A stretch of 64,000 bases of DNA, from NCBI GenBank assembly GCA_025056455.1, contig JANWVY010000001.1, forward strand, positions 319,757 through 383,756, written 5' to 3'. The position numbers and the translations under genes are program-made. Positions within the stretch are counted from its first letter, which is position 1; the number at the start of each line of letters is the position of its first letter. Shown one piece after another: positions 1-64,000 of the stretch. Under the pieces are notes generated by a model, which was given only the letters and a program-made list of their open reading frames with translations, did no database searches and was not told where the DNA came from. Source of the DNA: Bryobacteraceae bacterium (GTDB lineage: Bacteria > Acidobacteriota > Terriglobia > Bryobacterales > Bryobacteraceae).

Positions 1-825
1 CAGCTTCATGACGAGCCCGGATTCCTCTTTAGAAATCCGTTTAGCACCAGGCGTTGAACCCCACCCCGGCGTTTGCGGATCCCCCACCCGAATCGGCATA
101 TCTAGAACACTGCCCCGCTGCACGGCAAACAGCGGACGGTAGGGACCGTTTGGATAAACGTCGCCCTGAAAGTAACCGTCATCCCGGGGATCGGAATAAA
201 TTAAGCAAGCTAGGGCGCCATTTTCATACGCTACCTTGGCCTTGGTTCCGCGCCAACTCTTGCCGTAACGTGCCAGTACGATCTTGCCCTCGGCACTGAG
301 GCCCATCCGTTTCAGCGCGGCATAGTCTTCTGGCAGTCCGTAGTTCACGTAGAGGAGTGGGCCGGAGACATCGCCGTCTCCAGCGTAGGCGTGGAAGGCG
401 GCGAAAGCCTGTTCGCTGCCGGAATCGGGGTCTTCGGCAAGAGGGGGCTCCCTGAGGGTAGCTCGATAGCGGACCGGATCGAGCATTTCAACGACCGTTG
501 ATTTTGGGTAGGGCAGGAGAGCTTCGAAGGTCTCCAGGCGGGCGTCAAAACCCCATTGCTGGAATAGGCTCAGCGCGTACTCCGCGACCTGGCGCGAGCC
601 GGACGAACCGGCATGGTGTGCTTTGCTGGTCATCCGCTGCATATAACTTCGAAGTCGCGGAGCTTCCGCCAGCGTGCGAAGCCGTCGTTCGATTTCGTGC
701 TGGGACTTACCGCTCACCGGGTCAAAACCGCGCAAAGGCGGCTCAGAAAAAGCCGGGCAACTGACAAACAGGAGAAGTTGGCTGAGAAACATAAAAGGAC
801 TGGGCCGGCGAATGCGGGCCAACAA
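1..825 (-). CDS. M28/PSMA-like peptidase, N-terminal part (runs off window)
   Basis: Partial gene read leftwards; its C-terminal half lies outside the window. The visible part has a signal peptide (hydrophobic stretch ending SCPAFS), an M28-like N-terminal segment, and a PA-type insert ending with GSVLDMPIRVGDPQTPGWGS, a segment I associate with glutamate carboxypeptidase II/PSMA-like enzymes. Family members are exported zinc exopeptidases. The metal-binding residues would lie beyond the edge, so activity cannot be judged. I chose the TTG at 825 because AAAGGGG lies about 6 bases upstream and the extra residues (RIRRP) add the positive charge a signal peptide needs. An ATG at 792 is the alternative but has no visible ribosome-binding site. 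The reading frame is open throughout 1-825. The family call is good; the start is uncertain. Confidence 0.8.
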   Translation of the reverse strand, partial: MLARIRRPSPFMFLSQLLLFVSCPAFSEPPLRGFDPVSGKSQHEIERRLRTLAEAPRLRSYMQRMTSKAHHAGSSGSRQVAEYALSLFQQWGFDARLETFEALLPYPKSTVVEMLDPVRYRATLREPPLAEDPDSGSEQAFAAFHAYAGDGDVSGPLLYVNYGLPEDYAALKRMGLSAEGKIVLARYGKSWRGTKAKVAYENGALACLIYSDPRDDGYFQGDVYPNGPYRPLFAVQRGSVLDMPIRVGDPQTPGWGSTPGAKRISKEESGLVMKL

Positions 826-882
826 GCCGTACCCCTTTCGCAAGATCAGAGTCTTTCTTCCTGAGTTTGAACCTGGTGGGGT

Positions 883-958
883 TGGTGAGCCGGGCGGGAC
901 TCGAACCCGCGACCCTTTGATTAAAAGTCAAATGCTCTACCACCTGAGCTACCGGCCC
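883..958 (-). tRNA. tRNA-Lys (anticodon UUU)
   Basis: Read on the minus strand, this is a complete cloverleaf. The acceptor stem GGGCCGG pairs with CCGGCTC (one G-U). The D arm holds AGCTCAGGTGGTAGAGC, the anticodon loop is CTTTTAA with anticodon TTT, the T loop is GGTTCGAGTCC, the discriminator base is A, and CCA is encoded (883-885). The length is 76 nt with CCA. It decodes AAA/AAG lysine codons. It stands alone between two unrelated protein genes. Confidence 0.97.
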
Positions 959-1121
959 CTGGGATGGAGGAACAAGGCGTGCTCTTTTAGGATAGCATGC
1001 CGGCCGCGATGGGGTCGCGGCCCGGGCTGGTCGTCGTTGAGTTGGTCTGCGAGAGGCCTCGGCCAGCGCGAGCACGCATCTGCCGGCTCGCCGCTTCCAA
1101 GTGCTACCTTTTGTAAGAGTC

Positions 1122-1742
1122 ATGATGAGTTTTCCCCTCGAAGCGGCGCTCCTCAACGTCGCCCTGCTTTGCATTCTTACCGTACCGCATGAGTTCGCCC
1201 ACGCTTGGGTGGCGACAAAGCTGGGAGACGACACGCCGGAGCGTGAGGGCCGGGTCACACTTTATCCCCCAGCGCACATTGACCTGATGGGTACCCTCAT
1301 TCTACCGGCTGTGATGACGCTTTTGGGAGGGGGTATGCTGGGTTGGGGTCGTCCGGTGAATACTTCCCCCTCCCGGTTACGGTGGGGCCTGAATGGATTG
1401 GCCTTGGTGGCTCTAGCCGGTCCGGCTTCGAATTTCTTGCTGGCGCTGCTTTGTGCGGCCGTGTCGGTGACCTTCGGAGCTTTGAGTTCCGATGTGCGGG
1501 AAATTTCTGGACGCGCCGCCCAGCTGAGCGTTTATCTGGCCCTATTCAACCTGATCCCCGTGCCGCCGCTGGACGGCTCCAAGCTGTTGATTGCTGCTCG
1601 AGTTCCGATGGTGATTTATGAGGAGCTAGCGCGTTTCGGCTTCCTGCTGCTCTTGGTGGCGATGTCCGTCACCAACTTAGGAGGCTATCTCTCCCATTTC
1701 ACATTCCGGATCACCCGCGCTATTTTCAACCTCTTTTACTAA
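1122..1742 (+). CDS. Site-2 protease family (M50) membrane metalloprotease
   Basis: Small polytopic zinc protease of about 206 residues. It shows HEFAH at residues 23-27 (zinc ligands and catalytic Glu) inside the first hydrophobic segment, AGPASNFLLAL near residue 99, and FNLIPVPPLDG near 142-152, where the LDG Asp is the third metal ligand. The short form without a PDZ domain matches the minimal SpoIVFB/Rip-like M50 group, which cleaves membrane-embedded substrates. No substrate is suggested by the neighbours. I start at the ATG at 1122 (AAGAG lies 5-6 bases upstream; a second ATG follows at once). An in-frame GTG at 1101 would add seven residues. It converges on cdsA with only 36 bp between the stops. 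Confidence 0.88.
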   Translation: MMSFPLEAALLNVALLCILTVPHEFAHAWVATKLGDDTPEREGRVTLYPPAHIDLMGTLILPAVMTLLGGGMLGWGRPVNTSPSRLRWGLNGLALVALAGPASNFLLALLCAAVSVTFGALSSDVREISGRAAQLSVYLALFNLIPVPPLDGSKLLIAARVPMVIYEELARFGFLLLLVAMSVTNLGGYLSHFTFRITRAIFNLFY

Positions 1743-1778
1743 CTTCGGGCGGAGTATGAGGTTCGGGCCGAGGGTTGC

Positions 1779-2546
1779 TCAGGGTTGCAGACTCACATAG
1801 AGGGCCACCGCTGGCATCGAGAACAGGGAGCTGTCGAGCCGGTCGAGCCAGCCTCCGTGGCCGGGTAGCATGTGGCCACTGTCCTTGAGGCCGGCGCCCC
1901 GCTTCATCGCGGACTCAGCCAAATCGCCAAACTGGCCGGCGAGATTCGCCACGAGGGAAACCAGCGCGAGCTGCCACTTCGGGGTGGAGGGCGACACCCA
2001 GCCGAGGAGGAGGACTCCGTAAATAACGGCGAGCACCAGCGCTGCGGCAGCCCCCTCCCAAGTTTTGCTGGGACTGACGCGCGGCGCCATTTTGTGCTTG
2101 CCGAACGCTTTGCCCACAAAGAAAGCTGCTGAATCGCCAACCCAGTTGATGCTGACAGCGAAGAAAATCCACCACGCGTCTAAGGTGCGCAAATAAAGCG
2201 CACACCGCCATGCCCCGTAGACGTAAACGATGCCCAGAAATAGCAGGGCCGCCTGCGGCAAAGCGTCGCGCTGATCCGGAGCTCGCAAGCCCCAAACCAT
2301 GCTGAAGATGGCAATCAGGGCGAGTAAGCGCCAATCCGGCGTCGGGAAAAACAACAGCACAGCTCCGGCCAGATGTCCGACAGCCTCAGGAATCTGGACT
2401 CCTTGCGCGGCGGCAATGGCGGAGTACTCATGAAAGCACAGCACGGCCAGCAAAAGAACGACGGCGGCAAAAAGCCACATCGGACCGCCAAAGATGATCG
2501 CAACGACGGATGGAATGAGCAGGAAGGCGGTAAAGGCGCGCTTCAT
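1779..2546 (-). CDS. cdsA: Phosphatidate cytidylyltransferase
   Basis: Makes CDP-diacylglycerol from phosphatidate and CTP, the branch point for all bacterial phospholipids, in the inner membrane. The 255 residues are mostly hydrophobic helices. The C-terminus carries the full CDP-DG synthase signature: SAMKRGAGLKDSGHMLPGHG followed by GWLDRLDS near residues 212-242, with the K-D and D-R-L-D residues intact. SPSKTWEG precedes it, as is usual. Its ATG overlaps the uppS stop by 4 bp (ATGA), so the two are translationally coupled in the common uppS-cdsA order. The usual next genes of that cluster (dxr, rseP) are absent; instead a short M50 protease converges from the other side. Confidence 0.96.
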   Translation of the reverse strand: MKRAFTAFLLIPSVVAIIFGGPMWLFAAVVLLLAVLCFHEYSAIAAAQGVQIPEAVGHLAGAVLLFFPTPDWRLLALIAIFSMVWGLRAPDQRDALPQAALLFLGIVYVYGAWRCALYLRTLDAWWIFFAVSINWVGDSAAFFVGKAFGKHKMAPRVSPSKTWEGAAAALVLAVIYGVLLLGWVSPSTPKWQLALVSLVANLAGQFGDLAESAMKRGAGLKDSGHMLPGHGGWLDRLDSSLFSMPAVALYVSLQP

Positions 2547-3376
2547 CGAGACGAAACCCCTAAGGGCTCCGCCAGCGCAAGTTCCGATTTCGGCTTTCGA
2601 GCCGCCGTCAACCCGCCAAATCTGCGGTCCCGCCGTTGATACTCGACGACGGCTCGCAGCAGGTCAGCCCGCTTGAAGTCCGGCCACAGCGTATCCGTCA
2701 CATACAGTTCGGCGTAGGCAATCTGCCAGAGGAGAAAGTTGCTGATGCGCATTTCTCCCGAGGTGCGGATGAGCAGATCCGGGTCGGGCTGGCCCGCCGT
2801 ATACAGATTGGCATGGATTGTCTCCTCATCCAGGTGAAGCTCGTCCAGGCGCCCTTGACGGCGCGCGGCGTCCAGGACGCGGTTCATGGCATCGACCAGC
2901 TCGGCGCGCCCGCCGTAATTCATCGCCAGATTCACGGTGAGGCCGGTGTTGGCAGCGGTCAGGTGCATGGCGGCCTCCAGATCCTCTCGCGCTGCTTCCG
3001 GGAGCGCGTCGACGCGGCCAATCACATTGAGCCGGATATTGTTGCGTACCAGCCGCGGGATCTCCACCTTAAGATAAGACCGCAGCAAGCGCCACAGCGT
3101 CTCCACCTCCGTGCGCGGGCGCTTCCAGTTCTCCACCGAAAAAGCATAGAGGGTCAGATATTCAATTCCCAAGCGGGCGCACGTTTCCACCACCGTGCGG
3201 ACGGGCTCAATTCCAGCCTTGTGCCCGGCAACCCGCGGAAGGTTGCGCTTTCGCGCCCAGCGTCCGTTGCCGTCCATAATCACGGCCACATGAGCCGGCA
3301 TTCGTTCCGGATCGAGAGCCTTCGCCAGCAGCCACTCCTCATCTCCAGGAGTCAGCACTGCAAAAAGATCTTGCAT
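2543..3376 (-). CDS. uppS: Isoprenyl transferase (undecaprenyl diphosphate synthase)
   Basis: Cis-prenyltransferase that extends farnesyl diphosphate with isopentenyl diphosphate to the C55 carrier used for peptidoglycan and O-antigen. Visible family marks are MDGNGRWA at residues 34-41 (D35 catalytic), SVENWKRP at 80-87, and LLIRTSGEMRISNF from 201 (R204 and R210 bind diphosphate). At 277 residues it is slightly longer than the usual about 250. The extra length is an N-terminal extension of about 25 residues and a short tail. It is the first gene of a two-gene unit with cdsA, which overlaps it by 4 bp. The ATG at 3376 lies just upstream of a typical family N-terminus, and no better start is visible. 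Confidence 0.96.
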   Translation of the reverse strand: MQDLFAVLTPGDEEWLLAKALDPERMPAHVAVIMDGNGRWARKRNLPRVAGHKAGIEPVRTVVETCARLGIEYLTLYAFSVENWKRPRTEVETLWRLLRSYLKVEIPRLVRNNIRLNVIGRVDALPEAAREDLEAAMHLTAANTGLTVNLAMNYGGRAELVDAMNRVLDAARRQGRLDELHLDEETIHANLYTAGQPDPDLLIRTSGEMRISNFLLWQIAYAELYVTDTLWPDFKRADLLRAVVEYQRRDRRFGGLTAARKPKSELALAEPLGVSSR

Positions 3377-3418
3377 GCTTATCGTTTCATAGTATCGCGC
3401 CCTTCTGGCCTCAATCCA

Positions 3419-4288
3419 CTAGGAAAGGGCGCAACTTGGAGAACTTGTCAATTCAATCGCCGTAGCTTTCCCCCAATGAACATCAAAAAGGCCTTTCATC
3501 GCTTCACCCATGCCACCGTGGTCAAAGACAACCGCAGTCCACGTCGGCTTGGTGATTACGGGATCGAGCAAGGCGATGAGACCCTGTTTGCCATCAAACA
3601 GAGCCAGCTTCATGGGTAGAGAATCGGCTTGGCGTACTTCGACACCCGCTGCCACAAATTCTTGTAAACGCTGGCGGTGTTCCTCATCCAGGACACCTTT
3701 TTCGATGAGTAGGCGGCAAGTGACGCCACGCAAACGCGCTTGTTTGACTAGCTGCTCATCGAGCGGGTCGACGGCATAGGGCGGCCGCGAAAACTCGAGA
3801 TACTCTTCCTTGACCTCGGCTAGCATCGCCCGGTACTGAGCCGCCGTTTGCGAAGGCTCGCTCACAATCCGGAGATAGTCCAGGGTCCCTCTGCCTTCCT
3901 GCCCTTCCGAGTAGGCGGCTTTCAGATCTTCAATCAGTCCTTCGGCCAGCCTTTGCTGCTCTTGAAGCTCTTTGTGGAGGATCTGGTGCTGCCGGGCCAA
4001 ATAGGCGGGAACCGCCAGGCTCGGCTCCACGGCAGAGAACAACTTGGTTTTTTCTTGAACCACTTGGGCGAAGCCCTTTTCGACGAGGCTATCCAACACT
4101 TCGTAAATTTTTTGCCTTGGCACATGGGCCCGCGCCGCGAGCTCGAGTGCTTTGAAGCGCGGGTGACCCACCAGCACGAGGTACGAGCGGGCCTCATAGG
4201 CGTTGAGACCGATTTGTTGAAGCCGGCGCCAAAAGCGCTGAAAATCTATGTCGGCCAAATCTTTCTGCAACATCCGGAACATGAGCAT
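3419..4288 (-). CDS. TrmB-family transcriptional regulator
   Basis: A winged-helix domain (about residues 15-85, ARSYLVLVGHPRFKALELAA then the recognition region RQKIYEVLDSLVEKGFAQVV) is followed by a coiled-coil linker rich in Glu and Gln. A C-terminal regulatory domain contains EEYLEFSRPP, CRLLIEK and KLALFDGKQGLIALLDP, as in TrmB/sugar-sensing regulators, so I infer an effector-binding DNA-binding protein. Ligand and targets are unknown. I chose the ATG at 4288 because the open frame upstream (to 4441) is Arg/Pro/Ala-rich and not protein-like. ATGs at 4282 and 4273 are alternatives, and none has a clear ribosome-binding site. The gene lies downstream of the carboxyltransferase gene on the same strand, with a 180-bp gap. 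Confidence 0.8.
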   Translation of the reverse strand: MLMFRMLQKDLADIDFQRFWRRLQQIGLNAYEARSYLVLVGHPRFKALELAARAHVPRQKIYEVLDSLVEKGFAQVVQEKTKLFSAVEPSLAVPAYLARQHQILHKELQEQQRLAEGLIEDLKAAYSEGQEGRGTLDYLRIVSEPSQTAAQYRAMLAEVKEEYLEFSRPPYAVDPLDEQLVKQARLRGVTCRLLIEKGVLDEEHRQRLQEFVAAGVEVRQADSLPMKLALFDGKQGLIALLDPVITKPTWTAVVFDHGGMGEAMKGLFDVHWGKATAIELTSSPSCALS

Positions 4289-4468
4289 ACCAGAAACGGA
4301 AGCTGGCGGCACAGGCGGCAACCAAAGTTTTCTAAACCTGAGCCGGGAATGTAGGAAGACTCGGAAGGTCTGGTGGGCCCTTGACCCCGCTGCTCCTGCT
4401 CGAAGGCAGCGGCCTGCTGCCAGCGGCACGCGGCCTTCCATGACTCCTGCTCCTACCCAGCATCCGGC

Positions 4469-6016
4469 CTAAAGCGGAATGTTGCCGTGCTTTTTGCGCG
4501 GCATGGTGTCGATTTTGTTTTCCAATTGACGCAGCGCCCGGATCACTCGATACCGGGTTTCATGGGGCAGGATCACATCGTCGATGTAGCCTTGCTCGGC
4601 GGCGACAAAGGGATTCGCAAAGCGCTCCTGGTACTCCAGAACCTTTTCTTCGAGCAATTTCGCTGGATCCGCAGCCTGGGCCAGCTCCCGCCGGTAGATG
4701 ATGTGAGCGGCTCCTTCCGCCCCCATGACGGCGATTTCAGCGGTCGGATAGGCGAAATTGATGTCCGTGCGCAGGTGTTTGGACCCCATGACACAGTAGG
4801 CCCCGCCATACGCTTTCCGCGTGATCACGGTGATCTTGGGAACGGTCGCTTCGGCGTAGGCGTAGAGAAGCTTGGCGCCGTGGCGGATGATGCCACCGAA
4901 CTCTTGGTCTGTGCCGGGGAGAAAACCTGGCACGTCCTCAAAGGTCAAAATAGGGATTTGGAAGGCGTCGCAAAAACGGACAAACCGCGCTCCTTTGACG
5001 GAAGAATTGATGTCCAGGCACCCAGCCAAGTGAGCCGGCTGGTTGGCCACGACTCCAACCACGCGGCCGTCGAGCCGCGCAAAGCCAACCACGAGATTCT
5101 TGGCAAAATGCTCATGGACTTCGAGAAACTCCCCATCGTCAACGACTCGCAAGATGATTTCCTTCATGTCATAGGGGACATTCGGATTTTCGGGCACGAG
5201 GGTATCCAGCGTCCGGTCCATCCGGTCGACCGGGTCCGTACAGGGCTTGCGCGGCGGCAGATCGCGATTATTTTGAGGCAGGAAGCTGAGCAGCTTGCGA
5301 ATCAAACGCAAACAATCGGCGTCGTCAGCCGCAATAAACTGGGCCACACCGCTCAACGAGTTGTGGGTCATGGCGCCTCCTAAACGCTCTTTGGTGACAT
5401 CTTCATGTGTCACGGTTTTGATCACCTCAGGGCCCGTGACGAACATGTAGCTGGTGCGGTCCACCATGAGCGTGAAGTCGGTGATGGCGGGCGAATAGAC
5501 AGCGCCGCCGGCGCAGGGACCAAGAATGGCGGAAATCTGGGGAATGACGCCACTGGCGAGCGTGTTGCGGAGAAAAATTTCCGCATAGCCTGCCAGCGAT
5601 TTGACCCCCTCTTGAATTCTGGCTCCGCCCGAGTCGTTGAGACCGATCACTGGGGCGCCGGTCTTCATCGCAAGGTCCATCACCTTACAGATTTTTTTAG
5701 CGTTGGCCTCGGACAGCGATCCTCCGAACACGGTGAAATCCTGCGCAAAGACATACACCGGGCGCCCGTGAATGAGGCCAAAACCAGTCACGAATCCATC
5801 GCCGTCGACGACCTGGTTTTCCATCCCGAAGTCCCGGCAGTTATGGCGCACTAGTTTGTCCAGCTCTTCAAATGAGCCTTCGTCAAGGAGCAGGTCAATG
5901 CGTTCGCGCGCGGAGAGTTTTCCTTCGGCGTGCTGCTTTTTCATGCGCTCTTGGCCGCCACCGGCTTCGGCGGCGGCGTGACGGCGGCGGACTTCTTCCC
6001 AGCGATTTAGGGCCAT
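4469..6016 (-). CDS. Acyl-CoA carboxylase carboxyltransferase subunit (PccB/MmdA type)
   Basis: Transfers CO2 from carboxybiotin to an acyl-CoA (propionyl- or acetyl-CoA), or runs in reverse in methylmalonyl-CoA decarboxylases. The 515 residues cover both crotonase-like halves. Marks include [30 protein letters not shown] in the N half, [11 protein letters not shown] and [13 protein letters not shown] in the C half, and the C-terminal RKKHGNIPL typical of PccB. Sequence alone does not fix the substrate, but it resembles propionyl-CoA carboxylase beta more than AccD, since no zinc finger is seen. The start at 6016 gives MALNRWEEV, near the family norm; the upstream frame is not protein-like. 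The likely partners, biotin carboxylase and biotin carrier, are at 61486-63440. Locally it is followed by a TrmB regulator. Confidence 0.93.
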
Positions 6017-6181
6017 AAGTTCGTAAGTTAGCAGAGACCTGACAGCACCAGGCAAGCCGAACGGTGAGCCGCGCAAGGGGGAAATCGAGAGCGAGCCGGG
6101 ACCGCCCAAAGAGTGAGAGAGCTTGCTCCGAGGAAGGGGAGCCAGCGGTGGGGGGCGTGAACTATGTCAAGCTGAAAAGGC

Positions 6182-7036
6182 GTGCTTCGGAATTCCGAAT
6201 GGTTGGCGATTGCGTACTTTGCCTACTGCTGCGGGTGCAGCGTTGTGATGCCCGTCGTTGCTGGCGTTCCCCTCGCCACCTTCACGGTGAACGCGCTGGT
6301 CATTGCCGGCTTCTTTCTTTTGGCCTGGGCTGAGGGACTGCGGGGCCGGCCACTCCTGCGCATCCTGCGCGATTGGTATCCGCTGCCTTTGATGCTGCTC
6401 GCTTACCGCGAAATGGGCTGGTTTGCCCCACCAGTTCATACGTTCGAACTCGAACGCTCTTGGATCAAGTGGGATCGAATCGTACTGCAGGACTGGGGAT
6501 TGCGGGCGGGGATTGAGATCGCAGGGCCTTTGCTGCCCTCGATCCTCGAAATCTGCTACACCCTGGTTTACGCCATCGCTCCGTTTTGCATGGGCTGGCT
6601 GTACTATCGCCGTCGCCAAGTGCGGATGGACGAATTTCTCCTGCAGTTTTTGGGAAGTATTTTCTTGGCTTACGCGCTCAATCCCTTCTTTCCTTCGGAG
6701 CCTCCCCGGTCCGTGTTTCCCGGTGAGGATCTCCCCACGATCGAGACCATCTTCCGCCGGGTGAACTTGGCCTTGGTGGGCAATTACGGAATTCATCTCA
6801 GCGTGTTTCCCAGCGCGCATTGCTCGGGGGCTTTCGGAGCGTCGCTGGCCATGAAACGGGTACTGCCCGAGGAGCCTTGGGTTGCCCGAATGCTTTTTTT
6901 ACTGGCGACCGGAATCGCCCTGGCTACGGTATACGGGCGCTACCACTACGCCGTGGACGCGCTGGCCGGCCTAGCCGTAGCAGCCTTTGTCGCCTTGCTT
7001 TGCCACGGGCGCAAATTGCCGAGTGGCAAGAATTGA
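6182..7036 (+). CDS. PAP2-superfamily membrane phosphatase (Aur1/PAP2_3-like)
   Basis: An integral membrane protein with about six hydrophobic segments. The acid-phosphatase core is present: FPSAHCSGAFG near residue 208 (PSxH motif) and TVYGRYHYAVDALAG near 250, which carries the conserved Arg, His and Asp in the short R-x-H-x3-D spacing I associate with the Aur1-like subgroup. The first PAP2 motif (K-x6-RP) is not obvious. Family members dephosphorylate or exchange lipid phosphates; the substrate here is unknown. The start is a GTG at 6182. An in-frame stop just upstream (TGA at 6173) rules out an earlier start. The SD-like GAAAAGG is unusually close to it. Confidence 0.82.
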   Translation: MLRNSEWLAIAYFAYCCGCSVVMPVVAGVPLATFTVNALVIAGFFLLAWAEGLRGRPLLRILRDWYPLPLMLLAYREMGWFAPPVHTFELERSWIKWDRIVLQDWGLRAGIEIAGPLLPSILEICYTLVYAIAPFCMGWLYYRRRQVRMDEFLLQFLGSIFLAYALNPFFPSEPPRSVFPGEDLPTIETIFRRVNLALVGNYGIHLSVFPSAHCSGAFGASLAMKRVLPEEPWVARMLFLLATGIALATVYGRYHYAVDALAGLAVAAFVALLCHGRKLPSGKN

Positions 7037-7082
7037 CTGGGCTGGCCTGAAGCCTACTGGCCGGGCGATCGTTTGCCGATAA

Positions 7083-7322
7083 ATGGACATGCGCCTGTTT
7101 TCGATGTGGGTCGTCGTGGCTGCTTTGTTGTTTCCTCCAGCAAGCGAAGCTTTCCCCTTTCAGCGAAAAAAGCAGAAGCAGCCGGAAACCATTCGCTGGG
7201 GCCTGACCAAGCAGGAGCGCAAGAAAACCATTCAGCGGGGCCTAAAAAAGAATCACACCGAAGCCCGGCGGAAGCGCTCCGCCGAAGAGGCCATCACCAT
7301 CCGGCCAAAAGCTTCACACTAG
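7083..7322 (+). CDS. Small secreted basic protein, unknown function
   Basis: 79 residues with a clear signal peptide (MDMRLFSMWVVVAALLFPPA, cleavage probably after SEA) and a mature part of about 56 residues rich in Lys, Arg and Gln. The mature part contains an imperfect internal repeat (IRWGLTKQERKKT, then IQRGLKKNHTEAR). It lies 46 bp after the PAP2 gene on the same strand and may be cotranscribed. No ribosome-binding site is obvious. I do not recognise a family. A short exported cationic protein could bind nucleic acid or envelope polymers, but that is a guess. A chance open frame cannot be excluded, though the signal peptide argues for a real gene. Confidence 0.5.
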   Translation: MDMRLFSMWVVVAALLFPPASEAFPFQRKKQKQPETIRWGLTKQERKKTIQRGLKKNHTEARRKRSAEEAITIRPKASH

Positions 7323-7404
7323 GGCCGGAGCTCGCCGCAAAAACCTCGCTTGCGCTCCCCAAAAAGGCCCAGAAGGAGTGTCTTCTGCCGTGAAGCTTGG
7401 GGGG

Positions 7405-8772
7405 CTAATCCTGGGCTTCGTCTTCGTCAAGATCTCCGAGCTGATTCTCAAATCGAGTTAGTGCGTGTAGGAACACTAACTTGACCTTACCCGTAGGACC
7501 GGAGCGCTGTTTGGCGATGATGAGCTCGGCCAAGCCTTTGAGATCGGTCCGGTCCGGCTTGTACACCTCTTCTCGAAAGATAAAGCTCACGACATCCGCA
7601 TCTTGCTCAATGGAGCCCGATTCGCGGAGATCACTGAGCTGCGGGCGGTGATCGCCCTGACGCGTTTCTGGCGCGCGGCTCAGCTGAGACAACGCAAGCA
7701 CAGGCGTTTCTAGCTCCTTGGCCATGAGCTTCAACCCGCGCGAAATCGAGCTTACCTCTTGGACACGGCTCTCAAAGCGGCCCTTGGCGGTCATCAATTG
7801 CAGGTAATCGATGACGACCAGTCCTAGGCCGTGCTCCTGCTTCAAACGGCGGAGCTTGGCGTGAATGTCCATGAGATTGGTGTTTGCCGTGTCGTCGATG
7901 AACAGTGGCGCTTCAACGAGCTCAGAAGCCGCAATCTGCAACTGGCGGCGCTCGTGCTGGTTGAGAAACCCCGCGCGAAACTTCTGGCTATCGACGCGAG
8001 CTGCCGCGCACAGAAGGCGGGTCAAAAGCGACTCCTTGGACATTTCTAGGGAGAAGATGGCCACCGTTTTACGCAATTTCATCGCTACGTGCATGGCGAT
8101 ATTGAGCGCCAGGGCCGTCTTGCCCATCGCGGGGCGAGCGGCAATGATAATGAGCTCGCCGGGCCGCATGCCTCCTGTTTTTTCGTCGTACTTTAGAAAG
8201 CCGGTCGAAAGCCCCTGGATGCGCTTGCTGGGATCCAAAAAAGCGGAGATCCCACCTTCGTAGCCCTCGATGATTTCCCGCGGCGTGGTGAGGCCTGAAC
8301 CACCCTTGTTCTCCCCTAACTTCAGAATCTCATCCCCCGCCGCGGCCAGGATATTTTCCGCGCTGTCGTCTCCTGCCAGACAGCGGTCAATGGTGCGCTG
8401 GGCCGTGAGGATAATGCGCCGCAGCAGCGCCTTCTCCTTCACAATGCGCACATAGGCATCGAGGTTGCTGATGGAGGGTAAGCCGTCATCTAGCGAAACG
8501 AGATAAGAGAGACCGTCAACAGCTTCCAACTGCCCGAGCCGCATGAGCTCGTTGGCTAGCGTCACACGGTCAATTCGCTCATTGCGCGCATGCAGGTCCA
8601 CCATGCGCAAAAAGATGCGGCGGTGTTTTTCGAGGCTAAAATCCTCCGCTTCGAGGACCCCGGCGACCTGCAAAAACGCCTGGTCATCCACCAGAATGGA
8701 GCCAAGAACGAAGCGTTCGGCATCCAAGTTCGCCGGTAGACCTTTTTCGAAAATCGCATCCTCTTTGGGCAT
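7405..8772 (-). CDS. dnaB: Replicative DNA helicase DnaB
   Basis: The hexameric helicase that unwinds the replication fork. The N-terminal domain (about residues 1-115, starting with LPANLDAERFVLGSILVDD) is followed by the RecA-like domain. That domain carries Walker A ARPAMGKTALALN, FSLEMSKESLLTRLLCAAA, Walker B GLVVIDYLQLM, the RP-like PQLSDLRESGSIEQDADVV and the C-terminal IIAKQRSGPTGKVKLVF. Its length of 455 residues is normal and no intein is present. I chose the ATG at 8772 because AAGGGCGG lies 5 bases upstream; an ATG at 8784 is possible. The usual rplI neighbour is missing. The upstream region has a CRP-like palindrome and DnaA-box-like nonamers. A DnaC/DnaI-like loader is encoded at 60758-61489. 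Confidence 0.96.
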   Translation of the reverse strand: MPKEDAIFEKGLPANLDAERFVLGSILVDDQAFLQVAGVLEAEDFSLEKHRRIFLRMVDLHARNERIDRVTLANELMRLGQLEAVDGLSYLVSLDDGLPSISNLDAYVRIVKEKALLRRIILTAQRTIDRCLAGDDSAENILAAAGDEILKLGENKGGSGLTTPREIIEGYEGGISAFLDPSKRIQGLSTGFLKYDEKTGGMRPGELIIIAARPAMGKTALALNIAMHVAMKLRKTVAIFSLEMSKESLLTRLLCAAARVDSQKFRAGFLNQHERRQLQIAASELVEAPLFIDDTANTNLMDIHAKLRRLKQEHGLGLVVIDYLQLMTAKGRFESRVQEVSSISRGLKLMAKELETPVLALSQLSRAPETRQGDHRPQLSDLRESGSIEQDADVVSFIFREEVYKPDRTDLKGLAELIIAKQRSGPTGKVKLVFLHALTRFENQLGDLDEDEAQD

Positions 8773-8856
8773 GCCGCCCTTCATTGTAACCGTCCTCGAT
8801 GTGGATCGAGCGGTGTAAAACCGGGCTTTCGTTTTGCACAACCTGTGGATTCTTTA

Positions 8857-8872
8857 TGTGATTGATATCACG
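8857..8872. promoter_or_regulatory. CRP/FNR-type palindrome upstream of dnaB
   Basis: TGTGATTGATATCACG matches the TGTGA-N6-TCACA consensus in nine of ten defined bases and has a perfect GTGAT/ATCAC core. It lies 85 bp upstream of the dnaB start and 252 bp upstream of the macA-like gene. No CRP-family gene is in the window, so the cognate regulator is unknown. Confidence 0.4.
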
Positions 8873-9023
8873 GAATTTTTGACAAGCTGGGAGGCCGATT
8901 TAGACAACTTTTCCACAACCCCGACCCCGAAACTCGAGGCTTTAGCCGCCCCCTTTTTGAGCTCTGCTTTCGAGAAATAGATCCACTAGAAGAGTAACCC
9001 CGGCCTTGTCTTCGCCGGCTCCT

Positions 9024-9029
9024 TATAAT
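9024..9029 (+). promoter_or_regulatory. Possible -10 hexamer upstream of the macA-like gene
   Basis: An exact TATAAT about 96 bp before the adaptor gene. No convincing -35 hexamer lies 16-18 bp upstream, so this is only a candidate. Confidence 0.25.
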
Positions 9030-9124
9030 GGAAGGAGGACGTCTCCACAGCTGACAACGTGTAGTCATTTTTGAACTTTCCCGTCCGACAAAGCGTCTGA
9101 TTCCGTTGGGAGCCGGAAATCATT

Positions 9125-10552
9125 GTGAAACGAAAGACCAAGATTACGCTCGGTGTCGTTGTTTTGGCCCTTCTCGCGGGGGGAGGCTATGCCGGATATC
9201 ACTACAGCAAGAAAGGCGTTGTCGTGGTGCAAACCGGTCGCGTCGTGCGGCAGGACTTGACAGCGATTGTGACGGCTTCCGGGGAAATCAAGCCGCGCAA
9301 CTATATCAATATTGGAACGAACGCCGTTTCGCCGTCACGGATTACCGAGATCCTAGTAAGCGAGGGGCAGGCCGTTCGCAAGGGCCAAATCTTGGCCAAG
9401 CTCGAATCCGTTCAGCCCGAAGCGGAAGTAGCAGCCCAGCGAGCCGCCTTGAGCACAGCCGAAGCGGAGGCCGCCGCCAGTGAAGCGGCAGTGCGAGCGG
9501 CCGATGAAAACATCCGTACGGCGGAAGCATCGCTCGAGCGAGCCAAGGCCGACTTGGAGCGCTCGCGGATTTTCTTCGAGCGCGCCAAACGCTTGTGGGA
9601 AGACAAGCTCATTTCTCGGCAGGAGTATGACCAGCGGGCCACCGAGTATGCAGCCGTGCAAGCGGCCGTCCGGGAAGCGGAAGCGCGCATTCACCAGCTT
9701 CAAGCCCAGCGACAGCAGGCGGTGCAGAACCTCGCCGCGGCCCAGCGCCGCATTGCGCTTTCGCAAGCGAATCTAAAGCGAGCCACCGACGTGTTGCAAC
9801 GGACCCTTGCCATCGCACCCATCGACGGGGTCGTAACGAACCTACCCGTGCGGGTGGGAGAAACTGTCGTGCCGGGAATCCAGAATTCGCCTGCCAGCCT
9901 GATCATGACCATCGCCGACATGTCGCTGATTACGGCCGAGGTGAAGGTCGATGAAACGGACATTGTCAACGTGAAGCTGGACCAGGAGGCCGAGGTCACC
10001 ATCGATGCTCTTCCCAATCGCACTTTCCGCGGCCGGGTGATTGAGATCGGCAACACGGCCATCTTGCGTTCCACGGGCCTGGCCGCAAGTCAAAGCGCGA
10101 TTTCCAGCCAAGAGGCAAAAGATTTTAAAGTCGTGGTTGCGCTCAACAATCCGCCAGCGGAGATCCGCCCCGGACTCTCCTGCACGGCGAAGATTATCAC
10201 AGCCGTCCGCCGGCAAACCCTTACGGTTCCGATTCAAGCTCTCACCGTAAGGCGAAAAGGGGATCTTGAGCCCGAGCGGAAATCCGGCGTACAAGCCGCC
10301 GCCCCGTTAGACCCCGCGGTCGAGCGCGAGAGGAAACAAGAGTTGCAGGGCGTTTTCGTCATCGCCAATGGCGTCGCAATGTTTAAGAAAGTGGAAACAG
10401 GAATTACGGGCGCCACCGACATCGAAGTTTTAAGCGGGGTCAACGAAGGCGAGGAAATCATCACCGGTTCGTACAAAGTGTTGCGCACGTTACGCAACGA
10501 AGCCAAGGTAAAGGTGGAGAACAACAAGCCCCCACTGAAGGCGGAATCCTAA
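9125..10552 (+). CDS. MacA-like periplasmic adaptor (HlyD/RND-type membrane fusion protein)
   Basis: 475 residues. An N-terminal membrane anchor (about residues 7-28) follows a basic start. A beta-barrel/lipoyl half then begins with ASGEIKPRNYINIG. A long Ala/Glu/Arg-rich coiled-coil hairpin (about 105-225) is followed by IAPIDGVVTNLPVRVGETV (second lipoyl half) and a beta-barrel and membrane-proximal region. This is the MacA architecture: the adaptor links a MacB-type ABC transporter to an outer-membrane channel. The start is a GTG at 9125; no ATG fits. The next gene, 27 bp downstream, is a LolD/MacB-type ATPase, so the pair looks like one transport unit. No permease follows. Confidence 0.88.
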   Translation: MKRKTKITLGVVVLALLAGGGYAGYHYSKKGVVVVQTGRVVRQDLTAIVTASGEIKPRNYINIGTNAVSPSRITEILVSEGQAVRKGQILAKLESVQPEAEVAAQRAALSTAEAEAAASEAAVRAADENIRTAEASLERAKADLERSRIFFERAKRLWEDKLISRQEYDQRATEYAAVQAAVREAEARIHQLQAQRQQAVQNLAAAQRRIALSQANLKRATDVLQRTLAIAPIDGVVTNLPVRVGETVVPGIQNSPASLIMTIADMSLITAEVKVDETDIVNVKLDQEAEVTIDALPNRTFRGRVIEIGNTAILRSTGLAASQSAISSQEAKDFKVVVALNNPPAEIRPGLSCTAKIITAVRRQTLTVPIQALTVRRKGDLEPERKSGVQAAAPLDPAVERERKQELQGVFVIANGVAMFKKVETGITGATDIEVLSGVNEGEEIITGSYKVLRTLRNEAKVKVENNKPPLKAES

Positions 10553-10579
10553 GCCAGCTGAGTTAAAATCGAGGGAATC

Positions 10580-11317
10580 ATGGCACAGGCAGTCCAGGAA
10601 AAAATCGACCGCGGCGCGGAGCTGCGACGGCAGGGCATCGTCATCCGCACCTACGATCTTTGGAAGACCTACGTCATGGGAGACCAAATCATCAATGCGG
10701 TCTCAGGCGTGGACATCGAAATCAAAGTCGGCGAGTATGTCGCCATTATGGGTCCTTCTGGTTCCGGGAAGTCGACTCTGATGAACCTGATCGGTTGTCT
10801 GGACACACCAACCAAGGGCGAGTACTACATCAACGGTCGCTTGGTGAGCTCCATGACGGATGACGAACTGGCCGCGATTCGCAACAAAGAGATTGGCTTC
10901 GTGTTCCAGACCTTCAATCTGCTGGCGCGGGCTACAGCCATTCACAACGTGGAGCTGCCTCTAATCTATGCTGGCGTGCCTGCTGAGCAGCGTTTGGAAC
11001 GGGCCAAAAAGGTTCTCCAGCAGGTGGATCTCGCGCAGCGCATGTACCACAAACCGAACGAACTATCTGGCGGACAGCGACAGCGCGTGGCCATCGCCCG
11101 GGCCCTTGTCAACAACCCCTCGATTCTGCTGGCCGACGAGCCGACGGGAAACCTGGACTCTGCAACGGGTGAAGAAATTATGGGGCTATTCGAGCGGCTG
11201 CACCAACAAGGCAACACCATCGTGCTCGTAACTCACGAACAAGACATCGCCCTGCACGCTCACCGCGTAATCTATATCCGTGACGGCAAGGTGGCCAAGG
11301 ACGAGCGAATCAAGTAG
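10580..11317 (+). CDS. ABC transporter ATP-binding protein, LolD/MacB type
   Basis: 245 residues forming one nucleotide-binding domain. It has Walker [10 protein letters not shown] at 58-66, the Q-loop in [10 protein letters not shown], the signature [15 protein letters not shown] near 160, Walker B with [12 protein letters not shown], and the switch His in LVTHEQD. These features place it in the MacB/LolD/FtsE subgroup, which powers mechanotransmission or lipoprotein release rather than solute import. The N-terminus (about 20 residues) is longer than usual. GAGGGA lies just upstream of the ATG. It is probably cotranscribed with the preceding adaptor. The MacB permease expected next is absent: a receptor gene converges from the opposite strand. 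Confidence 0.93.
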
Positions 11318-11386
11318 GGCTGCTTTTCTGGCCAACCCTCACGTCCGACTAGCCTCCGGCCGCGATTTCCTTGGGAACACGGAGCC

Positions 11387-14300
11387 CTAAAAAATGGCTT
11401 TGATTCCCAGAGTGACTTGCCGCTGGCCGTGACCTTTTTCCGCTGTGATCGTTCCAAAAGCAGCGCTTACGGGATTCGTATTGGGAGCAGCAAATTGCAC
11501 GTGGTTGAGAGAATTGAACGTCTCTACCCGGAACTGGGCTGTCACCCTTTCCTTGATCCGGTAGTTCTTAAATAGAGACAGATCGAAGTTATTGATCCCG
11601 TCAGCGCGAACCCCATTGAACCTGGTGCTGAGACCAATGATGTTGTTCACCAGCACTTGTTGGGGGTTTCGGTTGAAACCAGCATCCACGTTGAACCAGC
11701 GCTCGGCGCGGCGCTGGCTGACGGGTAAAGGGATCTCTTTCAAACTGCCCGTAAAAATCGCGTTTCCAAACCCGAGCGCGTCACCGGTTTGTCCTTCATA
11801 CCAACCTTGCAGCTGCCATCCCCCAAAGAGAGCTTGTCTCCAACCAGCCCAAGCGGGGAAAAAGCGGCGGTTGCGTCCAAACGGCAACTCGTAGATGGCG
11901 CTCAGCACGAACCGGTGCGTGTAGTCTTGATCGGAAATAACTTTTTCGGGAAGGTCATCAACATCGTTGCGATAATCGGTAGCTTGCATGAACTTGGACC
12001 AGGTCCAACTGGATTGGAAGCTGAGCCCGTTGCTCATTCGCTTCTCGACAGCGAGCTGGAGGGAGTGGAAGTAGGAAAATCCGGCGGGCGTAGTGAAGGT
12101 GATGCTTCCAAAATGCGGGTACGGGCGCAGCAGTTGAGCCACCCCCACGCGCTGATTCGCCAGCGCAGTCCCTGCAAATTCCGGCATGCCCGCAAACGGG
12201 TTTGGCACTTGGCGGCTCAAAAAGTCAATTACGGCCTGATCGCGCACCGGTAGAGTCGACAAGTATTGCCTCGGAACAGGATTCAATTCGCGCGTCACAC
12301 CGAGCTTCGTTCCGCGGTTGCCGACATAAGATACATCGGCCACAATCCTGCCTGGTAATTCCCGTTGAATGGAAGCGGACCATCGCTGCATATAGGGATT
12401 CAGTGGCGTCTCGTTAAAAAAGCTGACGCCACGGCCGAGGAAAGTTCGCAAACCTTCGGATGCTCCACGCGCATCCTCAATGCCGTTGGGAAACGGATTG
12501 CGAAGCGTGGCCACGTAGGTCTGCCCGTTATCGAGGGAGGGAATGATGTTGGTCGGCTGGTTGAATCCACCCTGGTTTACGCCAAAGCGGTCCACTCCCA
12601 AAACGTCATAAAAAATACCGTATCCGGCGCGGAATACCATCCGGCGGTTGATCTGAAACGCCACACCCACGCGCGGAGCAAAGTTGTTGCGGTCAGGACG
12701 CCACAACGCAGAGGGCTGTCCCACGCCCGCAAAGGTGAGTCCGCCGAGAGTCTGAAACTGAGATACCGGAACCTCGGGGATGGGCGATGCTGCATAGCGA
12801 GCGAGAGCAAGCTGCGAGATCGGGTTGGGAGTTGTGAAGTCAAAGCCGCGAATCGAGCGATTGAATCGCTCGGCAACCGGTGTTTCGTACTCATAGCGCA
12901 GGCCGAGGTTGAGAGTGAGGCGCGGCGTAAGCCGCCAATCGTCCTGAAAATAAAAGCCCCAATAGGTGCTATCTTCCGCGCGCGAGGCGTTATTGTTGAT
13001 TACGCCGCCTGTTGCAATTCCAAACAGCATGGAAGCGAGCGCCTGTCCGATGGGAGCCGCAGGAGAGTTATCGAGTGGCCCGCGCGTGAAGGTGGCGTTG
13101 AAAGTAAACTGCGGCGCTACGTAGCCGTAGTTAAATCCGGTCTCCTTTTGCAAGCGGTATTCGGCCCCGATGCGCATGCTGTGCGAGCCAGAAATCTTGG
13201 TCAGGATGGCCTGGGCCGTGTGATAGTTGGTGGTCTCTCGCGTGCCTCCGTTATTGCCCATGGTCAAATAGCCGTCGACTTGCACACCGGGAAAGGCAAT
13301 GCCATCGCGGCCCAGTTTCCGGGTGATTTCATGGACCAGCGTGGCCGGCAAGCCCAGCGACAGTAAGTCGAACCCCTGGCTGCCACGGCTGTTAATCGCG
13401 CTCTGGTAGCTGACGCCATAGCGGAGATTCAGCAACAAGCCGGCATTGAAGACGTGAACGTCGTCTACTACCGCGCCCCAGCCTGTGCGGTCCAGCAAGT
13501 CGATATTGGTGATGGTCCGCCAGGAATTCGTGTAGTTATCATGTTGCTGGTTGTTGATGCGGACAAAGAAGCGGTTCTTCTCACTAAAAACATGATCCAC
13601 GCGGCTTGTATAAATGTAGTTCTCGCGCAGAATCTCTTGCGTAGTGAAGTAGTTGTTGCGCTGCTCGCGATTTTGATTGGGCTGATTGGCCTCTGGGAAA
13701 TAGCGGATCAGTCGTGCTGCCACGGGGTCGATGCGGGAAGCAGGAATCACGTTGCCCGGCAGGGGTTGACGCTGGAACCGGCCGTTGGGGGCGGGTACTG
13801 TCGTAAATGGGTCGTAGATCTGGTAGCTGGCGCCAAGCCGCCCCAGTTCAGAAAAATCTCCGCGGCGCTGCTCGGGGGTGGGCACCGTGCCCGTGTTGGA
13901 GAGATTGCGGCGAATGGAGAGATCTTCAAAGCCAAACGTGAAGAACGTCTTGTTGCGACCGTCGTAAATCTTTGCGAGTCGAACTGGTCCGCTGATGGTA
14001 GTGCCCCAGCGGCGGTGCAGCCAGCTTGGCACCGCTGCGGCGCGTTGTTCTGGTGTGAGCACGGTGTTTGGATCTGCCAGGAAACGGTTCGTAAACCAAG
14101 GAATGGCCCGAATCTGAGAATCATTGAAGTAACCGGTGCCGTGGAGGATATTCGTGCCCGACTTCATGCTGACATTGGTGACGGCGCCGGCGGCGTGTCC
14201 AATCGAAGCGTCATAGCTCGCCGTCTGAATCTTGAATTCCTGGACCAAATCCTGCGGAGGAGAAAATACCGCGTTGCGGTTGGTCATATTCGGCGAGCCG

Positions 14301-14884
14301 TCAACCGATACTTCACTCGAGCCGCTCCGAGTTCCGTTGGCGATAATCCCGGTGGCGGCTCCGTTATCCATGGGGTTGCCCGCACTGCGTCCCCCACTGC
14401 TCAACACGCCGGGGGTCAGTCGCGCGAGATAGAAGGGATTGCCGCCCACAATCGGCAACTCGGTTACCCGGCGTTCATCCATGACCAAGCCGATACTGGC
14501 AGTGGCCGTCTCAAGCAGCGGCGTTTCACCGCTCACGGTCACCGACTCAGAAACTGCGCCAACTTCCAGACGAAAATCCAAAGTAAGCCGGTCGTTGACT
14601 CGTAGTTCAATGCCCTGGCGAACTGCCTTCTTAAAGCCGGGCATTTCCACTTCCACCCGGTAAACGCCAGGCAAAAGATAGGGAATTTCAAAGGCACCGC
14701 TCTCGTTGGTTTTCGAGGTCGCGGTCGTATTCATCGCGACGTTGGTAGCGCGCACCGTGGCCCCAACGACGGCTGCGCCAGTTGCATCGGTGGTTTGTCC
14801 GGTAATCGTGGCGCGCGCTTCCTGCGCGAAGGCGCTCGACTGCAGGATAAGCGTGACCAGCAAGAGTAACCAGATTCGTTTCAT
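11387..14884 (-). CDS. Oar-like TonB-dependent outer-membrane receptor
   Basis: 1165 residues. A signal peptide (MKRIWLLLLVTLILQSSAFA) is followed by a carboxypeptidase-regulatory/CnaB-like domain (about 25-105, ATITGQTTDATGAAVVGATV). A plug domain and a long outer-membrane barrel make up the rest. The C-terminal strand ends with the aromatic GIKAIF, as BAM substrates do. Such receptors are strongly expanded in Acidobacteria and are thought to import large or polymeric substrates with TonB energy; the ligand is unknown. I chose the ATG at 14884 because GGGGA lies 7 bases upstream and the signal peptide begins there. It is divergent from the sulfatase gene 200 bp away, which suggests a shared polysaccharide-use role (inference). 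Confidence 0.92.
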   Translation of the reverse strand: MKRIWLLLLVTLILQSSAFAQEARATITGQTTDATGAAVVGATVRATNVAMNTTATSKTNESGAFEIPYLLPGVYRVEVEMPGFKKAVRQGIELRVNDRLTLDFRLEVGAVSESVTVSGETPLLETATASIGLVMDERRVTELPIVGGNPFYLARLTPGVLSSGGRSAGNPMDNGAATGIIANGTRSGSSEVSVDGSPNMTNRNAVFSPPQDLVQEFKIQTASYDASIGHAAGAVTNVSMKSGTNILHGTGYFNDSQIRAIPWFTNRFLADPNTVLTPEQRAAAVPSWLHRRWGTTISGPVRLAKIYDGRNKTFFTFGFEDLSIRRNLSNTGTVPTPEQRRGDFSELGRLGASYQIYDPFTTVPAPNGRFQRQPLPGNVIPASRIDPVAARLIRYFPEANQPNQNREQRNNYFTTQEILRENYIYTSRVDHVFSEKNRFFVRINNQQHDNYTNSWRTITNIDLLDRTGWGAVVDDVHVFNAGLLLNLRYGVSYQSAINSRGSQGFDLLSLGLPATLVHEITRKLGRDGIAFPGVQVDGYLTMGNNGGTRETTNYHTAQAILTKISGSHSMRIGAEYRLQKETGFNYGYVAPQFTFNATFTRGPLDNSPAAPIGQALASMLFGIATGGVINNNASRAEDSTYWGFYFQDDWRLTPRLTLNLGLRYEYETPVAERFNRSIRGFDFTTPNPISQLALARYAASPIPEVPVSQFQTLGGLTFAGVGQPSALWRPDRNNFAPRVGVAFQINRRMVFRAGYGIFYDVLGVDRFGVNQGGFNQPTNIIPSLDNGQTYVATLRNPFPNGIEDARGASEGLRTFLGRGVSFFNETPLNPYMQRWSASIQRELPGRIVADVSYVGNRGTKLGVTRELNPVPRQYLSTLPVRDQAVIDFLSRQVPNPFAGMPEFAGTALANQRVGVAQLLRPYPHFGSITFTTPAGFSYFHSLQLAVEKRMSNGLSFQSSWTWSKFMQATDYRNDVDDLPEKVISDQDYTHRFVLSAIYELPFGRNRRFFPAWAGWRQALFGGWQLQGWYEGQTGDALGFGNAIFTGSLKEIPLPVSQRRAERWFNVDAGFNRNPQQVLVNNIIGLSTRFNGVRADGINNFDLSLFKNYRIKERVTAQFRVETFNSLNHVQFAAPNTNPVSAAFGTITAEKGHGQRQVTLGIKAIF

Positions 14885-15085
14885 CAAAACTTCCCCAAAT
14901 CCTGTCCCGTTTCGGCGCAAGTATATCCGATTTTGGCAGTGGTGACGCTCCCCAGTAGCGTGAAACCAGAAGCGGCCTGAAACAGTTTTTTGAAAGCAAG
15001 AACACGCAAGCTTGAACCGTGAAGCGTACCGGGGCTTGCTCCGCTTGGTAGTTGCTCCTGTTTATCTGTGCTACAGGTAATCATC

Positions 15086-16483
15086 ATGAACCGCCGGAGT
15101 TTCCTTCCGACCGCCCTGGCCTCGGTTGCGCTGGGCGCACAAACGCAAGAGCAGCGCCTCAACATTCTGTTCTTGCTGGCCGACGATCAGCGCTGGGACG
15201 CCCTTGGCTGCATGGGGGACCCCTTTGTGCAGTCGCCCCACATCGACCGGTTGGCCTCCGAGGGGGTGATCTTTCAACGGAACTTCGTCACCACAGCGAT
15301 TTGCGTCTCAAGCCGTGCCAGCATCTTTACGGGTTTATACACACGCTGCCACGGGATCTGGAAATTTAACGACGTCTTCCCGGAAGAGAAATGGAAGCTT
15401 TCCTATCCGGTGCTGCTCAAACAGGCCGGCTACCGCCTCGGCTTTATTGGAAAGTTCGGAATCGATGGCGGCCGGCCCCCGATTCAAACCTTCGACTACT
15501 GGCGCGGATTCCAGGGACAAGGTCACTATTTCCCGCTGCGCGATGGCAAAACTCATCTGACTACGATCATGGGGGATCAAGCCATTGAGTTTCTGCGCGG
15601 TTGCTCGCCGGGTCAGCCGTTTTGCCTTTCGGTGAGCTTCAAAGCTCCCCATGCGCAGGACGAAGATCCCCGCCAGTTCCTCTATGACCCGCAAGACGCC
15701 GCTCTTTACCGGGAAGTGCGGATTCCGTTACCGCAAACCGCTGCTCCCGAATACATCCGCCAGTTACCGCTTTCTGTGCAGCGCTCGGAAGCGCGCCGTC
15801 GCTGGGCGGTCCGTTTCTCGACGCCAGATCTTTATCAGGAATCAGTGAAAGGCTACTACCGTCTGATTACCGGGATCGACCGCCAAGTGGGCCGGATTCG
15901 GGAAGAATTAGACCGGCTTGGCCTAGCTTCGAACACGGTGATCCTGTACAGTTCCGACAACGGGTTTTATCTTTCCGAGCATGGTCTTGCAGACAAATGG
16001 TTCATGCACGAGGAATCCATTCGCACGCCGCTAATCATTTACGATCCGCGCCTGGCGTCAAACCGGCGTGTGGAGCGGCACGGCGCGCTGACTTTGAACC
16101 TTGACATCGCGCCGACGATTCTGGATTACGCCGGGATGACTCCGCCTGCGAGCATGCAGGGCCGGAGCCTCAAACCACTGGTCGAAGGCGGCTCGCCTGC
16201 CTGGCGGAAAGATTTCTTCTACGAACATCACTACAATCTGAACGGCTGGATTCCTTCCACCGAAGGCGTTCGCACAAGCCGCTACAAGTACACGATATAT
16301 ATTGACGAGGCGACGCCAGCAGAAGAACTCTACGATCTGGAAGTGGACATGCAGGAAGAAACAAACCTCGCGCAAGATCCGCGCTTTACGCAAAAGTTAG
16401 CCGAGTTGCGCGCTCGGCGAGAAACGTGGCTTCGTCAACTCAAGCAATGGCGTCCAGACGTTCGCTGGACTGATCCTAGTTAG
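15086..16483 (+). CDS. Tat-exported sulfatase
   Basis: 465 residues. The N-terminus MNRRSFLPTALASVALGA is a Tat signal (RRSFL). The sulfatase fold follows, with metal-binding ADDQ at 32-35, the modification-site segment ICVSSRASIFTGLY with the candidate formylglycine Cys at 73, and the second metal site SSDNGFYLSEHG. The C-terminus has a typical sulfatase subdomain (EGVRTSRYKYTIYIDEATPA). Sulfatases of this type remove sulfate esters from polysaccharides or glycans. Oddly, the site reads C-V-S-S-R rather than C-x-P/A-S-R. AGGTAA lies 6 bases before the ATG. The gene is followed with no gap by an esterase, so the two may act together on one substrate. Confidence 0.9.
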   Translation: MNRRSFLPTALASVALGAQTQEQRLNILFLLADDQRWDALGCMGDPFVQSPHIDRLASEGVIFQRNFVTTAICVSSRASIFTGLYTRCHGIWKFNDVFPEEKWKLSYPVLLKQAGYRLGFIGKFGIDGGRPPIQTFDYWRGFQGQGHYFPLRDGKTHLTTIMGDQAIEFLRGCSPGQPFCLSVSFKAPHAQDEDPRQFLYDPQDAALYREVRIPLPQTAAPEYIRQLPLSVQRSEARRRWAVRFSTPDLYQESVKGYYRLITGIDRQVGRIREELDRLGLASNTVILYSSDNGFYLSEHGLADKWFMHEESIRTPLIIYDPRLASNRRVERHGALTLNLDIAPTILDYAGMTPPASMQGRSLKPLVEGGSPAWRKDFFYEHHYNLNGWIPSTEGVRTSRYKYTIYIDEATPAEELYDLEVDMQEETNLAQDPRFTQKLAELRARRETWLRQLKQWRPDVRWTDPS

Positions 16484-16495
16484 ATGAGGTCCGTA

Positions 16496-17647
16496 ATGAA
16501 ACGCGATTTCCTCCGACTGTTTCAGATCTTGTTTTTCGCAGGGCTTGCTCAAGCTCAACCCGTAGCTGCTCCCCCGCAATTCCGAAGTCCGGAGCTCCAC
16601 ACGGACAACCGTGTCACCTTTCGCATCCATGCACCTCAAGCCACGGAGGTTTCGCTTCGCGGGGAGTGGATGGCAGGCTCTGATCGTCTGCCTTTGGAAA
16701 AGGGCGACAACGGCATCTGGAGCATTACAGTTGGGCCGCTGAAACCAGAACTCATGACTTACACGCTCTATGTTAACGGTGTCCCCGTTGTAGATCCCCG
16801 CAATCCACTGGTTAAGCCCGGCATCCGTTCAGTCACCAGCTTGATCGATCTGCCAGGACCGGAGGCGGACTTCCACGCCTTAAAACCCGTACCTCATGGC
16901 ACAGTCCACATGCACTGGTATTTCTCGCGAGTGACAGGAAAGCACCGGCGTTTGCACGTCTACACGCCGCCGGGCTACGATCCGAACAAGAAGGTTCGCT
17001 ACCCGGTACTCTATCTGTTGCACGGCGCGGGCGACACCGATAGTGAATGGATCACAGTGGGGCGGGCCAACTGGATTCTCGATAACTTGCTCGGTGCCGG
17101 TAAAGCAAAACCGATGCTGATCGTCATGCCAGACGGACACCCGGCAGACCCGTCCTCCATGGATCCCGTTCTGCGTGGCCAAAATACGAAACTCATGGAG
17201 CAAGATCTACTTGAAAACGTCATTCCGCTGGTGGAATCCCAGTACCGTGTGGCCAACAACCCCGGTATGCGGGCTCTCGCAGGTCTTAGCATGGGCGGCA
17301 ATCAGACTCTGAACATCGGCCTGGCTCATCCCGATCGCTTCGCCTATCTCGGGGTCTTCAGCTCCTCTTCCGGATTCACGCCGCAAATGCAGCAGGAGTT
17401 TGCACAGCGGTTTGAGTCCCTGTTTCAAGCCCCAGAGAAGCTCAACGCACAACTGCGTTTGCTGTGGATTGGCTGTGGCACGGCCGACTTTTTATACCAG
17501 CGCAATCTCGAGACCATCGCCCTACTGAAACGGCACAACATTCGCCACGTGTACAAAGAGACGCCGGGCGCAGGCCACAGCTGGTATCTCTGGCGGCAGT
17601 ATCTCGCCGAGTTCTCCCAATTATTGTTTCGCAGCAACGGAAGCTGA
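16496..17647 (+). CDS. Secreted alpha/beta-hydrolase esterase with N-terminal E-set domain
   Basis: 383 residues. A signal peptide (RLFQILFFAGLAQAQ) is followed by an immunoglobulin-like early-set domain (about 25-110, VTFRIHAPQATEVSLRGEW). A CE1/esterase-D type hydrolase then shows YPVLYLLHGAGD, the nucleophile motif GLSMGG (Ser near 265), an Asp in CGTADF and His in GAGHSW. This is the layout of enterochelin-esterase-like or feruloyl/acetyl-xylan esterases. The start at 16496 is preceded by GAGG 6 bases away; an ATG at 16484, immediately after the sulfatase stop, is the alternative. Its position behind a sulfatase suggests joint removal of ester groups from a polysaccharide (inference). Confidence 0.88.
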   Translation: MKRDFLRLFQILFFAGLAQAQPVAAPPQFRSPELHTDNRVTFRIHAPQATEVSLRGEWMAGSDRLPLEKGDNGIWSITVGPLKPELMTYTLYVNGVPVVDPRNPLVKPGIRSVTSLIDLPGPEADFHALKPVPHGTVHMHWYFSRVTGKHRRLHVYTPPGYDPNKKVRYPVLYLLHGAGDTDSEWITVGRANWILDNLLGAGKAKPMLIVMPDGHPADPSSMDPVLRGQNTKLMEQDLLENVIPLVESQYRVANNPGMRALAGLSMGGNQTLNIGLAHPDRFAYLGVFSSSSGFTPQMQQEFAQRFESLFQAPEKLNAQLRLLWIGCGTADFLYQRNLETIALLKRHNIRHVYKETPGAGHSWYLWRQYLAEFSQLLFRSNGS

Positions 17648-18195
17648 CAGAGATTGCCCGCCTGCCACTAATTTGATAGGCTCCCCCGAGATCTGTGGTA
17701 GGTGTGGAATGACTCGGCGGGTCGCCAGGCCACTTCCGCATTGGGCGCTTTTTGACTGGCGGGTGGCGCATGAGCCAGAACGAGTCCATTTTGGGTAGAC
17801 AGCAGAACCTGAACACCTAGCGTGACTTTGCAAGCGACTGGTTAGCGGAGATTGGCTACTCGGGATGGCGAGGTGTGCACCTCGTGCCTCAGTATGACCC
17901 CAACTTCTCGCCTGCTGGTCCAGGCAACATTAACGCCAAGCACGTCGATCAGAGGCTCGCCATCCCAGAAACGAACATCATTGCTTTCCGGCTCGGCAAA
18001 ACCTTCGGCCATCACTGCGGACACACCGCGCTTCGGACCACCTGGAGCCGTCGTGGGGGCAGCCAATTTCGGTGTGATCACGAGCGCCGCCACACCCCGC
18101 AACTTGCAATTCGGCGTGAAGCTGATTTGGTGAAAGCCACCCCTGTTTGAAAGTAATGGAAGAAGATCGCCGCCAGAATAACTAAGTTATTCTCG
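17648..18195. other. Intergenic region with receptor remnant
   Basis: About 550 bp between the esterase and the membrane-protein pair. 17648-17820 has no recognisable content. 17821-18133 encodes pieces of a TonB-dependent receptor in two frames (see the pseudogene entry). The last 60 bp before the next ATG show no clear promoter or ribosome-binding site. Confidence 0.5.
17821..18133 (+). pseudogene. Degraded C-terminal fragment of an Oar-like TonB-dependent receptor
   Basis: Two adjacent stretches on the plus strand read as receptor sequence in different frames. In one frame, about 17845-17990 gives AEIGYSGWRGVHLVPQYDP then NFSPAGPGNINAKH. This matches the strand pair found in the intact receptors here (compare YVGNLGTKLYGAY and PVPGPGAVNPRRPY in the receptor at 48361-51612). 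In another frame, about 18024-18133 gives RFGPPGAVVGAANFGVITSA then TPRNLQFGVKLIW and a stop, the canonical C-terminus of such receptors (compare NFGVIGGTARPNRQLQLGLK). The roughly 250 residues normally between these two places are missing. So this is a remnant with at least one large deletion and a frame change, lying in the same direction as its neighbours. Confidence 0.75.
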
Positions 18196-20247
18196 ATGAG
18201 AGTGACACGTTATTCGCAGCTTGGCGCACCGAAACTTTTTCGCGCCACCTCCCGGTGGTCTTGGTGGACCGATTTCCTGCTCGTGCTAGCTCTCGGAGCT
18301 GTTCTCACCTGGCCCCTATTTCAATTGAAGTACTCCGATAAATGGGCCTCGATTGAAAGCACGTTTATTTCGGACGCCCGTTTTCTCCACAAGCACTGGC
18401 CCCACCCGCGCTGGCAGCCTAACTGGTATACGGGCACCCGGTTTGATTATATCTATCCTCCCGCCTTGCGCTACGGCACCGCAGGACTGATGAAGGCCTA
18501 CCGCAAACTGAGTCCACCGCAAGCCTATCACATCTATGTTGGAGTTTTTTACTGTTTCGGGCTGGCGGGGGTTTATTTGCTGTGCCGCACCGGAAGCGGT
18601 TCCCGCTGGGCTGCGTTGCTGGCTGCCTTCGCCGTCGCTACGGTCTCGCCGTCCTTTCTGTTGATCCCCGACATACGACAAGACGCAATGAACAACTACT
18701 GGGAGCCGCAGCGGCTCGGCGTTCTTGTGCGCTATGGGGAAGGACCGCACATGTCGGCAGTGGCGGTGTTGGGATTTGCCCTCGCGGCTTGCTTTCGCGC
18801 TCTGCTCTCGGGACGCCTTGGCTGGCTGGCAGCGGCAGCAGTTTCTTGCGCTCTCGTCGTTTCCAATAATTTTTATGGCGCAACCGCGCTTGCCCTGAGC
18901 TTCCCGGTTGTGCTTTGGAGCTGCTGGATCACACACCGTGACAATCGCATGTTTTTACGGGCGGCGATCCTTGTGGCATTGAGCTGGGGACTTGCAGCCT
19001 TTTGGCTCGTCCCTTCCTATCTTCAGGTCACCCTTGAAAACCTGCGCTTTGTTTCTCAGCGAGGCAATCGGTGGTCGCTCTGGGTGTTCCTCATTCTGGC
19101 TATTGTTTACATGAAGCTGACCGAGCGGTGGGCGGAAGGTCAACCCGACAAGCTGTGGCCAGTTTTTTTGTGGGGCGCCAATCTGCAATTTTTCCTCAAT
19201 GTGATCGGGAATTATTATTTGCAGTTTCGGATTGTCGGGGAACCTACTCGCATGGTCCCCGAGTTGGACCTTTTCCTTCTCCTGGCTTTCGCTGAACTGG
19301 CGCGTCGGCTCTGGCTGGGCTTGCCTCCCTTTGCCTGGTGGACCTGGCCAAGGCTTCGTGCTGTCGCCTGCTTGGCGCTCGTTTTGGTTTGCCTATCGCC
19401 GGGAAGAAAGTACATCCGAAATGCCTGGAAGCCCTACGTGCCGTACCCGGACTACCAGCAACGAGTGGAATATCGCGTCACCAACTGGCTAGCGAAGAAT
19501 ATGCCGGATTCACGTTCCTATACGACAGGTACAGTCCGTTTCTGGTTCAATGCCTGGCATGATCTGGCGCAGCTAGGCGGTGGCTCTGAGCAAGGCCTGT
19601 TGAACCCAGTTAGCATGCCCGCCACCTGGCATCTGGGCTTGAGTCCGGATGGAGAGGAGGGCATTGTGTGGCTGCAATGTACGGGGGTGGATGCAGCGAT
19701 TGTGCATGATGCCTCCAGCGAGGAGCACTATCATGACATCCAGCATCCGAAGAAGTGGGAGGGACTCATGCCGCTGGTCTGGCAAGACGGAAAAGGGAAT
19801 TTCATCTATCAAGTGCCCCGGCGCTACCGGTCGCTGGCGCGAGTGGTGGACGCAGCCAAGCTGGATGCGCTGGGCCCCTTGCCCGAGGACCCTCCCATGG
19901 TTCACTTGCGGCAGTTAGCTGATTTGCTCGAGCGCGGCCCAGAGGCCCCCACCACGACGCGCTGGGAAGGCACAGACCGGCTGCGTGTGAAGGCCAAGCT
20001 TGCTCCGGGACAAACGTTATTTATTCAAGTGTCGTATGATTCACCCTGGCGCGCTTGGTCGGGCGGGAGGCAATACCCCGTTCGAAAAGCGCAACTTGGC
20101 TTCATGCGCGTGGACTTGCCAGCCGGCGAGCATGATTTGTTGCTCGAATTTCCCTTGCCCTTAGAAAACCGCATCGGGCGCATTCTCACGCTCCTGACCT
20201 TAGTAACAATTGGCGCCATGCTGCTCTATGGTCGCAGAACCATATGA
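18196..20247 (+). CDS. Large polytopic membrane protein (GT-C/YfhO-like), first of a tandem pair
   Basis: 683 residues. About ten to twelve hydrophobic helices fill the first 420 residues (for example FLLVLALGAVLTWPLF and WAALLAAFAVATVSPSFLLI). A soluble C-terminal region and a last helix near the end follow. Motifs shared with the next gene include YGEGPHMSAVAVLGFAL, EEHYHDIQHPKKWEGLM and a jelly-roll-like VSYDSPWRAWSGGRQYPV. The layout resembles GT-C glycosyltransferase-like or YfhO membrane proteins, which move sugars from lipid carriers; activity here is unproven. Its stop overlaps the start of the next gene by 4 bp (ATGA). No strong ribosome-binding site precedes the ATG. Confidence 0.7.
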   Translation: MRVTRYSQLGAPKLFRATSRWSWWTDFLLVLALGAVLTWPLFQLKYSDKWASIESTFISDARFLHKHWPHPRWQPNWYTGTRFDYIYPPALRYGTAGLMKAYRKLSPPQAYHIYVGVFYCFGLAGVYLLCRTGSGSRWAALLAAFAVATVSPSFLLIPDIRQDAMNNYWEPQRLGVLVRYGEGPHMSAVAVLGFALAACFRALLSGRLGWLAAAAVSCALVVSNNFYGATALALSFPVVLWSCWITHRDNRMFLRAAILVALSWGLAAFWLVPSYLQVTLENLRFVSQRGNRWSLWVFLILAIVYMKLTERWAEGQPDKLWPVFLWGANLQFFLNVIGNYYLQFRIVGEPTRMVPELDLFLLLAFAELARRLWLGLPPFAWWTWPRLRAVACLALVLVCLSPGRKYIRNAWKPYVPYPDYQQRVEYRVTNWLAKNMPDSRSYTTGTVRFWFNAWHDLAQLGGGSEQGLLNPVSMPATWHLGLSPDGEEGIVWLQCTGVDAAIVHDASSEEHYHDIQHPKKWEGLMPLVWQDGKGNFIYQVPRRYRSLARVVDAAKLDALGPLPEDPPMVHLRQLADLLERGPEAPTTTRWEGTDRLRVKAKLAPGQTLFIQVSYDSPWRAWSGGRQYPVRKAQLGFMRVDLPAGEHDLLLEFPLPLENRIGRILTLLTLVTIGAMLLYGRRTI

Positions 20248-22316
20248 AACAACCGCTGCTAGTACCGGGGAAGTGGCCCTGGGCAGTAGGCCTCTTGATT
20301 TTTGCGCTCAACCTGGCCCTCAACTATCCCTTATTTGGCGGTGGTGAGCAACCGTATCGCGGTTCGATCGAAGCGGGTTACGCCAGCATTGCCCGCTTCT
20401 TCGCCACAAATCCCAACCCGTGGGGCTGGAATCCATGGGTGTACTGTGGATTGCCAGCGCAGTTCACCTATCTCCCCGTCGTGCCCTACTCGGTCGCTTT
20501 GCTGATGTGGCTTGCACCGGGCCTGGAAGCTCTGCATGCTTATCGGCTCGTTACTGGTTTCATGGCTTGCCTGGGGCCCGTCACATTGTTCCTGTTTAGC
20601 TTTTTGCGAACAAGGAGCCTGCGCTGGTCAGCGATGGCGGCGCTTGCCTACAGCGTGTTCTCGCCATCCTATGATCTGTTTGAAACCGTCGACAAGGATC
20701 GTGGCTTGCTCCCCATCCCTTGGCGCTTGCATGTCATGGTGAAGTATGGCGAAGGCCCTCATAACTTTGGGCTGACGTTGTTGCCTTTGGCGCTCATCGG
20801 CATCTGGTCAGCGGGCTACGGCCAAGGTCGCGGGCGAGTGGTGCTAGCTGCTTTGGGCCTCGCCTTGGTGAGCTTGACGCATTGGATTGTGGCCTTGGCG
20901 CTGGCCGTTTGCTGCCTGATTTTTCTTCTCATTCATGCCCCATGGTTGGGAGGAGCGCCAAGAGTCTGGCCATCCGCTCTGCCTTGGCGGATTGTCGCAG
21001 CAGGATTGCTCGGCTACGGACTTGCGTGTTTTTGGCTGACCCCCTCTTTTGTCCAGACGGTGGCCTTGAACTGGCCCAAAGATGCCTTCGGCTATCAATT
21101 TCTGGCCCAACAACGTCTTGTTCTTGCCCTGATTGTGACCGCAACGGCGGGGATCATTCTTTTATTCCGCGGCTGGCCGCAACGGCGCTACTTGCTGTTT
21201 GTCACCTGCTGCTTCTTTGTTTTCGCTGCGCTGGCAGAAAGCCATTATGAGTTCGGCCTTGACCCCATTCCGGAGTCGCGGCGCTACACCCTAGAAATGG
21301 AGTTTTTTTTGGCTCTCGCTGTGACCGAATGGATGCGTGTGGCATGGGAAAGCCGGAATGCGGTGAACCGTTTCTGGGTTGTGGTGGGAGTGGTCATGGT
21401 TTTAGCGGCTGGGCTGCCGCAACTCTGGCGCTATGTCCTTCAAGGGTATTCAAAATGGAAACTGGTTCCGAAGGAGGACACCATCGAGTTTCGAATGGCC
21501 CGCTGGCTCCACGAGCGTTACGCGCTCAGCAAGCCGGCGGCGGCGCGTGGCCGGGTTTTGGTCTCTGGAGGCCTACGTTTCCGTCTCAACTCCTGGTTTG
21601 ATATTCCGCAAATCCATGGCACATTCGATTCGGGCGTGCGCAACCGTGCGCCCTTGGACCTTGACTATCGATTCCGCTCTCTCAAGCAAGTACCCGCTGG
21701 GAAGGAGGCAGAGGAATCACTCGTCATGCTCCAATCGCTGGGCGTGGAATATCTCGTTGTGCACAAAGCCGGCTCGCAAGAATACTACCGCGATATTCAA
21801 CGACCGGAGCGGTTTGAGCAAGCGCTCGAAAAGGTCTACGATGACGGCGAGGACGAAATTTACCGGGTCCCCTTCCGCTCGCTAGCTCATCTCATGCGAC
21901 CCGAAGAGGTCGCGCAGTCCTGGCAACCGTCGTTCACCCGGCGTTATGTCGAGCTCACGCAGGCAACCGACCGGCCGCTGCTCGAGGTGGAGTGGAAAGG
22001 CACCGATGAAGTCCGTATTCGAGGTGGCGTCAACCCGCCAGGCGGAGGGGTTTCCATCATGGTGAGCTACGATCCGGGCTGGCAGGCTTGGCAAAACGGC
22101 AAGCAATTCCCCGTGTATCGCGACGGCCTTGGCTACGTCTACGTGTTGCTTCCTCCAGAGGCGCCCGTGCAGCTGGAATTGCGATACCGGGCTCGGCCAG
22201 AAGCTCGTTTCTGCGCAGGGGTCAGCCTCGCCGTTTGGTTGAGCCTCGTTTTTTTGGCTTTCAAGCAGCGGAGAGAAAACTTGCGCAAGGCGAAAGCAAG
22301 GCCGGCCGGAACCTGA
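20244..22316 (+). CDS. Large polytopic membrane protein (GT-C/YfhO-like), second of a tandem pair
   Basis: 690 residues, built like the preceding protein: a helix-rich N-terminal 420 residues, a soluble C-terminal part, and a final helix (FCAGVSLAVWLSLVFLAF). Shared segments are VKYGEGPHNFGLTLLPLAL, SQEYYRDIQRPERFEQAL and VSYDPGWQAWQNGKQFPV. The two are clearly paralogues, probably from tandem duplication followed by divergence. They are translationally coupled through a 4-bp overlap, so a heteromeric complex is plausible (inference). The conserved acidic residue in the first periplasmic loop expected of GT-C enzymes may be the Glu of RGSIEAGY, but this is not certain. Confidence 0.7.
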   Translation: MKQPLLVPGKWPWAVGLLIFALNLALNYPLFGGGEQPYRGSIEAGYASIARFFATNPNPWGWNPWVYCGLPAQFTYLPVVPYSVALLMWLAPGLEALHAYRLVTGFMACLGPVTLFLFSFLRTRSLRWSAMAALAYSVFSPSYDLFETVDKDRGLLPIPWRLHVMVKYGEGPHNFGLTLLPLALIGIWSAGYGQGRGRVVLAALGLALVSLTHWIVALALAVCCLIFLLIHAPWLGGAPRVWPSALPWRIVAAGLLGYGLACFWLTPSFVQTVALNWPKDAFGYQFLAQQRLVLALIVTATAGIILLFRGWPQRRYLLFVTCCFFVFAALAESHYEFGLDPIPESRRYTLEMEFFLALAVTEWMRVAWESRNAVNRFWVVVGVVMVLAAGLPQLWRYVLQGYSKWKLVPKEDTIEFRMARWLHERYALSKPAAARGRVLVSGGLRFRLNSWFDIPQIHGTFDSGVRNRAPLDLDYRFRSLKQVPAGKEAEESLVMLQSLGVEYLVVHKAGSQEYYRDIQRPERFEQALEKVYDDGEDEIYRVPFRSLAHLMRPEEVAQSWQPSFTRRYVELTQATDRPLLEVEWKGTDEVRIRGGVNPPGGGVSIMVSYDPGWQAWQNGKQFPVYRDGLGYVYVLLPPEAPVQLELRYRARPEARFCAGVSLAVWLSLVFLAFKQRRENLRKAKARPAGT

Positions 22317-22551
22317 AGGCGGCACTTCGCATCTAAACGCAATGAGGATGAAAGATGGCAGCCAACTTGCTGCGTGATCACTGGCCGTGCTTCTCTGGCG
22401 GCGAACGTGTTTCCTGGCTTGCTTGGCTTGCACGGCGAAAACAGATTTGGGTATACTCCGCTTTACGTAACCAGTTCTCCGGACAAGGGTTGCTCGGTGC
22501 AAAGTTCTGGCCGGCGCAAAGGATCTGGAAAGCGACTTGAGGATAGACCGG

Positions 22552-23904
22552 ATGTTATCGAGGAGGGCTCAGTTGTATCAGAAGGCAGCCAAAATCTTCG
22601 GAATCGCCATCCTGGCGGCGTGTAGCCTAGTCGGGCAGGAAGCAAAGAAGAAGGAGTGGAAGAGTCGCGAGGAGTATGATCTCTACGACGCGATCACCAA
22701 GGAAGCAGCGCCCGCCAAAAAAATTGAGCTGCTGAACACTTGGAAGGAGAAGTTTCCCAACACAGATTACGACAAGGAGCGGAAGCTGCTCTACATCAAC
22801 GCCTATGCCTCGCTGGGCAAGTTTGATGACCTGCTCGCCGTCGCCGGCCAAATCCTCGCCAGTGACCCAGAGGACCTCACCTCGCTTTACTGGATCAGCG
22901 AGATGACGCCAAAGCTAGGGAAAACGGATGCCGCTTTTTTAGATAACAGTGAAAAAGTGTGCACCTCTCTGCTCAACAATCTCGATGTGCTGTTCAGCGG
23001 CGCCCGCAAGCCTGGGCCGATGAGCGAGGACCAGTGGAAGGCGGCCAAGCTGGACATGCAGAAGCGAGCGTTGCGCTGTCTTGCTTACGTGCAGAAGGAA
23101 AAGAAGAACTGGGAGGCAGCGGAAAAAACAGTCACCCAGCTACTGACGATCAACCCAGCCGACGCCGAGGCCTCTTACTGGATGTACACGATTATTCGCT
23201 CCGGCGGGAAACCGGAACGCCGCTCAGCCGCCTTCTGGCATCTGGCGCGGTCGGCCTCACTCACCGGTCAGGGCGCCTGGCCTGACGCCCAGCGCAAACA
23301 AGTGGATGAGTTTTTCGTCAAAGCCTACAACGCTTACCATGGCCCCGATGAGCAAGGCCTGGCAGAGCTGCGCAAAGCGGCCCTCGCAAGCCCCCTGCCC
23401 CCTGAGGGTTTCTACATTAAGACGGCAACCGAGATCGCCGCTGAAAAGGAAATGGAATTTCGAAAGTCTAACCCTCAGCTCGCCTTCTGGTTGGGTCTTC
23501 GCAAGGAGTTAGCTGGCGAAAACGGGGCTGCCTTCTTCGAGTCGATGAAAGGCGCAGCGCTTCCTGGGGTGATTGAAGGCGCAGATGGCAACAAGTACAC
23601 CAAACTCAAGGGCAAACTCATCACCCATCGTCCGGCTGTCAATCCCAAGGAGCTCGTATTGGGCTTGCAGGACGCCACCAATCCAGACGTCACCTTGAAA
23701 CTTGAAACCCCGCTTCGCGGCAGGGCTGAACCTGGCACTGAAATTCAGTTTGAAGGGGTCGCCGTCGCCTTTACTAAGGAACCGTTTAATCTGGTCTTCG
23801 AGGTCGAAAACGATAAGCTAGTTGGGTGGCCGGCACAATCCGCTGCGCCCGCCGCCAAGAAAGCTGTGGGAGGCGTTAAAAAGGCCGCCGGCAAGAAGAA
23901 GTAA
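22552..23904 (+). CDS. TPR-type lipoprotein, unknown function
   Basis: 450 residues. The N-terminus has a basic stretch, a hydrophobic segment and a lipobox LAAC with Cys 24, so it is probably a lipoprotein. Helical repeats with TPR-like spacing occupy about residues 30-260 (for example LYINAYASLGKFDDLLAVAG and WEAAEKTVTQLLTINPADAE). A beta-rich C-terminal domain then ends in a Lys/Ala-rich tail (KKAVGGVKKAAGKKK). I recognise no specific family; TPR lipoproteins commonly scaffold envelope complexes. I chose the ATG at 22552 with GAGG about 9 bases upstream; a TTG at 22537 is possible. It follows the two large membrane proteins on the same strand after 235 bp. Confidence 0.7.
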   Translation: MLSRRAQLYQKAAKIFGIAILAACSLVGQEAKKKEWKSREEYDLYDAITKEAAPAKKIELLNTWKEKFPNTDYDKERKLLYINAYASLGKFDDLLAVAGQILASDPEDLTSLYWISEMTPKLGKTDAAFLDNSEKVCTSLLNNLDVLFSGARKPGPMSEDQWKAAKLDMQKRALRCLAYVQKEKKNWEAAEKTVTQLLTINPADAEASYWMYTIIRSGGKPERRSAAFWHLARSASLTGQGAWPDAQRKQVDEFFVKAYNAYHGPDEQGLAELRKAALASPLPPEGFYIKTATEIAAEKEMEFRKSNPQLAFWLGLRKELAGENGAAFFESMKGAALPGVIEGADGNKYTKLKGKLITHRPAVNPKELVLGLQDATNPDVTLKLETPLRGRAEPGTEIQFEGVAVAFTKEPFNLVFEVENDKLVGWPAQSAAPAAKKAVGGVKKAAGKKK

Positions 23905-24276
23905 CTGGCAGAGGCCCGCAACAAGGTCCTGGCATGCCCAAGAGGGTGATGCCATACCGTCGATAGGTGGCGAGAAATGTGCTGGCAGGAAGGCGCAAGC
24001 ACAGTCCCGCAAAAGGAGCTCGTGAGCCTAGTAGGGATCTTATATCCATTGAGCCGAACGCCGGAATCTAGCAGCTTGGGGTACTGACGACAGTTGTCTG
24101 AGCCTTCTACTTCCCTCGGGAAATGGGCGCAGCCTTACGTTCCCTCCGGTTACTGAAATTCTGAGCAGGCCTGACGCCCCAATCACCCCTAGGGTCCTGT
24201 GTGCGATACCTGTCGGGGAGCCCTGCTTAGCGTTTTTCGACTCCCCAGCTCTTCCTTGGCCCCCGTAGAAAAAAGA

Positions 24277-24321
24277 GGGGCTTGCAATTGCGATGTCTCA
24301 CATCGCGACTGCGAAAGCCCC
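24277..24321 (+). other. Bulged hairpin upstream of the signalling operon
   Basis: The outer stem GGGGCTT (24277) pairs with AAGCCCC (24315-24321), a middle GCA pairs with TGC, and an inner perfect 7-bp stem GCGATGT/ACATCGC has the loop CTC. No T-tract follows, so it is not a standard terminator. It could be a structured leader RNA or a terminator of the preceding gene. Confidence 0.4.
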
Positions 24322-24714
24322 TGGAGGAGGGCGTCTTGCTCCGAACCAAAACGTCAGATGAGGCGGCCGGCCCACTGCGTGCCTTGCCTGCGACGCCGAG
24401 CTATACCCGCTCCGGTCTCACTTAGGGAGTGGTTCGCTTTCGATTTCAGCCCCTACCGGGTTCGGAGGTCCAGGACCAGGCCCGAGACGCGCCCCCGAGG
24501 GCCAGGAGGAACCCACTGGAGTGCGGCCCAGGCCTTCCCATACATTTATGGGAGCAAGTGGGCTGCCGTTCGCTTGCAAGGAAAAATCGCGGTTTAAAGA
24601 GTTTGCTCGACCCAGACCGTCTCAAAAATGAGAACCTGTCTCATCAAGTAAGATGATCCTCGCGGGGCGAAGCCAGTACTAGTCTTAGTAGGCGCCTAGA
24701 GCCGGTCTGTCTCA
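24295..24714. promoter_or_regulatory. Cluster of GTCTCA motifs, candidate regulator binding sites
   Basis: GTCTCA occurs at 24295, 24415, 24619, 24638 and 24709, all on the plus strand. The copy at 24619 forms a palindrome TCTCA-AAAA-TGAGA (24620-24633). Two copies share the longer CTGTCTCAT (24636-24644 and 24707-24715). The reverse complement TGAGAC occurs twice just after the operon (30287 and 30307). The density is far above chance for a hexamer. Autoregulation by the NtrC-type activator encoded next is the natural guess. Confidence 0.4.
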
Positions 24715-24799
24715 TGGTATGCCCTTGGGTACAACTTTTTCCTACGATTCGAGCCGGTGCGATTCCTGAGGAAAGGACCGGGGAGAGGGAATTTGCCAG

Positions 24800-26224
24800 T
24801 TGCCGAGGCCACGTTTTAGTTCGACTACCGCCAAACTCACACGCCACCAGGCGTCCCCACCAAACAGGCCCGTCCGTTTGCTGGCGATTGACGATGACCC
24901 CAGCTGTTTGGATCTTCTGAGGGCAGCACTCGAACGGGAGGGGTTAGAGATTACAACATCAGAGGATCCGGAAGACGGTTTGACGTTAGTCGAGCGGCAG
25001 CACCCACAAATTGTGCTCGTGGACGTGATGATGCCAAAAATGTCCGGGATGGAGGTGCTAGAGAAGATCCGCCAAATCGAGCCAGCAGCCGACGTCATCC
25101 TCATCACTGCGCACTACTCGACCGATGCAGCCGTGAAGGCGATTCGGGCCGGGGCTTGTGATTATCTGACGAAACCCCTCAATTTGGATGATCTGGAAGC
25201 CCGCGTGGGAGGACTCATCGAGGAGTGGAGCCGGCGCTGGAGAGCGCATCGCTTAGACGAGGAACTCGTCGAGGCCTACCAGTTCCAAGGGATGATCGGC
25301 CGGAGTCCAGCCATGCTGGATGTCTTCACGCGCATCCATCGCGTTGCTCCACACTACCGCACGGCTTTGGTTACAGGACCCACAGGAACGGGAAAAGAAC
25401 TGGTTGCGCGGGCTTTACATGACCGCAGCCCGGTGTCGGGAGGACGTTTCGTGGTTTGTAACTGCGCTGCCATCCCGGAAACCTTGCTTGAAAGCGAATT
25501 ATTCGGACACGTGAAAGGCGCCTTTACGGGCGCCATGCAAGATCGAATCGGCTTGTTCGAGTATGCGCACGGTGGGACCTTGTTCCTGGACGAAATCGGC
25601 GAAATGCCCCTGGCCGCGCAAGCCAAGCTGTTGCGCGCCATCCAACAGCAGGAAGTGCAGCGTCTTGGCTCGCCAGCTTCGAAACAAGTCAACGTGCGAA
25701 TCGTGGCCGCCACGAACCGGGATTTGCGGCAAGCCGTTGCACAGAAGCAATTCCGCGAGGATCTGTTTTTTCGGCTTTCGATGGTAGAGGTTTCCTTACC
25801 GGCGCTGGCGGATCGGATGGAGGACTTACCGCTGCTCATCCGCCATTTCCTCCACAAGGCGTGCCAGCAGTTTGGCAAGGAGATCAACGGCCTGAGCCGC
25901 CAGGCCGAAGCGATTCTCACCCGGTACGGCTGGCCAGGCAACATCCGGGAGCTGCAAAATGTCATCGAGTATGCAGTGATGGTGGCAGAGCGGGAAGAAA
26001 TCCAGCGACAGGATTTACCAGAATATTTTCTTCGCCCGGAAACCCGCCTGGAAGCCGAATCCAGGTGGTTGACACTCGACCAGATGCAGCGCCGGTATGC
26101 GCGCGAGGTGGTGGAAGCCATGGGCGGCGATAAGGGGAAAGCGGCCGCACTTCTTGGCGTGAGCCGGGCTACCGTTTACCGGTTGATTGGGGAGCCCGAA
26201 AGCGAGCCCGTCAACAAGCACTAG
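24800..26224 (+). CDS. NtrC-family sigma-54-dependent response regulator
   Basis: 474 residues. The receiver domain (about 25-140) has an acidic DDD cluster at 31-33 and phospho-acceptor Asp 75 in VLVDVMMP. An AAA+ domain follows with Walker A GPTGTGKE near 193 and ESELFGHVKGAFTGA, whose GAFTGA loop near 240 contacts sigma-54. It also carries GGTLFLDEIGEMP, the arginine region FREDLFFRLS, and a Fis-type helix-turn-helix at the C-terminus (KGKAAALLGVSRATVYRLIG). It activates sigma-54 promoters when phosphorylated. The start is a TTG at 24800 behind GAGAGGGA; no ATG exists before the receiver domain. It opens the operon whose last gene is a histidine kinase, its likely partner. Confidence 0.94.
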   Translation: MPRPRFSSTTAKLTRHQASPPNRPVRLLAIDDDPSCLDLLRAALEREGLEITTSEDPEDGLTLVERQHPQIVLVDVMMPKMSGMEVLEKIRQIEPAADVILITAHYSTDAAVKAIRAGACDYLTKPLNLDDLEARVGGLIEEWSRRWRAHRLDEELVEAYQFQGMIGRSPAMLDVFTRIHRVAPHYRTALVTGPTGTGKELVARALHDRSPVSGGRFVVCNCAAIPETLLESELFGHVKGAFTGAMQDRIGLFEYAHGGTLFLDEIGEMPLAAQAKLLRAIQQQEVQRLGSPASKQVNVRIVAATNRDLRQAVAQKQFREDLFFRLSMVEVSLPALADRMEDLPLLIRHFLHKACQQFGKEINGLSRQAEAILTRYGWPGNIRELQNVIEYAVMVAEREEIQRQDLPEYFLRPETRLEAESRWLTLDQMQRRYAREVVEAMGGDKGKAAALLGVSRATVYRLIGEPESEPVNKH

Positions 26225-26274
26225 AGATTGTGGCGGCATTTCAAACGGACTTGCAAAATATCCAGGAGGTCACA

Positions 26275-26694
26275 ATGGAAGGTAGTTACACGATGAACGG
26301 CGCCGAACAGGAGTTGCGAGGAGCGGCGCAGCAGTCGGGTGCGGGGAACGTAGATAAGATTCGAGAGATTCTTTTTGGCGCACAAATGCGCGACTACGAG
26401 AGTCGTTTCCGCCAGCTCGAGGAGCTCATGGAACGCACCGCCAACGACATCAAGGAATCCACCCGCCGGCGCGTCGAGGATTTAGAGCGGTTCTTTCAAA
26501 GCGAGATCCGGGCGCTGGAAGGGCGTTTGAAGATCGAGCGGGAGGAACGTGTCTCAGGCCACCAACAGAGCATGGAGGAGTTGCGAAAGCTTGGTGAGAC
26601 GATGCACGCCCGTTTGAACGAACTGGGCGAACAGGTGACCCCCAGTCCCACCGCGATCTGCGGCGGGAAATCCTCGATCAGTCCAAGCGCCTAG
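26275..26694 (+). CDS. Coiled-coil protein, truncated by a frameshift
   Basis: 139 residues as read, with a strong start (AGGAGGTC ahead of the ATG). From about residue 30 it is a continuous heptad-like helix (YESRFRQLEELMERTANDIK, then RRVEDLERFFQSEIRALEGR). At residue 122, in a run of five C (26639-26643), the frame changes: the present frame gives a non-helical tail and stops at 26694. One extra C would restore a helix continuing to 26885, for about 203 residues. This is either a true loss of function, a sequencing or assembly error, or a slippage site. It sits 50 bp after the activator gene and upstream of the OmpA-like gene, so a structural or adaptor role in this system is likely (inference). 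Confidence 0.7.
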   Translation: MEGSYTMNGAEQELRGAAQQSGAGNVDKIREILFGAQMRDYESRFRQLEELMERTANDIKESTRRRVEDLERFFQSEIRALEGRLKIEREERVSGHQQSMEELRKLGETMHARLNELGEQVTPSPTAICGGKSSISPSA

Positions 26695-26885
26695 ACGACG
26701 AAATTCAAAACGCTCGGGAGCAACTGAGCACCTCTCTCGAACGAAGAGCGCAAGAACTCAATCAAAACAAGACTGACCGTAGCGCGCTCGCCGCGATGTT
26801 GACCGACATTGCGATGCGCTTGAGCGGGGAATTCAAAATTCCTGGTCTCGACAACCCGGCCAACTCGCCCGGCGCTACGAGCTAG
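26640..26885 (+). pseudogene. Out-of-frame C-terminal part of the coiled-coil protein
   Basis: Read in the frame starting at 26652, this gives RDLRREILDQSKRLDDEIQN and further coiled coil (AREQLSTSLERRAQELNQNK), then LAAMLTDIAMRLSGEFKIPG and a stop at 26883-26885. The composition and heptad pattern continue the upstream coding region exactly, so it is the tail of the same gene displaced by one base. Confidence 0.7.
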
Positions 26886-27093
26886 TTCGTCTGCGCAGGC
26901 TCGCCCCGGCGGCGTGCCTCGAGCTTCGAGCGCGTCGCCAGGACAGCTGCGCGAGGTGAGATCGAGCGAAAGGGGGCGGTCCGCATTTGCAAGTTCACAG
27001 GCGCAAATTAGGAAGGCGGGGTCATTGGGCGAAGTCTGTTCGAGCGGCGAAAGTAAGCGATCCCCCCAAGCTAGCGAGGGAGGAGGAGATGCG

Positions 27094-28674
27094 ATGTCGG
27101 TCGTAAGCCCGCTCCGGCAACCGATGCCCCCAGATGAGAATATGTCTGGGAGCACGGTGGGTCCCACATCCGAGGCGGATTTCGAGACGCTGCGGAACCT
27201 TCTACTCGGGGAAGAATGGGTCGATCTGAATGTTCTCCGCAAGCGTCTTCGGGATCCAGAGCTCCATGCCCACGACCTTAGCCTTGTCTTAGCGAAGGCC
27301 ATCGTTCGCGCCTCCCAGCGTGACACCAAGCTGCGCTCGGCCCTGCTACCGGTGGTTGAAGATGCAATTCGGATTTCGGTTCAGCGCGACCCGAAGGTGC
27401 TCGCCAATTTGATCTATCCCGCTATTGGTGGGGCCCTTCTGAAGTCAGTGGCTTCGCTGCTTGAGGAGAAGCTAGAAGCTCTCAATATGGTGGTGGAGCA
27501 GAGCTTCACTCTGCGCGGTCTGCAGTGGCGGGTCGAGGCCTGGCGCACGGGTAAAACCGTGGGTGAGATTGCCATGCTACGGAGCCTTCTCTTCCGCGTG
27601 GAGCATGTCCTTCTCATTGATCCCCGAACTGGTTTACTGCTCGCTCGCCGGTCGGCGCCGGGCGCCAAGATCCAAGACCCAGACATGATGTCGGGCATGT
27701 TAACGGCCATCCGGGACTTCGTGGCCGACAGTTTCGGTGAGCCTCAAAATCAAGACCTGCAGACAGTACAAGTGGGCGAATTTCGTTTGTGGATCGAACA
27801 TGGACCGCTGGCGATGCTCGTCGGGGTGGTCCGTGGTCCAGCGCCCGTGGAACTTCGAAAGGTGTTTCGTCAAGCCCTCCAAGAGATCCATGCGCAGTTT
27901 GGAACGGCGCTCGCCGAATACCGTGGAGGCGATGTGTCGTCCTTTGTTGCGGCTGAGTCAACCTTAGAGCGGTGTCTGATGGGTACGGCCCCAGCCACTG
28001 CCACCCCACCCAAATACCGGCTGTGGCTGGCCTTAGCTGGACTTGGATTAGCTTTCTTGTTTGGCTACTGGGGCTTTCGTGAAGGACAACACCGGCGCTC
28101 GATGGAAATCGCTCAACAACTGAATCAGGAACCTGGAATTGTTGTCACTCAAATGGAACGCCGCGATGGCAAGCTTCAGATCTCAGGTTTCCGCGATCCG
28201 TTGGCCAGCGACCCTTCCGCAATTCTAAGAGCGCGCGGTTTACCCGAAAACAGCTTCCAGCTCAGCCTACGCGAGTTCGAGTCGGGGGAACCTTCCCTCA
28301 TAGCCCGGCGACAGCGGGCAGCCCACCGGGAATGGCTGGCGAATCTGAGTATCTTGTTTGAGGAGAATTCAACGGCGATCTCCCCGCTTGCGGTCACCCA
28401 ACTCGAGGAAGTGGCCAAACGTCTAAAAACAATTTTCAAGGACCGTCCCCCCGCTCAGCCGGTGATCGTTTACGGCAGCGCCAACGGCACTGGCGCCACC
28501 AACCGATCGCTTGCCGAAGCCCGCGCCGTGGCCATTGTAAACTTGCTCGCAGATCTGGGAGTTCCCCGCCAATGGTTTCAGGTCAGCTTCCGCCTTTCTG
28601 AACCGTCTGGCGACAATCCAACTCAACGCAGGTTGGCCCGCCGTGTTTACTTCAAGCTGGAAGAAGAGCCATGA
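27094..28674 (+). CDS. Membrane protein with longin/roadblock-like domain and OmpA-like C-terminus
   Basis: 526 residues. The N-terminal helical part (about 30-160) has VEDAIRISVQRDPKVLANLI and LYPAIGG-type segments, as I recall from cyanobacterial OmpA-type proteins linked to small GTPases. The middle domain (about 168-250) reads VLLIDPRTGLLLARR and SGMLTAIRDFVADSF, a pattern like longin/roadblock folds. One transmembrane helix (about 308-328, LWLALAGLGLAFLFGYWGF) is followed by a linker and an OmpA-like domain (about 418-526) with NRSLAEARAVAIVNLLADLG. In that domain the usual peptidoglycan-binding Asp (HTD) is replaced by SAN, while the Arg of the RA motif remains. AGGAGGAG precedes the ATG at 27094. 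Its stop overlaps the GTPase start by 4 bp, so the middle domain may regulate that GTPase (inference). Confidence 0.8.
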   Translation: MSVVSPLRQPMPPDENMSGSTVGPTSEADFETLRNLLLGEEWVDLNVLRKRLRDPELHAHDLSLVLAKAIVRASQRDTKLRSALLPVVEDAIRISVQRDPKVLANLIYPAIGGALLKSVASLLEEKLEALNMVVEQSFTLRGLQWRVEAWRTGKTVGEIAMLRSLLFRVEHVLLIDPRTGLLLARRSAPGAKIQDPDMMSGMLTAIRDFVADSFGEPQNQDLQTVQVGEFRLWIEHGPLAMLVGVVRGPAPVELRKVFRQALQEIHAQFGTALAEYRGGDVSSFVAAESTLERCLMGTAPATATPPKYRLWLALAGLGLAFLFGYWGFREGQHRRSMEIAQQLNQEPGIVVTQMERRDGKLQISGFRDPLASDPSAILRARGLPENSFQLSLREFESGEPSLIARRQRAAHREWLANLSILFEENSTAISPLAVTQLEEVAKRLKTIFKDRPPAQPVIVYGSANGTGATNRSLAEARAVAIVNLLADLGVPRQWFQVSFRLSEPSGDNPTQRRLARRVYFKLEEEP

Positions 28675-29165
28675 CGTATGCCAAGGTGTGTCTGATCGGC
28701 GCTCCCGGGGTCGGCAAAACCAGTTTGGTGAAACGATTCGTAGATCAGATTTTCGACGAGCGCTATCTCACAACGGTGGGCGTAAAGGTGGATAAGAAAA
28801 CGTTGCGTGTTGAAGCACGCGACCTCACGCTGATGATTTGGGATTTAGCGGGAGAAGACGACTCCGAAAGCATTCCCCTCAAATACGTCCGCGGAGCCGC
28901 GGCCTACATTTTGGTGGCCGATGGTTGCCGTCCACAGACATTCGAAAAAGCAGAGCAGATGCGCCAGCGCATCGACCATGAGATTGGTCCGTTGCCTTTC
29001 GTGGGTGCCGTCAACAAAAGCGACCTTGCAGAATCTTGGGATCAGCCTGCCGTTCGGCGGTATTTGCCGCAATGGGGCGCCCTGTGTACCAGCGCAAAGA
29101 CGGGCGCCGGCGTCGAAAAGCTGTTTCAGGAAATCGCCAGACGAGCGCTTTCGGCTTTGCCATGA
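28671..29165 (+). CDS. Ras/Rab-like small GTPase
   Basis: 164 residues, a bare G domain. Motifs are G1 GAPGVGKT (10-17), the switch I Thr pair in YLTTVGVK (34-35), G3 WDLAGE (57-62), G4 NKSD (115-118) and G5 TSAKTG (140-145). The order and spacing are those of Rab/Ras-like bacterial GTPases. The residue equal to the catalytic Gln of Ras (DTAGQ) is Glu 62, so intrinsic hydrolysis may be slow or need a partner. There is no C-terminal Cys for lipid attachment. It overlaps the OmpA-like gene upstream and the kinase downstream by 4 bp each, so all three are translated together. Membrane recruitment through the OmpA-like protein is plausible (inference). Confidence 0.92.
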   Translation: MTYAKVCLIGAPGVGKTSLVKRFVDQIFDERYLTTVGVKVDKKTLRVEARDLTLMIWDLAGEDDSESIPLKYVRGAAAYILVADGCRPQTFEKAEQMRQRIDHEIGPLPFVGAVNKSDLAESWDQPAVRRYLPQWGALCTSAKTGAGVEKLFQEIARRALSALP

Positions 29166-30289
29166 CTGTTACCCCGCCGGACCTCTTGCAAGCTCTGGAG
29201 ATGGTTGCCTTCCACTATGAAGAAGGAACACTCCGGTTGTACGAGCCTGCTGCTGGCTGGGTCGACGATTTTTTCAAGCGGGGGACCGATCCGCTGGAGG
29301 CATTTCCCTTCCTCGAGGCCTTTCTTTTGGAGGCGCGTGAGCATTGGGAGTCCAAGGCTTCCGGCTGTTGCCGGTCGGGAATTTGGACACAGAAGGACCG
29401 TAACGGAAGCGAACGTAGCCTTGCAGCCGCGGCGACGCGCATCGCGGGCGAACGGGCGCTTTTGGTCTGGCAGGCCCATCACGAGCACCAGCAGCGCCAG
29501 CGTGTGATGCAGGCGTTGCGAGATAACCGAGCTGCCTATGAAGAACTGGCCCTGCGCGGCAAGGAGCTCGAGCGGTTGAACCGGATGAAAAGCAGCTTCA
29601 TTGCCAGCGTGAGCCATGAGCTGCGCACACCCTTGAACGCCATCCTGGGCTTTTCAACTCTCCTGGTTCGTGGCAAAGCCGGCGAGTTGAATCCGAAGCA
29701 AGCTAGCTACGTGAGCCACATTCATACCGCGGCCACCCACCTGCTGGAACTCGTCAACGATGTGCTGGACTTGTCGCGGGCCGAGGCGGGTACAACCCCT
29801 CTTGAATGCCAGTGGTTTTCGTTTGGACAGCTACTTGAGGAAATTCTTCCTGTCGTACAGCCCTTGGCCACAACCGCCAAAATTGAACTTGCCGCCGGTG
29901 GCGACGAGGATCTCCTGATTTACGCCGACCGTCTCCGGTGCAAACAAATCCTCAATAATCTGTTGAGCAACGCCATCCGGTTTACGCCCAAAGGCGGCCG
30001 GGTGAGTATCACGGCTGAACAGCACGAAACAACACTGACTTTCACCGTAGCTGACACGGGAGTGGGAATTCCCGCTGAGGAACACGAGAGGATCTTTGAA
30101 CCTTATCACCAACTGCCCCAACGAGGTGGAGAGTATCCCCGCGGCACGGGCCTTGGGCTGGCGATTGTGAAAAAGTTCGTCGAGCAGCACGGCGGCAGGG
30201 TGTGGGTGGAAAGCGCGCCGGGCCAGGGCAGCCGGTTTCGGGTTGAGCTGCCTCAACCGCCAAAGAGTGCGGCCTTCGTTCAGTCCTGA
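29162..30289 (+). CDS. Soluble sensor histidine kinase
   Basis: 375 residues with no membrane segment. The N-terminal 125 residues are an unrecognised sensor-like region starting LLQALEMVAFHYEEGTLRLY. A coiled linker follows, then the dimerisation/phospho-acceptor helix SFIASVSHELRTPLN with His 152. The HATPase domain has the N box NNLLSNAIRFTPKGG, the G1 box DTGVGIP and the G2 box GTGLGLAIVKKFVEQHGG. The ATG at 29162 overlaps the GTPase stop by 4 bp. The cognate regulator is probably the NtrC-like protein at the head of the same operon. Being cytosolic, it may sense the GTPase or the membrane protein rather than an external ligand (inference). A TGAGAC motif overlaps its stop codon. Confidence 0.92.
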   Translation: MTVTPPDLLQALEMVAFHYEEGTLRLYEPAAGWVDDFFKRGTDPLEAFPFLEAFLLEAREHWESKASGCCRSGIWTQKDRNGSERSLAAAATRIAGERALLVWQAHHEHQQRQRVMQALRDNRAAYEELALRGKELERLNRMKSSFIASVSHELRTPLNAILGFSTLLVRGKAGELNPKQASYVSHIHTAATHLLELVNDVLDLSRAEAGTTPLECQWFSFGQLLEEILPVVQPLATTAKIELAAGGDEDLLIYADRLRCKQILNNLLSNAIRFTPKGGRVSITAEQHETTLTFTVADTGVGIPAEEHERIFEPYHQLPQRGGEYPRGTGLGLAIVKKFVEQHGGRVWVESAPGQGSRFRVELPQPPKSAAFVQS

Positions 30290-30403
30290 GACAGCTTTCG
30301 CAAGCCTGAGACGGTAGCTTTCCTAGCATTTTTGCAAGTGATTGATTCTCCACGAAACCGAGATGGCAAGGAGCGTGCTTCACCAAGGGCATTCGCACTG
30401 GAG

Positions 30404-30452
30404 CCGCACCGGCGGAGGCCCCAAGCAGTCGCCTGCTTCTCCGCTGGTGCGG
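30404..30452 (+). other. Strong two-part hairpin downstream of the signalling operon
   Basis: CCGCACCGGCGGAG (30404-30417) pairs with CTCCGCTGGTGCGG (30439-30452): 14 pairs including one G-U. Inside, a 5-nt bulge GCCCC is followed by AAGCAG/CTGCTT with the loop TCGC. Twenty pairs in 49 nt is far more than chance. No T-tract follows. Candidates are a REP-like element, an mRNA-stabilising end, or a structured RNA. Confidence 0.55.
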
Positions 30453-30536
30453 TAAAACCTGTACACGCGGAGTCCCTAGAAGCTGAGCGGACCGCGCCAG
30501 GTGGTTTCCCTCCAGGCTAAAAAGTGGCGCACGGCG

Positions 30537-30556
30537 GGCCGTATAAGGCCGTATAA
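30537..30556 (+). repeat. Tandem 10-bp repeat GGCCGTATAA x2
   Basis: Two exact adjacent copies; the second runs into TATAATTT, giving a perfect -10-like hexamer at 30552-30557. It lies about 240 bp upstream of the DUF481-like gene and may be its promoter, although no -35 is evident. Confidence 0.5.
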
Positions 30557-30795
30557 TTTGGCGGTGTGATGCCGCTGAAGTTGTTGGCCGGACCGGGTAG
30601 CTTCCCATCTAGCCATCGGAGGATGGAGGGAATCGCGGGAAAGCGCGAGCGTATGGGGAAGTTCTCCCGCAGGATCGCTCCAAATCAGGACTCAGGGCCA
30701 ATCGGGGGCCAGAATTTCTTCGAGAACCTTCCATCTGAGCGTTACCGGTGTAGTCGAGAATCATGGAACGGCCACCGCCGGAATCGAGCACATAC

Positions 30796-31863
30796 ATGTT
30801 TCGAATGTTCTTCTTCATTCACTGGACCCTGATCGCTTGCCTTCCACCGGCCCGCGCCGATGTAATTACGATGAAAAACGGAGACCGCATTTCAGGAAGC
30901 CTGGTCAAGAAAGAGGGCGCTACGCTCATCTTTGACAGCAAGCTCTTTGGCCAGCTCAAAGTGCCCTGGGCTGAGGTTGCTTCGCTTGAAACCTCGGAGG
31001 CGGTCCACGTCGCGACGCCAGACGGCAAGGCTCAGAAAGCGAAACTCACAACGCGGGGCGATCAAGTGGAGTTGTCGGTAGTGGGCGGTGATATTCGCAC
31101 CATGACCCTGAACGATATTCTGACCCTGCGCAACGACGCTGAGCAAGCGGCTTATGAAAGATTGTTGAATCCGGGCTGGGGTTCGCTTTGGGCAGGAACC
31201 GCTAGCCTCGGGTGGGCTGGCGCCCGCGGCAATGCGCGCACCACATCGTTTACCACGGGCTTGAATGCGTCGCGAGTGACCAGGACGGATAAAACTTCGA
31301 TCTACTTCAGCTCGATTCGCGCCAGCGCACTGGTGACCAACGAGTCGGCGCTGACGGCGCTTGCCGCGCGTGGAGGCTGGGCTTACAACCGCAATCTCCG
31401 GCCCCGCCTGTTTGCGAATTTCTTCAACGATTACGAATTCGACCGGTTTCAAAACCTGGATCTTCGTATCGTTCTGGGTAGTGGTCTTGGCCTTCAAGCC
31501 TACCGCAGCGAACGCGTGGCCTTCGACCTGGTGGGAGGCTTGGCTTGGACACGGGAAGCCTTTGATCCACCCCGGCCGCGATTGCCGTTTGTGCGCAACG
31601 CCGCTGATGGCTACTGGGGTGACGATCTGGCGGTAAAGTTGTCGGCGAACACCAGCTTGGTGCAAAGTTTCCGCATGTTTAACAACTTGCGCGACGGGCA
31701 ATTCTACCGGGTGAATTTCGATTTTGGGCTGGTGACGAAACTCAGCACGTGGCTCACCTGGAACGCCCAGTTCAGCGACCGTTACCTCAATGTGCCGGTG
31801 CCTGGACGGCAAAAAAACGATCTCATTTACTCTACGGGTTTTGGCTTCACGTTCTCCCGCTAA
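30796..31863 (+). CDS. DUF481-family outer-membrane protein
   Basis: 355 residues. A signal peptide (FFFIHWTLIACLPPARA) is followed by a small N-terminal beta domain (DVITMKNGDRISGSLVKKEG), which resembles the SH3-like segment found before DUF481 domains. The C-terminal 200 residues form a beta-barrel-like pattern: SLWAGTASLGWAGARGNART at the start, and alternating strands ending in GFGFTFSR, a terminal aromatic pattern typical of outer-membrane proteins. DUF481/YdiY proteins have no established function; some are salt-induced. The start could be the ATG at 30796 or 30763; neither has a good ribosome-binding site, and I prefer 30796 because the signal peptide begins there. Confidence 0.78.
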   Translation: MFRMFFFIHWTLIACLPPARADVITMKNGDRISGSLVKKEGATLIFDSKLFGQLKVPWAEVASLETSEAVHVATPDGKAQKAKLTTRGDQVELSVVGGDIRTMTLNDILTLRNDAEQAAYERLLNPGWGSLWAGTASLGWAGARGNARTTSFTTGLNASRVTRTDKTSIYFSSIRASALVTNESALTALAARGGWAYNRNLRPRLFANFFNDYEFDRFQNLDLRIVLGSGLGLQAYRSERVAFDLVGGLAWTREAFDPPRPRLPFVRNAADGYWGDDLAVKLSANTSLVQSFRMFNNLRDGQFYRVNFDFGLVTKLSTWLTWNAQFSDRYLNVPVPGRQKNDLIYSTGFGFTFSR

Positions 31864-31901
31864 CAGAGGCTTGACGGCAATCTAGAGCAGTAGTTATGCC
31901 A

Positions 31902-31963
31902 GACGGCGCATTCGCCGTCGGCGCGAACTTTCGCGGCAGGCTGCCGGAGCGCCGCCCGGGCGG
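31902..31963. other. Cluster of three inverted repeats between genes
   Basis: Three inverted repeats lie between the DUF481-like gene and the next gene: GACGGCG-CATT-CGCCGTC (31902-31919), GGCAG-G-CTGCC (31935-31945) and the perfect palindrome CCGCCCGGGCGG (31952-31963). No T-run follows, so these may form a Rho-independent-like end without the tract, or be protein-binding sites. Confidence 0.35.
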
Positions 31964-32005
31964 AGCGCGAGTCTGGTTCGCGGCAACTCAACGCTACAAT
32001 GAAGC

Positions 32006-32992
32006 ATGATGCTCTGGATCTGCTTGGTCATGGGCCTGCTCGCCGCGGATCTCGCCTCGGCGCAAAGGCCGAAAAAAGAGACAAAACCCGCCGCGAAACA
32101 ACCGGCCAGCCGCGCTGAAAGTCTTCGCCGGCCTGGCCAAAAGTCCGCCTTCGATAAACAAACCCTCGCCGACTACCTCCGCCACCAGTTTCTGTTGCCC
32201 GCAACCTTAGAGATCCAGGTCTCCGATCCGCAACCCTCCGAGGTTGCGGGACTCCAACGGCTGGAGGTGGCCCTCATCGATGGTTCCAGCACGCGACAGA
32301 AAGCGGATTTCCTCGTGTCGGCCGATGGGACGAAGATCATCCAGGGCAAGGTGTATGACATTCGGGAAAGCCCCTTCGCTTCCGAACTGCGGTTGCTTTC
32401 AAAAACGGAAGGATGGGCGCGCCTGGGCCCCGAGCAGGCGCCCGTCACCGTAGTCGTTTTTAGTGACTTCCAGTGCCCCTATTGTAAGGAACAAGCCAGG
32501 CTCCTGCGACAGAACCTCAGCGGAACGCTAGGCCAAAAAGTACGGTTGTATTTTCGCGATTTCCCTTTGGAGCAGATCCACCCTTGGGCCCGGACGGCGG
32601 CCCTCATTGGCCAGTGCATCAAGCGCGCTGGTGATGCACAATTCTGGCAATACCATGATTGGGTTTTTGAGCATCAAGCCAGCTTGACCCTCGAAAACAT
32701 CCGGCAACGCGCGCTCGAGTTTGCCAATCAGAAATCGATGGACACACTTCAAATCGGACAGTGTTTGGAAGCACGGTTAACCGAGGCGGAATTAGAGAAG
32801 TCTCTAGCTGACGCCAAGGCGCTTCAAGTCCAGTCCACACCCACCTTGTTTGTCAACGGCCGGCGGCTAGTCGGAAATGTGCCCTGGGAACAACTCAAAG
32901 CGATCATTGACTATGAACTTGAGTACGCGGCCAAGCAAGCCAGCGCAGAAGGCTGCTGCGAGGTGAAGTTGGCGCTGCCCGGTGTGAAATGA
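32006..32992 (+). CDS. DsbA-fold thioredoxin-like oxidoreductase
   Basis: 328 residues. A signal peptide (LWICLVMGLLAADLASA) is followed by a Lys/Ala/Pro-rich linker and an added N-terminal domain (about 50-135) like that preceding some DSBA proteins. The DsbA/thioredoxin_4 domain has the active-site FSDFQCPYC (Cys 157 and 160), the helical insert and the cis-proline loop STPTLFVNGRR. It should act in the periplasm in disulfide formation or isomerisation of exported proteins. Two extra cysteines (GCC) sit near the C-terminus. Two ATGs start at 32006 and 32009. No DsbB-like partner is in the window. Confidence 0.88.
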   Translation: MMLWICLVMGLLAADLASAQRPKKETKPAAKQPASRAESLRRPGQKSAFDKQTLADYLRHQFLLPATLEIQVSDPQPSEVAGLQRLEVALIDGSSTRQKADFLVSADGTKIIQGKVYDIRESPFASELRLLSKTEGWARLGPEQAPVTVVVFSDFQCPYCKEQARLLRQNLSGTLGQKVRLYFRDFPLEQIHPWARTAALIGQCIKRAGDAQFWQYHDWVFEHQASLTLENIRQRALEFANQKSMDTLQIGQCLEARLTEAELEKSLADAKALQVQSTPTLFVNGRRLVGNVPWEQLKAIIDYELEYAAKQASAEGCCEVKLALPGVK

Positions 32993-33044
32993 GGCAACGG
33001 CAGCAAGGCAGCCCCGCGAGACCAACAGGAGGGAGAGAACGGGT

Positions 33045-34850
33045 GTGGTGACTTCCGCAAAGTTGACACTAAGCGTTGTTCTGCTGTGCAGCGTCGTGCT
33101 CGGAACAGAGTTCGAGCCGCAGCAGTATTTGAAGCATGTTAAATTCCTCGCTTCAGAGAAACTAAAGGGGCGAGGCACTGGCACGGCAGGCTTGGAAAAG
33201 GCAGCCGACTACATTACCTCACAGTTCAAGTCGATCGGACTTGAGCCAGCGGGCGAGGACGGGCGTTATTCTCAGAGCTTTCAGGTCACGGTGCGGGCGC
33301 AGCTTGGAAAACGCAACTCGCTGGTCGTGGTGCAGAACGGCAAACGACAGCCGCTGAAGCTGAAGGAAGACTTTCAACCGCTAAATTTTTCCGCCACCGC
33401 CAAGCATTCCTGCTCCGTGGTTTTTGCTGGCTACGGCATCACGGCGCCGGAGTACCACTACGATGACTACGCCGGCTTAGACGTCAAGGACAAGTGTGTA
33501 TTGGTGCTCCGCTATGAGCCCCAGGAGTTCGACGAAAAAAGCGTGTGGATGGGAAAGGCCTACACCACCCATGCGCAGCTGCCGAGTAAGGCGTTCAACG
33601 CCCGCAACCGCGGAGCGCGGGCCATCCTTTTCATCAACAACATGGTGGTGCGGCCAGGTGAGAGCGACCAGCTCGAAACCTTCGGCCGCACCAGCGGACC
33701 AGCCAACGCCGGCATTGCATTTCTCCAGCTAAAATCAGCGATCGCTGAGCAGTGGTTCAAGGCTAGCGGCAAGGATTTGACGGAAATCGTCAAGTCCATC
33801 GATCAGGATCTGAAACCGCGCTCGTTCGCCCTACCCGATACCTTGCGCCTGGATTTAGAAAGTGAAGTGACCTACGTGCAGAAGAGGGTGCGTAACGTCG
33901 CTGGTTATTTGCCAGGCGAGAGCGACGAGTATGTGATTATCGGGGCGCACTATGACCACCTCGGGCTCGGAGAGCAGAGCTCGCTAGCTCCTTCCCAGAT
34001 TGGCGTTCCCCATGTGGGCGCCGATGACAATGCCTCCGGGACAGCGGGTTTGATTGAGCTGGCGCGCTATTTTGCCCAACGACCGAGAGGGAAACGGGGC
34101 ATCTTGTTTCTGGCCTTCGCGGGAGAGGAGCTCGGTTTGCTGGGCTCGGCCTACTTTGTGAATCATCCCACGCGTCCTTTAAACAAGGCGGTAGCCATGA
34201 TCAATATGGATATGATCGGCCGCGTGCAGAACAATCGCATTTTCGTCGGGGGCAGCGGCACCGGCTCCAACTTGAAGGAGGTGCTCGACCAGGTGAAAGG
34301 CCAGGTGGAATTGTCCGTGGATTTGTCCGAAAAAAGCGGTTATGGATCGAGCGACCACACCTCCTTTACAACGAAGGAAGTTCCCGTTCTGTTCTTCTTC
34401 AGCGGGCTACATGCCGACTATCACAAGCCGAGCGATACCTGGGACAAAATTAACGCTGCAGCTGCGGTTCGCGTGCTGCGATTGGTGGCCGGAGTCACAG
34501 AGAAGTTGCAGGCAAGTGAGCGGCCGCTCTACGTCAAGGTGGAGCCGCCCAAGATGCCCACTTCTGGGGGCAGCGGTTCAGGCTACGGGCCCTATTTTGG
34601 CAGCATTCCAGACTTCGCCGAAGTGCCGAACGGTGTCCGGTTCTCGGACATTCGTCCGGGGTCGCCAGCCGCTAAGGCCGGACTCAAAGGAGGCGATATT
34701 TTAATTGAGTTCGACGGCAAGCAAATCCAGAATTTGTACGACTACACCTACGCCCTGCGGATGAAAAAGCCAGGCGACGAGGTAACGGTTAAGGTCTTGC
34801 GCGAGGGCAAGCCCGTAGAGTTTCGAGTTGTCCTGGAGCAACGGCGTTAG
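33045..34850 (+). CDS. Secreted M28 metallopeptidase with PA and PDZ domains
   Basis: 601 residues. A signal peptide (LTLSVVLLCSVVLG) is followed by a peptidase body interrupted by a PA-like domain (about 120-260). The M28 metal ligands appear as IIGAHYDHLG, VGADDNASGTAGL, LAFAGEELGLLGS, NMDMIGRV and SGLHADYHKPSDTWDKI. A C-terminal PDZ domain (GVRFSDIRPGSPAAKAGLKG, about 520-600) is typical of this aminopeptidase group. It probably trims peptides in the periplasm or outside the cell. The start is a GTG at 33045 behind AGGAGGGAG; a GTG at 33048 is equally possible. It is unrelated in detail to the M28-like fragment at the start of the window, which belongs to the PSMA-like branch. Confidence 0.93.
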   Translation: MVTSAKLTLSVVLLCSVVLGTEFEPQQYLKHVKFLASEKLKGRGTGTAGLEKAADYITSQFKSIGLEPAGEDGRYSQSFQVTVRAQLGKRNSLVVVQNGKRQPLKLKEDFQPLNFSATAKHSCSVVFAGYGITAPEYHYDDYAGLDVKDKCVLVLRYEPQEFDEKSVWMGKAYTTHAQLPSKAFNARNRGARAILFINNMVVRPGESDQLETFGRTSGPANAGIAFLQLKSAIAEQWFKASGKDLTEIVKSIDQDLKPRSFALPDTLRLDLESEVTYVQKRVRNVAGYLPGESDEYVIIGAHYDHLGLGEQSSLAPSQIGVPHVGADDNASGTAGLIELARYFAQRPRGKRGILFLAFAGEELGLLGSAYFVNHPTRPLNKAVAMINMDMIGRVQNNRIFVGGSGTGSNLKEVLDQVKGQVELSVDLSEKSGYGSSDHTSFTTKEVPVLFFFSGLHADYHKPSDTWDKINAAAAVRVLRLVAGVTEKLQASERPLYVKVEPPKMPTSGGSGSGYGPYFGSIPDFAEVPNGVRFSDIRPGSPAAKAGLKGGDILIEFDGKQIQNLYDYTYALRMKKPGDEVTVKVLREGKPVEFRVVLEQRR

Positions 34851-34894
34851 CTGCTAATGTTTCGGTGCGAACTGACGATCAAGGAGACTGGAGC

Positions 34895-35515
34895 ATGGAG
34901 ACGCTAATCGGCCCGCAGCGAGTCTGGAAGATGCCTCCGCTGATCTTGCATCCCTTCTCGGATGCAAGCGGCCCCAACAAATTGCTGGAGAGTTCGCGGG
35001 CCAGCCTCATGTTGCAGGGTCTGCTGCCGGCGGGTGAGTACTCGCCACAGGAATTAGAGCAGAAACTGGTAGAAGGACGCTTCTGCGAGTTGCGCATGCT
35101 GTTCTATTTGGGGCGGGATCTGGATCGCTGGATCGAACAGTGCCTCGAAGTGGTGGAACGCGATGAAACGCTCCGCCGGGCCGGTATCAAAAAGCAAAGC
35201 TTCCGTATGCTTCTAGTGGAGGATCCTCCAGAGAACATCCGGGAGAAGCTGAAGTCCTGGGGCGTCTCGGATTATAAGGCAATCTTCACCCGGGCGATTG
35301 GCTTAAACGCGGTTTTTGCCGAGATGCCCGACCAGCGTTCGCTTCACCCGGAATTCATCCGCAATTATTATCGCTATGCGGATCATATGTTTGCCTGTTC
35401 CCAGCAGATGACGCCCTTTACCCAGATTCGCAGCCGTAATTTCCAGTTCGATCTTTTCGCCTCGGGTGAGTACACACGTATGCTGGAGCGGCAGTGGGAT
35501 TTGGAAACGAGTTAG
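34895..35515 (+). CDS. Conserved-looking protein of unknown function
   Basis: 206 residues, soluble, no signal peptide. I do not recognise a family. Features are a compact mixed alpha/beta composition, a segment LLPAGEYSPQELEQKLVEGR, a Trp/Arg-rich stretch RDLDRWIEQCLEVVERDETL, and a C-terminal half with RNYYRYADHMFACSQQMTPF. GGAGC and GGAGA precede the ATG at 34895; an ATG at 34865 is possible but less likely. It follows the M28 peptidase by 44 bp on the same strand and may be cotranscribed. Codon use matches its neighbours. Confidence 0.6.
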   Translation: METLIGPQRVWKMPPLILHPFSDASGPNKLLESSRASLMLQGLLPAGEYSPQELEQKLVEGRFCELRMLFYLGRDLDRWIEQCLEVVERDETLRRAGIKKQSFRMLLVEDPPENIREKLKSWGVSDYKAIFTRAIGLNAVFAEMPDQRSLHPEFIRNYYRYADHMFACSQQMTPFTQIRSRNFQFDLFASGEYTRMLERQWDLETS

Positions 35516-35614
35516 TTCGGCAACCCGAGGCTGGCTATCGGCTCTGTAAATCATCGTCCCCGCCGCTTGCCCACAAGCGGCGACACGACCAGCAGAAATT
35601 GAGAAAACTTCTGG

Positions 35615-36193
35615 TCAGGATTGGAATGTAGGCGTACCAACCTGCTCGAGGCGGGTGCTCCGGCTCCGCTTGGGATAGCTGGCAACTAGCATCTTGAGTG
35701 CAATCGCTAGCAGCAAACCCAGTTTGATCACTTCTGCCACGCTGTATGCCGAATGGAAGCTCCAAAAACGACTCCGCGCAGGCGTTGAAACCTCTGCGGG
35801 AACAAAATCAATGGCTCGCCCTAGAAAAGTGATCTCGGGCACCAGCATAAATTTTTCAAAAATCGCCACCAGCACTAAGCTCAACGACAAAAACAGCATG
35901 AGCTTATTGCCGTTGGTCGCAAACAGCAGGACGAGCGCAAGCAGCACCGCGAAGGCGATTTGCGCCATCGAAAACCAATCAAAGTAAAAGCGATTTAATT
36001 CCGACACCTGGTAACGCAAAAGCATCCGCGCTGAATCGCGCCCAAGCAGCTCGAAGGATTTGCTGGCTTCCCTTGCTGGCTCGGCCAATAACCGGTCCAC
36101 CCCGCGGAAATTCTGAGTCGCCACGAAGAACATGGCGCCGGTAAGTCCCAACCACAAACCGAGAATGAGCGTAACCAGCCGTCGAGTGTGCAT
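35615..36193 (-). CDS. Four-helix inner-membrane protein, unknown function
   Basis: 192 residues with about four transmembrane segments: LVTLILGLWLGLTGAMFFVA at the N-terminus, AQIAFAVLLALVLLFA, LMLFLSLSLVLVAIFEKFML, and VIKLGLLLAIALKMLVA. Between helices 1 and 2 lies a long periplasmic loop (VDRLLAEPAREASKSFELLG), and before helix 4 the conserved-looking RFWSFHSAYSVAE. The layout resembles DUF4149-like small membrane proteins, but I cannot assign it firmly. The gene is flanked by genes on the opposite strand, so it is monocistronic. Confidence 0.65.
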   Translation of the reverse strand: MHTRRLVTLILGLWLGLTGAMFFVATQNFRGVDRLLAEPAREASKSFELLGRDSARMLLRYQVSELNRFYFDWFSMAQIAFAVLLALVLLFATNGNKLMLFLSLSLVLVAIFEKFMLVPEITFLGRAIDFVPAEVSTPARSRFWSFHSAYSVAEVIKLGLLLAIALKMLVASYPKRSRSTRLEQVGTPTFQS

Positions 36194-36374
36194 GACAAAA
36201 GCTCTCTTGAATTTCTCTGAATTTTATCGCACACCTGGGCTCGGAAACCCGGGCAGGACGAACGAGCCGCTTCCTCCTTGCCGTATGTGAGACTTTCGCC
36301 TTCCCGGGACCATGGATCAGCCGCTTTTCTCGTCCGCTGGTTTCGGGGTTCGCTGCGGATTGTTTCGGCCGTAC

Positions 36375-36380
36375 TATAAT
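36375..36380 (+). promoter_or_regulatory. Possible -10 hexamer before the Gfo/Idh/MocA gene
   Basis: An exact TATAAT 22 bp upstream of the ATG at 36403. No good -35 at the standard distance. If used, the leader would be about 15 nt. Confidence 0.3.
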
Positions 36381-36402
36381 CGGGTCAATCAGGGATCAAA
36401 CT

Positions 36403-37710
36403 ATGGAGTCACAAACCAACCGCAGAGTCGCCCTTCAGACCCTTGGCGCTGCCGCCATCTCCACACAAACCAAACGGATTCTCGGCGCCAATGAACGGAT
36501 CCGGGTTGCGGTGGTGGGCGTGGGCGGAAGAGGAACTGGGCATGTCAATGAGTTCATGAAACTCGACTGCCATCTAGCGGCCATCTGCGATGTAAACCAA
36601 GCGGCACAAGAACGAGCTGTGGCGCTAGTCGAGCGCGTCAAAGGCCATAAACCCAAAGTCTATGGAGATATGCGCCAGCTGTTCGCCGACAAAGAGATAG
36701 ACGCTGTTTCCATTGCGACTCCGAACCACTGGCATGCGCTGGCGACAATTTGGGCCTGCCAGGCCGGCAAGGACGTTTACGTGGAAAAACCGGTCAGTCA
36801 CAACGTGTGGGAAGGCAAAAAGATGATTGAAGCGGCCCGCAAGTATCAGCGCATCGTGCAAGCTGGCACGCAGAGCCGTTCAACCGCCCACAAGATTGCA
36901 GCGATGAAATTACTCGACCAGGGCGCCATTGGCAAGATTTACATGGCGAAAGGGTTGTGCTATAAGCGCCGCGATTCGATTGGCCGTAAGCCCGACCAGC
37001 CGTCGCCGCCGCCCGGCGTGGACTGGTCGCTGTTTCTAGGGCCAGCTCCGATGCGGCCTTTTAATGAGCTGCGGTTCCGCTATAACTGGCACTGGTTTTG
37101 GGACACGGGAAATGGGGACATTGGCAACCAGGGTGTACACGAGATGGACATTGCGCTTTGGGGGCTTGGTGTCAAGACGATGCCCAAATCTGCGGTCTCT
37201 ACGGGCGGCAAATACCTCTATGATGACGATCAAGAAACTCCCAACACCCAACTCGCTTCGTTTGATTTGGGCGAACGCCAGCTGGTTTTTGAAGTCCGAG
37301 GCATTGTTGGTCCAGAAGAAGGGCCCCTGAAATCGCGTGGGGGAAATGTAATTGGCAACATTTTTTATGGAAGTGACGGCTATCTTGCGGTCGACAACGC
37401 CGGATGGTGGCTCTATCAAGGGCCGAAACGCGAGCTTGCCGCGGAAGGAAAAGCGGAACGCGGAGATACAGCGCCACACATGGACAACTTCCTAAAAGCC
37501 GTACGGAGCCGCCGGGTGGAGGACCTGAACGCTGATGTGGCGGTAAATGTCTTAGCGTCCAACTACTGCCATCTGGCCAACATCAGCTACCGGGTGGGTC
37601 GTAAACTCACCTGGGATCCATCGCGTGAAAAGTTTGTCGGTGACGCCGAAGCCGATGCTCTACTCACGCGAAAATATCGCCCGCCCTACGTCGTACCGGA
37701 GAAAGTCTGA
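36403..37710 (+). CDS. Gfo/Idh/MocA-family oxidoreductase with Tat-like leader
   Basis: 435 residues. The N-terminus has a Tat-like twin-arginine segment (NRRVALQTLGAAAIS). The NAD(P)-binding fold begins RVAVVGVGGRGTGHVNEFM, followed by IDAVSIATPNHWHA and the family hallmark EKPVSH. The C-terminal domain includes NWHWFWDTGNGDIGNQGVHE, the catalytic His region of secreted members. Such enzymes oxidise sugars or inositols, or act as glycosidases by an oxidation-elimination path; the substrate is not given by the context. The next gene begins 6 bp after its stop, so the two are probably cotranscribed. Confidence 0.9.
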   Translation: MESQTNRRVALQTLGAAAISTQTKRILGANERIRVAVVGVGGRGTGHVNEFMKLDCHLAAICDVNQAAQERAVALVERVKGHKPKVYGDMRQLFADKEIDAVSIATPNHWHALATIWACQAGKDVYVEKPVSHNVWEGKKMIEAARKYQRIVQAGTQSRSTAHKIAAMKLLDQGAIGKIYMAKGLCYKRRDSIGRKPDQPSPPPGVDWSLFLGPAPMRPFNELRFRYNWHWFWDTGNGDIGNQGVHEMDIALWGLGVKTMPKSAVSTGGKYLYDDDQETPNTQLASFDLGERQLVFEVRGIVGPEEGPLKSRGGNVIGNIFYGSDGYLAVDNAGWWLYQGPKRELAAEGKAERGDTAPHMDNFLKAVRSRRVEDLNADVAVNVLASNYCHLANISYRVGRKLTWDPSREKFVGDAEADALLTRKYRPPYVVPEKV

Positions 37711-37716
37711 GGGTGG

Positions 37717-38196
37717 ATGGCGTTTTGGGAACGCAAACAGGGAAAACTACCGCCCTTTCGCCTGGCTGATCAGCAAGGTGAGGTTTGGACGCTGGACAAG
37801 GTGGCAGGCAAAACCTTGATCGTTCACCTTTGGGCGAGCTACTCAGCGCCGAGTGTCTGGGAAATGGAGTTTTTTTCGGCCCTGGCTAGCCGTTTAGCTG
37901 GGAGTAAGCAATTTCAGATTCTCTCGTTTAATGTCGACGAGGACCCGAATGCTTTAACCGCGGCCCTCCGAGGAAAATCCTTTCCTTATCCAGTTCTGGC
38001 CGCTTACCACTATGTTTATGACATCGTGCCCTTCCCCACTCTGCCTAGGACATGGATTGTCAGCCCCGAGGGAGAGTGGGAGTGGGAACGCTCTGGGTCA
38101 AACCGGGAGCTAAAGGCGTTCTTTGCAGAACTGAGCCGCCGAGTGGTCTTACCGCCCGAGCCGGCCTCGCCGCCCGCTACGGCTCTACGGGAATAA
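37717..38196 (+). CDS. Thioredoxin-fold (TlpA/redoxin-like) protein lacking the redox cysteines
   Basis: 159 residues. The fold is that of TlpA/ResA: LPPFRLADQQGEVWTLDKVA, then VHLWASYSAPSVWEMEFF, SFNVDEDPNAL and the cis-proline segment FPTLPRTWIV. In TlpA proteins the WASYSAPS position reads WAxWCxPC; here both cysteines are serines (Ser 43 and Ser 46), so the usual dithiol chemistry is impossible. No signal peptide is seen, which is also unusual. It lies 6 bp after the Gfo/Idh/MocA gene. It could be a binding or chaperone-like derivative. The fold call is good; the function is unknown. Confidence 0.8.
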   Translation: MAFWERKQGKLPPFRLADQQGEVWTLDKVAGKTLIVHLWASYSAPSVWEMEFFSALASRLAGSKQFQILSFNVDEDPNALTAALRGKSFPYPVLAAYHYVYDIVPFPTLPRTWIVSPEGEWEWERSGSNRELKAFFAELSRRVVLPPEPASPPATALRE

Positions 38197-38392
38197 GGCG
38201 AGATTCAGAGGCGACGTTTTCGCTGATCGAGCTGGCAAGTACGATCTCGCGCATGGCCTCGCACATCGGTATCCTTGAAAAGTCAGGTTGTGGTTCTCGT
38301 TTTGCCGGGCCAGCTGAATCTTCGCTGGCTACAGCTCGAGCCTGACCGGACACAGTAAGACCACAGGTAGTGGATAGAAGGGAGCAAAGCGT

Positions 38393-39409
38393 ATGCAAGT
38401 CTGGTCCCGTCGAGAATTTTTCGGTTGGACAACCTCCATGAACTGGCTCGCCGATCACGTACTTGGGCAAACGACGCCGGCATCGGCCACTGGAATTCCT
38501 AGGCGTGTCCTGGGTCGCACAGGGGTGAAAGTCTCTATCATTGGGCTCGGCGGCTGGCACCTGGGCGCCATCCAGGATCGCCGGGAAGCCATCCGAATTA
38601 TGCATGCCGCAATCGACGAGGGTGTTAATTTCTTTGACAACGCCTGGGATTACCAAATGGGTGGAGCGGAGACGGTGATGGGCGAAGCTCTCGCTCAAGA
38701 CGGAAAACGCAAAAAAGTTTTTCTCATGACGAAAAATTGTGAGCGTGATTATGCTGGCTCCATGAAGAATCTCGAAGACAGCCTGCGGCGATTAAAGACA
38801 GACTTCCTCGACTTGTGGCAATTTCATGAAATGGTGTACGACAACGATCCCGACTGGGTGTTCGACAAAGGCGGCCTGAAAGCGGCTCTTGAAGCGAAAA
38901 AACAGGGTAAGGTGAGGTTCATTGGCTTTACTGGCCATAAAGATCCGCGAATTCACCTCAAGATGCTGGCTAAGCCTTATGCCTGGGATACGGCGCAAAT
39001 GCCGGTTAACGTGCTCGATGCGACCTACCGCAGCTTCCAAAACGAAGTCATCCCTGTCTGTCTGAAAAAGAATGTGGGGGTGATTGGGATGAAAGGTTTG
39101 GCGGGAGGATGGCCCCAGGGACGGCTGATCAGCCACATGGGACTATCCGCCGAGGAGTGTTATCGCTATTGCTTGAGCCTTCCAATCTCCGTGCAGGTGA
39201 TGGGAATTCACACCATGGAGCAGCTCAAGGCAGACGTTGCGCTAGCACGCAATTTTCAGCCCCTCAGTGCCAGCGAGAGGCAAGCTCTGTTAGAGAAGGT
39301 GAAGGATGTGGCCGGCGATGGACGCCATGAATTGTTCAAATCTACGAAAGCTTTCGATGGGCCCCATCACCGAAGGCAACATGAATTTGATACCTCTGCG
39401 GGGCTCTAA
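38393..39409 (+). CDS. Aldo/keto reductase with Tat-like leader
   Basis: 338 residues. The first 30 residues contain SRREFFGWTTSMN, a twin-arginine leader. The AKR barrel begins RRVLGRTGVKVSIIGLGGWH. The catalytic tetrad is visible: Asp and Tyr in FFDNAWDYQMGG, Lys in FLMTKNCERD, and His in LWQFHEMVYD. NADPH-linked reduction of aldehydes or ketones is the family activity. A secreted AKR would need its cofactor bound before export, which fits Tat. A GAAGGGAG sequence lies just upstream of the ATG. It follows the previous two genes after 196 bp without obvious content. Confidence 0.88.
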   Translation: MQVWSRREFFGWTTSMNWLADHVLGQTTPASATGIPRRVLGRTGVKVSIIGLGGWHLGAIQDRREAIRIMHAAIDEGVNFFDNAWDYQMGGAETVMGEALAQDGKRKKVFLMTKNCERDYAGSMKNLEDSLRRLKTDFLDLWQFHEMVYDNDPDWVFDKGGLKAALEAKKQGKVRFIGFTGHKDPRIHLKMLAKPYAWDTAQMPVNVLDATYRSFQNEVIPVCLKKNVGVIGMKGLAGGWPQGRLISHMGLSAEECYRYCLSLPISVQVMGIHTMEQLKADVALARNFQPLSASERQALLEKVKDVAGDGRHELFKSTKAFDGPHHRRQHEFDTSAGL

Positions 39410-39509
39410 AAAAGGTTCGCAGGGAATGCGTGGGAACAGGCGGATGGCGTCAATCTAGCTCCGTACGATGGACTTAGCCGGTAACCGCCCGCGCCTATCA
39501 TACGCTTGC

Positions 39510-40502
39510 TTACCGGTCTTCCAAATGGAGTAGCGTCATAGGGTCCTCATCTTTGACGCCGCCGAAACGCCGCCGCATATAACGGCCCCCGTAGATCATC
39601 AAGCCCGCCAGAATACACATCAACAGCAGCAGTCCCACCAAGATCATGCTGTTGACAATCAAATCCCCCGTCTGGCCCAGAATGCCGCGGGGATTATTTT
39701 CGTTAATTGTGATGTTCGCCTTATAGTTGACGAGGGACAGCACGCGTTCGGCATCGTCGGCGTTTTTGGCCCCAATGACAGCCGCTAACAACGGGCCGCT
39801 GCGTTTCACCATGGCCCCAGCAATCTTTTCAAACTCTGCTTGCCGCTCCCGCGCCATCTGGTTGGTGGGATAGTAGAAAAGCGCCATCTCCACTTCGCTC
39901 GACCGTCCCTTGTAACGCGCAACCACGGCTTCTGTGCCGTAATGGAAGGCCGCTGTTGAAGGCGCCACCTTGGGATAGAACTTTTCTAAAGACGCCGGTC
40001 CTAATACGTAGCGGTCTGAGCCCGGCACCTGCTGATCAGCCGGGACAAATTCCAGCAAGGGGGGGAGAGCCGATTGGTCAACCTTCGGCAGTTGAAATAA
40101 AAAAAGCTTCAGTTCTTCTAACTCCGGCGCGCGCCCCTCAAAGCGCAACAGGTAGTTGCCGAACGTCATTAACCAGCCGTTTGAGAGAGTCGCCGCAAAT
40201 TTGGTGTAAGCTAGCGCATCAGCAGCGCCTGGCCGGGCATTCGGGGGACGCAGCCACCGGAAGGCCGCCTGGGACCCGGTGGGATCTTTTAATCGCCAGG
40301 CCGTCGCTTGAAACGGTTTTCCTTTCCCTTGATAGGTAGCTGTCTCCGCCTCCGCTAGACCGTACTCATCCCAGACGGGAAGGTCCGTCAGCGGGGGCTT
40401 TGAAACTGGACCTCGTTGAACCGTGCCAAGCCCTTCGGGCAGAATTCCAGCTCTGGACAGCGACAAGGAGAGAAGCAGAACAACAATTACGCGCCGTGAC
40501 AT
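39510..40502 (-). CDS. Anchored exported protein (DUF6599-like), unknown function
   Basis: 330 residues. A signal peptide ([18 protein letters not shown]) is followed by a mature domain with [30 protein letters not shown] and [14 protein letters not shown]. It ends with a C-terminal transmembrane helix ([20 protein letters not shown]) and a short basic cytosolic tail. I associate this layout with DUF6599-type proteins of Acidobacteria, with modest certainty. The start overlaps the 3' end of secA by 16 bp, so it is translated from the secA transcript. It may assist export or merely share the operon. Confidence 0.68.
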
Positions 40503-43309
40503 TTCTTATACTTCTTGCCGCTGCCACACGGACAGGGATCGTTGCGACCCACCTTGTTGGAGTGAGCTTGGACGGGCTTGGAGCTTGTTGAGGTATCGCT
40601 GCCAATAAATTGCATGGCCTGCATCTCCCGCTCCTTTTTGCGCTGGATATTCCGCGTAAAGTCGATGAGTGTGGATTGGGCGGCGGCTCGCTGGGCAGCC
40701 GAAACAGGAACTGGTTCGGGCTCAGGCTCTTCGTCGTCGCCCTCCTCCTCCGTTCGGAAGGGAAGCACAGGCCGGGAGGCCACCGCTGTCCTTTCATCGG
40801 AGCTCGTTTGCAAGAAAAAGAGATAGCGGATGGTCTCATCCTCTATCCGGTCCATCATGTTTTGGAACAGATGGAAGGATTCCTTTTTGTACTCCACCAG
40901 CGGGTCTTTCTGTCCATAGCCGCGTAGGCCGATGCCTTCCTTGAGGTGGTCCATGGACAGCAGGTGATCTTTCCACTGCGTATCAATGACGTGCAACATA
41001 ATGAAGCGCTCCGTTTCGCGCAGCACGTCAGATCCCACCAAACGCTCCTTTTCCTCGTACCGGGCCTTCAACTTGTCGAAGATGTAGTCTTCCATCTCGA
41101 CTTTATTCAACTGGCCGATTTCTTGCGGCGTGATGCGGACGCCGAACTGCGAAAGAATGTCGGTCTCAAGCCCTAGCAGATCCCAAGTGTTGGGGTGAGC
41201 TCCTTCCGGGCAACGAGACTCGAGGAAGGCGGAAACAATACCCCGCACCATTTCAAAAATCCGCTCTTTTTGGTCCGCTCCCTCGAGCAAGCTGCGCCGC
41301 AGACCATACACGGCCTGCCGCTGCTTGTTCATCACATCGTCATACTCAAGCAAATGCTTACGCGCCGCAAAGTTTTGCGCCTCGACGGCCTTCTGTGCCG
41401 CAGCAATGCGCTTGGTGATGAGCTTGGACTCAATCGGCACGTCTTCTTCCATGCCGAGCTTGAGCATGAGATTTTGAATCCGGTCACCGCCAAAAATACG
41501 CAGCAGGTCGTCCTGCAACGAAAGATAGAAGCGCGAGCTGCCCGGATCGCCCTGACGGCCTGCTCGCCCGCGCAGCTGGTTGTCAATGCGACGGGATTCA
41601 TGGCGCTCAGTGCCAATGATGTGCAAACCTCCCAAAGCGACCACTTCGTCATGCTCCCGGTCGGTCTGCTCCTTGAATTTGCGAAAAACAGGCTCCCAAA
41701 CTTCCTTTGGTACGCTATCTGGATCCAGGCCTTGTTTCCGAAAATGCTCTTTGGTGTAGAACTCGGGGTTGCCCCCTAGCAAAATATCGGTTCCCCGTCC
41801 GGCCATGTTGGTGGACACGGTGACCGCACCTTTTCGGCCCGCCTGGGCAATGATGTAGGCTTCGCGCTCGTGATTTTTGGCGTTGAGCACTTCATGCTTC
41901 ACGCCCATTTTTTTCAAAAGAGCCGAAAGGCGTTCGGACTTCTCGACCGAGATGGTTCCCACCAAAACCGGCTGACCCGCTTCGTGACGCTGTTTGATCT
42001 CCTTGGCTGCGTTGCGAAATTTTTCTTCCTCTGTGCGGTAAACGATGTCCACGTAGTCGCGCCGGATCATAGGCCGGTTGGTGGGAATCGTCACCACGTC
42101 GAGGTTATAAATTTTGCTAAATTCCGCCGCTTCGGTTTCTGCTGTACCGGTCATGCCGGCCAGCTTTTTATACATGCGGAAGTAGTTTTGGAAGGTGATG
42201 GTGGCCAGCGTCTGGTTTTCACGCTCGATCTTGACGCCTTCCTTCGCTTCAATGGCCTGGTGCAAACCATCGCTCCAACGCCGGCCGGGCATGAGACGGC
42301 CAGTGAATTCATCGACGATGATCACCTGACCATCCTTCACCAGATAATCTTTGTCGCGGTGAAAGAGCACGTGAGCGCGGAGAGATTGCTGGACCCCGTG
42401 GTTCAGCTCAATGTTTGCTGGGTCGTAGAGGTTGTTGATACCGAGGAGGCGTTCGACCTTGAGGACGCCTTCCTCGGTTAGGGCAACGGTCCGGTTCTTT
42501 TCATCCACCGTGTAGTCGCCGGTGGTGTATTTCTCGCCCGGCTCTTTCCCCTCGATCACCTCCCCACGCACTAGCTTTGGAATGATGCGATCGATTCGGT
42601 AATACTTATCGGTTGATTCTTCGCTCGGCCCGGAAATAATGAGCGGAGTTCGCGCCTCGTCGATCAGGATCGAGTCTACTTCGTCGACAATCGCATAATA
42701 GAATCCCCGCTGCACGCAATCTTCGAGACGGAACTTCATGTTGTCGCGAAGATAGTCAAAGCCGAACTCGTTGTTCGTTCCGTAGGTGATGTCGCAGGCA
42801 TAGGCCCGGCGGCGCTCGTCGTCGTCGAGGTCATGAACAATGACGCCGACTGTCATGCCCAGAGCACGATAGATCTTTCCCATCCACTCGGCGTCGCGCT
42901 TGGCCAGGTAATCGTTGACCGTGACGACGTGAACTCCCTTGCCGGTCAGGGCATTGAGGTAGACCGGTAAGGTCGCAACCAGCGTCTTTCCTTCGCCGGT
43001 TCTCATTTCGGCGATCTTGCCAGCATGTAGCACCACACCGCCGATCAACTGCACGTCAAAATGACGCATGTTCAAGGTGCGCCGGCCCGCTTCCCGCACG
43101 AGGGCAAAAGCGGGGACGAGCAAGTCATCAAGTGAAGCCCCTTGATCGAGTTGCTGGCGGAATTCGATGGTTTTTGCGGCCATTTGGGCGTCCGAGAGCT
43201 TCTGCATCTCGGGTTCGAGCGCGTTAATCTGCTCAACCAGCGGACGGATCTTTTTGATCTCGCGCTCGTTTTTGGTGCCAAAGATTTTGGCCAGGAGGGT
43301 GTCTAACAT
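40487..43309 (-). CDS. secA: Preprotein translocase ATPase SecA
   Basis: Drives preproteins through SecYEG. The 940 residues include Walker [11 protein letters not shown] at 102-111, [30 protein letters not shown] (DEAD-like Walker B), [38 protein letters not shown] and the C-terminal zinc motif [15 protein letters not shown], which binds SecB or ribosomes in other bacteria. The acidic/Pro linker ([16 protein letters not shown]) before the zinc tail is typical. Length and order of domains are normal. The gene stands downstream of the hybrid kinase gene, with a 221-bp gap, and overlaps the DUF6599-like gene at its 3' end. Confidence 0.98.
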
Positions 43310-43530
43310 ACCCAGAGCTACCAGTCCTTATTCTAGCGCAGGGTCCCAGAGAGGACCCGAACCGGGGCATTTTGGGCGAGATTTTTCGCGATTTCGACGC
43401 GCGTCTAGCGGCTGGCTGTGGGAGCCGAGTTGGCCTCCCAGGATGAGTCGGTCTCCCAGGCCTTAGCCTGACCGGACAGCCAAGAGAGCGGCTCCCGAAT
43501 TGAGCGGAAACGTTGACGCTCGGGCTTGCC

Positions 43531-45042
43531 TCAGCCTTGCCGGAGATAGCTGCGAATCGAAGCGAGCAGTTCTTCCGAGGGGATGGGTTTCGTGAGGAAG
43601 CCTTGCATGCCGTTTTCAAGACAGAGGCGGCGGTGGTCTTCAGCCGAGTTCGCAGTCAGAGCCAGGATCGGGGTCTCCTCGTAGCCAGCAAGAGCTCGGA
43701 TGCTACGGGCGGCTTGAATTCCATCGACACCAGGCATCTGGAGATCCATCAAGATTAGGTCGAATTTGCGCCGTTGGGCCAGGCGAACGGCTTCTGGACC
43801 ACTGGAAACACACTCGACATGATAATTTCCGCGGCTGAGTACGTGGGTGTAGATGCGCTGCGCGACATCGTTGTCCTCAACCAGCAAGATTGTAGCCTCG
43901 GCCGCCTGAGATTGGGCCGTTTCTGAAGTAGACGTGTTGTGATACTCCTCGCTGCGTTGAAAGCTGCACTCGACAAAGAACGAGCTGCCCTGGCCAACGG
44001 TGCTTTCAGCGCGCAGACTACCTTTCATCAAAGCGGCCAGCTTCTCAACAATGGCGAGGCCCAGACCGAGCCCTGAGTAGTTCCGGGCTAGCCCGCTATC
44101 AATCTGACGGAAACTGTCAAAGATATGGGCCAGCTGCTCCTGGGCAATTCCAATTCCGGTGTCCCGCACCTGAAAACACAACCGGACCTCATGATCGGTG
44201 AAGGAAACCGGCCACAAACGTACCTCCACCTCACCGCTCGGAGTGAATTTGACGCCGTTGGAAATCAAGTGCGAGAGCAACTGGCGGAGACGTAAGGCGT
44301 CTCCCAACAGGGTTTCTGGGACCCCTTTTTCAAAGGTGGCGTACAGACGAAGCCCCTTGGATTCGGCCCGGAATTGATGCTCCGCAATAGCGGCATGAAC
44401 CACCTCGTGCACGTGAAATTCAGAGGACTCCAAATCCACACGGCCGGTACTCAAAGCGGAGTATTCCAGGGTGGCGTTCAGGACTTCGAAGAGGGTTTCC
44501 GCGCAGGCGCGCGTGGCGGCGACGTACTCCCGTTGCTCGTCATCGAGTTTGGTTTCCATCAAGAGGTCCGTCATACCCATGATCCCGCTCAACGGGGTGC
44601 GAATTTCGTGATTGAGGACGGCGAGAAAACGCCCTTTGAGACTGGAGAGGTCCTCACTGGAAGATCCTCCCGCAGCGGCTTGCCAGCCATCGAAGGGCGG
44701 CGTTTGGACCACAGGGGGCGTGGGAGTGGCTTCGATTCGGGCGGAGTTGTTGTTCGAAGTCCCATGGGCCTGGACCGGCCCCGTCTCGACGCCTAGGGGG
44801 TTGATCTCCTTGCGGCTTGAGGCTAGGCCTACTGAAGCAGGGCTTCTGCCCAACATCTCGAAAGCTGGACCGATCTTGGACACGGTATTGCTGTCACTCC
44901 GCACGGAATTTGCGCTGGCAGCAAGTTGGCTGCCGGAAGTCGCTGGCATGGGGTCGAGCGCGCCGCTGATCGGGCCTGACACCGGCTCTTGGGCTACGGA
45001 TGAAGAGGGCTGAGCGTGTGGGTCGTTGCCAAGCAGCGCCAT
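43531..45042 (-). CDS. Soluble hybrid histidine kinase with C-terminal receiver
   Basis: 503 residues. The first 135 residues are low-complexity (Ser, Pro, Ala) with no membrane segment. The phospho-acceptor region FLAVLNHEIRTPLSG carries His 145. The HATPase domain has HLISNGVKFTPSGEV, DTGIGIAQ and GLGLGLAIVEKLAALMKG. The receiver domain (about 375-500) has VEDNDVAQRIY, phospho-acceptor Asp in LILMDLQMPG, and the Lys in LTKPIP. GGAGGAG lies just before the ATG at 45042. Being cytosolic with no sensor domain, it probably gets its signal through partners. It is preceded by a 400-bp leader with several inverted repeats. Confidence 0.92.
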   Translation of the reverse strand: MALLGNDPHAQPSSSVAQEPVSGPISGALDPMPATSGSQLAASANSVRSDSNTVSKIGPAFEMLGRSPASVGLASSRKEINPLGVETGPVQAHGTSNNNSARIEATPTPPVVQTPPFDGWQAAAGGSSSEDLSSLKGRFLAVLNHEIRTPLSGIMGMTDLLMETKLDDEQREYVAATRACAETLFEVLNATLEYSALSTGRVDLESSEFHVHEVVHAAIAEHQFRAESKGLRLYATFEKGVPETLLGDALRLRQLLSHLISNGVKFTPSGEVEVRLWPVSFTDHEVRLCFQVRDTGIGIAQEQLAHIFDSFRQIDSGLARNYSGLGLGLAIVEKLAALMKGSLRAESTVGQGSSFFVECSFQRSEEYHNTSTSETAQSQAAEATILLVEDNDVAQRIYTHVLSRGNYHVECVSSGPEAVRLAQRRKFDLILMDLQMPGVDGIQAARSIRALAGYEETPILALTANSAEDHRRLCLENGMQGFLTKPIPSEELLASIRSYLRQG

Positions 45043-45054
45043 TGCTCCTCCCAT

Positions 45055-45454
45055 CAGTGCTTTACCGGTCGCAAACCTCCACCCCGCACCCTGGTTGCCC
45101 CACTAGAGTGTGACAGGGTTGGAAGTCTCTCGACCACTTGGCGTCTCGATTCGCCGTGGGAGTTGACGGATCTCACTGGAGTGCCGGATTGCCGCCTGCG
45201 CGAGCGCGCCCTGCTTGGGCCTTACTCCTGGAACCGACCAAACCCAGGTGGCCACGTGGAGCCGTGGCAAAAGCCCATGGCTCGGGCTCTCGCCCCGGAC
45301 GCAGCCTCCGGTTTTTGGCGAATGATTATCCAAGTCACTCGTCTGCCTACGGTTTTATCGGCATCCGGCAAAAGGAAGTTTAGAAAAACTATCCGGGAAA
45401 AACGTCAATCTTCAGTCGGAAAGGGCTGACACCAGGAAAACTGCCGGAGGGGCT
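45055..45454. other. Intergenic region with clustered inverted repeats
   Basis: About 400 bp between trpD and the hybrid kinase (both leftward). It has no gene. It contains GAGCC-g-TGG-loop-CCA-t-GGCTC (45259-45283), the GGGC/GCCC repeats next to it, GTGGCCAC (45248-45255) and CCTGG/CCAGG arms around 45228-45249. On the minus strand these would form several adjacent hairpins in the kinase leader. I cannot match them to a known riboswitch. Confidence 0.35.
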
Positions 45455-46474
45455 TTAAACTTGGAACTCCCTCACTCTTTGAAGACACTGAGCGGCCGCT
45501 TGAGAGCGAATGGAATGCCGGGCCGCCTCCATCGCTTGGTGGAAGTCCTCACACACTCCACACAGCCACAACGTCACAGCGGCGTTCACCTCGACAATCT
45601 CTTGCCGAGGTCCACCACAACCCTGGAGAACCTCACTTGCGATGCGAGCATTGACCCAGCGGTCGCCTCCCGCGAGCTGCTCAAGCTCGGCTCGCCGAAG
45701 ACCAAAATCTTCGGGCTGGAGCACCAAGTGCGAGATTCGCCCCGAGTCGACCAGGAAGGCATCGGATTCAGTCGTCGTGGAAACTTCGTCTAGACCATCG
45801 CGGCCGTGCACAACGAGCGCCCGGCGGATGTGCGCCATGCCGGCGAGCGCTTCGGCCATGAGCTGGGCCGATTCCTTCGACGGTGCGCCGATCAACTGAT
45901 AGGGTGCGCGGGTAGGATTGGTCAATGGCCCCAGGAGATTGAACACGGTTCGCATTTTCAACTCGGCCCGCGCAGGCTGGGCATGCTTCATCGCGGGATG
46001 AATCAGCGGGGCAAAATAAAAACCGAAACCAGTTCGGCGAAGCGATTCCGTAGCCTGCTGGACATCCAAAGCGATGCGCACGCCGAGCTCCTCGAGGAGA
46101 TCCGCGCTTCCGCACTGGCTCGACAAGGACCGGTTGCCATGTTTGGCCACTGCCACACCGCAGCCGGCGACAACGAAAGCCGCGATGGTTGAGATGTTAA
46201 AGGTGCGCCCGCCATCGCCGCCAGTGCCGCAGGTGTCCACAACTGGGCGCTCTCCGAGACCGGGATCGGCCAGTTGAGCGCGCTGACGCATGGCTTCGGC
46301 AAATCCACGCAACTCGGTTGCGGTCTCACCCTTCATGCGCAGCGCCACCAAAAAAGCGGCGATCTGCGCTGGAGTCGCTTCTCCCGAAAGAATGGTGAGC
46401 ATGGCCGCCTGGGCTTGTTCGCCGGTGAGGTTCTGACCCTCGACGACCGCATGGAGAAAGGGAAGCAGCGACAC
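45455..46474 (-). CDS. trpD: Anthranilate phosphoribosyltransferase
   Basis: Second step of tryptophan synthesis: joins anthranilate to PRPP. The 339 residues carry VVDTCGTGGDGGRTFNIS (PRPP loop), VAKHGNRSLSSQCGSADLLE, MRTVFNLLGPLTNPTRAPYQ and VVHGRDGLDEVSTT, the family marks in order. The gene starts 5 bp after the yvcK stop, so it is probably translated from the TPR-yvcK-trpD transcript, an unusual setting for a trp gene. The partner TrpE/TrpG is a fusion at 58475-60643; trpC, F, A and B are not in the window. The ATG at 46474 gives the normal N-terminus. Confidence 0.96.
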   Translation of the reverse strand: MSLLPFLHAVVEGQNLTGEQAQAAMLTILSGEATPAQIAAFLVALRMKGETATELRGFAEAMRQRAQLADPGLGERPVVDTCGTGGDGGRTFNISTIAAFVVAGCGVAVAKHGNRSLSSQCGSADLLEELGVRIALDVQQATESLRRTGFGFYFAPLIHPAMKHAQPARAELKMRTVFNLLGPLTNPTRAPYQLIGAPSKESAQLMAEALAGMAHIRRALVVHGRDGLDEVSTTTESDAFLVDSGRISHLVLQPEDFGLRRAELEQLAGGDRWVNARIASEVLQGCGGPRQEIVEVNAAVTLWLCGVCEDFHQAMEAARHSIRSQAAAQCLQRVREFQV

Positions 46475-46479
46475 GGAAG

Positions 46480-47556
46480 TTAGCCTCGAGCAGTTGCCAC
46501 CAGCGGATGCAGCAAGGCTGCTCGTTGCTGCCGCCGGAAGCTAGCCAGCGCCAAACGGACCGCCACGGCAGCTGCCCGGTGCGGGTCGTGACGGACCTTC
46601 TCCGTTGCTGCCAACAGATTCTCAGAAACGACTTGAATGCCCATGGCTTCAATTTGTTCGGCATCCATCTCCACAGGTTTTGCGCGCTGCGCAGCATAAC
46701 GCTGGCGTTGTGGCCGGGGAATGACGCTGGAATTGAGAATCGCAATGTCAACCAGCGCTCCGCCAGAATGCCGGTGCAAGGCCCGGATGTGATCAGAGGC
46801 GCGAAAGCCGATGGTTTCTCCTGGCTGCCACATCAAGTTGCAGAAATACGCCTTGGCCGCCTTTGACCGGCGGATGGCTTGGGCCATGCCTCCCACCAGC
46901 AAGTTGGGAATGATGGAGGTGAACAGCGACCCCGGACCGAACGTAATTAGATCGGCGTCCTGAATGGCCTGCAGCGTTTCCGGCAAGGGGCGGACGCGAC
47001 GGGGGCGCAACAAGATCTGGCGGATGGGAGAACGGCTTTTGCTAATGCGGCTTTCCCCGCTCACCACGGTTCCATCCTCAAGCTGGGCCTCGAGAGTGAC
47101 GTTGGCGCTTGTCGAAGGATAAATCCGGCCCGCCGAGGCTAAGATTTCACTAGAAACCTTGATGGCGTGGGCAAAATCGCCCGTCAGCTGGGTGAGAGCG
47201 GTGAGAAACAAATTTCCAAAGCTGTGGCCTTTTAGGCCACGGCCTTGTGAAAAGCGGTATTGAAAAAGTCGCGAAAGCAGCGCCTCGTCGGCCGACAGCG
47301 ACACCATGCAATTGCGAATGTCGCCTGGGGGAAGCACATCAAAATCGCGGCGCAGCCGCCCGGAGCTGCCTCCGTCATCGGTCACTGTCACCACGGCCGT
47401 GATTTCGATCGTCAAGCCAGGCGGAGGTTCAAAGGCGCGCAAATCCGGCTGCGGCGCGGGCTGCGTATAGTGCTTCAGACCGGACAGCAGGGTGGAAAGC
47501 CCTGTGCCGCCGCCAATAGCCACAATCCGCAGCGGACGCGTGAGCTTTCCCGGCAT
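46480..47556 (-). CDS. yvcK: YvcK/CofD-like gluconeogenesis factor
   Basis: 358 residues. The Rossmann-like start IVAIGGGTGLSTLLSGLKHY is followed by TAVVTVTDDGGSSGRLRRDF, LPPGDIRNCMVSLS, GHSFGNLFLTALTQLTGDF and LITFGPGSLFTSIIPNLLV, all strongly diagnostic of YvcK. In other bacteria this protein binds UDP-GlcNAc and is needed for cell shape and growth on gluconeogenic carbon. The usual neighbours rapZ and whiA are absent; instead a TPR gene precedes and trpD follows. I chose the ATG at 47556 (MPGKLTRPL); a GTG at 47577 would add seven residues. Confidence 0.94.
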   Translation of the reverse strand: MPGKLTRPLRIVAIGGGTGLSTLLSGLKHYTQPAPQPDLRAFEPPPGLTIEITAVVTVTDDGGSSGRLRRDFDVLPPGDIRNCMVSLSADEALLSRLFQYRFSQGRGLKGHSFGNLFLTALTQLTGDFAHAIKVSSEILASAGRIYPSTSANVTLEAQLEDGTVVSGESRISKSRSPIRQILLRPRRVRPLPETLQAIQDADLITFGPGSLFTSIIPNLLVGGMAQAIRRSKAAKAYFCNLMWQPGETIGFRASDHIRALHRHSGGALVDIAILNSSVIPRPQRQRYAAQRAKPVEMDAEQIEAMGIQVVSENLLAATEKVRHDPHRAAAVAVRLALASFRRQQRAALLHPLVATARG

Positions 47557-47589
47557 TAGATCCAATTCAGCAACCACTTGGAAAAGTGG

Positions 47590-48183
47590 TCACTCGCCTT
47601 CCTTTTTCTCCCCAAACACTAATTCTCGAAGCGGAGAGTTTTTGCCAAACTCCAAGAAGTCTTGGTCGCTGCGGGCAAGGGAACGGTTGCGGGGATCGAT
47701 TTCGATGGCTCGCGACAAATGCTTGGCGGCTTCGTCTAGATTTCCCCTCAGGCCACAAACGATGCCCAAAGCGTAATGAATGTAATCGCTGTTTGGAGCC
47801 GCCTCGAGAGCTTTGCGCAGCTTCCCCTCTGCCTCTTCCAGCCGGCGCTGATTCATCAACCCAACGGCGTAATGATACAGTTCATCGGGCGTGCGGAGCA
47901 CAGGCTCGGAATGATTCAACCGCTGTTCACACATTCGGATGTGTAGCCGAGCCACATGGGCCATTTCGCGACTCAGCCCGCTCAGCGATTGTTCAAACAG
48001 CCGCTTGGCAGTCTGGAAATCGCGGGCATGGAACGCCTTCATAGCGTTCTCAAACACTTCAGTATGGGATTCAGATGTAACGCTCACAGTTGTGGTTTTC
48101 CCTTCGGAGGCCGCAGCCGGCTGCGCCGGAGAAGCACTTTGCGCTGTGCGGCTCGACTTCGGCGAAGGGGGAACTTTTTTCAT
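47590..48183 (-). CDS. TPR-repeat protein, cytosolic
   Basis: 197 residues. A basic, Ser/Ala/Pro-rich N-terminal 40 residues is followed by three or so TPR-like repeats: AMKAFHARDFQTAKRLFEQS, YHYAVGLMNQRRLEEAEGKL and YIHYALGIVCGLRGNLDEAA. No signal peptide or membrane segment is present. TPR domains bind other proteins; the partner is unknown. The ATG at 48183 is preferred over a GTG at 48210. It is the first gene of a probable unit with yvcK (33 bp downstream) and trpD. Confidence 0.72.
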   Translation of the reverse strand: MKKVPPSPKSSRTAQSASPAQPAAASEGKTTTVSVTSESHTEVFENAMKAFHARDFQTAKRLFEQSLSGLSREMAHVARLHIRMCEQRLNHSEPVLRTPDELYHYAVGLMNQRRLEEAEGKLRKALEAAPNSDYIHYALGIVCGLRGNLDEAAKHLSRAIEIDPRNRSLARSDQDFLEFGKNSPLRELVFGEKKEGE

Positions 48184-48360
48184 AAGGAACGTCTTGAGAC
48201 GCTGAGACACTATGATTTAGCAGAACGGCCAGTTCAATGCAAGGCCACCTGACAGGAGGCAGTCCTCGCCCGCTCGAAGCGCCAGCAGCGGAGCAAGGAG
48301 AGAGGGTTGCGGAGCATGGGGTGAATGGTTTCGCTGAGTCTGAGAGCGCACCCCTTCCTC

Positions 48361-51300
48361 CTAGAAAAGAATTTTTAGACCGAGTTGAAGTTGGCGGTTG
48401 GGCCGCGCCGTTCCTCCAATCACCCCGAAATTCGGGTTGCCGAGCACACTTCCGGGAGTGCCCAACTGAGGCGTATTCAAAAGATTGAAAGCCTCGGCTC
48501 GAAATTCGGCGCGAAGGCCCTCTTTCTGGGGGATGCGGAACGTTCGAAAAAGGCCCAGATCGGTGCTCACCACGCCGGGCCCGAAAAGGATGTTGCGACC
48601 GGCATTGCCTTGCACGAATTGCGCGGGGAACACGAAAGCCGCCACGTCAAACCAGCGGTCGGCAGAAGGATTCCCTAGTTTTCCGGAGGCCACGCGGTTG
48701 GGCCAGTTCGCGCTGCCTGTGTTGGCGTTATCGAAGTTCAAGGTCAGTGTGAAGGGCAAGCCCGAAGAAAGCGTCGTAATGCCGCTCAACGACCAATCAC
48801 CGAGGATTGCCGCCGCGAGGCCGGATGAGGCGACCATGCGGCCTTTGCCAAAGGGCAGATCATACAGCCCACTGAAGACCAACCTCTGCGATACATGATG
48901 ATCGGAGAGACCGCGGTTGAGGCGGCGGTTGCGAGTATCGACTACGGAGCCGGATCCAGCCGACGTACAGCCATCGCACAGATCGATATTCGATTGCCCG
49001 TCGATGGCGCGCCCAAAAGTGTATGCGGCAAGAAAGGTGAGACCGTTTGAGAAACGGCGCTCTAACCGGGAGGAAACGCCATGATAGACGCTCGTCACCC
49101 AAGGCTCGACGGCGAGAATGCTTCCGCTGGTAAGGACACCTGCGTAGGGCCGCCGGGGGTTCACAGCGCCTGGTCCGGGTACTGGCTGGTTGCCTTCGTA
49201 GGCGCCGTAGAGCTTGGTGCCCAGGTTACCAACGTAATTTACTTCCCAGACCAGATTGCGGGCCAATTCCTTCTGCAAGCTCAGGCTCCACTGCTGAACA
49301 TAAGGAATTGTGTTACGCGTCGGCCAGCTGCGGACTTGAACCGTGCCACGCGGATCCAACCGGTAGTTGGAGGGATCGATGGGTGCAGGCCGCGCAGGCA
49401 AGGTCCCGCTAAGAGAAATGGTGGAAGTAAGGAACGTTTGATCGGAGATGATGTTATAGCCACCGAATCCAACAAAGGGGGGATTATTCGTCATGCGCTG
49501 GCTCACACCGAATCCCTCGTCCTGAGCAAAGAACACTCCATATCCAGCGCGCACAACCAAGGCCCGGGGCGCGCGCCAGGCGAGCCCGAAACGGGGCGCG
49601 AAATTATTCCGGTCTAGCGTTTGTAGAGCGCGCGGCAGGCGGGAGTCTCCAGCAATTACATATTGCCCGAAGAGCGGCCCTGGAGAAAGGACTAAATTCG
49701 CCAGCCGCCCGTTGGCATCCCAGAACGGCGCGGTAATTTCGTAACGAATACCGACGCTAATTGTTAGTGCAGAAGAAAAATTCCAATCGTCCTGCACATA
49801 AAGATAGTAGTTTCGGGCCCGCTCGTTGGCCAGAGACGGGGTGCCGATGGTGATGGAGTTGGGGAGTCCGAGCAACAAATCCGCTACCGAACTACCCGTG
49901 CCTGGTCGCCGCTGCGGATTCTGCGTAAAAACCCCAGAAAAGTTAAATGAACCGCGACCCTGCAAAGCGGCGAAAGTCGGAATGTCTAGGTATTGGAAGT
50001 CAAACCCTAACTTCACGGTGTGCTTGCCTTGCACTAAGGAGAGGTTGTCGGAAAGGTTCCACACTTTCGACTTTTTATCCAGAGGGTTATTGCCGAAATT
50101 GGGCGGCTGCTCGCCGAGCGTTGCATAGCCATTGACGGTAAAGATTGGGATTGACGAGTTGATCCCTGGCGCCAGACTTCCAACGAGAATTTCGTCTTTG
50201 GGGAGCGTGGCATCCTGAACCACACCCACCTGGTTGTAGGCGAACCTCAGCTCATTAACTATGTTCGGCCGCAGAATCCGTGTGTAGCCCGCCCCCCAGC
50301 TTCGAGCAGGAATCTGACGGTTCACTCCGGTTTGAGCCCCCACGGGCAACACAGGCAGCCGAGCGAAATTCCCATCATCAAAGGAAAACCGGAGAAAAAT
50401 CGTGTCTCGCGGTGAGGCGCTGTAATCCCCGCGGATGGTGGCATTGTTGATTCGCGTGGCTTGTAAAGGATTACTGACCCAGTTTCGCGCCGTGCCACCT
50501 AGATTCGGATCCGGATAACGATCGACGAGACTTTTTCCAGTGCGGTCAAACCGCGCGGTGGGAATGATATTGTTGGGAAACAAATCCCGTATGAAACCGC
50601 TGCCAGCCGGATTCGCTCGAGTCGTGGCAGGATCATAAATGGGAAGCCCGAAGACGCCGTTTCGTTCGGCGGTTAGAGGAACCGTGGCGGTCCCGGTGTC
50701 TCCTTCGCTGATGTGGGTTCGCTGAAAAGCACCGTGCCACCAGGCTCGGTTTTTCACAAAAGGTCCGCCCAGCGCCCCCCCAAACTGGTGCTGTAAATAC
50801 AAGGGTCGGGTGGCGGTCGGCGGAATAAAGTAATCGCGCGCATCCATTTTGTTGTTGCGGAAAAATTCAAAAGCTGAACCATGAAGCTCATTGGTACCGG
50901 ATTTTGTGACAACGTTGACAACAGCCCCAGCCGAGGCTCCATATTCAGCGGAATAGTTGCTCGTTTGCACCTTGAATTCGCTAATCGCCTCAAGTGAAGG
51001 ACGCATGGCATCACGGGCGCGATTGTCAAGTCCACGTAAATAATTTTGGTTTCTCGCCCCATCGAGCAAAAACGCGTTCTGTAGCCCCCGGTTGCCGTAG
51101 GCCGAAAAACTGCGGTCGCGCGAACGCGTGCTTGGAACGGCGCCAGCCGTTAGATTGCCAAGATCAAGGTAATTGCGGCCGTTTAACGGCAGCTGTTGGA
51201 TGCGCCGTTCCTCAATAACTTGACCGATGGTGTTACTTTTTTCCTCGAGCAATCCAGCATCCGCCGTCACCGTAATGGACTCAGAAGTAGAACCCGTTTC

Positions 51301-51612
51301 TAGGGTCAGACGCAACGCGAGCACGTCATCGACCCGCAAGCTGACGCCCGACCGAACCAAGCGTTTGAACCCTGGTGCGGAAACTTCAATCGTGTAGATT
51401 GAGGGGCGCAACAGCGGAGCCGAAAAATTGCCATCCGGACCCGTTGTTAGCTCGCGAACCAAATCGCCCGTTTCCGCTCCAATCAAGCGAACCAGAGCCC
51501 CAGGAACGACAGCTCCAGATGGATCGAGAACCACCCCGTTGATAGCCCCGGAGGAAGTTTGAGCCAGAAGCGTCCTGGCGCCGAGGAGGACCGTAAGCAG
51601 CAGGGAAAACAT
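48361..51612 (-). CDS. Oar-like TonB-dependent outer-membrane receptor
   Basis: 1083 residues. A signal peptide (FSLLLTVLLGARTLLAQ) is followed by a CnaB/carboxypeptidase-regulatory domain (GAINGVVLDPSGAVVPGALV), a plug with LPLNGRNYLDLGNLTAGAVP, and the barrel. The C-terminus reads GLKILF, with the final aromatic residue needed for barrel assembly. AGGTCAGG precedes the ATG at 51612; an upstream in-frame start would add an unconvincing Pro/Arg-rich region. It resembles the receptor at 11387-14884 only in architecture, so they are distant paralogues. It follows a NarX/NarL-type two-component pair on the same strand after about 80 bp, which may control it (inference). Confidence 0.93.
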   Translation of the reverse strand: MFSLLLTVLLGARTLLAQTSSGAINGVVLDPSGAVVPGALVRLIGAETGDLVRELTTGPDGNFSAPLLRPSIYTIEVSAPGFKRLVRSGVSLRVDDVLALRLTLETGSTSESITVTADAGLLEEKSNTIGQVIEERRIQQLPLNGRNYLDLGNLTAGAVPSTRSRDRSFSAYGNRGLQNAFLLDGARNQNYLRGLDNRARDAMRPSLEAISEFKVQTSNYSAEYGASAGAVVNVVTKSGTNELHGSAFEFFRNNKMDARDYFIPPTATRPLYLQHQFGGALGGPFVKNRAWWHGAFQRTHISEGDTGTATVPLTAERNGVFGLPIYDPATTRANPAGSGFIRDLFPNNIIPTARFDRTGKSLVDRYPDPNLGGTARNWVSNPLQATRINNATIRGDYSASPRDTIFLRFSFDDGNFARLPVLPVGAQTGVNRQIPARSWGAGYTRILRPNIVNELRFAYNQVGVVQDATLPKDEILVGSLAPGINSSIPIFTVNGYATLGEQPPNFGNNPLDKKSKVWNLSDNLSLVQGKHTVKLGFDFQYLDIPTFAALQGRGSFNFSGVFTQNPQRRPGTGSSVADLLLGLPNSITIGTPSLANERARNYYLYVQDDWNFSSALTISVGIRYEITAPFWDANGRLANLVLSPGPLFGQYVIAGDSRLPRALQTLDRNNFAPRFGLAWRAPRALVVRAGYGVFFAQDEGFGVSQRMTNNPPFVGFGGYNIISDQTFLTSTISLSGTLPARPAPIDPSNYRLDPRGTVQVRSWPTRNTIPYVQQWSLSLQKELARNLVWEVNYVGNLGTKLYGAYEGNQPVPGPGAVNPRRPYAGVLTSGSILAVEPWVTSVYHGVSSRLERRFSNGLTFLAAYTFGRAIDGQSNIDLCDGCTSAGSGSVVDTRNRRLNRGLSDHHVSQRLVFSGLYDLPFGKGRMVASSGLAAAILGDWSLSGITTLSSGLPFTLTLNFDNANTGSANWPNRVASGKLGNPSADRWFDVAAFVFPAQFVQGNAGRNILFGPGVVSTDLGLFRTFRIPQKEGLRAEFRAEAFNLLNTPQLGTPGSVLGNPNFGVIGGTARPNRQLQLGLKILF

Positions 51613-51691
51613 GGCCTGACCTATATCATGTTTTTGGTCTGGAAGGGAGGTTCTCTTCCCACATCCCCACCCGCCGCCAAGCCCGTCTGGC

Positions 51692-52408
51692 CTATTCAGA
51701 GACGGCGGTGGCTGCTTCGGGAAGCTCTTTGGCCGGCGTCTCCACTGGACTAACTGAAAAACGAGTAAGCCCAGCGGCAAGCGCTAATTGCGTGAGGCCC
51801 GCCACGTTACTCACTGCAAGCTTCTTCATCATAGTCTTGCGATAACTGCGTACCGTTTGGAGACCTAAATCGAGCAAGACAGCGATTTCTTTACTCGTCT
51901 TGCCCTCGGCGACTAAACGCAAGACTTGCAGCTCGCGGGGTGATAGGCCTTCCAGAGCCTGGGGCGTACCCTTTTCGCGGGACTCACCTCGCTTGATCCG
52001 GTTCAACAGGCGGTCCGAAACTTGCGGACTCAGATAGGAACCCCCACGAGCGACCGTTCGTAAGGCGTCCAGCAACTCGGCGTCGGAAGCACGTTTGAGC
52101 ACAAAGGCCCGGGCTCCAGAACGAATCGCGCTCACCACAGAGTTTTCATCGTCATACATGGACAAGATGATCACTTTGCTTTCCGGACAATGACGCACGA
52201 TCTCACCCGTGGCCTCAATCCCGTTCAGCTTCGGCAAATGAATATCGATGAGGACCAGATGAGGGCGAAGCTTCTTGCATAGCGCAACCGCCTCAGCCCC
52301 ATCTTCGGCTTCCCCGCAGACGCGGAACTCCTCGTTGTTACGCAGGATCGCCTTGATTCCATCCCGCATGATCTTGTGATCGTCGACTAGTAAGATGTCG
52401 TAGAGCAT
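51692..52408 (-). CDS. NarL/FixJ-type response regulator
   Basis: 238 residues. The receiver domain (1-125) has acidic DD at 9-10, phospho-acceptor Asp 55 in LVLIDIHLPK, Ser in ILSMYDD and Lys in FVLKRAS. The LuxR-type helix-turn-helix (about 150-215) reads LSPRELQVLRLVAEGKTSKE and TVRSYRKTMMKKLAVSN. A 25-residue Ala/Pro/Glu tail follows. It should bind DNA as a dimer when phosphorylated by the kinase gene 20 bp upstream. The gene just downstream is the giant receptor, a plausible target. Confidence 0.95.
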   Translation of the reverse strand: MLYDILLVDDHKIMRDGIKAILRNNEEFRVCGEAEDGAEAVALCKKLRPHLVLIDIHLPKLNGIEATGEIVRHCPESKVIILSMYDDENSVVSAIRSGARAFVLKRASDAELLDALRTVARGGSYLSPQVSDRLLNRIKRGESREKGTPQALEGLSPRELQVLRLVAEGKTSKEIAVLLDLGLQTVRSYRKTMMKKLAVSNVAGLTQLALAAGLTRFSVSPVETPAKELPEAATAVSE

Positions 52409-52428
52409 ATTGGCACCGTGCGTTCAAA

Positions 52429-53262
52429 CTAAGGCGGCGACGAAAGCCGCGGCGACGAGGAGGCTGAGGACGACGAGGCTGGCGACGCAGAGCTTGGCGA
52501 CGAAGCTGGCGGAGCAGAGGGCGACGGCGATGGCGGCAGCGAGGGGGAGGCCGAGGGCGAGGGGGCAGGCTGAGAAGAAGAGGAACGGTAAACGAGCTTC
52601 ACGTTGGTTCCAGCACCGGGCCGAGACTCCACCAGCAGTTCAAGCCCAGCGCTTGCCGCCCGGTGGCGCATCCAGAGCAAACCTAGCCCTCGCGGCGCAG
52701 CGATCTCTTTCGAGACGTCGAAGCCAACCCCGTTGTCTCGAATCTCCAGTCGAATGTCGCTCCCTTGTTGGAAGACAATTTCAATCAAGTCCGCCTGTGA
52801 GTGACGCGCCGCGTTATCCAAGGCAAGTTCGACGATCTGGAACGCAGCGCTGGCCACAGGGGGCGGTAGATGAGCCTTTGAGTCTGTCAAAAGCCGGATC
52901 GTGGCCGATGTCGATTCCCGGAAGCGGCCCACGAGGGTGTCCAGGGCGTAGCGCAAACCGGAGCGCTGTACGATATCCGGATTTAGCTGATAGCTGAGTT
53001 GCCTCACCTCTTCAATCGCTTTCTCCAGCAACTGTTGAGCTTCGAGAGCCCGCTCGCTCAGTTCTGGAAACCGCGAGGCGCAGTCCTGCCGCATGAGGTC
53101 GATCTGAAGACCGACGACGGTCAGAATCTGCCCGACTTGCTCATGCAAGACACAAGCCACATGGTGCAGCTGTTGGTCTCGTTGGGCCAGTGAAGCCAGC
53201 AGCCTGTTCGCCACCGCCTCAGTGCCCAGAACATTCTCCCCCATGAATGATTTACGGCTCAT
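52429..53262 (-). CDS. NarX/DesK-type histidine kinase with a Ser/Pro-rich tail
   Basis: 277 residues, no membrane segment. The HisKA_3 phospho-acceptor region has His 40 in ACVLHEQVGQILTVV. The HATPase domain shows ALDNAARHSQADLIEIVF, DNGVGFD and GLGLLWMRHRAASAGLELLV. From about residue 226 the protein ends in a 50-residue low-complexity tail of Ser, Pro and Ala (SSSSQPAPSPSASPSLPPSP and on). It is encoded by a purine-biased, GC-rich simple-sequence tract (about 52430-52580) whose other strand has an acidic open frame. The tail looks like repeat expansion and is not part of the catalytic fold. It pairs with the response regulator 20 bp downstream. Confidence 0.9.
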   Translation of the reverse strand: MSRKSFMGENVLGTEAVANRLLASLAQRDQQLHHVACVLHEQVGQILTVVGLQIDLMRQDCASRFPELSERALEAQQLLEKAIEEVRQLSYQLNPDIVQRSGLRYALDTLVGRFRESTSATIRLLTDSKAHLPPPVASAAFQIVELALDNAARHSQADLIEIVFQQGSDIRLEIRDNGVGFDVSKEIAAPRGLGLLWMRHRAASAGLELLVESRPGAGTNVKLVYRSSSSQPAPSPSASPSLPPSPSPSAPPASSPSSASPASSSSASSSPRLSSPP

Positions 53263-53411
53263 GATGCAACATTTTTCGCCCCGTTGGCAAGTCTGTTCTT
53301 TTCAACGGTTGAAAGGCGGATCTGGCCAGTGAGCCCGCGCCCTGCTTGGCAGAGAGCCAAGTTTCGCCTCTCAGCCAGACTCTGCCTAGGGCTTTCTTTC
53401 AGGCCCAGACA

Positions 53412-54461
53412 TCAGGGTAAAACTTCCACTTGAAGTGGATTTCGGAGGCGTCTTTCCCAATCGAGGAATTCGCCAAGAGGCGATCCGCGACGCGTGCGAA
53501 ACAGGACGTACGCCGTTTTTTCGGTGTAGCGGTCACCAGCTTTCAGCGGTGTCTTCACCTGGCTGATCAGGTGACGGTCCCAATACTTGCCGTTGTTGGC
53601 CCCGTCATTGATCGAAGTCTTTGGTTGAGCCGTTTGAGAGGCCGTGTAGGAGAGCACAACAGCGCCATAGCCATATCCGCGGTCGGCATGATAGAAGGCG
53701 ATCCAGGGAAGATCGACAGCAAGAGGCTCTTTCTCAAGCAGCGGCTTTCGTTGCTCAAACGTTACAGCCTGAACTCCGCCGCCGGCACGCGGCCAAGCGC
53801 AATGAGTGAAGAAATCATCCATCGTCATTTCTTGGTTGCGCAGCCAGAACATTTCAATTGGATTTACAATCTGCAGTTCCGATTCAAACAGAAAGTAAGG
53901 GACATGGGCAAAAAACTGGTACTGTGCGCGCAGCCGGATCTCCGGATAGTCACGGTGAAACCCCTGTAGCTGCAAGGTAACGGACTCCGGGAAGGCATCA
54001 AGATGGTGGAGCTGGACCGGAGTCCAGGTCGCCATGCTGGTGTAGCTGCGCGCGCCCGCCCGCTGAAAGCTTGGCGCCCAGTGCATGCGATTCTGAGTCC
54101 GGCGAAGTGTAACGCCGGCGAGTTTGAAGGTGAGCGCTCGCAGCATGCCGCTATCTTCGAGCCCATCGGGCAGGGAGCGCGGTGTTAAATCGGCGACGAA
54201 CACGCTGTTTTCCACCAGTAAGCCGACTTGGCCGGGCTGGCGCACAACTCGGACGGAATCGCTTGGGCCGAGCGAAGCGACAGGAAACACGCGCGTCTGA
54301 TTGGCTCCAATCGTGACATAAAGGGTGCGAGGCTGACCCCAGATTTGCACTACCACAGGCTCTTGGAGGCGCGCTAGGCCGGCCGTTTCCCGGACGCGCA
54401 CTTGCTGGGCACTGACGAGGAAACTCGAAAGCCAGACGAGCAAACTCGTAACGGTTAGCAT
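53412..54461 (-). CDS. Secreted protein, unknown function (possible polysaccharide-acting beta-sandwich)
   Basis: 349 residues. A signal peptide (VTSLLVWLSSFLVSAQ) is followed by a beta-rich mature protein with VRETAGLARLQEPVVVQIWG near the start, then a central region with YFLFESELQIVNPIEMFWLR. The C-terminal half has WIAFYHADRGYGYGAVVLSY and NDGANNGKYWDRHLISQ. I do not recognise a specific family. The pattern of a beta-sandwich with conserved Trp, Tyr, Asp and His residues resembles carbohydrate-active secreted proteins such as DUF4861-like families, but this is weak. It starts 3 bp after the stop of the upstream dihydroorotate-dehydrogenase-like gene, so they form one unit. Confidence 0.62.
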   Translation of the reverse strand: MLTVTSLLVWLSSFLVSAQQVRVRETAGLARLQEPVVVQIWGQPRTLYVTIGANQTRVFPVASLGPSDSVRVVRQPGQVGLLVENSVFVADLTPRSLPDGLEDSGMLRALTFKLAGVTLRRTQNRMHWAPSFQRAGARSYTSMATWTPVQLHHLDAFPESVTLQLQGFHRDYPEIRLRAQYQFFAHVPYFLFESELQIVNPIEMFWLRNQEMTMDDFFTHCAWPRAGGGVQAVTFEQRKPLLEKEPLAVDLPWIAFYHADRGYGYGAVVLSYTASQTAQPKTSINDGANNGKYWDRHLISQVKTPLKAGDRYTEKTAYVLFRTRRGSPLGEFLDWERRLRNPLQVEVLP

Positions 54462-54464
54462 CGC

Positions 54465-55514
54465 TCAACCCTGCGCGAGTTCGCGGCGGATGCGTACGCC
54501 AATCCAAGGATCAATCATCGGCGCCGTGGCGAGGTGAACGTTTTTGGCGCCTGCGGCCAGGCGTTCACGAACGTCCTGCGCGGTCATGACGCCACCTACG
54601 CTGATCAATTCGATCGGAGCACCCGCCTGGTCTAACAGACGTTTCAGCATCCGGGTCTCTTCCAGGCAGCGCCGCGTCGTGGCGGCGCCGCCGATGCCCC
54701 GGCGCAGACCGCCAAACAATTTTTGCCCGTTATCGCTCACGGTAGCGGTGATGGAGTTGGTAGCGCTGAGGACGGCCGCGTAAGGCGAGACAGCTTCGAT
54801 AAATTGCGCGGCTTGTTCTGGATCTCGAAAGAGTCCCACTTTTAGAGCCAAGGGCGCTTGTTTGAGACGGCTGCGGATGGCGGCGCAAATCACAGCTGAG
54901 GCTTCCCAAGAAAGATACAGATCCGCCTCTTGCGTACACACATTCGGGCAGGAAAGGTTCGCTTCAACAACATGCGCTCCGGATTCCTCGGCCCACTGGG
55001 CGCAAGTAGCAAAATCGCGAGCGACGTCGGCAATTGTCCAGCCCTCGGAAGGCGAGGCGACTACCGAAACTACGAGAAGCTGCCCGCTTTTGAGGGCCTT
55101 ACGCGCGCGTTCCACATCCGCCCGCCACTCGGAAGGATCTCGAGAGGGCATGCCAAAGGAAATCGCCCAGGATTGAAAAGGCTCGCCCTCGGCTGCAACC
55201 TGCATTTCCCGCCCTTCGCCATCCAATTCGAGATGCCGTAAAGGCAGCAAATTGGGAGGGTCATAAGAGGGCCGGAAGCGCGAACGAACGGTCTTGTAGA
55301 CGAGAACGTCAAAACCGAGCGCCGCGTAATAGCGAATCCAGCGGCTGTTCAACAGTGGCCCGGCCGGAATGCCTAGGGGGGAATTCAGCCGGTAGCCGCA
55401 GAGCTGCCAGTTTCCGGGACAGGGCGGCACGTCCACCTCAACCGGGTCCGGCGCATTCTGATAGTTCCACTCATAGGATTGGCGAATGTCGTAGGTTGGG
55501 AGCGGGTGAGACAT
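54465..55514 (-). CDS. Dihydroorotate dehydrogenase-like flavoprotein
   Basis: 349 residues. The FMN-barrel features are NSPLGIPAGPLLNSRWI (an N-terminal substrate/FMN loop), VVEANLSCPNVCT, ALKVGLFRD, SATNSITA and ELISVGGVMTAQDVRERLAA, then LATAPM. The base in class 1 DHODH is the Cys of NLSCPN, present here; class 2 enzymes have Ser. The upstream part with PPCPGNWQLCG is unlike textbook PyrD, and the length of 349 is greater than the usual 310. So it may oxidise dihydroorotate or another cyclic substrate. The gene immediately downstream is a secreted protein, which gives no pathway hint. Gene symbol left empty for this reason. Confidence 0.78.
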   Translation of the reverse strand: MSHPLPTYDIRQSYEWNYQNAPDPVEVDVPPCPGNWQLCGYRLNSPLGIPAGPLLNSRWIRYYAALGFDVLVYKTVRSRFRPSYDPPNLLPLRHLELDGEGREMQVAAEGEPFQSWAISFGMPSRDPSEWRADVERARKALKSGQLLVVSVVASPSEGWTIADVARDFATCAQWAEESGAHVVEANLSCPNVCTQEADLYLSWEASAVICAAIRSRLKQAPLALKVGLFRDPEQAAQFIEAVSPYAAVLSATNSITATVSDNGQKLFGGLRRGIGGAATTRRCLEETRMLKRLLDQAGAPIELISVGGVMTAQDVRERLAAGAKNVHLATAPMIDPWIGVRIRRELAQG

Positions 55515-55833
55515 CGCGTCGTGACAAGCAACTCGGCCCGTGCAACATCCTTGCCTCGGAGCGCGGCAGCAGCTTGCCGCGGGTAACGAGGCAGTTGGCC
55601 TCCGCTAACAAGACGCTGCGGACCGATCAGATTGCTATCCCAAATCTAGCAGATTCGTTGCCCTCAGAATGGACTTGCCCTCGAAGCGAAGGTGGCGTCA
55701 GAGCAACTTGTCGCCGTGTTCCATCGCTAGGACGGGAAAACGGAAAACCTTCACCGTTCCGGCGCGGGCGCCCCCGTGAGTGGGCCAAAGACTTCACGCT
55801 ATCCTAAAACTAAACTTCTTCAGGAGAGAAATC
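55515..55833. other. Intergenic region, no features seen
   Basis: About 320 bp between divergent genes. No gene, hairpin or repeat stands out. It should contain the promoters for both directions; the AGGAGAG site before 55834 is the only clear signal. Confidence 0.4.
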
Positions 55834-56595
55834 ATGCTCCTTGGGCAGCTTGCACTCTGGGCCTATCTCATCACGAGTTCCCTTTCGGGGCAAGAAACCC
55901 TGAATAATGAATCAATTATTAAGCTGGTGAAATCGGGACTCGGTGAGGATTTGATTCTTAACGTAATTCGCCAGCAGCCAGGAAACTACAAGATGGGCGC
56001 CGATGACCTGGTAGCCTTGAAGTCAGCCGGCGTTTCCGAGCGCATCATTTCGGCGATGCTAGCACGTGGCCGGGAGGCCTCTCCAGCGAGCCCCGAAGCC
56101 GCTGCCCCCGCCACTGCATCGCGAACTTCAATCAACCGTCCGGGAATTTACTACAAGAAAGGAAACGAGTTTTTCGAACTGATCTCCGAGGAGGTCGAGT
56201 GGGCCGAAAAGGGAGCGGTCAAAAGTTTTGTTTCTGCTGGCATCATCAAAAAGGATCTTAAAGGAACACTGGCAGGCCCGGGCAGCCGTAATTTTCTCAC
56301 CCATCCCATCGAAGTGATCTTTTCTCTCGACGCCGGCCAGTCGATCAACAACTTTCTTCTCTTGCCCATGCGAGTCAACAAAGGGCAGCGTAGCTTTGTC
56401 GTGGGTCCTGTCAATCAGAAGAGCGGCGTGGCCAAAGGAGCGATCGCCTTTGGAGTGGAAAAGCTTGCCGACAACCAATTTCGCATGGTGCTTCAGACGC
56501 CCTTGGCGCCGGGAGAATACGGGATCTTGCTTACCTCGGATGTGGGCAGCAGTACCGGGACCAGCAAGATCTTTACTTTTCGGGTTCGGCTCTAA
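55834..56595 (+). CDS. Exported protein with helical and beta domains, unknown function
   Basis: 253 residues. A signal peptide (GQLALWAYLITSSLSGQE) is followed by a short helical domain (ESIIKLVKSGLGEDLILNVI to VSERIISAMLARG, about 25-75), a pattern common in exported proteins of Acidobacteria and Bacteroidetes. A Pro/Ala linker leads to a beta-rich C-terminal domain with RPGIYYKKGNEFFELISEEV and LAPGEYGILL. AGGAGAG lies 5 bases before the ATG. The stop overlaps the 3' end of the convergent hpnE gene by 4 bp. Function unknown. Confidence 0.7.
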   Translation: MLLGQLALWAYLITSSLSGQETLNNESIIKLVKSGLGEDLILNVIRQQPGNYKMGADDLVALKSAGVSERIISAMLARGREASPASPEAAAPATASRTSINRPGIYYKKGNEFFELISEEVEWAEKGAVKSFVSAGIIKKDLKGTLAGPGSRNFLTHPIEVIFSLDAGQSINNFLLLPMRVNKGQRSFVVGPVNQKSGVAKGAIAFGVEKLADNQFRMVLQTPLAPGEYGILLTSDVGSSTGTSKIFTFRVRL

Positions 56596-57911
56596 ATGGG
56601 ATCTGGTAGCAGGAAGCGATGCGGGCATCCTGCAGCGCGCGCAACGGCTTCAGCGGCGAGGTAGCCAGAACGCACAGCGCCCTCCATCGTAGCCGGCCAG
56701 CCGGTACGGGTCCAATCCCCAGCGAGAAAGAGATTGCGGGCGAGAGTTTCGGGCCGGGCTCGCAGGGATTCAGCTTGTGGCGACGCCGAAAATGTCGCTC
56801 GCACTTCCTTCACCACATGGGCCCTTTCCAACGAGGCTTGCCGAACGGCAGGGAGAAACTCGGCGAGCTCCCGAATCGCCAGCTCAATGATCTCGGCTCG
56901 CGACAATTCAAGTAGGCTACGCGAGGCGCTAACCACGAGGAGCAAATAACGGCCCCCGGCCCGATTAAAAAACCACTGCACGGTGCGGTCCAACAGCGTG
57001 GCGTGCGGCAGGTCTGTCACCGGGCGGTCAAACCACAAATGGATGCCTGTGATGGGCGAGCAGTCCAGCTCACTTAAGGGAAGTAAGGGTGCAACTTGGC
57101 GCAGTTTGTCCAACGGCAAGGCCGATATGACAAAGTCAGCCTCTTGAGGCGCTCCAGCGACAACGACGCTTGCTCGGCCGTCCCGCACCACGATTTGTTC
57201 GACCGGAGTGCGGAAGTGGAGGCGAACTTGGGGCAGGCGTTTCCAGGCCTCCAAGCAGTAAAGCTCTCCGAGCGGGACAGCAGGGACACCCATCTCAGAG
57301 TTGCGCGATCCGGTAAGAAAACCAAGCCAGAAAACCTGAAACCCGTGACAGGCCGCCATCCGGTCGAGCTCTTCGTTGACTGCGCTCACCAAGATCTGTC
57401 GCCAGAAGCGGTCGATGGCGCGTGGCGGCTGTTTTTTTTCCTTCAGCCATTCAAGCATGGTGATCTGGTCGAGGTCTGTTCGCCCGTTGCGTTCGCGAAG
57501 GATTGCGAGCAGGGCGCGGGCGACGGCCAGCTTATCGCTGGCGCTCAAAAAGCGCAGCCGGATGAAAGAGCCGAGAAAATGAAACGGAGCGGGGAGAGCG
57601 GCAGCGCGCAATTGCGACCGTCGTCCGCCGGGTTCTAAAAAGTAATAAGTCCGGTCGAAGCGAACCTTTCCCTCCACTCCCAAGCGCGCATAAAAATCGC
57701 GCAGATTCGTGCAGCAGCCCAGAAGGATGTGCTGGCAGTTGTCAATCGCCTCTCCGCTGTTCGGCAGAGGATAGGAGGCTGCTCGCCCCCCGAGGAAGGA
57801 CCGCGCTTCGTAGAGGTCGACCTCAAAACCAGCCGAACCGAGCGCAGCGGCAGCCGCCATCCCAGCAAGCCCGCCTCCGGCAATGGCGACCCGCGGGGGG
57901 ACCTGCGTCAT
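56592..57911 (-). CDS. hpnE: Hydroxysqualene dehydroxylase HpnE
   Basis: A FAD-dependent amine-oxidase-fold enzyme that reduces hydroxysqualene to squalene for hopanoid synthesis. The 439 residues begin with the dinucleotide motif VAIAGGGLAGMAAAAAL, then EARSFLGGRAASY, and continue with DNCQHILLGCCTNLRDFYAR, a marker of HpnE. Later parts include NEELDRMAACHGFQVFW and the C-terminal FAD motif NLFLAGDWTRTGWPATMEGA. The start at 57911 has a G-rich stretch just before it. The other hopanoid genes (hpnC, hpnD, shc) are not within the window, so the gene is isolated here. Its 3' end overlaps the convergent gene by 4 bp. Confidence 0.93.
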   Translation of the reverse strand: MTQVPPRVAIAGGGLAGMAAAAALGSAGFEVDLYEARSFLGGRAASYPLPNSGEAIDNCQHILLGCCTNLRDFYARLGVEGKVRFDRTYYFLEPGGRRSQLRAAALPAPFHFLGSFIRLRFLSASDKLAVARALLAILRERNGRTDLDQITMLEWLKEKKQPPRAIDRFWRQILVSAVNEELDRMAACHGFQVFWLGFLTGSRNSEMGVPAVPLGELYCLEAWKRLPQVRLHFRTPVEQIVVRDGRASVVVAGAPQEADFVISALPLDKLRQVAPLLPLSELDCSPITGIHLWFDRPVTDLPHATLLDRTVQWFFNRAGGRYLLLVVSASRSLLELSRAEIIELAIRELAEFLPAVRQASLERAHVVKEVRATFSASPQAESLRARPETLARNLFLAGDWTRTGWPATMEGAVRSGYLAAEAVARAAGCPHRFLLPDPI

Positions 57912-58125
57912 TGGGGGCCCCCTGTCAAGCAGCGATTCGCTTTCCAGCTTTTCGGATGGAAGAAAGAAGGAAGGTTTAAGACAGCGGGACCCGGCAGCGC
58001 CGGCCACCGTCCTGATCGTCGGAAAGCTTCCAGGCAATCCACAGCACAATGGTTAGAAAAAGAAGGTCGAGTGGTTCCATGTCGCCCCCTTTTAGTATCC
58101 CGCGACAGCGACCTGTCAACAAGCA

Positions 58126-58473
58126 TCAAAACTTCCAGTACCCCGTCCAGATCCCTGTGAACAACGCGGTGACGCTCCCTGCGAGTGGAAACGCCGCCAG
58201 CGCCACGGCAAGCCGGAAAAACCAGCTCCATTGAAACGGCCAGAAGCTAATCCAAGCTTGTGGCACCACCATGGTGAGCCACACGCCCAGCTGACCAGGA
58301 AAGGAGAGCTTGCACCAAGGACAGGCCTTCGCCGCGCGGTGATGGATGTTGCAGTGCTCAGCCGCGCCGGCCCAAAGCCAGGTGCATCCGCAATCGAAGA
58401 CAAAGTTACAGAAGTTGATAAAGAACACACTCGTGGTTGTCGCGGCGAGGAGGAAAATGAGCAACTTGGGCAC
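58126..58473 (-). CDS. Small Cys-rich membrane protein (DUF2752-like)
   Basis: 115 residues. It has three or so hydrophobic segments (LIFLLAATTTSVFFINFCNF, VWLTMVVPQAWISFW, LAVALAAFPLAGSVTALF) and a conserved-looking Cys/His cluster between the first two: FDCGCTWLWAGAAEHCNIHH then ACPWCKLS. I recall the CGC...CNIH...CPWC arrangement in proteins of several phyla, with unknown function; a metal site is an obvious possibility. The start is a GTG at 58473, one base after the trpEG stop (TAA-C-GTG), so translation is probably coupled. An ATG at 58509 would overlap trpEG by 35 bp. Confidence 0.72.
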   Translation of the reverse strand: MPKLLIFLLAATTTSVFFINFCNFVFDCGCTWLWAGAAEHCNIHHRAAKACPWCKLSFPGQLGVWLTMVVPQAWISFWPFQWSWFFRLAVALAAFPLAGSVTALFTGIWTGYWKF

Positions 58474-58474
58474 G

Positions 58475-60643
58475 TTACACCCTAGCGCGGCCGTAGATCC
58501 GCACGACATTTTGCATCAGCTTCAAACCGGCCTCCCCATCCAGCGTCAACATCGACTCGGGGTGAAACTGTACGGCTTCAACTGGCAGTTCGCGGTGACG
58601 AACTCCCATAATGACTCCATCGTCGGAACGCGCGGTCACCTCAAGCACGGGCGGAAGCTTCTCTGGTAAGGCGAATAGCGAGTGGTAGCGGCCCACGCGG
58701 AACTGCTGGGGAAGGCCTTCGAAGACCCCTTGGTTGGTGTGTGTCACCAGCGATGCCTTGCCATGCATGGGGTAATCGAGTACGCCCAGTTCCCCACCAA
58801 AAGCTTCCACGATTCCTTGCAAGCCGAGACAAACGCCAAAGACCGGAATGCCAAGACGGGCTGCGTGCAGCACGAGCGCTGGTACGCCGAAGTCAGCCGG
58901 GCGGCCAGGACCCGGCGAAATGAGAATGATCGACGGCGCGAGCTCCGTGAGCAAAGCCAGCGGAAATCCCGCACGGTAGGTGACTACTTGAGCCCCTGTT
59001 TGCCGGGCGTAGTTTGAGAGCGTGTGAATGAAGCAGTCATCGTTGTCCACCAGCAACAGCTTCACTGCGCGACCAACCGCTGGCTCAGAAGCTAACAAAT
59101 TCGCGCTGGCCGTGCTTGTAACCGCGGCCTGGAGCGATTCTGGCGCTAGAGCCCGGAAAAAGCCCGTGGCTTTCAATCGCGTCTCTCGCTCTTCGGCTTC
59201 AGGAATCGAATCGTAGAGGATGGTCGCCCCAGCGGAGTACTCCGCTACGCCATCCCGCAAGTGCGCCGTACGGATGAGAATGCCTGTGTTGATGTCGCCA
59301 TTTAGCGAGATCATCCCCACTGCACCGCCATACCAGCCACGTGCGCTCTTTTCGAGGTTTTCAATGGCTTGAGAGGCGGCCCGTTTCGGCGCCCCAATGA
59401 CAGTCACCGCCCACATGTGGGAAAGAAACGCATCCAGCGAGTCAAAGCCCTCGGCGAGGATTCCCTCCACATGATCCACAGTGTGAAAAACGCCTGCATA
59501 AGACTCAATCAAGCGTCGGCCGATGACTTTCACCGAACCCGGAACGCAGACCCGCGACTTGTCGTTGCGGTCGACATCGGTGCACATGGTAAGCTCGGAC
59601 TCTTCCTTCGTCGAAGCCAGTAAGTCGCGAATAGCATCCGCATCCCGCATCGGATCCCCGGTGCGGCGCGCAGTGCCCGAAATCGGGCAGGTTTCCACGC
59701 GATTGCCTTCCACCCGCACAAACATCTCTGGCGAGGCGCCTACCAGCTGCTCATCGCCAAACTGAAGACAGAACTCGTAAGGGCTCGGGCTTAATTGCTG
59801 GATGCGCTCAAAGAGTTCGGTCGTCCGGCCAGAGTAATTCGTGCGAAACGTTTGCCGCAAAACAACTTCGTAGTAATCACCCCGCTTCATGCCTTCGCGG
59901 ACACGCTCTACCTTAGCCATGTACTCTTCTGGAGTGTGGTCGGAGGTGATTTCGCTTGGCGGCCGCCAGGCAGGGGGAGAGATCGTCTCGGCCTCGCGCG
60001 CAAGGCCGTGCGTCGATAAGGCTTCCCAGCGAAAATCGTACTGATAGCGCTCAATGATCTCGCGCTTGCGGTCCATGAAATAAATGTCGTCGCACAGGTA
60101 CAAGTGCAAAGCCTTGGTCTTTTCCCGGGGCAATCGTAATTCGATGGGATCGAACTGAAACAATAGGTCGTAGCCGAAGGCGCCTGCAAGAAACAAGCGC
60201 CCGTCTTGGGGGTAGCGGAACTCCTCAACCAAAGCGCGCAAAATGGAAAAAGCCGAGGGCTGCCGGCTGCGCTCCTCCTCGGCAAAGAGCTCCGGCAGAG
60301 GCTTCAGCGAGCCTCGAAGAGCGTTGCCCGAAATTTCAAAGTGTTCCCAGTGGGGATGTGTGGCCAGAACCGCAGCCAGCATCTGGCAGAGCATTTCGCC
60401 ACGCCGGTTGAGCGGGCGGATTTGAAGGTCGCGAGCATAACCCACGATTTCGACGGGCGGCCGCACGGAGGCGATGTCCCACCGGGAATAACGGCCGGGA
60501 TATTCATATCCAGAGGAGAAATACGCTCCGCGGTGGGAATCAAGCTCCCGAAGCACTTTGTTTAGGCCCCGCTGGTAGGGAAGCCGTCTCACCGTGCGAG
60601 TGACTTCGATCCCACTGCGGGTCTGATATTGGAGCTGACGCAT
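58475..60643 (-). CDS. trpEG: Fused anthranilate synthase TrpE-TrpG
   Basis: 722 residues catalysing chorismate plus glutamine to anthranilate. The TrpE-like part (1 to about 500) has a variable N-terminal half and the conserved chorismate-binding half: GDYYEVVLRQTF, PSPYEFCLQF, GASPEMFVRVEGNRVETCPI, SGTARRTGD and GGAVGMISLNGDINTGILIR. A linker leads to a class I glutamine amidotransferase (about 525-722) with ILISPGPGRPADFG, the nucleophile Cys in FGVCLGLQGI and His in VEAVQFHPES. Such fusions are known from alphaproteobacteria and a few other groups; elsewhere trpE and trpG are usually separate. The other visible tryptophan gene, trpD, is 12 kb away. Confidence 0.94.
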   Translation of the reverse strand: MRQLQYQTRSGIEVTRTVRRLPYQRGLNKVLRELDSHRGAYFSSGYEYPGRYSRWDIASVRPPVEIVGYARDLQIRPLNRRGEMLCQMLAAVLATHPHWEHFEISGNALRGSLKPLPELFAEEERSRQPSAFSILRALVEEFRYPQDGRLFLAGAFGYDLLFQFDPIELRLPREKTKALHLYLCDDIYFMDRKREIIERYQYDFRWEALSTHGLAREAETISPPAWRPPSEITSDHTPEEYMAKVERVREGMKRGDYYEVVLRQTFRTNYSGRTTELFERIQQLSPSPYEFCLQFGDEQLVGASPEMFVRVEGNRVETCPISGTARRTGDPMRDADAIRDLLASTKEESELTMCTDVDRNDKSRVCVPGSVKVIGRRLIESYAGVFHTVDHVEGILAEGFDSLDAFLSHMWAVTVIGAPKRAASQAIENLEKSARGWYGGAVGMISLNGDINTGILIRTAHLRDGVAEYSAGATILYDSIPEAEERETRLKATGFFRALAPESLQAAVTSTASANLLASEPAVGRAVKLLLVDNDDCFIHTLSNYARQTGAQVVTYRAGFPLALLTELAPSIILISPGPGRPADFGVPALVLHAARLGIPVFGVCLGLQGIVEAFGGELGVLDYPMHGKASLVTHTNQGVFEGLPQQFRVGRYHSLFALPEKLPPVLEVTARSDDGVIMGVRHRELPVEAVQFHPESMLTLDGEAGLKLMQNVVRIYGRARV

Positions 60644-60757
60644 GGACCTGAAATCTGGTGGGTTATTTTTCAGGATAACCTAGGCGTCAAACAGCAAGCC
60701 AGCCGTAGCTCAAAGCAGACCAACGGAACGCGCCGTCTGCTTTCCACCGCGAGTGGG

Positions 60758-61489
60758 TTAGCGCCGCCTTTGGCGATAATCCTCCACCGGGGGCATGCGG
60801 AGAATTTTACACATCTCAAACAAGCGAGAACGCGCCCGCAACCCAATCCTCTCGCTCAACTGGATCCGGCCCGCTCCCACTCCCCCAATTTCCGGATCCA
60901 CGAGATTGGTCGTCGCGATTAGAGCTTTGCGGTGGTTGCAGCGATGGGTGATGATCGAAGTTACGGTGTCCTCCACCCATTCGGTCACGCGATGTGCCCC
61001 CAGATCGTCGAGAAGCAGGATCTCGGCATCGAGCACAGCACGGTAGGCTTCCCGGTCAGCCTGACCAGAGTTGGAATCATAACCCATGCGGATCCGGTCA
61101 AGCAGGTTCTGATAGTCGTAAAAAATTCCTTGGAAACCCTTCCCAATCAAGATCCGCAGCGCCGCCACCGCGAGATGGGTCTTCCCGGTGCCGGGATCGC
61201 CCACTAAAAGCAACCCAGGCTTTTCAACTTGCGGGAATTCGCGCGCATACGTCCGGACGGCGATCAACACTTGACCCAGCGCTTGGACAGCCGATGGCGA
61301 TGTTAGGTGTCCGAGACTGAAGTTGTCGAGGGTTGCATTTTCGTAAAGAGGAGGAATGTTGGCGAGTTTCCAGTTGACGCGGGTGTAAGCCACGATAGCG
61401 CATTCACAGCGTTCGGCGGCGGAGACTCCCTCGCGTTCAACGATTCGCCATCCGGCGCCACCGCAAACCGGACAGGTAGCTTCACTCAT
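60758..61489 (-). CDS. DnaC/DnaI-like AAA+ helicase loader
   Basis: 243 residues. A zinc-ribbon-like N-terminus has Cys 6, 9, 28 and 30 (CPVCGGAGW ... CEC). The AAA+ module has Walker A LVGDPGTGKTHLA at 95-107, Walker B AEILLLDDLG, sensor I LIATTNL, and the arginine-rich GLRARSRLFEM. This is the DnaC/DnaI/IstB group. With no transposase beside it, a chromosomal loader role for the DnaB of this genome is the better reading. Its start overlaps the stop of the biotin-carrier gene by 4 bp, an odd operon partner, so it is translated from the carboxylase transcript. Confidence 0.88.
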   Translation of the reverse strand: MSEATCPVCGGAGWRIVEREGVSAAERCECAIVAYTRVNWKLANIPPLYENATLDNFSLGHLTSPSAVQALGQVLIAVRTYAREFPQVEKPGLLLVGDPGTGKTHLAVAALRILIGKGFQGIFYDYQNLLDRIRMGYDSNSGQADREAYRAVLDAEILLLDDLGAHRVTEWVEDTVTSIITHRCNHRKALIATTNLVDPEIGGVGAGRIQLSERIGLRARSRLFEMCKILRMPPVEDYRQRRR

Positions 61490-61944
61490 TCCAGCGTCAC
61501 CAGAATTTCACCAGCGTTGACACTGGCGTTGACTCGCGCCGGAAGAGCCACCACCTTTCCCGCCTTCGGCGCTTTCAACTCATTTTGCATTTTCATGGCC
61601 TCAACCACCACCAGGCCTTGGCCGAACTCCACCTGGTCGCCTAGCTCCACCAACAGGCGAACTACTTTGCCCGGCATCGGCGAGGAGACGCTCTGGCGGC
61701 CCTCCGCGCCGAAGGAAGCACGCCGCGGAGCCGCATCGCGCGGGTTCACCACTTCCGCCTCTAAGCGTCCGCCTGGAAGCTCGACCACCATAGCCGAGCC
61801 ATTCTGCCAGACACGCACCTCCCAACTCTGGTTGCCGCGTAACAAGGAATAAACGCCCGGTTCGACTTGCCGGCAATCGAAACCCATGGCCTCGAGTTCA
61901 GCTGCGCTCCAGATGCGGTCACCGATTTTTACCAAAAGCTTCAT
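61486..61944 (-). CDS. Biotin carboxyl carrier subunit
   Basis: 152 residues. The C-terminal biotinyl domain holds VVVEAMKMQNELKAP, with Lys 118 as the biotin site, and the folded halves SSPMPGKVVRLLVELGD and VNAGEILVTLE. The N-terminal 80 residues (WSAAELEAMGFDCRQVEPGV) form an extra beta-rich domain like that of propionyl-CoA carboxylase alpha, here split off. It shuttles CO2 between biotin carboxylase (the preceding gene, 4-bp overlap) and a carboxyltransferase, most likely the subunit encoded at 4469-6016. Confidence 0.93.
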   Translation of the reverse strand: MKLLVKIGDRIWSAAELEAMGFDCRQVEPGVYSLLRGNQSWEVRVWQNGSAMVVELPGGRLEAEVVNPRDAAPRRASFGAEGRQSVSSPMPGKVVRLLVELGDQVEFGQGLVVVEAMKMQNELKAPKAGKVVALPARVNASVNAGEILVTLE

Positions 61945-63440
61945 CGCATGATTTCCTGCAAACCAGCTGCCCGCCAGCGCGAAGTCTCTGCACTTGCCGC
62001 TTCCCCTGGGGTCGAGCGCTGTCGTGCCGCATGCTGGAGGGCCGCGTAGGCGCCGGCTTGCAACACTTCATCGGGTAGGGGCGGGTGGCTCTGACGGGCG
62101 AAAAATTCCTCAATAAAACCGGTGTGCAGGCGGCCAGCGAGAAATTCCGTGTCAGCAAGGAGAGCTCGGAAAAAGGAGAGATTGGTCTGAATCCCCACAA
62201 TGCGGTATTCATCCACGGCTCTTTGGAGGCGGGCAATGGCGGCGGGCCGGTCCTCCGCCCAAACCGCCAGCTTGGCAAGCAGAGGATCGTACTCCATCGG
62301 CACGGTCCAGCCAGGATACACGCCAGAGTCCAGACGAACCCCTGGCCCGGACGGCTCTCGCAACTGAAGAATCTTGCCCGGCGAGGGAAAAAAATTTTGC
62401 GAGGGATCTTCGGCATAGATGCGGCACTCAATGGCTGAGCCACGCCATTCGATGTCTTCCTGCCGCAAGGAAAGCCGCTGCCCGCTCGCAATCTTCAGCT
62501 GCCAGTGGACAAGATCCAGGCCTGTGACTAACTCCGTGACCGGATGCTCGACTTGCAAGCGTGTGTTCATCTCTAAGAAGTAAAAATTGTGGTTGGCGTC
62601 TACGAGAAATTCGCAGGTCCCGGCGTTATAGTAACCTGCAGCTCGAGCTAATTTGACCGCCGCCTGCCCCATGGCGTGACGCAGGGCGGGATTTTCGAGC
62701 ATGAGCGGCGAAGGCGATTCTTCGACCACTTTTTGATGCCGGCGCTGGATAGAACACTCTCGTTCGCCCAAATGGATGAGGTTGCCATCCAGGTCGCCGA
62801 GAACTTGAATTTCAACGTGGCGCGGCTTGACAACCAGCTTTTCGATGTAGACTTCTCTACTTTTAAAGGCTCGCTCTGCTTCGCTTGCCGCATCACGCAA
62901 GGCTGCCTCGAGTTCCGTCTCCTGGTCGACCCGGCGCATTCCTTTGCCCCCGCCACCCGCGGCAGCTTTGAGAAGGACCGGGTAACCGATCTGGGATGCA
63001 ATCGCTCGGGCCTGTTCGAAGCTTTCGACCGCTTGCTTGGCTCCCGGCACCACCGCAACGCCTGCCTCGAGAGCAAGCTGCCGGGCCGCTGTCTTCGAGC
63101 CGAGCTTCGCAATGGCAGATGCCGGCGGCCCGATGAACACGAGTCCCGCCTCCTGGCAGGCGGCGGCGAATTCCGCGTTTTCGCTGAGGAAACCGTAGCC
63201 GGGATGGATAGCATCGGCACCCGTTTTCCGCGCCGCATCCAGGACACGCCCAATGTGAAGGTAGCTCTCTGTAGATGTTGCTGGCCCCAAATGCACAGCT
63301 TCGTCGGCCATGCGAACAGCGAGTGAGGCGCGGTCGACGTCGGAATAAACGGCGACGCTCGGAATCTTGGCTTCGCGGAGCGCGCGAATCACCCGGCAAG
63401 CGATTTCGCCGCGATTTGCCACAAGCACTTTGCGAAACAT
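61941..63440 (-). CDS. Biotin carboxylase subunit of an acyl-CoA carboxylase
   Basis: ATP-dependent carboxylation of the carrier biotin. The 499 residues begin RKVLVANRGEIACRVIRALR and carry LLKAAAGGGGKGMRRV (ATP-grasp glycine loop), EKLVVKPRHVEIQVLGDLDG, GERECSIQRRHQKVVEE, LEMNTRLQVEHPVTELVTGL and the lid/C-terminal AIECRIYAEDP. A C-terminal extension of about 40 residues (RQSHPPLPDEVLQAGAY) links to the family of propionyl-type alpha subunits. The carrier domain is a separate gene overlapping it by 4 bp. I chose the ATG at 63440 at the fold start; no ribosome-binding site is visible. The divergent neighbour starts only 31 bp away. Confidence 0.95.
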   Translation of the reverse strand: MFRKVLVANRGEIACRVIRALREAKIPSVAVYSDVDRASLAVRMADEAVHLGPATSTESYLHIGRVLDAARKTGADAIHPGYGFLSENAEFAAACQEAGLVFIGPPASAIAKLGSKTAARQLALEAGVAVVPGAKQAVESFEQARAIASQIGYPVLLKAAAGGGGKGMRRVDQETELEAALRDAASEAERAFKSREVYIEKLVVKPRHVEIQVLGDLDGNLIHLGERECSIQRRHQKVVEESPSPLMLENPALRHAMGQAAVKLARAAGYYNAGTCEFLVDANHNFYFLEMNTRLQVEHPVTELVTGLDLVHWQLKIASGQRLSLRQEDIEWRGSAIECRIYAEDPSQNFFPSPGKILQLREPSGPGVRLDSGVYPGWTVPMEYDPLLAKLAVWAEDRPAAIARLQRAVDEYRIVGIQTNLSFFRALLADTEFLAGRLHTGFIEEFFARQSHPPLPDEVLQAGAYAALQHAARQRSTPGEAASAETSRWRAAGLQEIMR

Positions 63441-63471
63441 CGCAGGCTGATTGTAGCAGTAGAATACACGC

Positions 63472-64000
63472 ATGCGCAGACGCAGCATGCTCTCCTTGCT
63501 CGGGTCCATGCCGTTGCTGGGCCGGCCTGCAAGGTTACTAATTCAAGATCTCGAGATCCTCCGGCTCGAAGGGCGAAGGCAAACCCCGCCCGGCGTCGTC
63601 GACCGCCAGCACCAGGTGCAGCCCAATCACATCTACGCCGAGCTGCGCCCGAAAGAATATCGCGATCAACCGCAACCAGGTCCCCTCACAACGGTCGCTG
63701 TGGCCGCTCTCTATTTGAAGATCCGTACCCAAGAGGGTCTGGAAGGAATTTACGGACCGGTGGACAAAGAGGCCGCCATCGTAGTGCTCGAACAACTTCG
63801 GCCGTTCCTCAAGGGCAAGGACGCGCTGGCGGGCGAGACTTTATGGGACCAGTTATACCGGCTCAACAGGCACTCGAGCCGCGGCCATTTCATGATGGCA
63901 ATTTCAGCCGTTGACAATGCGCTCTGGGACTTGCGAGCACGCTATTTCGAGGTCCCGGTCTATCGCTTACTGGGCGGCCCCACCCGCTCGAAAATCGAAG
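63472..64000 (+). CDS. Enolase-superfamily protein with Tat-like leader (runs off window)
   Basis: The first 176 residues only. The leader is MRRRSMLSLLGSMPLLG, Tat-like. The N-terminal capping domain of mandelate racemase/muconate lactonising enzymes follows: LLIQDLEILRLEGR, then LTTVAVAALYLKIRTQEGLE, LRPFLKGKD, AISAVDNALWDLRARYFEVP and YRLLGGPTRSKIE. The metal and catalytic residues lie beyond the edge, so substrate cannot be judged. The ATG at 63472 has no ribosome-binding site, and the intergenic gap to the divergent biotin carboxylase start is 31 bp. The frame is open to the end of the window. Confidence 0.87.
   Translation, partial: MRRRSMLSLLGSMPLLGRPARLLIQDLEILRLEGRRQTPPGVVDRQHQVQPNHIYAELRPKEYRDQPQPGPLTTVAVAALYLKIRTQEGLEGIYGPVDKEAAIVVLEQLRPFLKGKDALAGETLWDQLYRLNRHSSRGHFMMAISAVDNALWDLRARYFEVPVYRLLGGPTRSKIE

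Follow-up and report, generated by a model that had tools for sequence, protein, structure and literature searches.

Prokaryotic Ras-type GTPases were split into MglA and Rup by Wuichet and Sogaard-Andersen in 2014 (PMC4316618). The Group 1 Rup proteins of that account have no Gln in the G3 motif and are encoded in a four-gene locus for a coiled coil, a membrane/OmpA protein, Rup and a signalling output; the membrane neighbour carries an unknown domain, often followed by a transmembrane (TM) helix and an OmpA domain, and the output is typically a c-di-GMP enzyme or a kinase with an invariant Gln in its N-terminal region (PMC4316618). Supply of this Gln in trans by the output protein was suggested in the same paper, which stated that no Rup protein had been characterised experimentally as of 2014, and no later experimental study of any Rup protein was found among open-licence PMC papers. 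The Rup phyla listed in the parts of PMC4316618 used here do not include Acidobacteria, and the sole mention of Acidobacteria in its main text concerns MglA.

Layout of the locus and its relation to described systems

The window, meaning the whole stretch of 64,000 nucleotides that was analysed, holds the genes for a coiled coil, a membrane/OmpA protein, Rup and a soluble histidine kinase in this order, with the gene for an NtrC-type regulator just upstream. The features are as follows.

24800..26224, + strand, NtrC-type sigma-54 response regulator (Pfam Response_reg 2.6e-29, Sigma54_activat 2.4e-68)
26275..26884, + strand, coiled-coil gene of the Rup1 locus (phmmer matches; two frames)
27094..28674, + strand, Rup1-locus membrane protein with a cytosolic part, one predicted TM helix and a C-terminal OmpA domain (Pfam, hydropathy)
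27589..27993, + strand, predicted longin/Roadblock-like fold inside the membrane protein (AF2 model; Foldseek and VIA-align, residues 147-281)
28021..28077, + strand, predicted TM helix (hydropathy maximum, residues 310-328)
28354..28590, + strand, OmpA domain (Pfam OmpA 1.1e-07)
28671..29165, + strand, Group 1 Rup small GTPase (164 aa; ATGA overlap with both neighbouring genes)
28842..28856, + strand, G3 motif DLAGE (Glu62 codon GAA at 28854-28856)
29162..30289, + strand, soluble histidine kinase with HisKA, HATPase_c and a probably PAS-like N-terminal domain (Pfam; AF2 model; fold matches)
29510..29512, + strand, codon CAG of Gln117 of the kinase (near-invariant Gln proposed to act in trans)

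The membrane-protein, rup and kinase genes overlap successively by ATGA. The regulator gene stops 50 bases before the coiled-coil gene, and by adjacency the regulator is the likely output partner of the kinase; a separate receiver/sigma-54 gene was found in 10 of the 16 kinase-type loci with large flanks, the window included, and in 9 of the 15 others. The coiled-coil gene had phmmer matches in 65 other loci, and in 61 of these the match shares the strand of rup and precedes it. Its frame changes near 26630, where two relatives (L010 and L015) read through, by either a sequencing error or a real lesion. A promoter and terminator scan gave nothing above shuffles, and none of the ORFs searched was a natural rup-partner fusion.

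The GTPase is a single-domain Ras-type protein with G1-G5, the motifs being G1 GAPGVGKT, G3 WDLAGE (within MIWDLAGEDD of the translation), G4 NKSD and G5 SAK. It matches Pfam Ras (2.3e-27) and Roc (1.3e-22) and NCBIfam small_GTP, and Rab proteins are its best solved relatives (9e-21); the Pfam matches and the Rab relatives together mark a real gene and exclude a chance ORF. Its own genome has six PF00071 matches, with the window GTPase the best and the other five weak (3e-4 to 7e-4), and the window GTPase matches only itself there at E <= 0.001. Glu62 occupies the place of Ras Gln61 (Ras numbering). The first-pass annotation had described a small GTPase with Glu instead of the catalytic Gln, and the ORF, the strand and WDLAGE were all found where it had placed them; of the bacterial groups that it had named for alignment, Rup is the one that fits, by Glu62 and by the match to the published Group 1 locus. 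The lack of a prenylation Cys that it had reported was confirmed, as there is no Cys near the C-terminus of the translation (a Cys within the last five residues was seen in 6 of 110 loci), and with neither DxxGQ nor a C-terminal prenylation Cys the protein falls outside the Rab description. Dependence on a partner for membrane location, also proposed there, is plausible.

All Group 1 neighbours (coiled coil, protein with unknown domain, TM helix and OmpA domain, and signalling output) are present in the window, and the locus thus fits the published description gene by gene, which makes the trait an already known one and the window GTPase a new member. The GTPase shares with Group 1 the Ras-like G1-G5, the absence of the G3 Gln and neighbours of the same kind, and differs in belonging to Acidobacteriota, a phylum outside the published list noted above. 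The present counts, the broader set of outputs and the predicted longin-like fold go beyond the text seen of PMC4316618.

Other systems resemble the locus in part. MglA-MglB is likewise a bacterial small GTPase with a Roadblock/longin-type partner (a predicted fold in the window), but the G3 Gln that the window GTPase lacks is present in MglA (TVPGQ in the MglA-like ORFs beside Roadblock genes in the phylum), and MglB, a small stand-alone protein, gives a Pfam match, whereas the window domain sits in an OmpA membrane protein and has no sequence match. No PF03259 (MglB) match was found in the neighbours of the window GTPase, which places it outside the MglA family; the one Roadblock match of its own genome lies on contig C22, with the window on C11. 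The Rab system, in which TBC GAPs use arginine and glutamine fingers (PMC10978497) and longin-type GEFs include TRAPP and Mon1-Ccz1, has in common with the window the closest solved sequence (Rab), a longin-fold platform (predicted in the window) and the proposed supply of a Gln by a partner, but it has a TBC domain and a prenylation Cys, neither of which was seen in the window, where the Gln proposed to act sits in a helix that follows the PAS-like domain. The actinobacterial conservon (CvnA-D) similarly combines genes for a histidine kinase, a Roadblock-type protein and a small GTPase in one operon; unlike the window, it has an MglA-family GTPase and a membrane-spanning kinase with HAMP, and no OmpA protein is named for it in the parts of PMC4316618 used here.

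The G3 residue and the glutamine of the output protein

Relatives were taken from closely related genomes (a match in 9 of 61, counting the genome of the window itself; two of these nine are Roc-like), from the best 80 of 544 confirmed loci of a species-collection scan, picked by peptide patterns outside G3 so that the sample leans to close relatives, and from a phylum set (21 of 396 genomes with rup). L008 and L009 (multidomain Roc-like) and L001 and L090 (window copies) were dropped before the GTPase counts. Duplicates within the 110 loci are L002/L010, L004/L015, L007/L030, L042/L102 and L096/L112, and 105 loci remain at 100% identity. The nearest titled relative among the best 80 of 544 in the species collection was a Bryobacterales MAG (Acidobacteriota) at 57% identity.

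The G3 residue of the 110 loci, window included, was E in 94, D in 4, A in 4, T in 3, K in 3, H in 1 and Q in 1, and clustering at 60% identity gave 46 clusters with E in 33, A in 3, T in 3, K in 3, D in 2, H in 1 and Q in 1. Gln after DxxG is therefore absent in 109 of 110 loci; L104 has Gln both in the GTPase G3 and in the partner domain. Glu is common at this place and Gln all but absent, and the place tolerates residues unable to act as Gln. The residue after the Glu position is Asp in 102 of 110 loci. Identical in 110 of 110 loci are G15, K16, T17, Y32, W57, D58, G61, V82, D84 and R87, and the G4 residues are kept (N115 in 108, D118 in 109). At P-loop position 12 the window GTPase has Pro, where 85 of the 110 loci have Phe.

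The first-pass annotation had asked whether Glu is a lineage trait and had named variation among close orthologues as the counter-evidence. The idea stood as far as Glu prevails in the 110 loci and is clustered on the tree, and fell short in that the family is variable and that, among 12 genomes of the genus (own included), the five with the gene carry four Glu and one Asp (L004). Glu as a strict lineage trait was rejected using a quick tree of 73 rows, limited to the loci found in the present analysis, with the G3 column removed and with 8 of 70 inner branches starred and 38 open: the Glu label needs 12 changes against a least number of 6 and a shuffled mean of 13.9 (as low in 2 of 200 shuffles), and thus is clustered yet changes repeatedly. 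Slow intrinsic turnover as a consequence of Glu, also expected in the first-pass annotation, was not upheld. Ras Q61E is reported to have raised intrinsic GTPase activity (PMC2987813, PMC10515638), whereas Rac/Rho proteins with Q-to-E lose hydrolysis, both intrinsic and GAP-stimulated (PMC12607883), and from this conflict the effect of Glu depends on context.

The N-terminal regions of the downstream proteins were aligned in 94 rows, which left out exact copies and nine ORFs judged non-homologous by eye (L019, L028, L042, L074, L083, L088, L095, L102 and L105). One Gln column stood out, with Gln in 93 of 94 rows and, after clustering at 40% identity, in 39 of 40 (35 of 40 in the next best column). 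Of the nine ORFs left out, L074 and L019 carry the domain with Arg for Gln, and the genome of L095 has the domain with Gln. By an HMM built from selected representatives and run over ORFs, the domain was found in 102 of 110 loci; 112 domains were obtained, two of them cut off before the position (L018 and L096), and Gln is present in 107 of the other 110, a count that includes the exceptions and counts duplicates. The exceptions are Arg in L074 and L019 and, in L106, Met with Gln one place earlier. The two Arg domains lie at L074:5784-7565 and L019:2424-3101, one being in the frame that follows rup and one on the opposite strand, and Arg in this place might act differently. Three proteins have the domain doubled in one frame, with Gln in both copies. 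In the sequence available, the domain was not found in 8 of 110 loci, including L042, L083 and L088 with 6.0, 3.3 and 2.8 kb of downstream DNA. The membrane protein is also lacking in L019 and L068.

Gln is present in 65 of 66 representatives, which bear six output kinds. Pfam assigned HisKA and HATPase_c to 23 each, sigma-54 activator to 17, class III cyclase to 4, GGDEF to 4, SpoIIE to 3, HD to 3 and EAL to 2, plus 9 response-regulator domains; one protein may enter several of these counts, and contig ends truncate some of the proteins. The domain is fused directly to a sigma-54 AAA+ activator, with neither kinase nor response regulator, in Nitrospira and kin (L021, L024, L027, L029, L040, L045, L049, L052, L055, L057, L062, L064, L065, L077, L081, L082 and L084; also L006 and L101). 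At the Mesorhizobium loci (L035, L038, L041, L043, L044 and others) the output protein has 356 aa and is probably a class III cyclase.

For residues 1-140 of the window kinase, AF2 gave a pLDDT of 95 and a mixed domain with a long helix (106-139) after it; Gln117 lies on this helix and appears to be the Gln of figure 4A of PMC4316618. The best fold match of the N-terminal domain was Z 8.2 (FixL PAS), near the chance range, and the listed rows are largely PAS/LOV proteins, so the label PAS-like is probable and not firm; no Pfam match was found for the domain in 66 members. Mean column identity of the domain is 23%. Given that Gln is kept despite this divergence and the changing outputs, a shared factor is the best explanation, for which the GTPase is the obvious candidate. 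The residue that ranks next in conservation, at +7 (Ala in the window), is one heptad away from the Gln on the helix, and a structural role in a coiled coil would therefore also fit; the heptad reading of the helix is ambiguous. The near-invariant Gln points to the PAS-like domain of the kinase as the candidate catalytic partner and supports the published guess of a Gln supplied in trans. We put at about an even chance the reading that the locus is a Group 1 Rup switch in which the PAS-like domain of the output protein supplies the catalytic Gln.

The alternative that Glu suffices by itself as the general base, as in Ras Q61E with its raised intrinsic activity, and that the partner Gln is a structural residue of the linker helix, has the prevalence of Glu and of the following Asp in its favour. 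It is nevertheless rather unlikely: Ala, Thr, Lys or His stands at the place in 11 of 110 loci, 9 of which retain the partner Gln together with the membrane protein, the corresponding Rac/Rho proteins are dead (PMC12607883), and a near-invariant residue would be left with an unspecified structural role.

The predicted longin-like domain of the membrane protein

Relatives of the membrane protein were present in 95 of 110 loci, window included. The Mesorhizobium proteins are longer, with about 1020 aa in L035, L038, L041, L043 and L044 (602-1025 among the Mesorhizobium loci with an unbroken frame). The cytosolic part of the window protein (residues 20-312) was modelled by AF2 with a mean pLDDT of 82, and residues 147-281 matched longins and Roadblocks, namely Sec22b (Z 13.8, 121 aligned, 2.4 A), VAMP7 (13.6), CPLANE Fuzzy (12.8), TRAPP (12.8), Ykt6 (12.7), MglB (11.4, 107 aligned, 2.5 A, 21% identity) and Mon1-Ccz1 (11.1). 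The fold-match rows shown comprise longins, Roadblocks, adaptor and coatomer proteins, TRAPP and further proteins of the longin type. The longin order of two strands, helix, three strands and C-terminal helices is seen in the predicted model only, as E149-156, E163-168, H177-195, E205-208, E211-217, E222-228, H233-256 and H268-275. Longin SNAREs align up to residues 276-284 and MglB rows to 254-257, the difference being the second C-terminal helix; an additional C-terminal helix is the mark of longins against Roadblocks (PMC10933270). Longin/Roadblock has been tabulated as one class present in bacteria (PMC4917890), and longins have been derived from MglB-like domains (PMC3521125).

Sequence comparison gave no such link. 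No Pfam longin or Roadblock match at 0.01 was found in 55 members of the domain, hhalign against 25 Acidobacteriota Roadblock ORFs gave a probability of about 2% with controls at 0.2-1.0%, and the profile of the domain run against PDB sequences gave three weak matches, all to the helical part, with no longin/Roadblock connection. The domain of the OmpA partner is assigned by prediction to the longin/Roadblock fold, the usual platform for small GTPases. A Trp-Arg pair at residues 145-146 (27526-27531), just before the domain, was found in 54 of 55 representatives, the other having a gap; its Arg may serve as a finger residue or have a structural role.

Among 396 genomes of the phylum, rup was found in 21 and the membrane-protein domain in the same 21, while the PAS-like domain was found in 19 of the 21 and in 0 of the other 375, so that 375 genomes have none of the three at the thresholds used; the profiles were built from rup-adjacent copies, and remote orphans could therefore be missed. 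The chance of two independent sets of 21 coinciding is about 10^-34.6, a figure to be read with the genomes not independent and the profiles taken from rup-adjacent copies. The two rup genomes without a PAS-like match are G302, where the locus (L105) is short, and G366, whose rup sequence (L102) is the same as that of L042, a locus with no PAS-like domain in 6 kb downstream. In G086 the genes are split between two contigs, one with the membrane protein and a PAS-like protein whose domain is doubled, the other with rup and a further PAS-like protein. Two rup genes with one membrane-protein-domain match were seen in G123:C213 (L096, L112), G278:C101 (L098, L111) and G328 (L104, L113), and the two of G123 are adjacent, one with an in-frame TAA. 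Roadblock genes (PF03259) are far more widespread than rup (76 of 119 genomes).

The first-pass annotation had proposed the soluble domain of the neighbour as the partner that governs the switch. The predicted fold agrees with a GTPase partner, and the domain is the likelier docking platform; for catalysis, the near-invariant Gln points instead to the PAS-like domain of the kinase, so that the proposal was retained for docking and not for hydrolysis. A slow GTPase ruled by the middle domain of the OmpA neighbour, acting as GAP and/or GEF like MglB and with no Gln in trans, would explain the identical set of 21 genomes, but a GAP of the MglB type positions the Gln of the GTPase itself and an Arg (PMC4316618), that Gln is absent here, and the Gln of the output protein is left unaccounted for. 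We regard this alternative as doubtful, on a level with a self-sufficient Glu.

Proposed switch and its meaning

The favoured form of the trans-Gln reading combines the Gln supplied by the output protein with nucleotide exchange of the longin type. The GTPase would dock on the longin-like domain, which would be tethered to the inner membrane and, via OmpA, to peptidoglycan. Once loaded with GTP, the GTPase would be bound by the PAS-like domain of the kinase, and the helix of that domain would insert Gln117 into the active site and complete hydrolysis. Binding or hydrolysis would set the state of the kinase, and the kinase may in turn phosphorylate the NtrC-type regulator whose gene lies upstream. 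Proteins of other species carry this N-terminal domain together with a sigma-54 activator, cyclase, GGDEF, SpoIIE or HD module.

Atypical GTPases that scarcely hydrolyse exist, and the missing G3 Gln would suit a protein of this kind, switched by nucleotide exchange or protein turnover with the PAS-like domain only reading the GTP state, but this is quite improbable given that the other nucleotide and Mg motifs (G15, K16, T17, D58 and G61, with N115 and D118) and the partner Gln are kept.

Supply of Gln in trans thus remains the preferred reading. Held more tentatively, as a possibility on the weaker side, is the wider proposal that the locus encodes a complete bacterial switch of the Rab type, made of a Rab-like GTPase, a membrane-anchored longin platform and a portable PAS-like domain that turns off (or reads) the GTPase by a lent catalytic Gln. 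The 2014 speculation (PMC4316618) is sharpened to one Gln in one helix, and a candidate docking domain is added whose predicted fold is the one that holds Rab, Rag and MglA GTPases. If the proposal is true, a single sensor-domain residue would link GTP hydrolysis to whichever of at least six signalling outputs is present, and bacteria would join Asgard archaea and eukaryotes in having the Rab-longin pairing, which would bear on the origin of Rab-type switching and its platforms.
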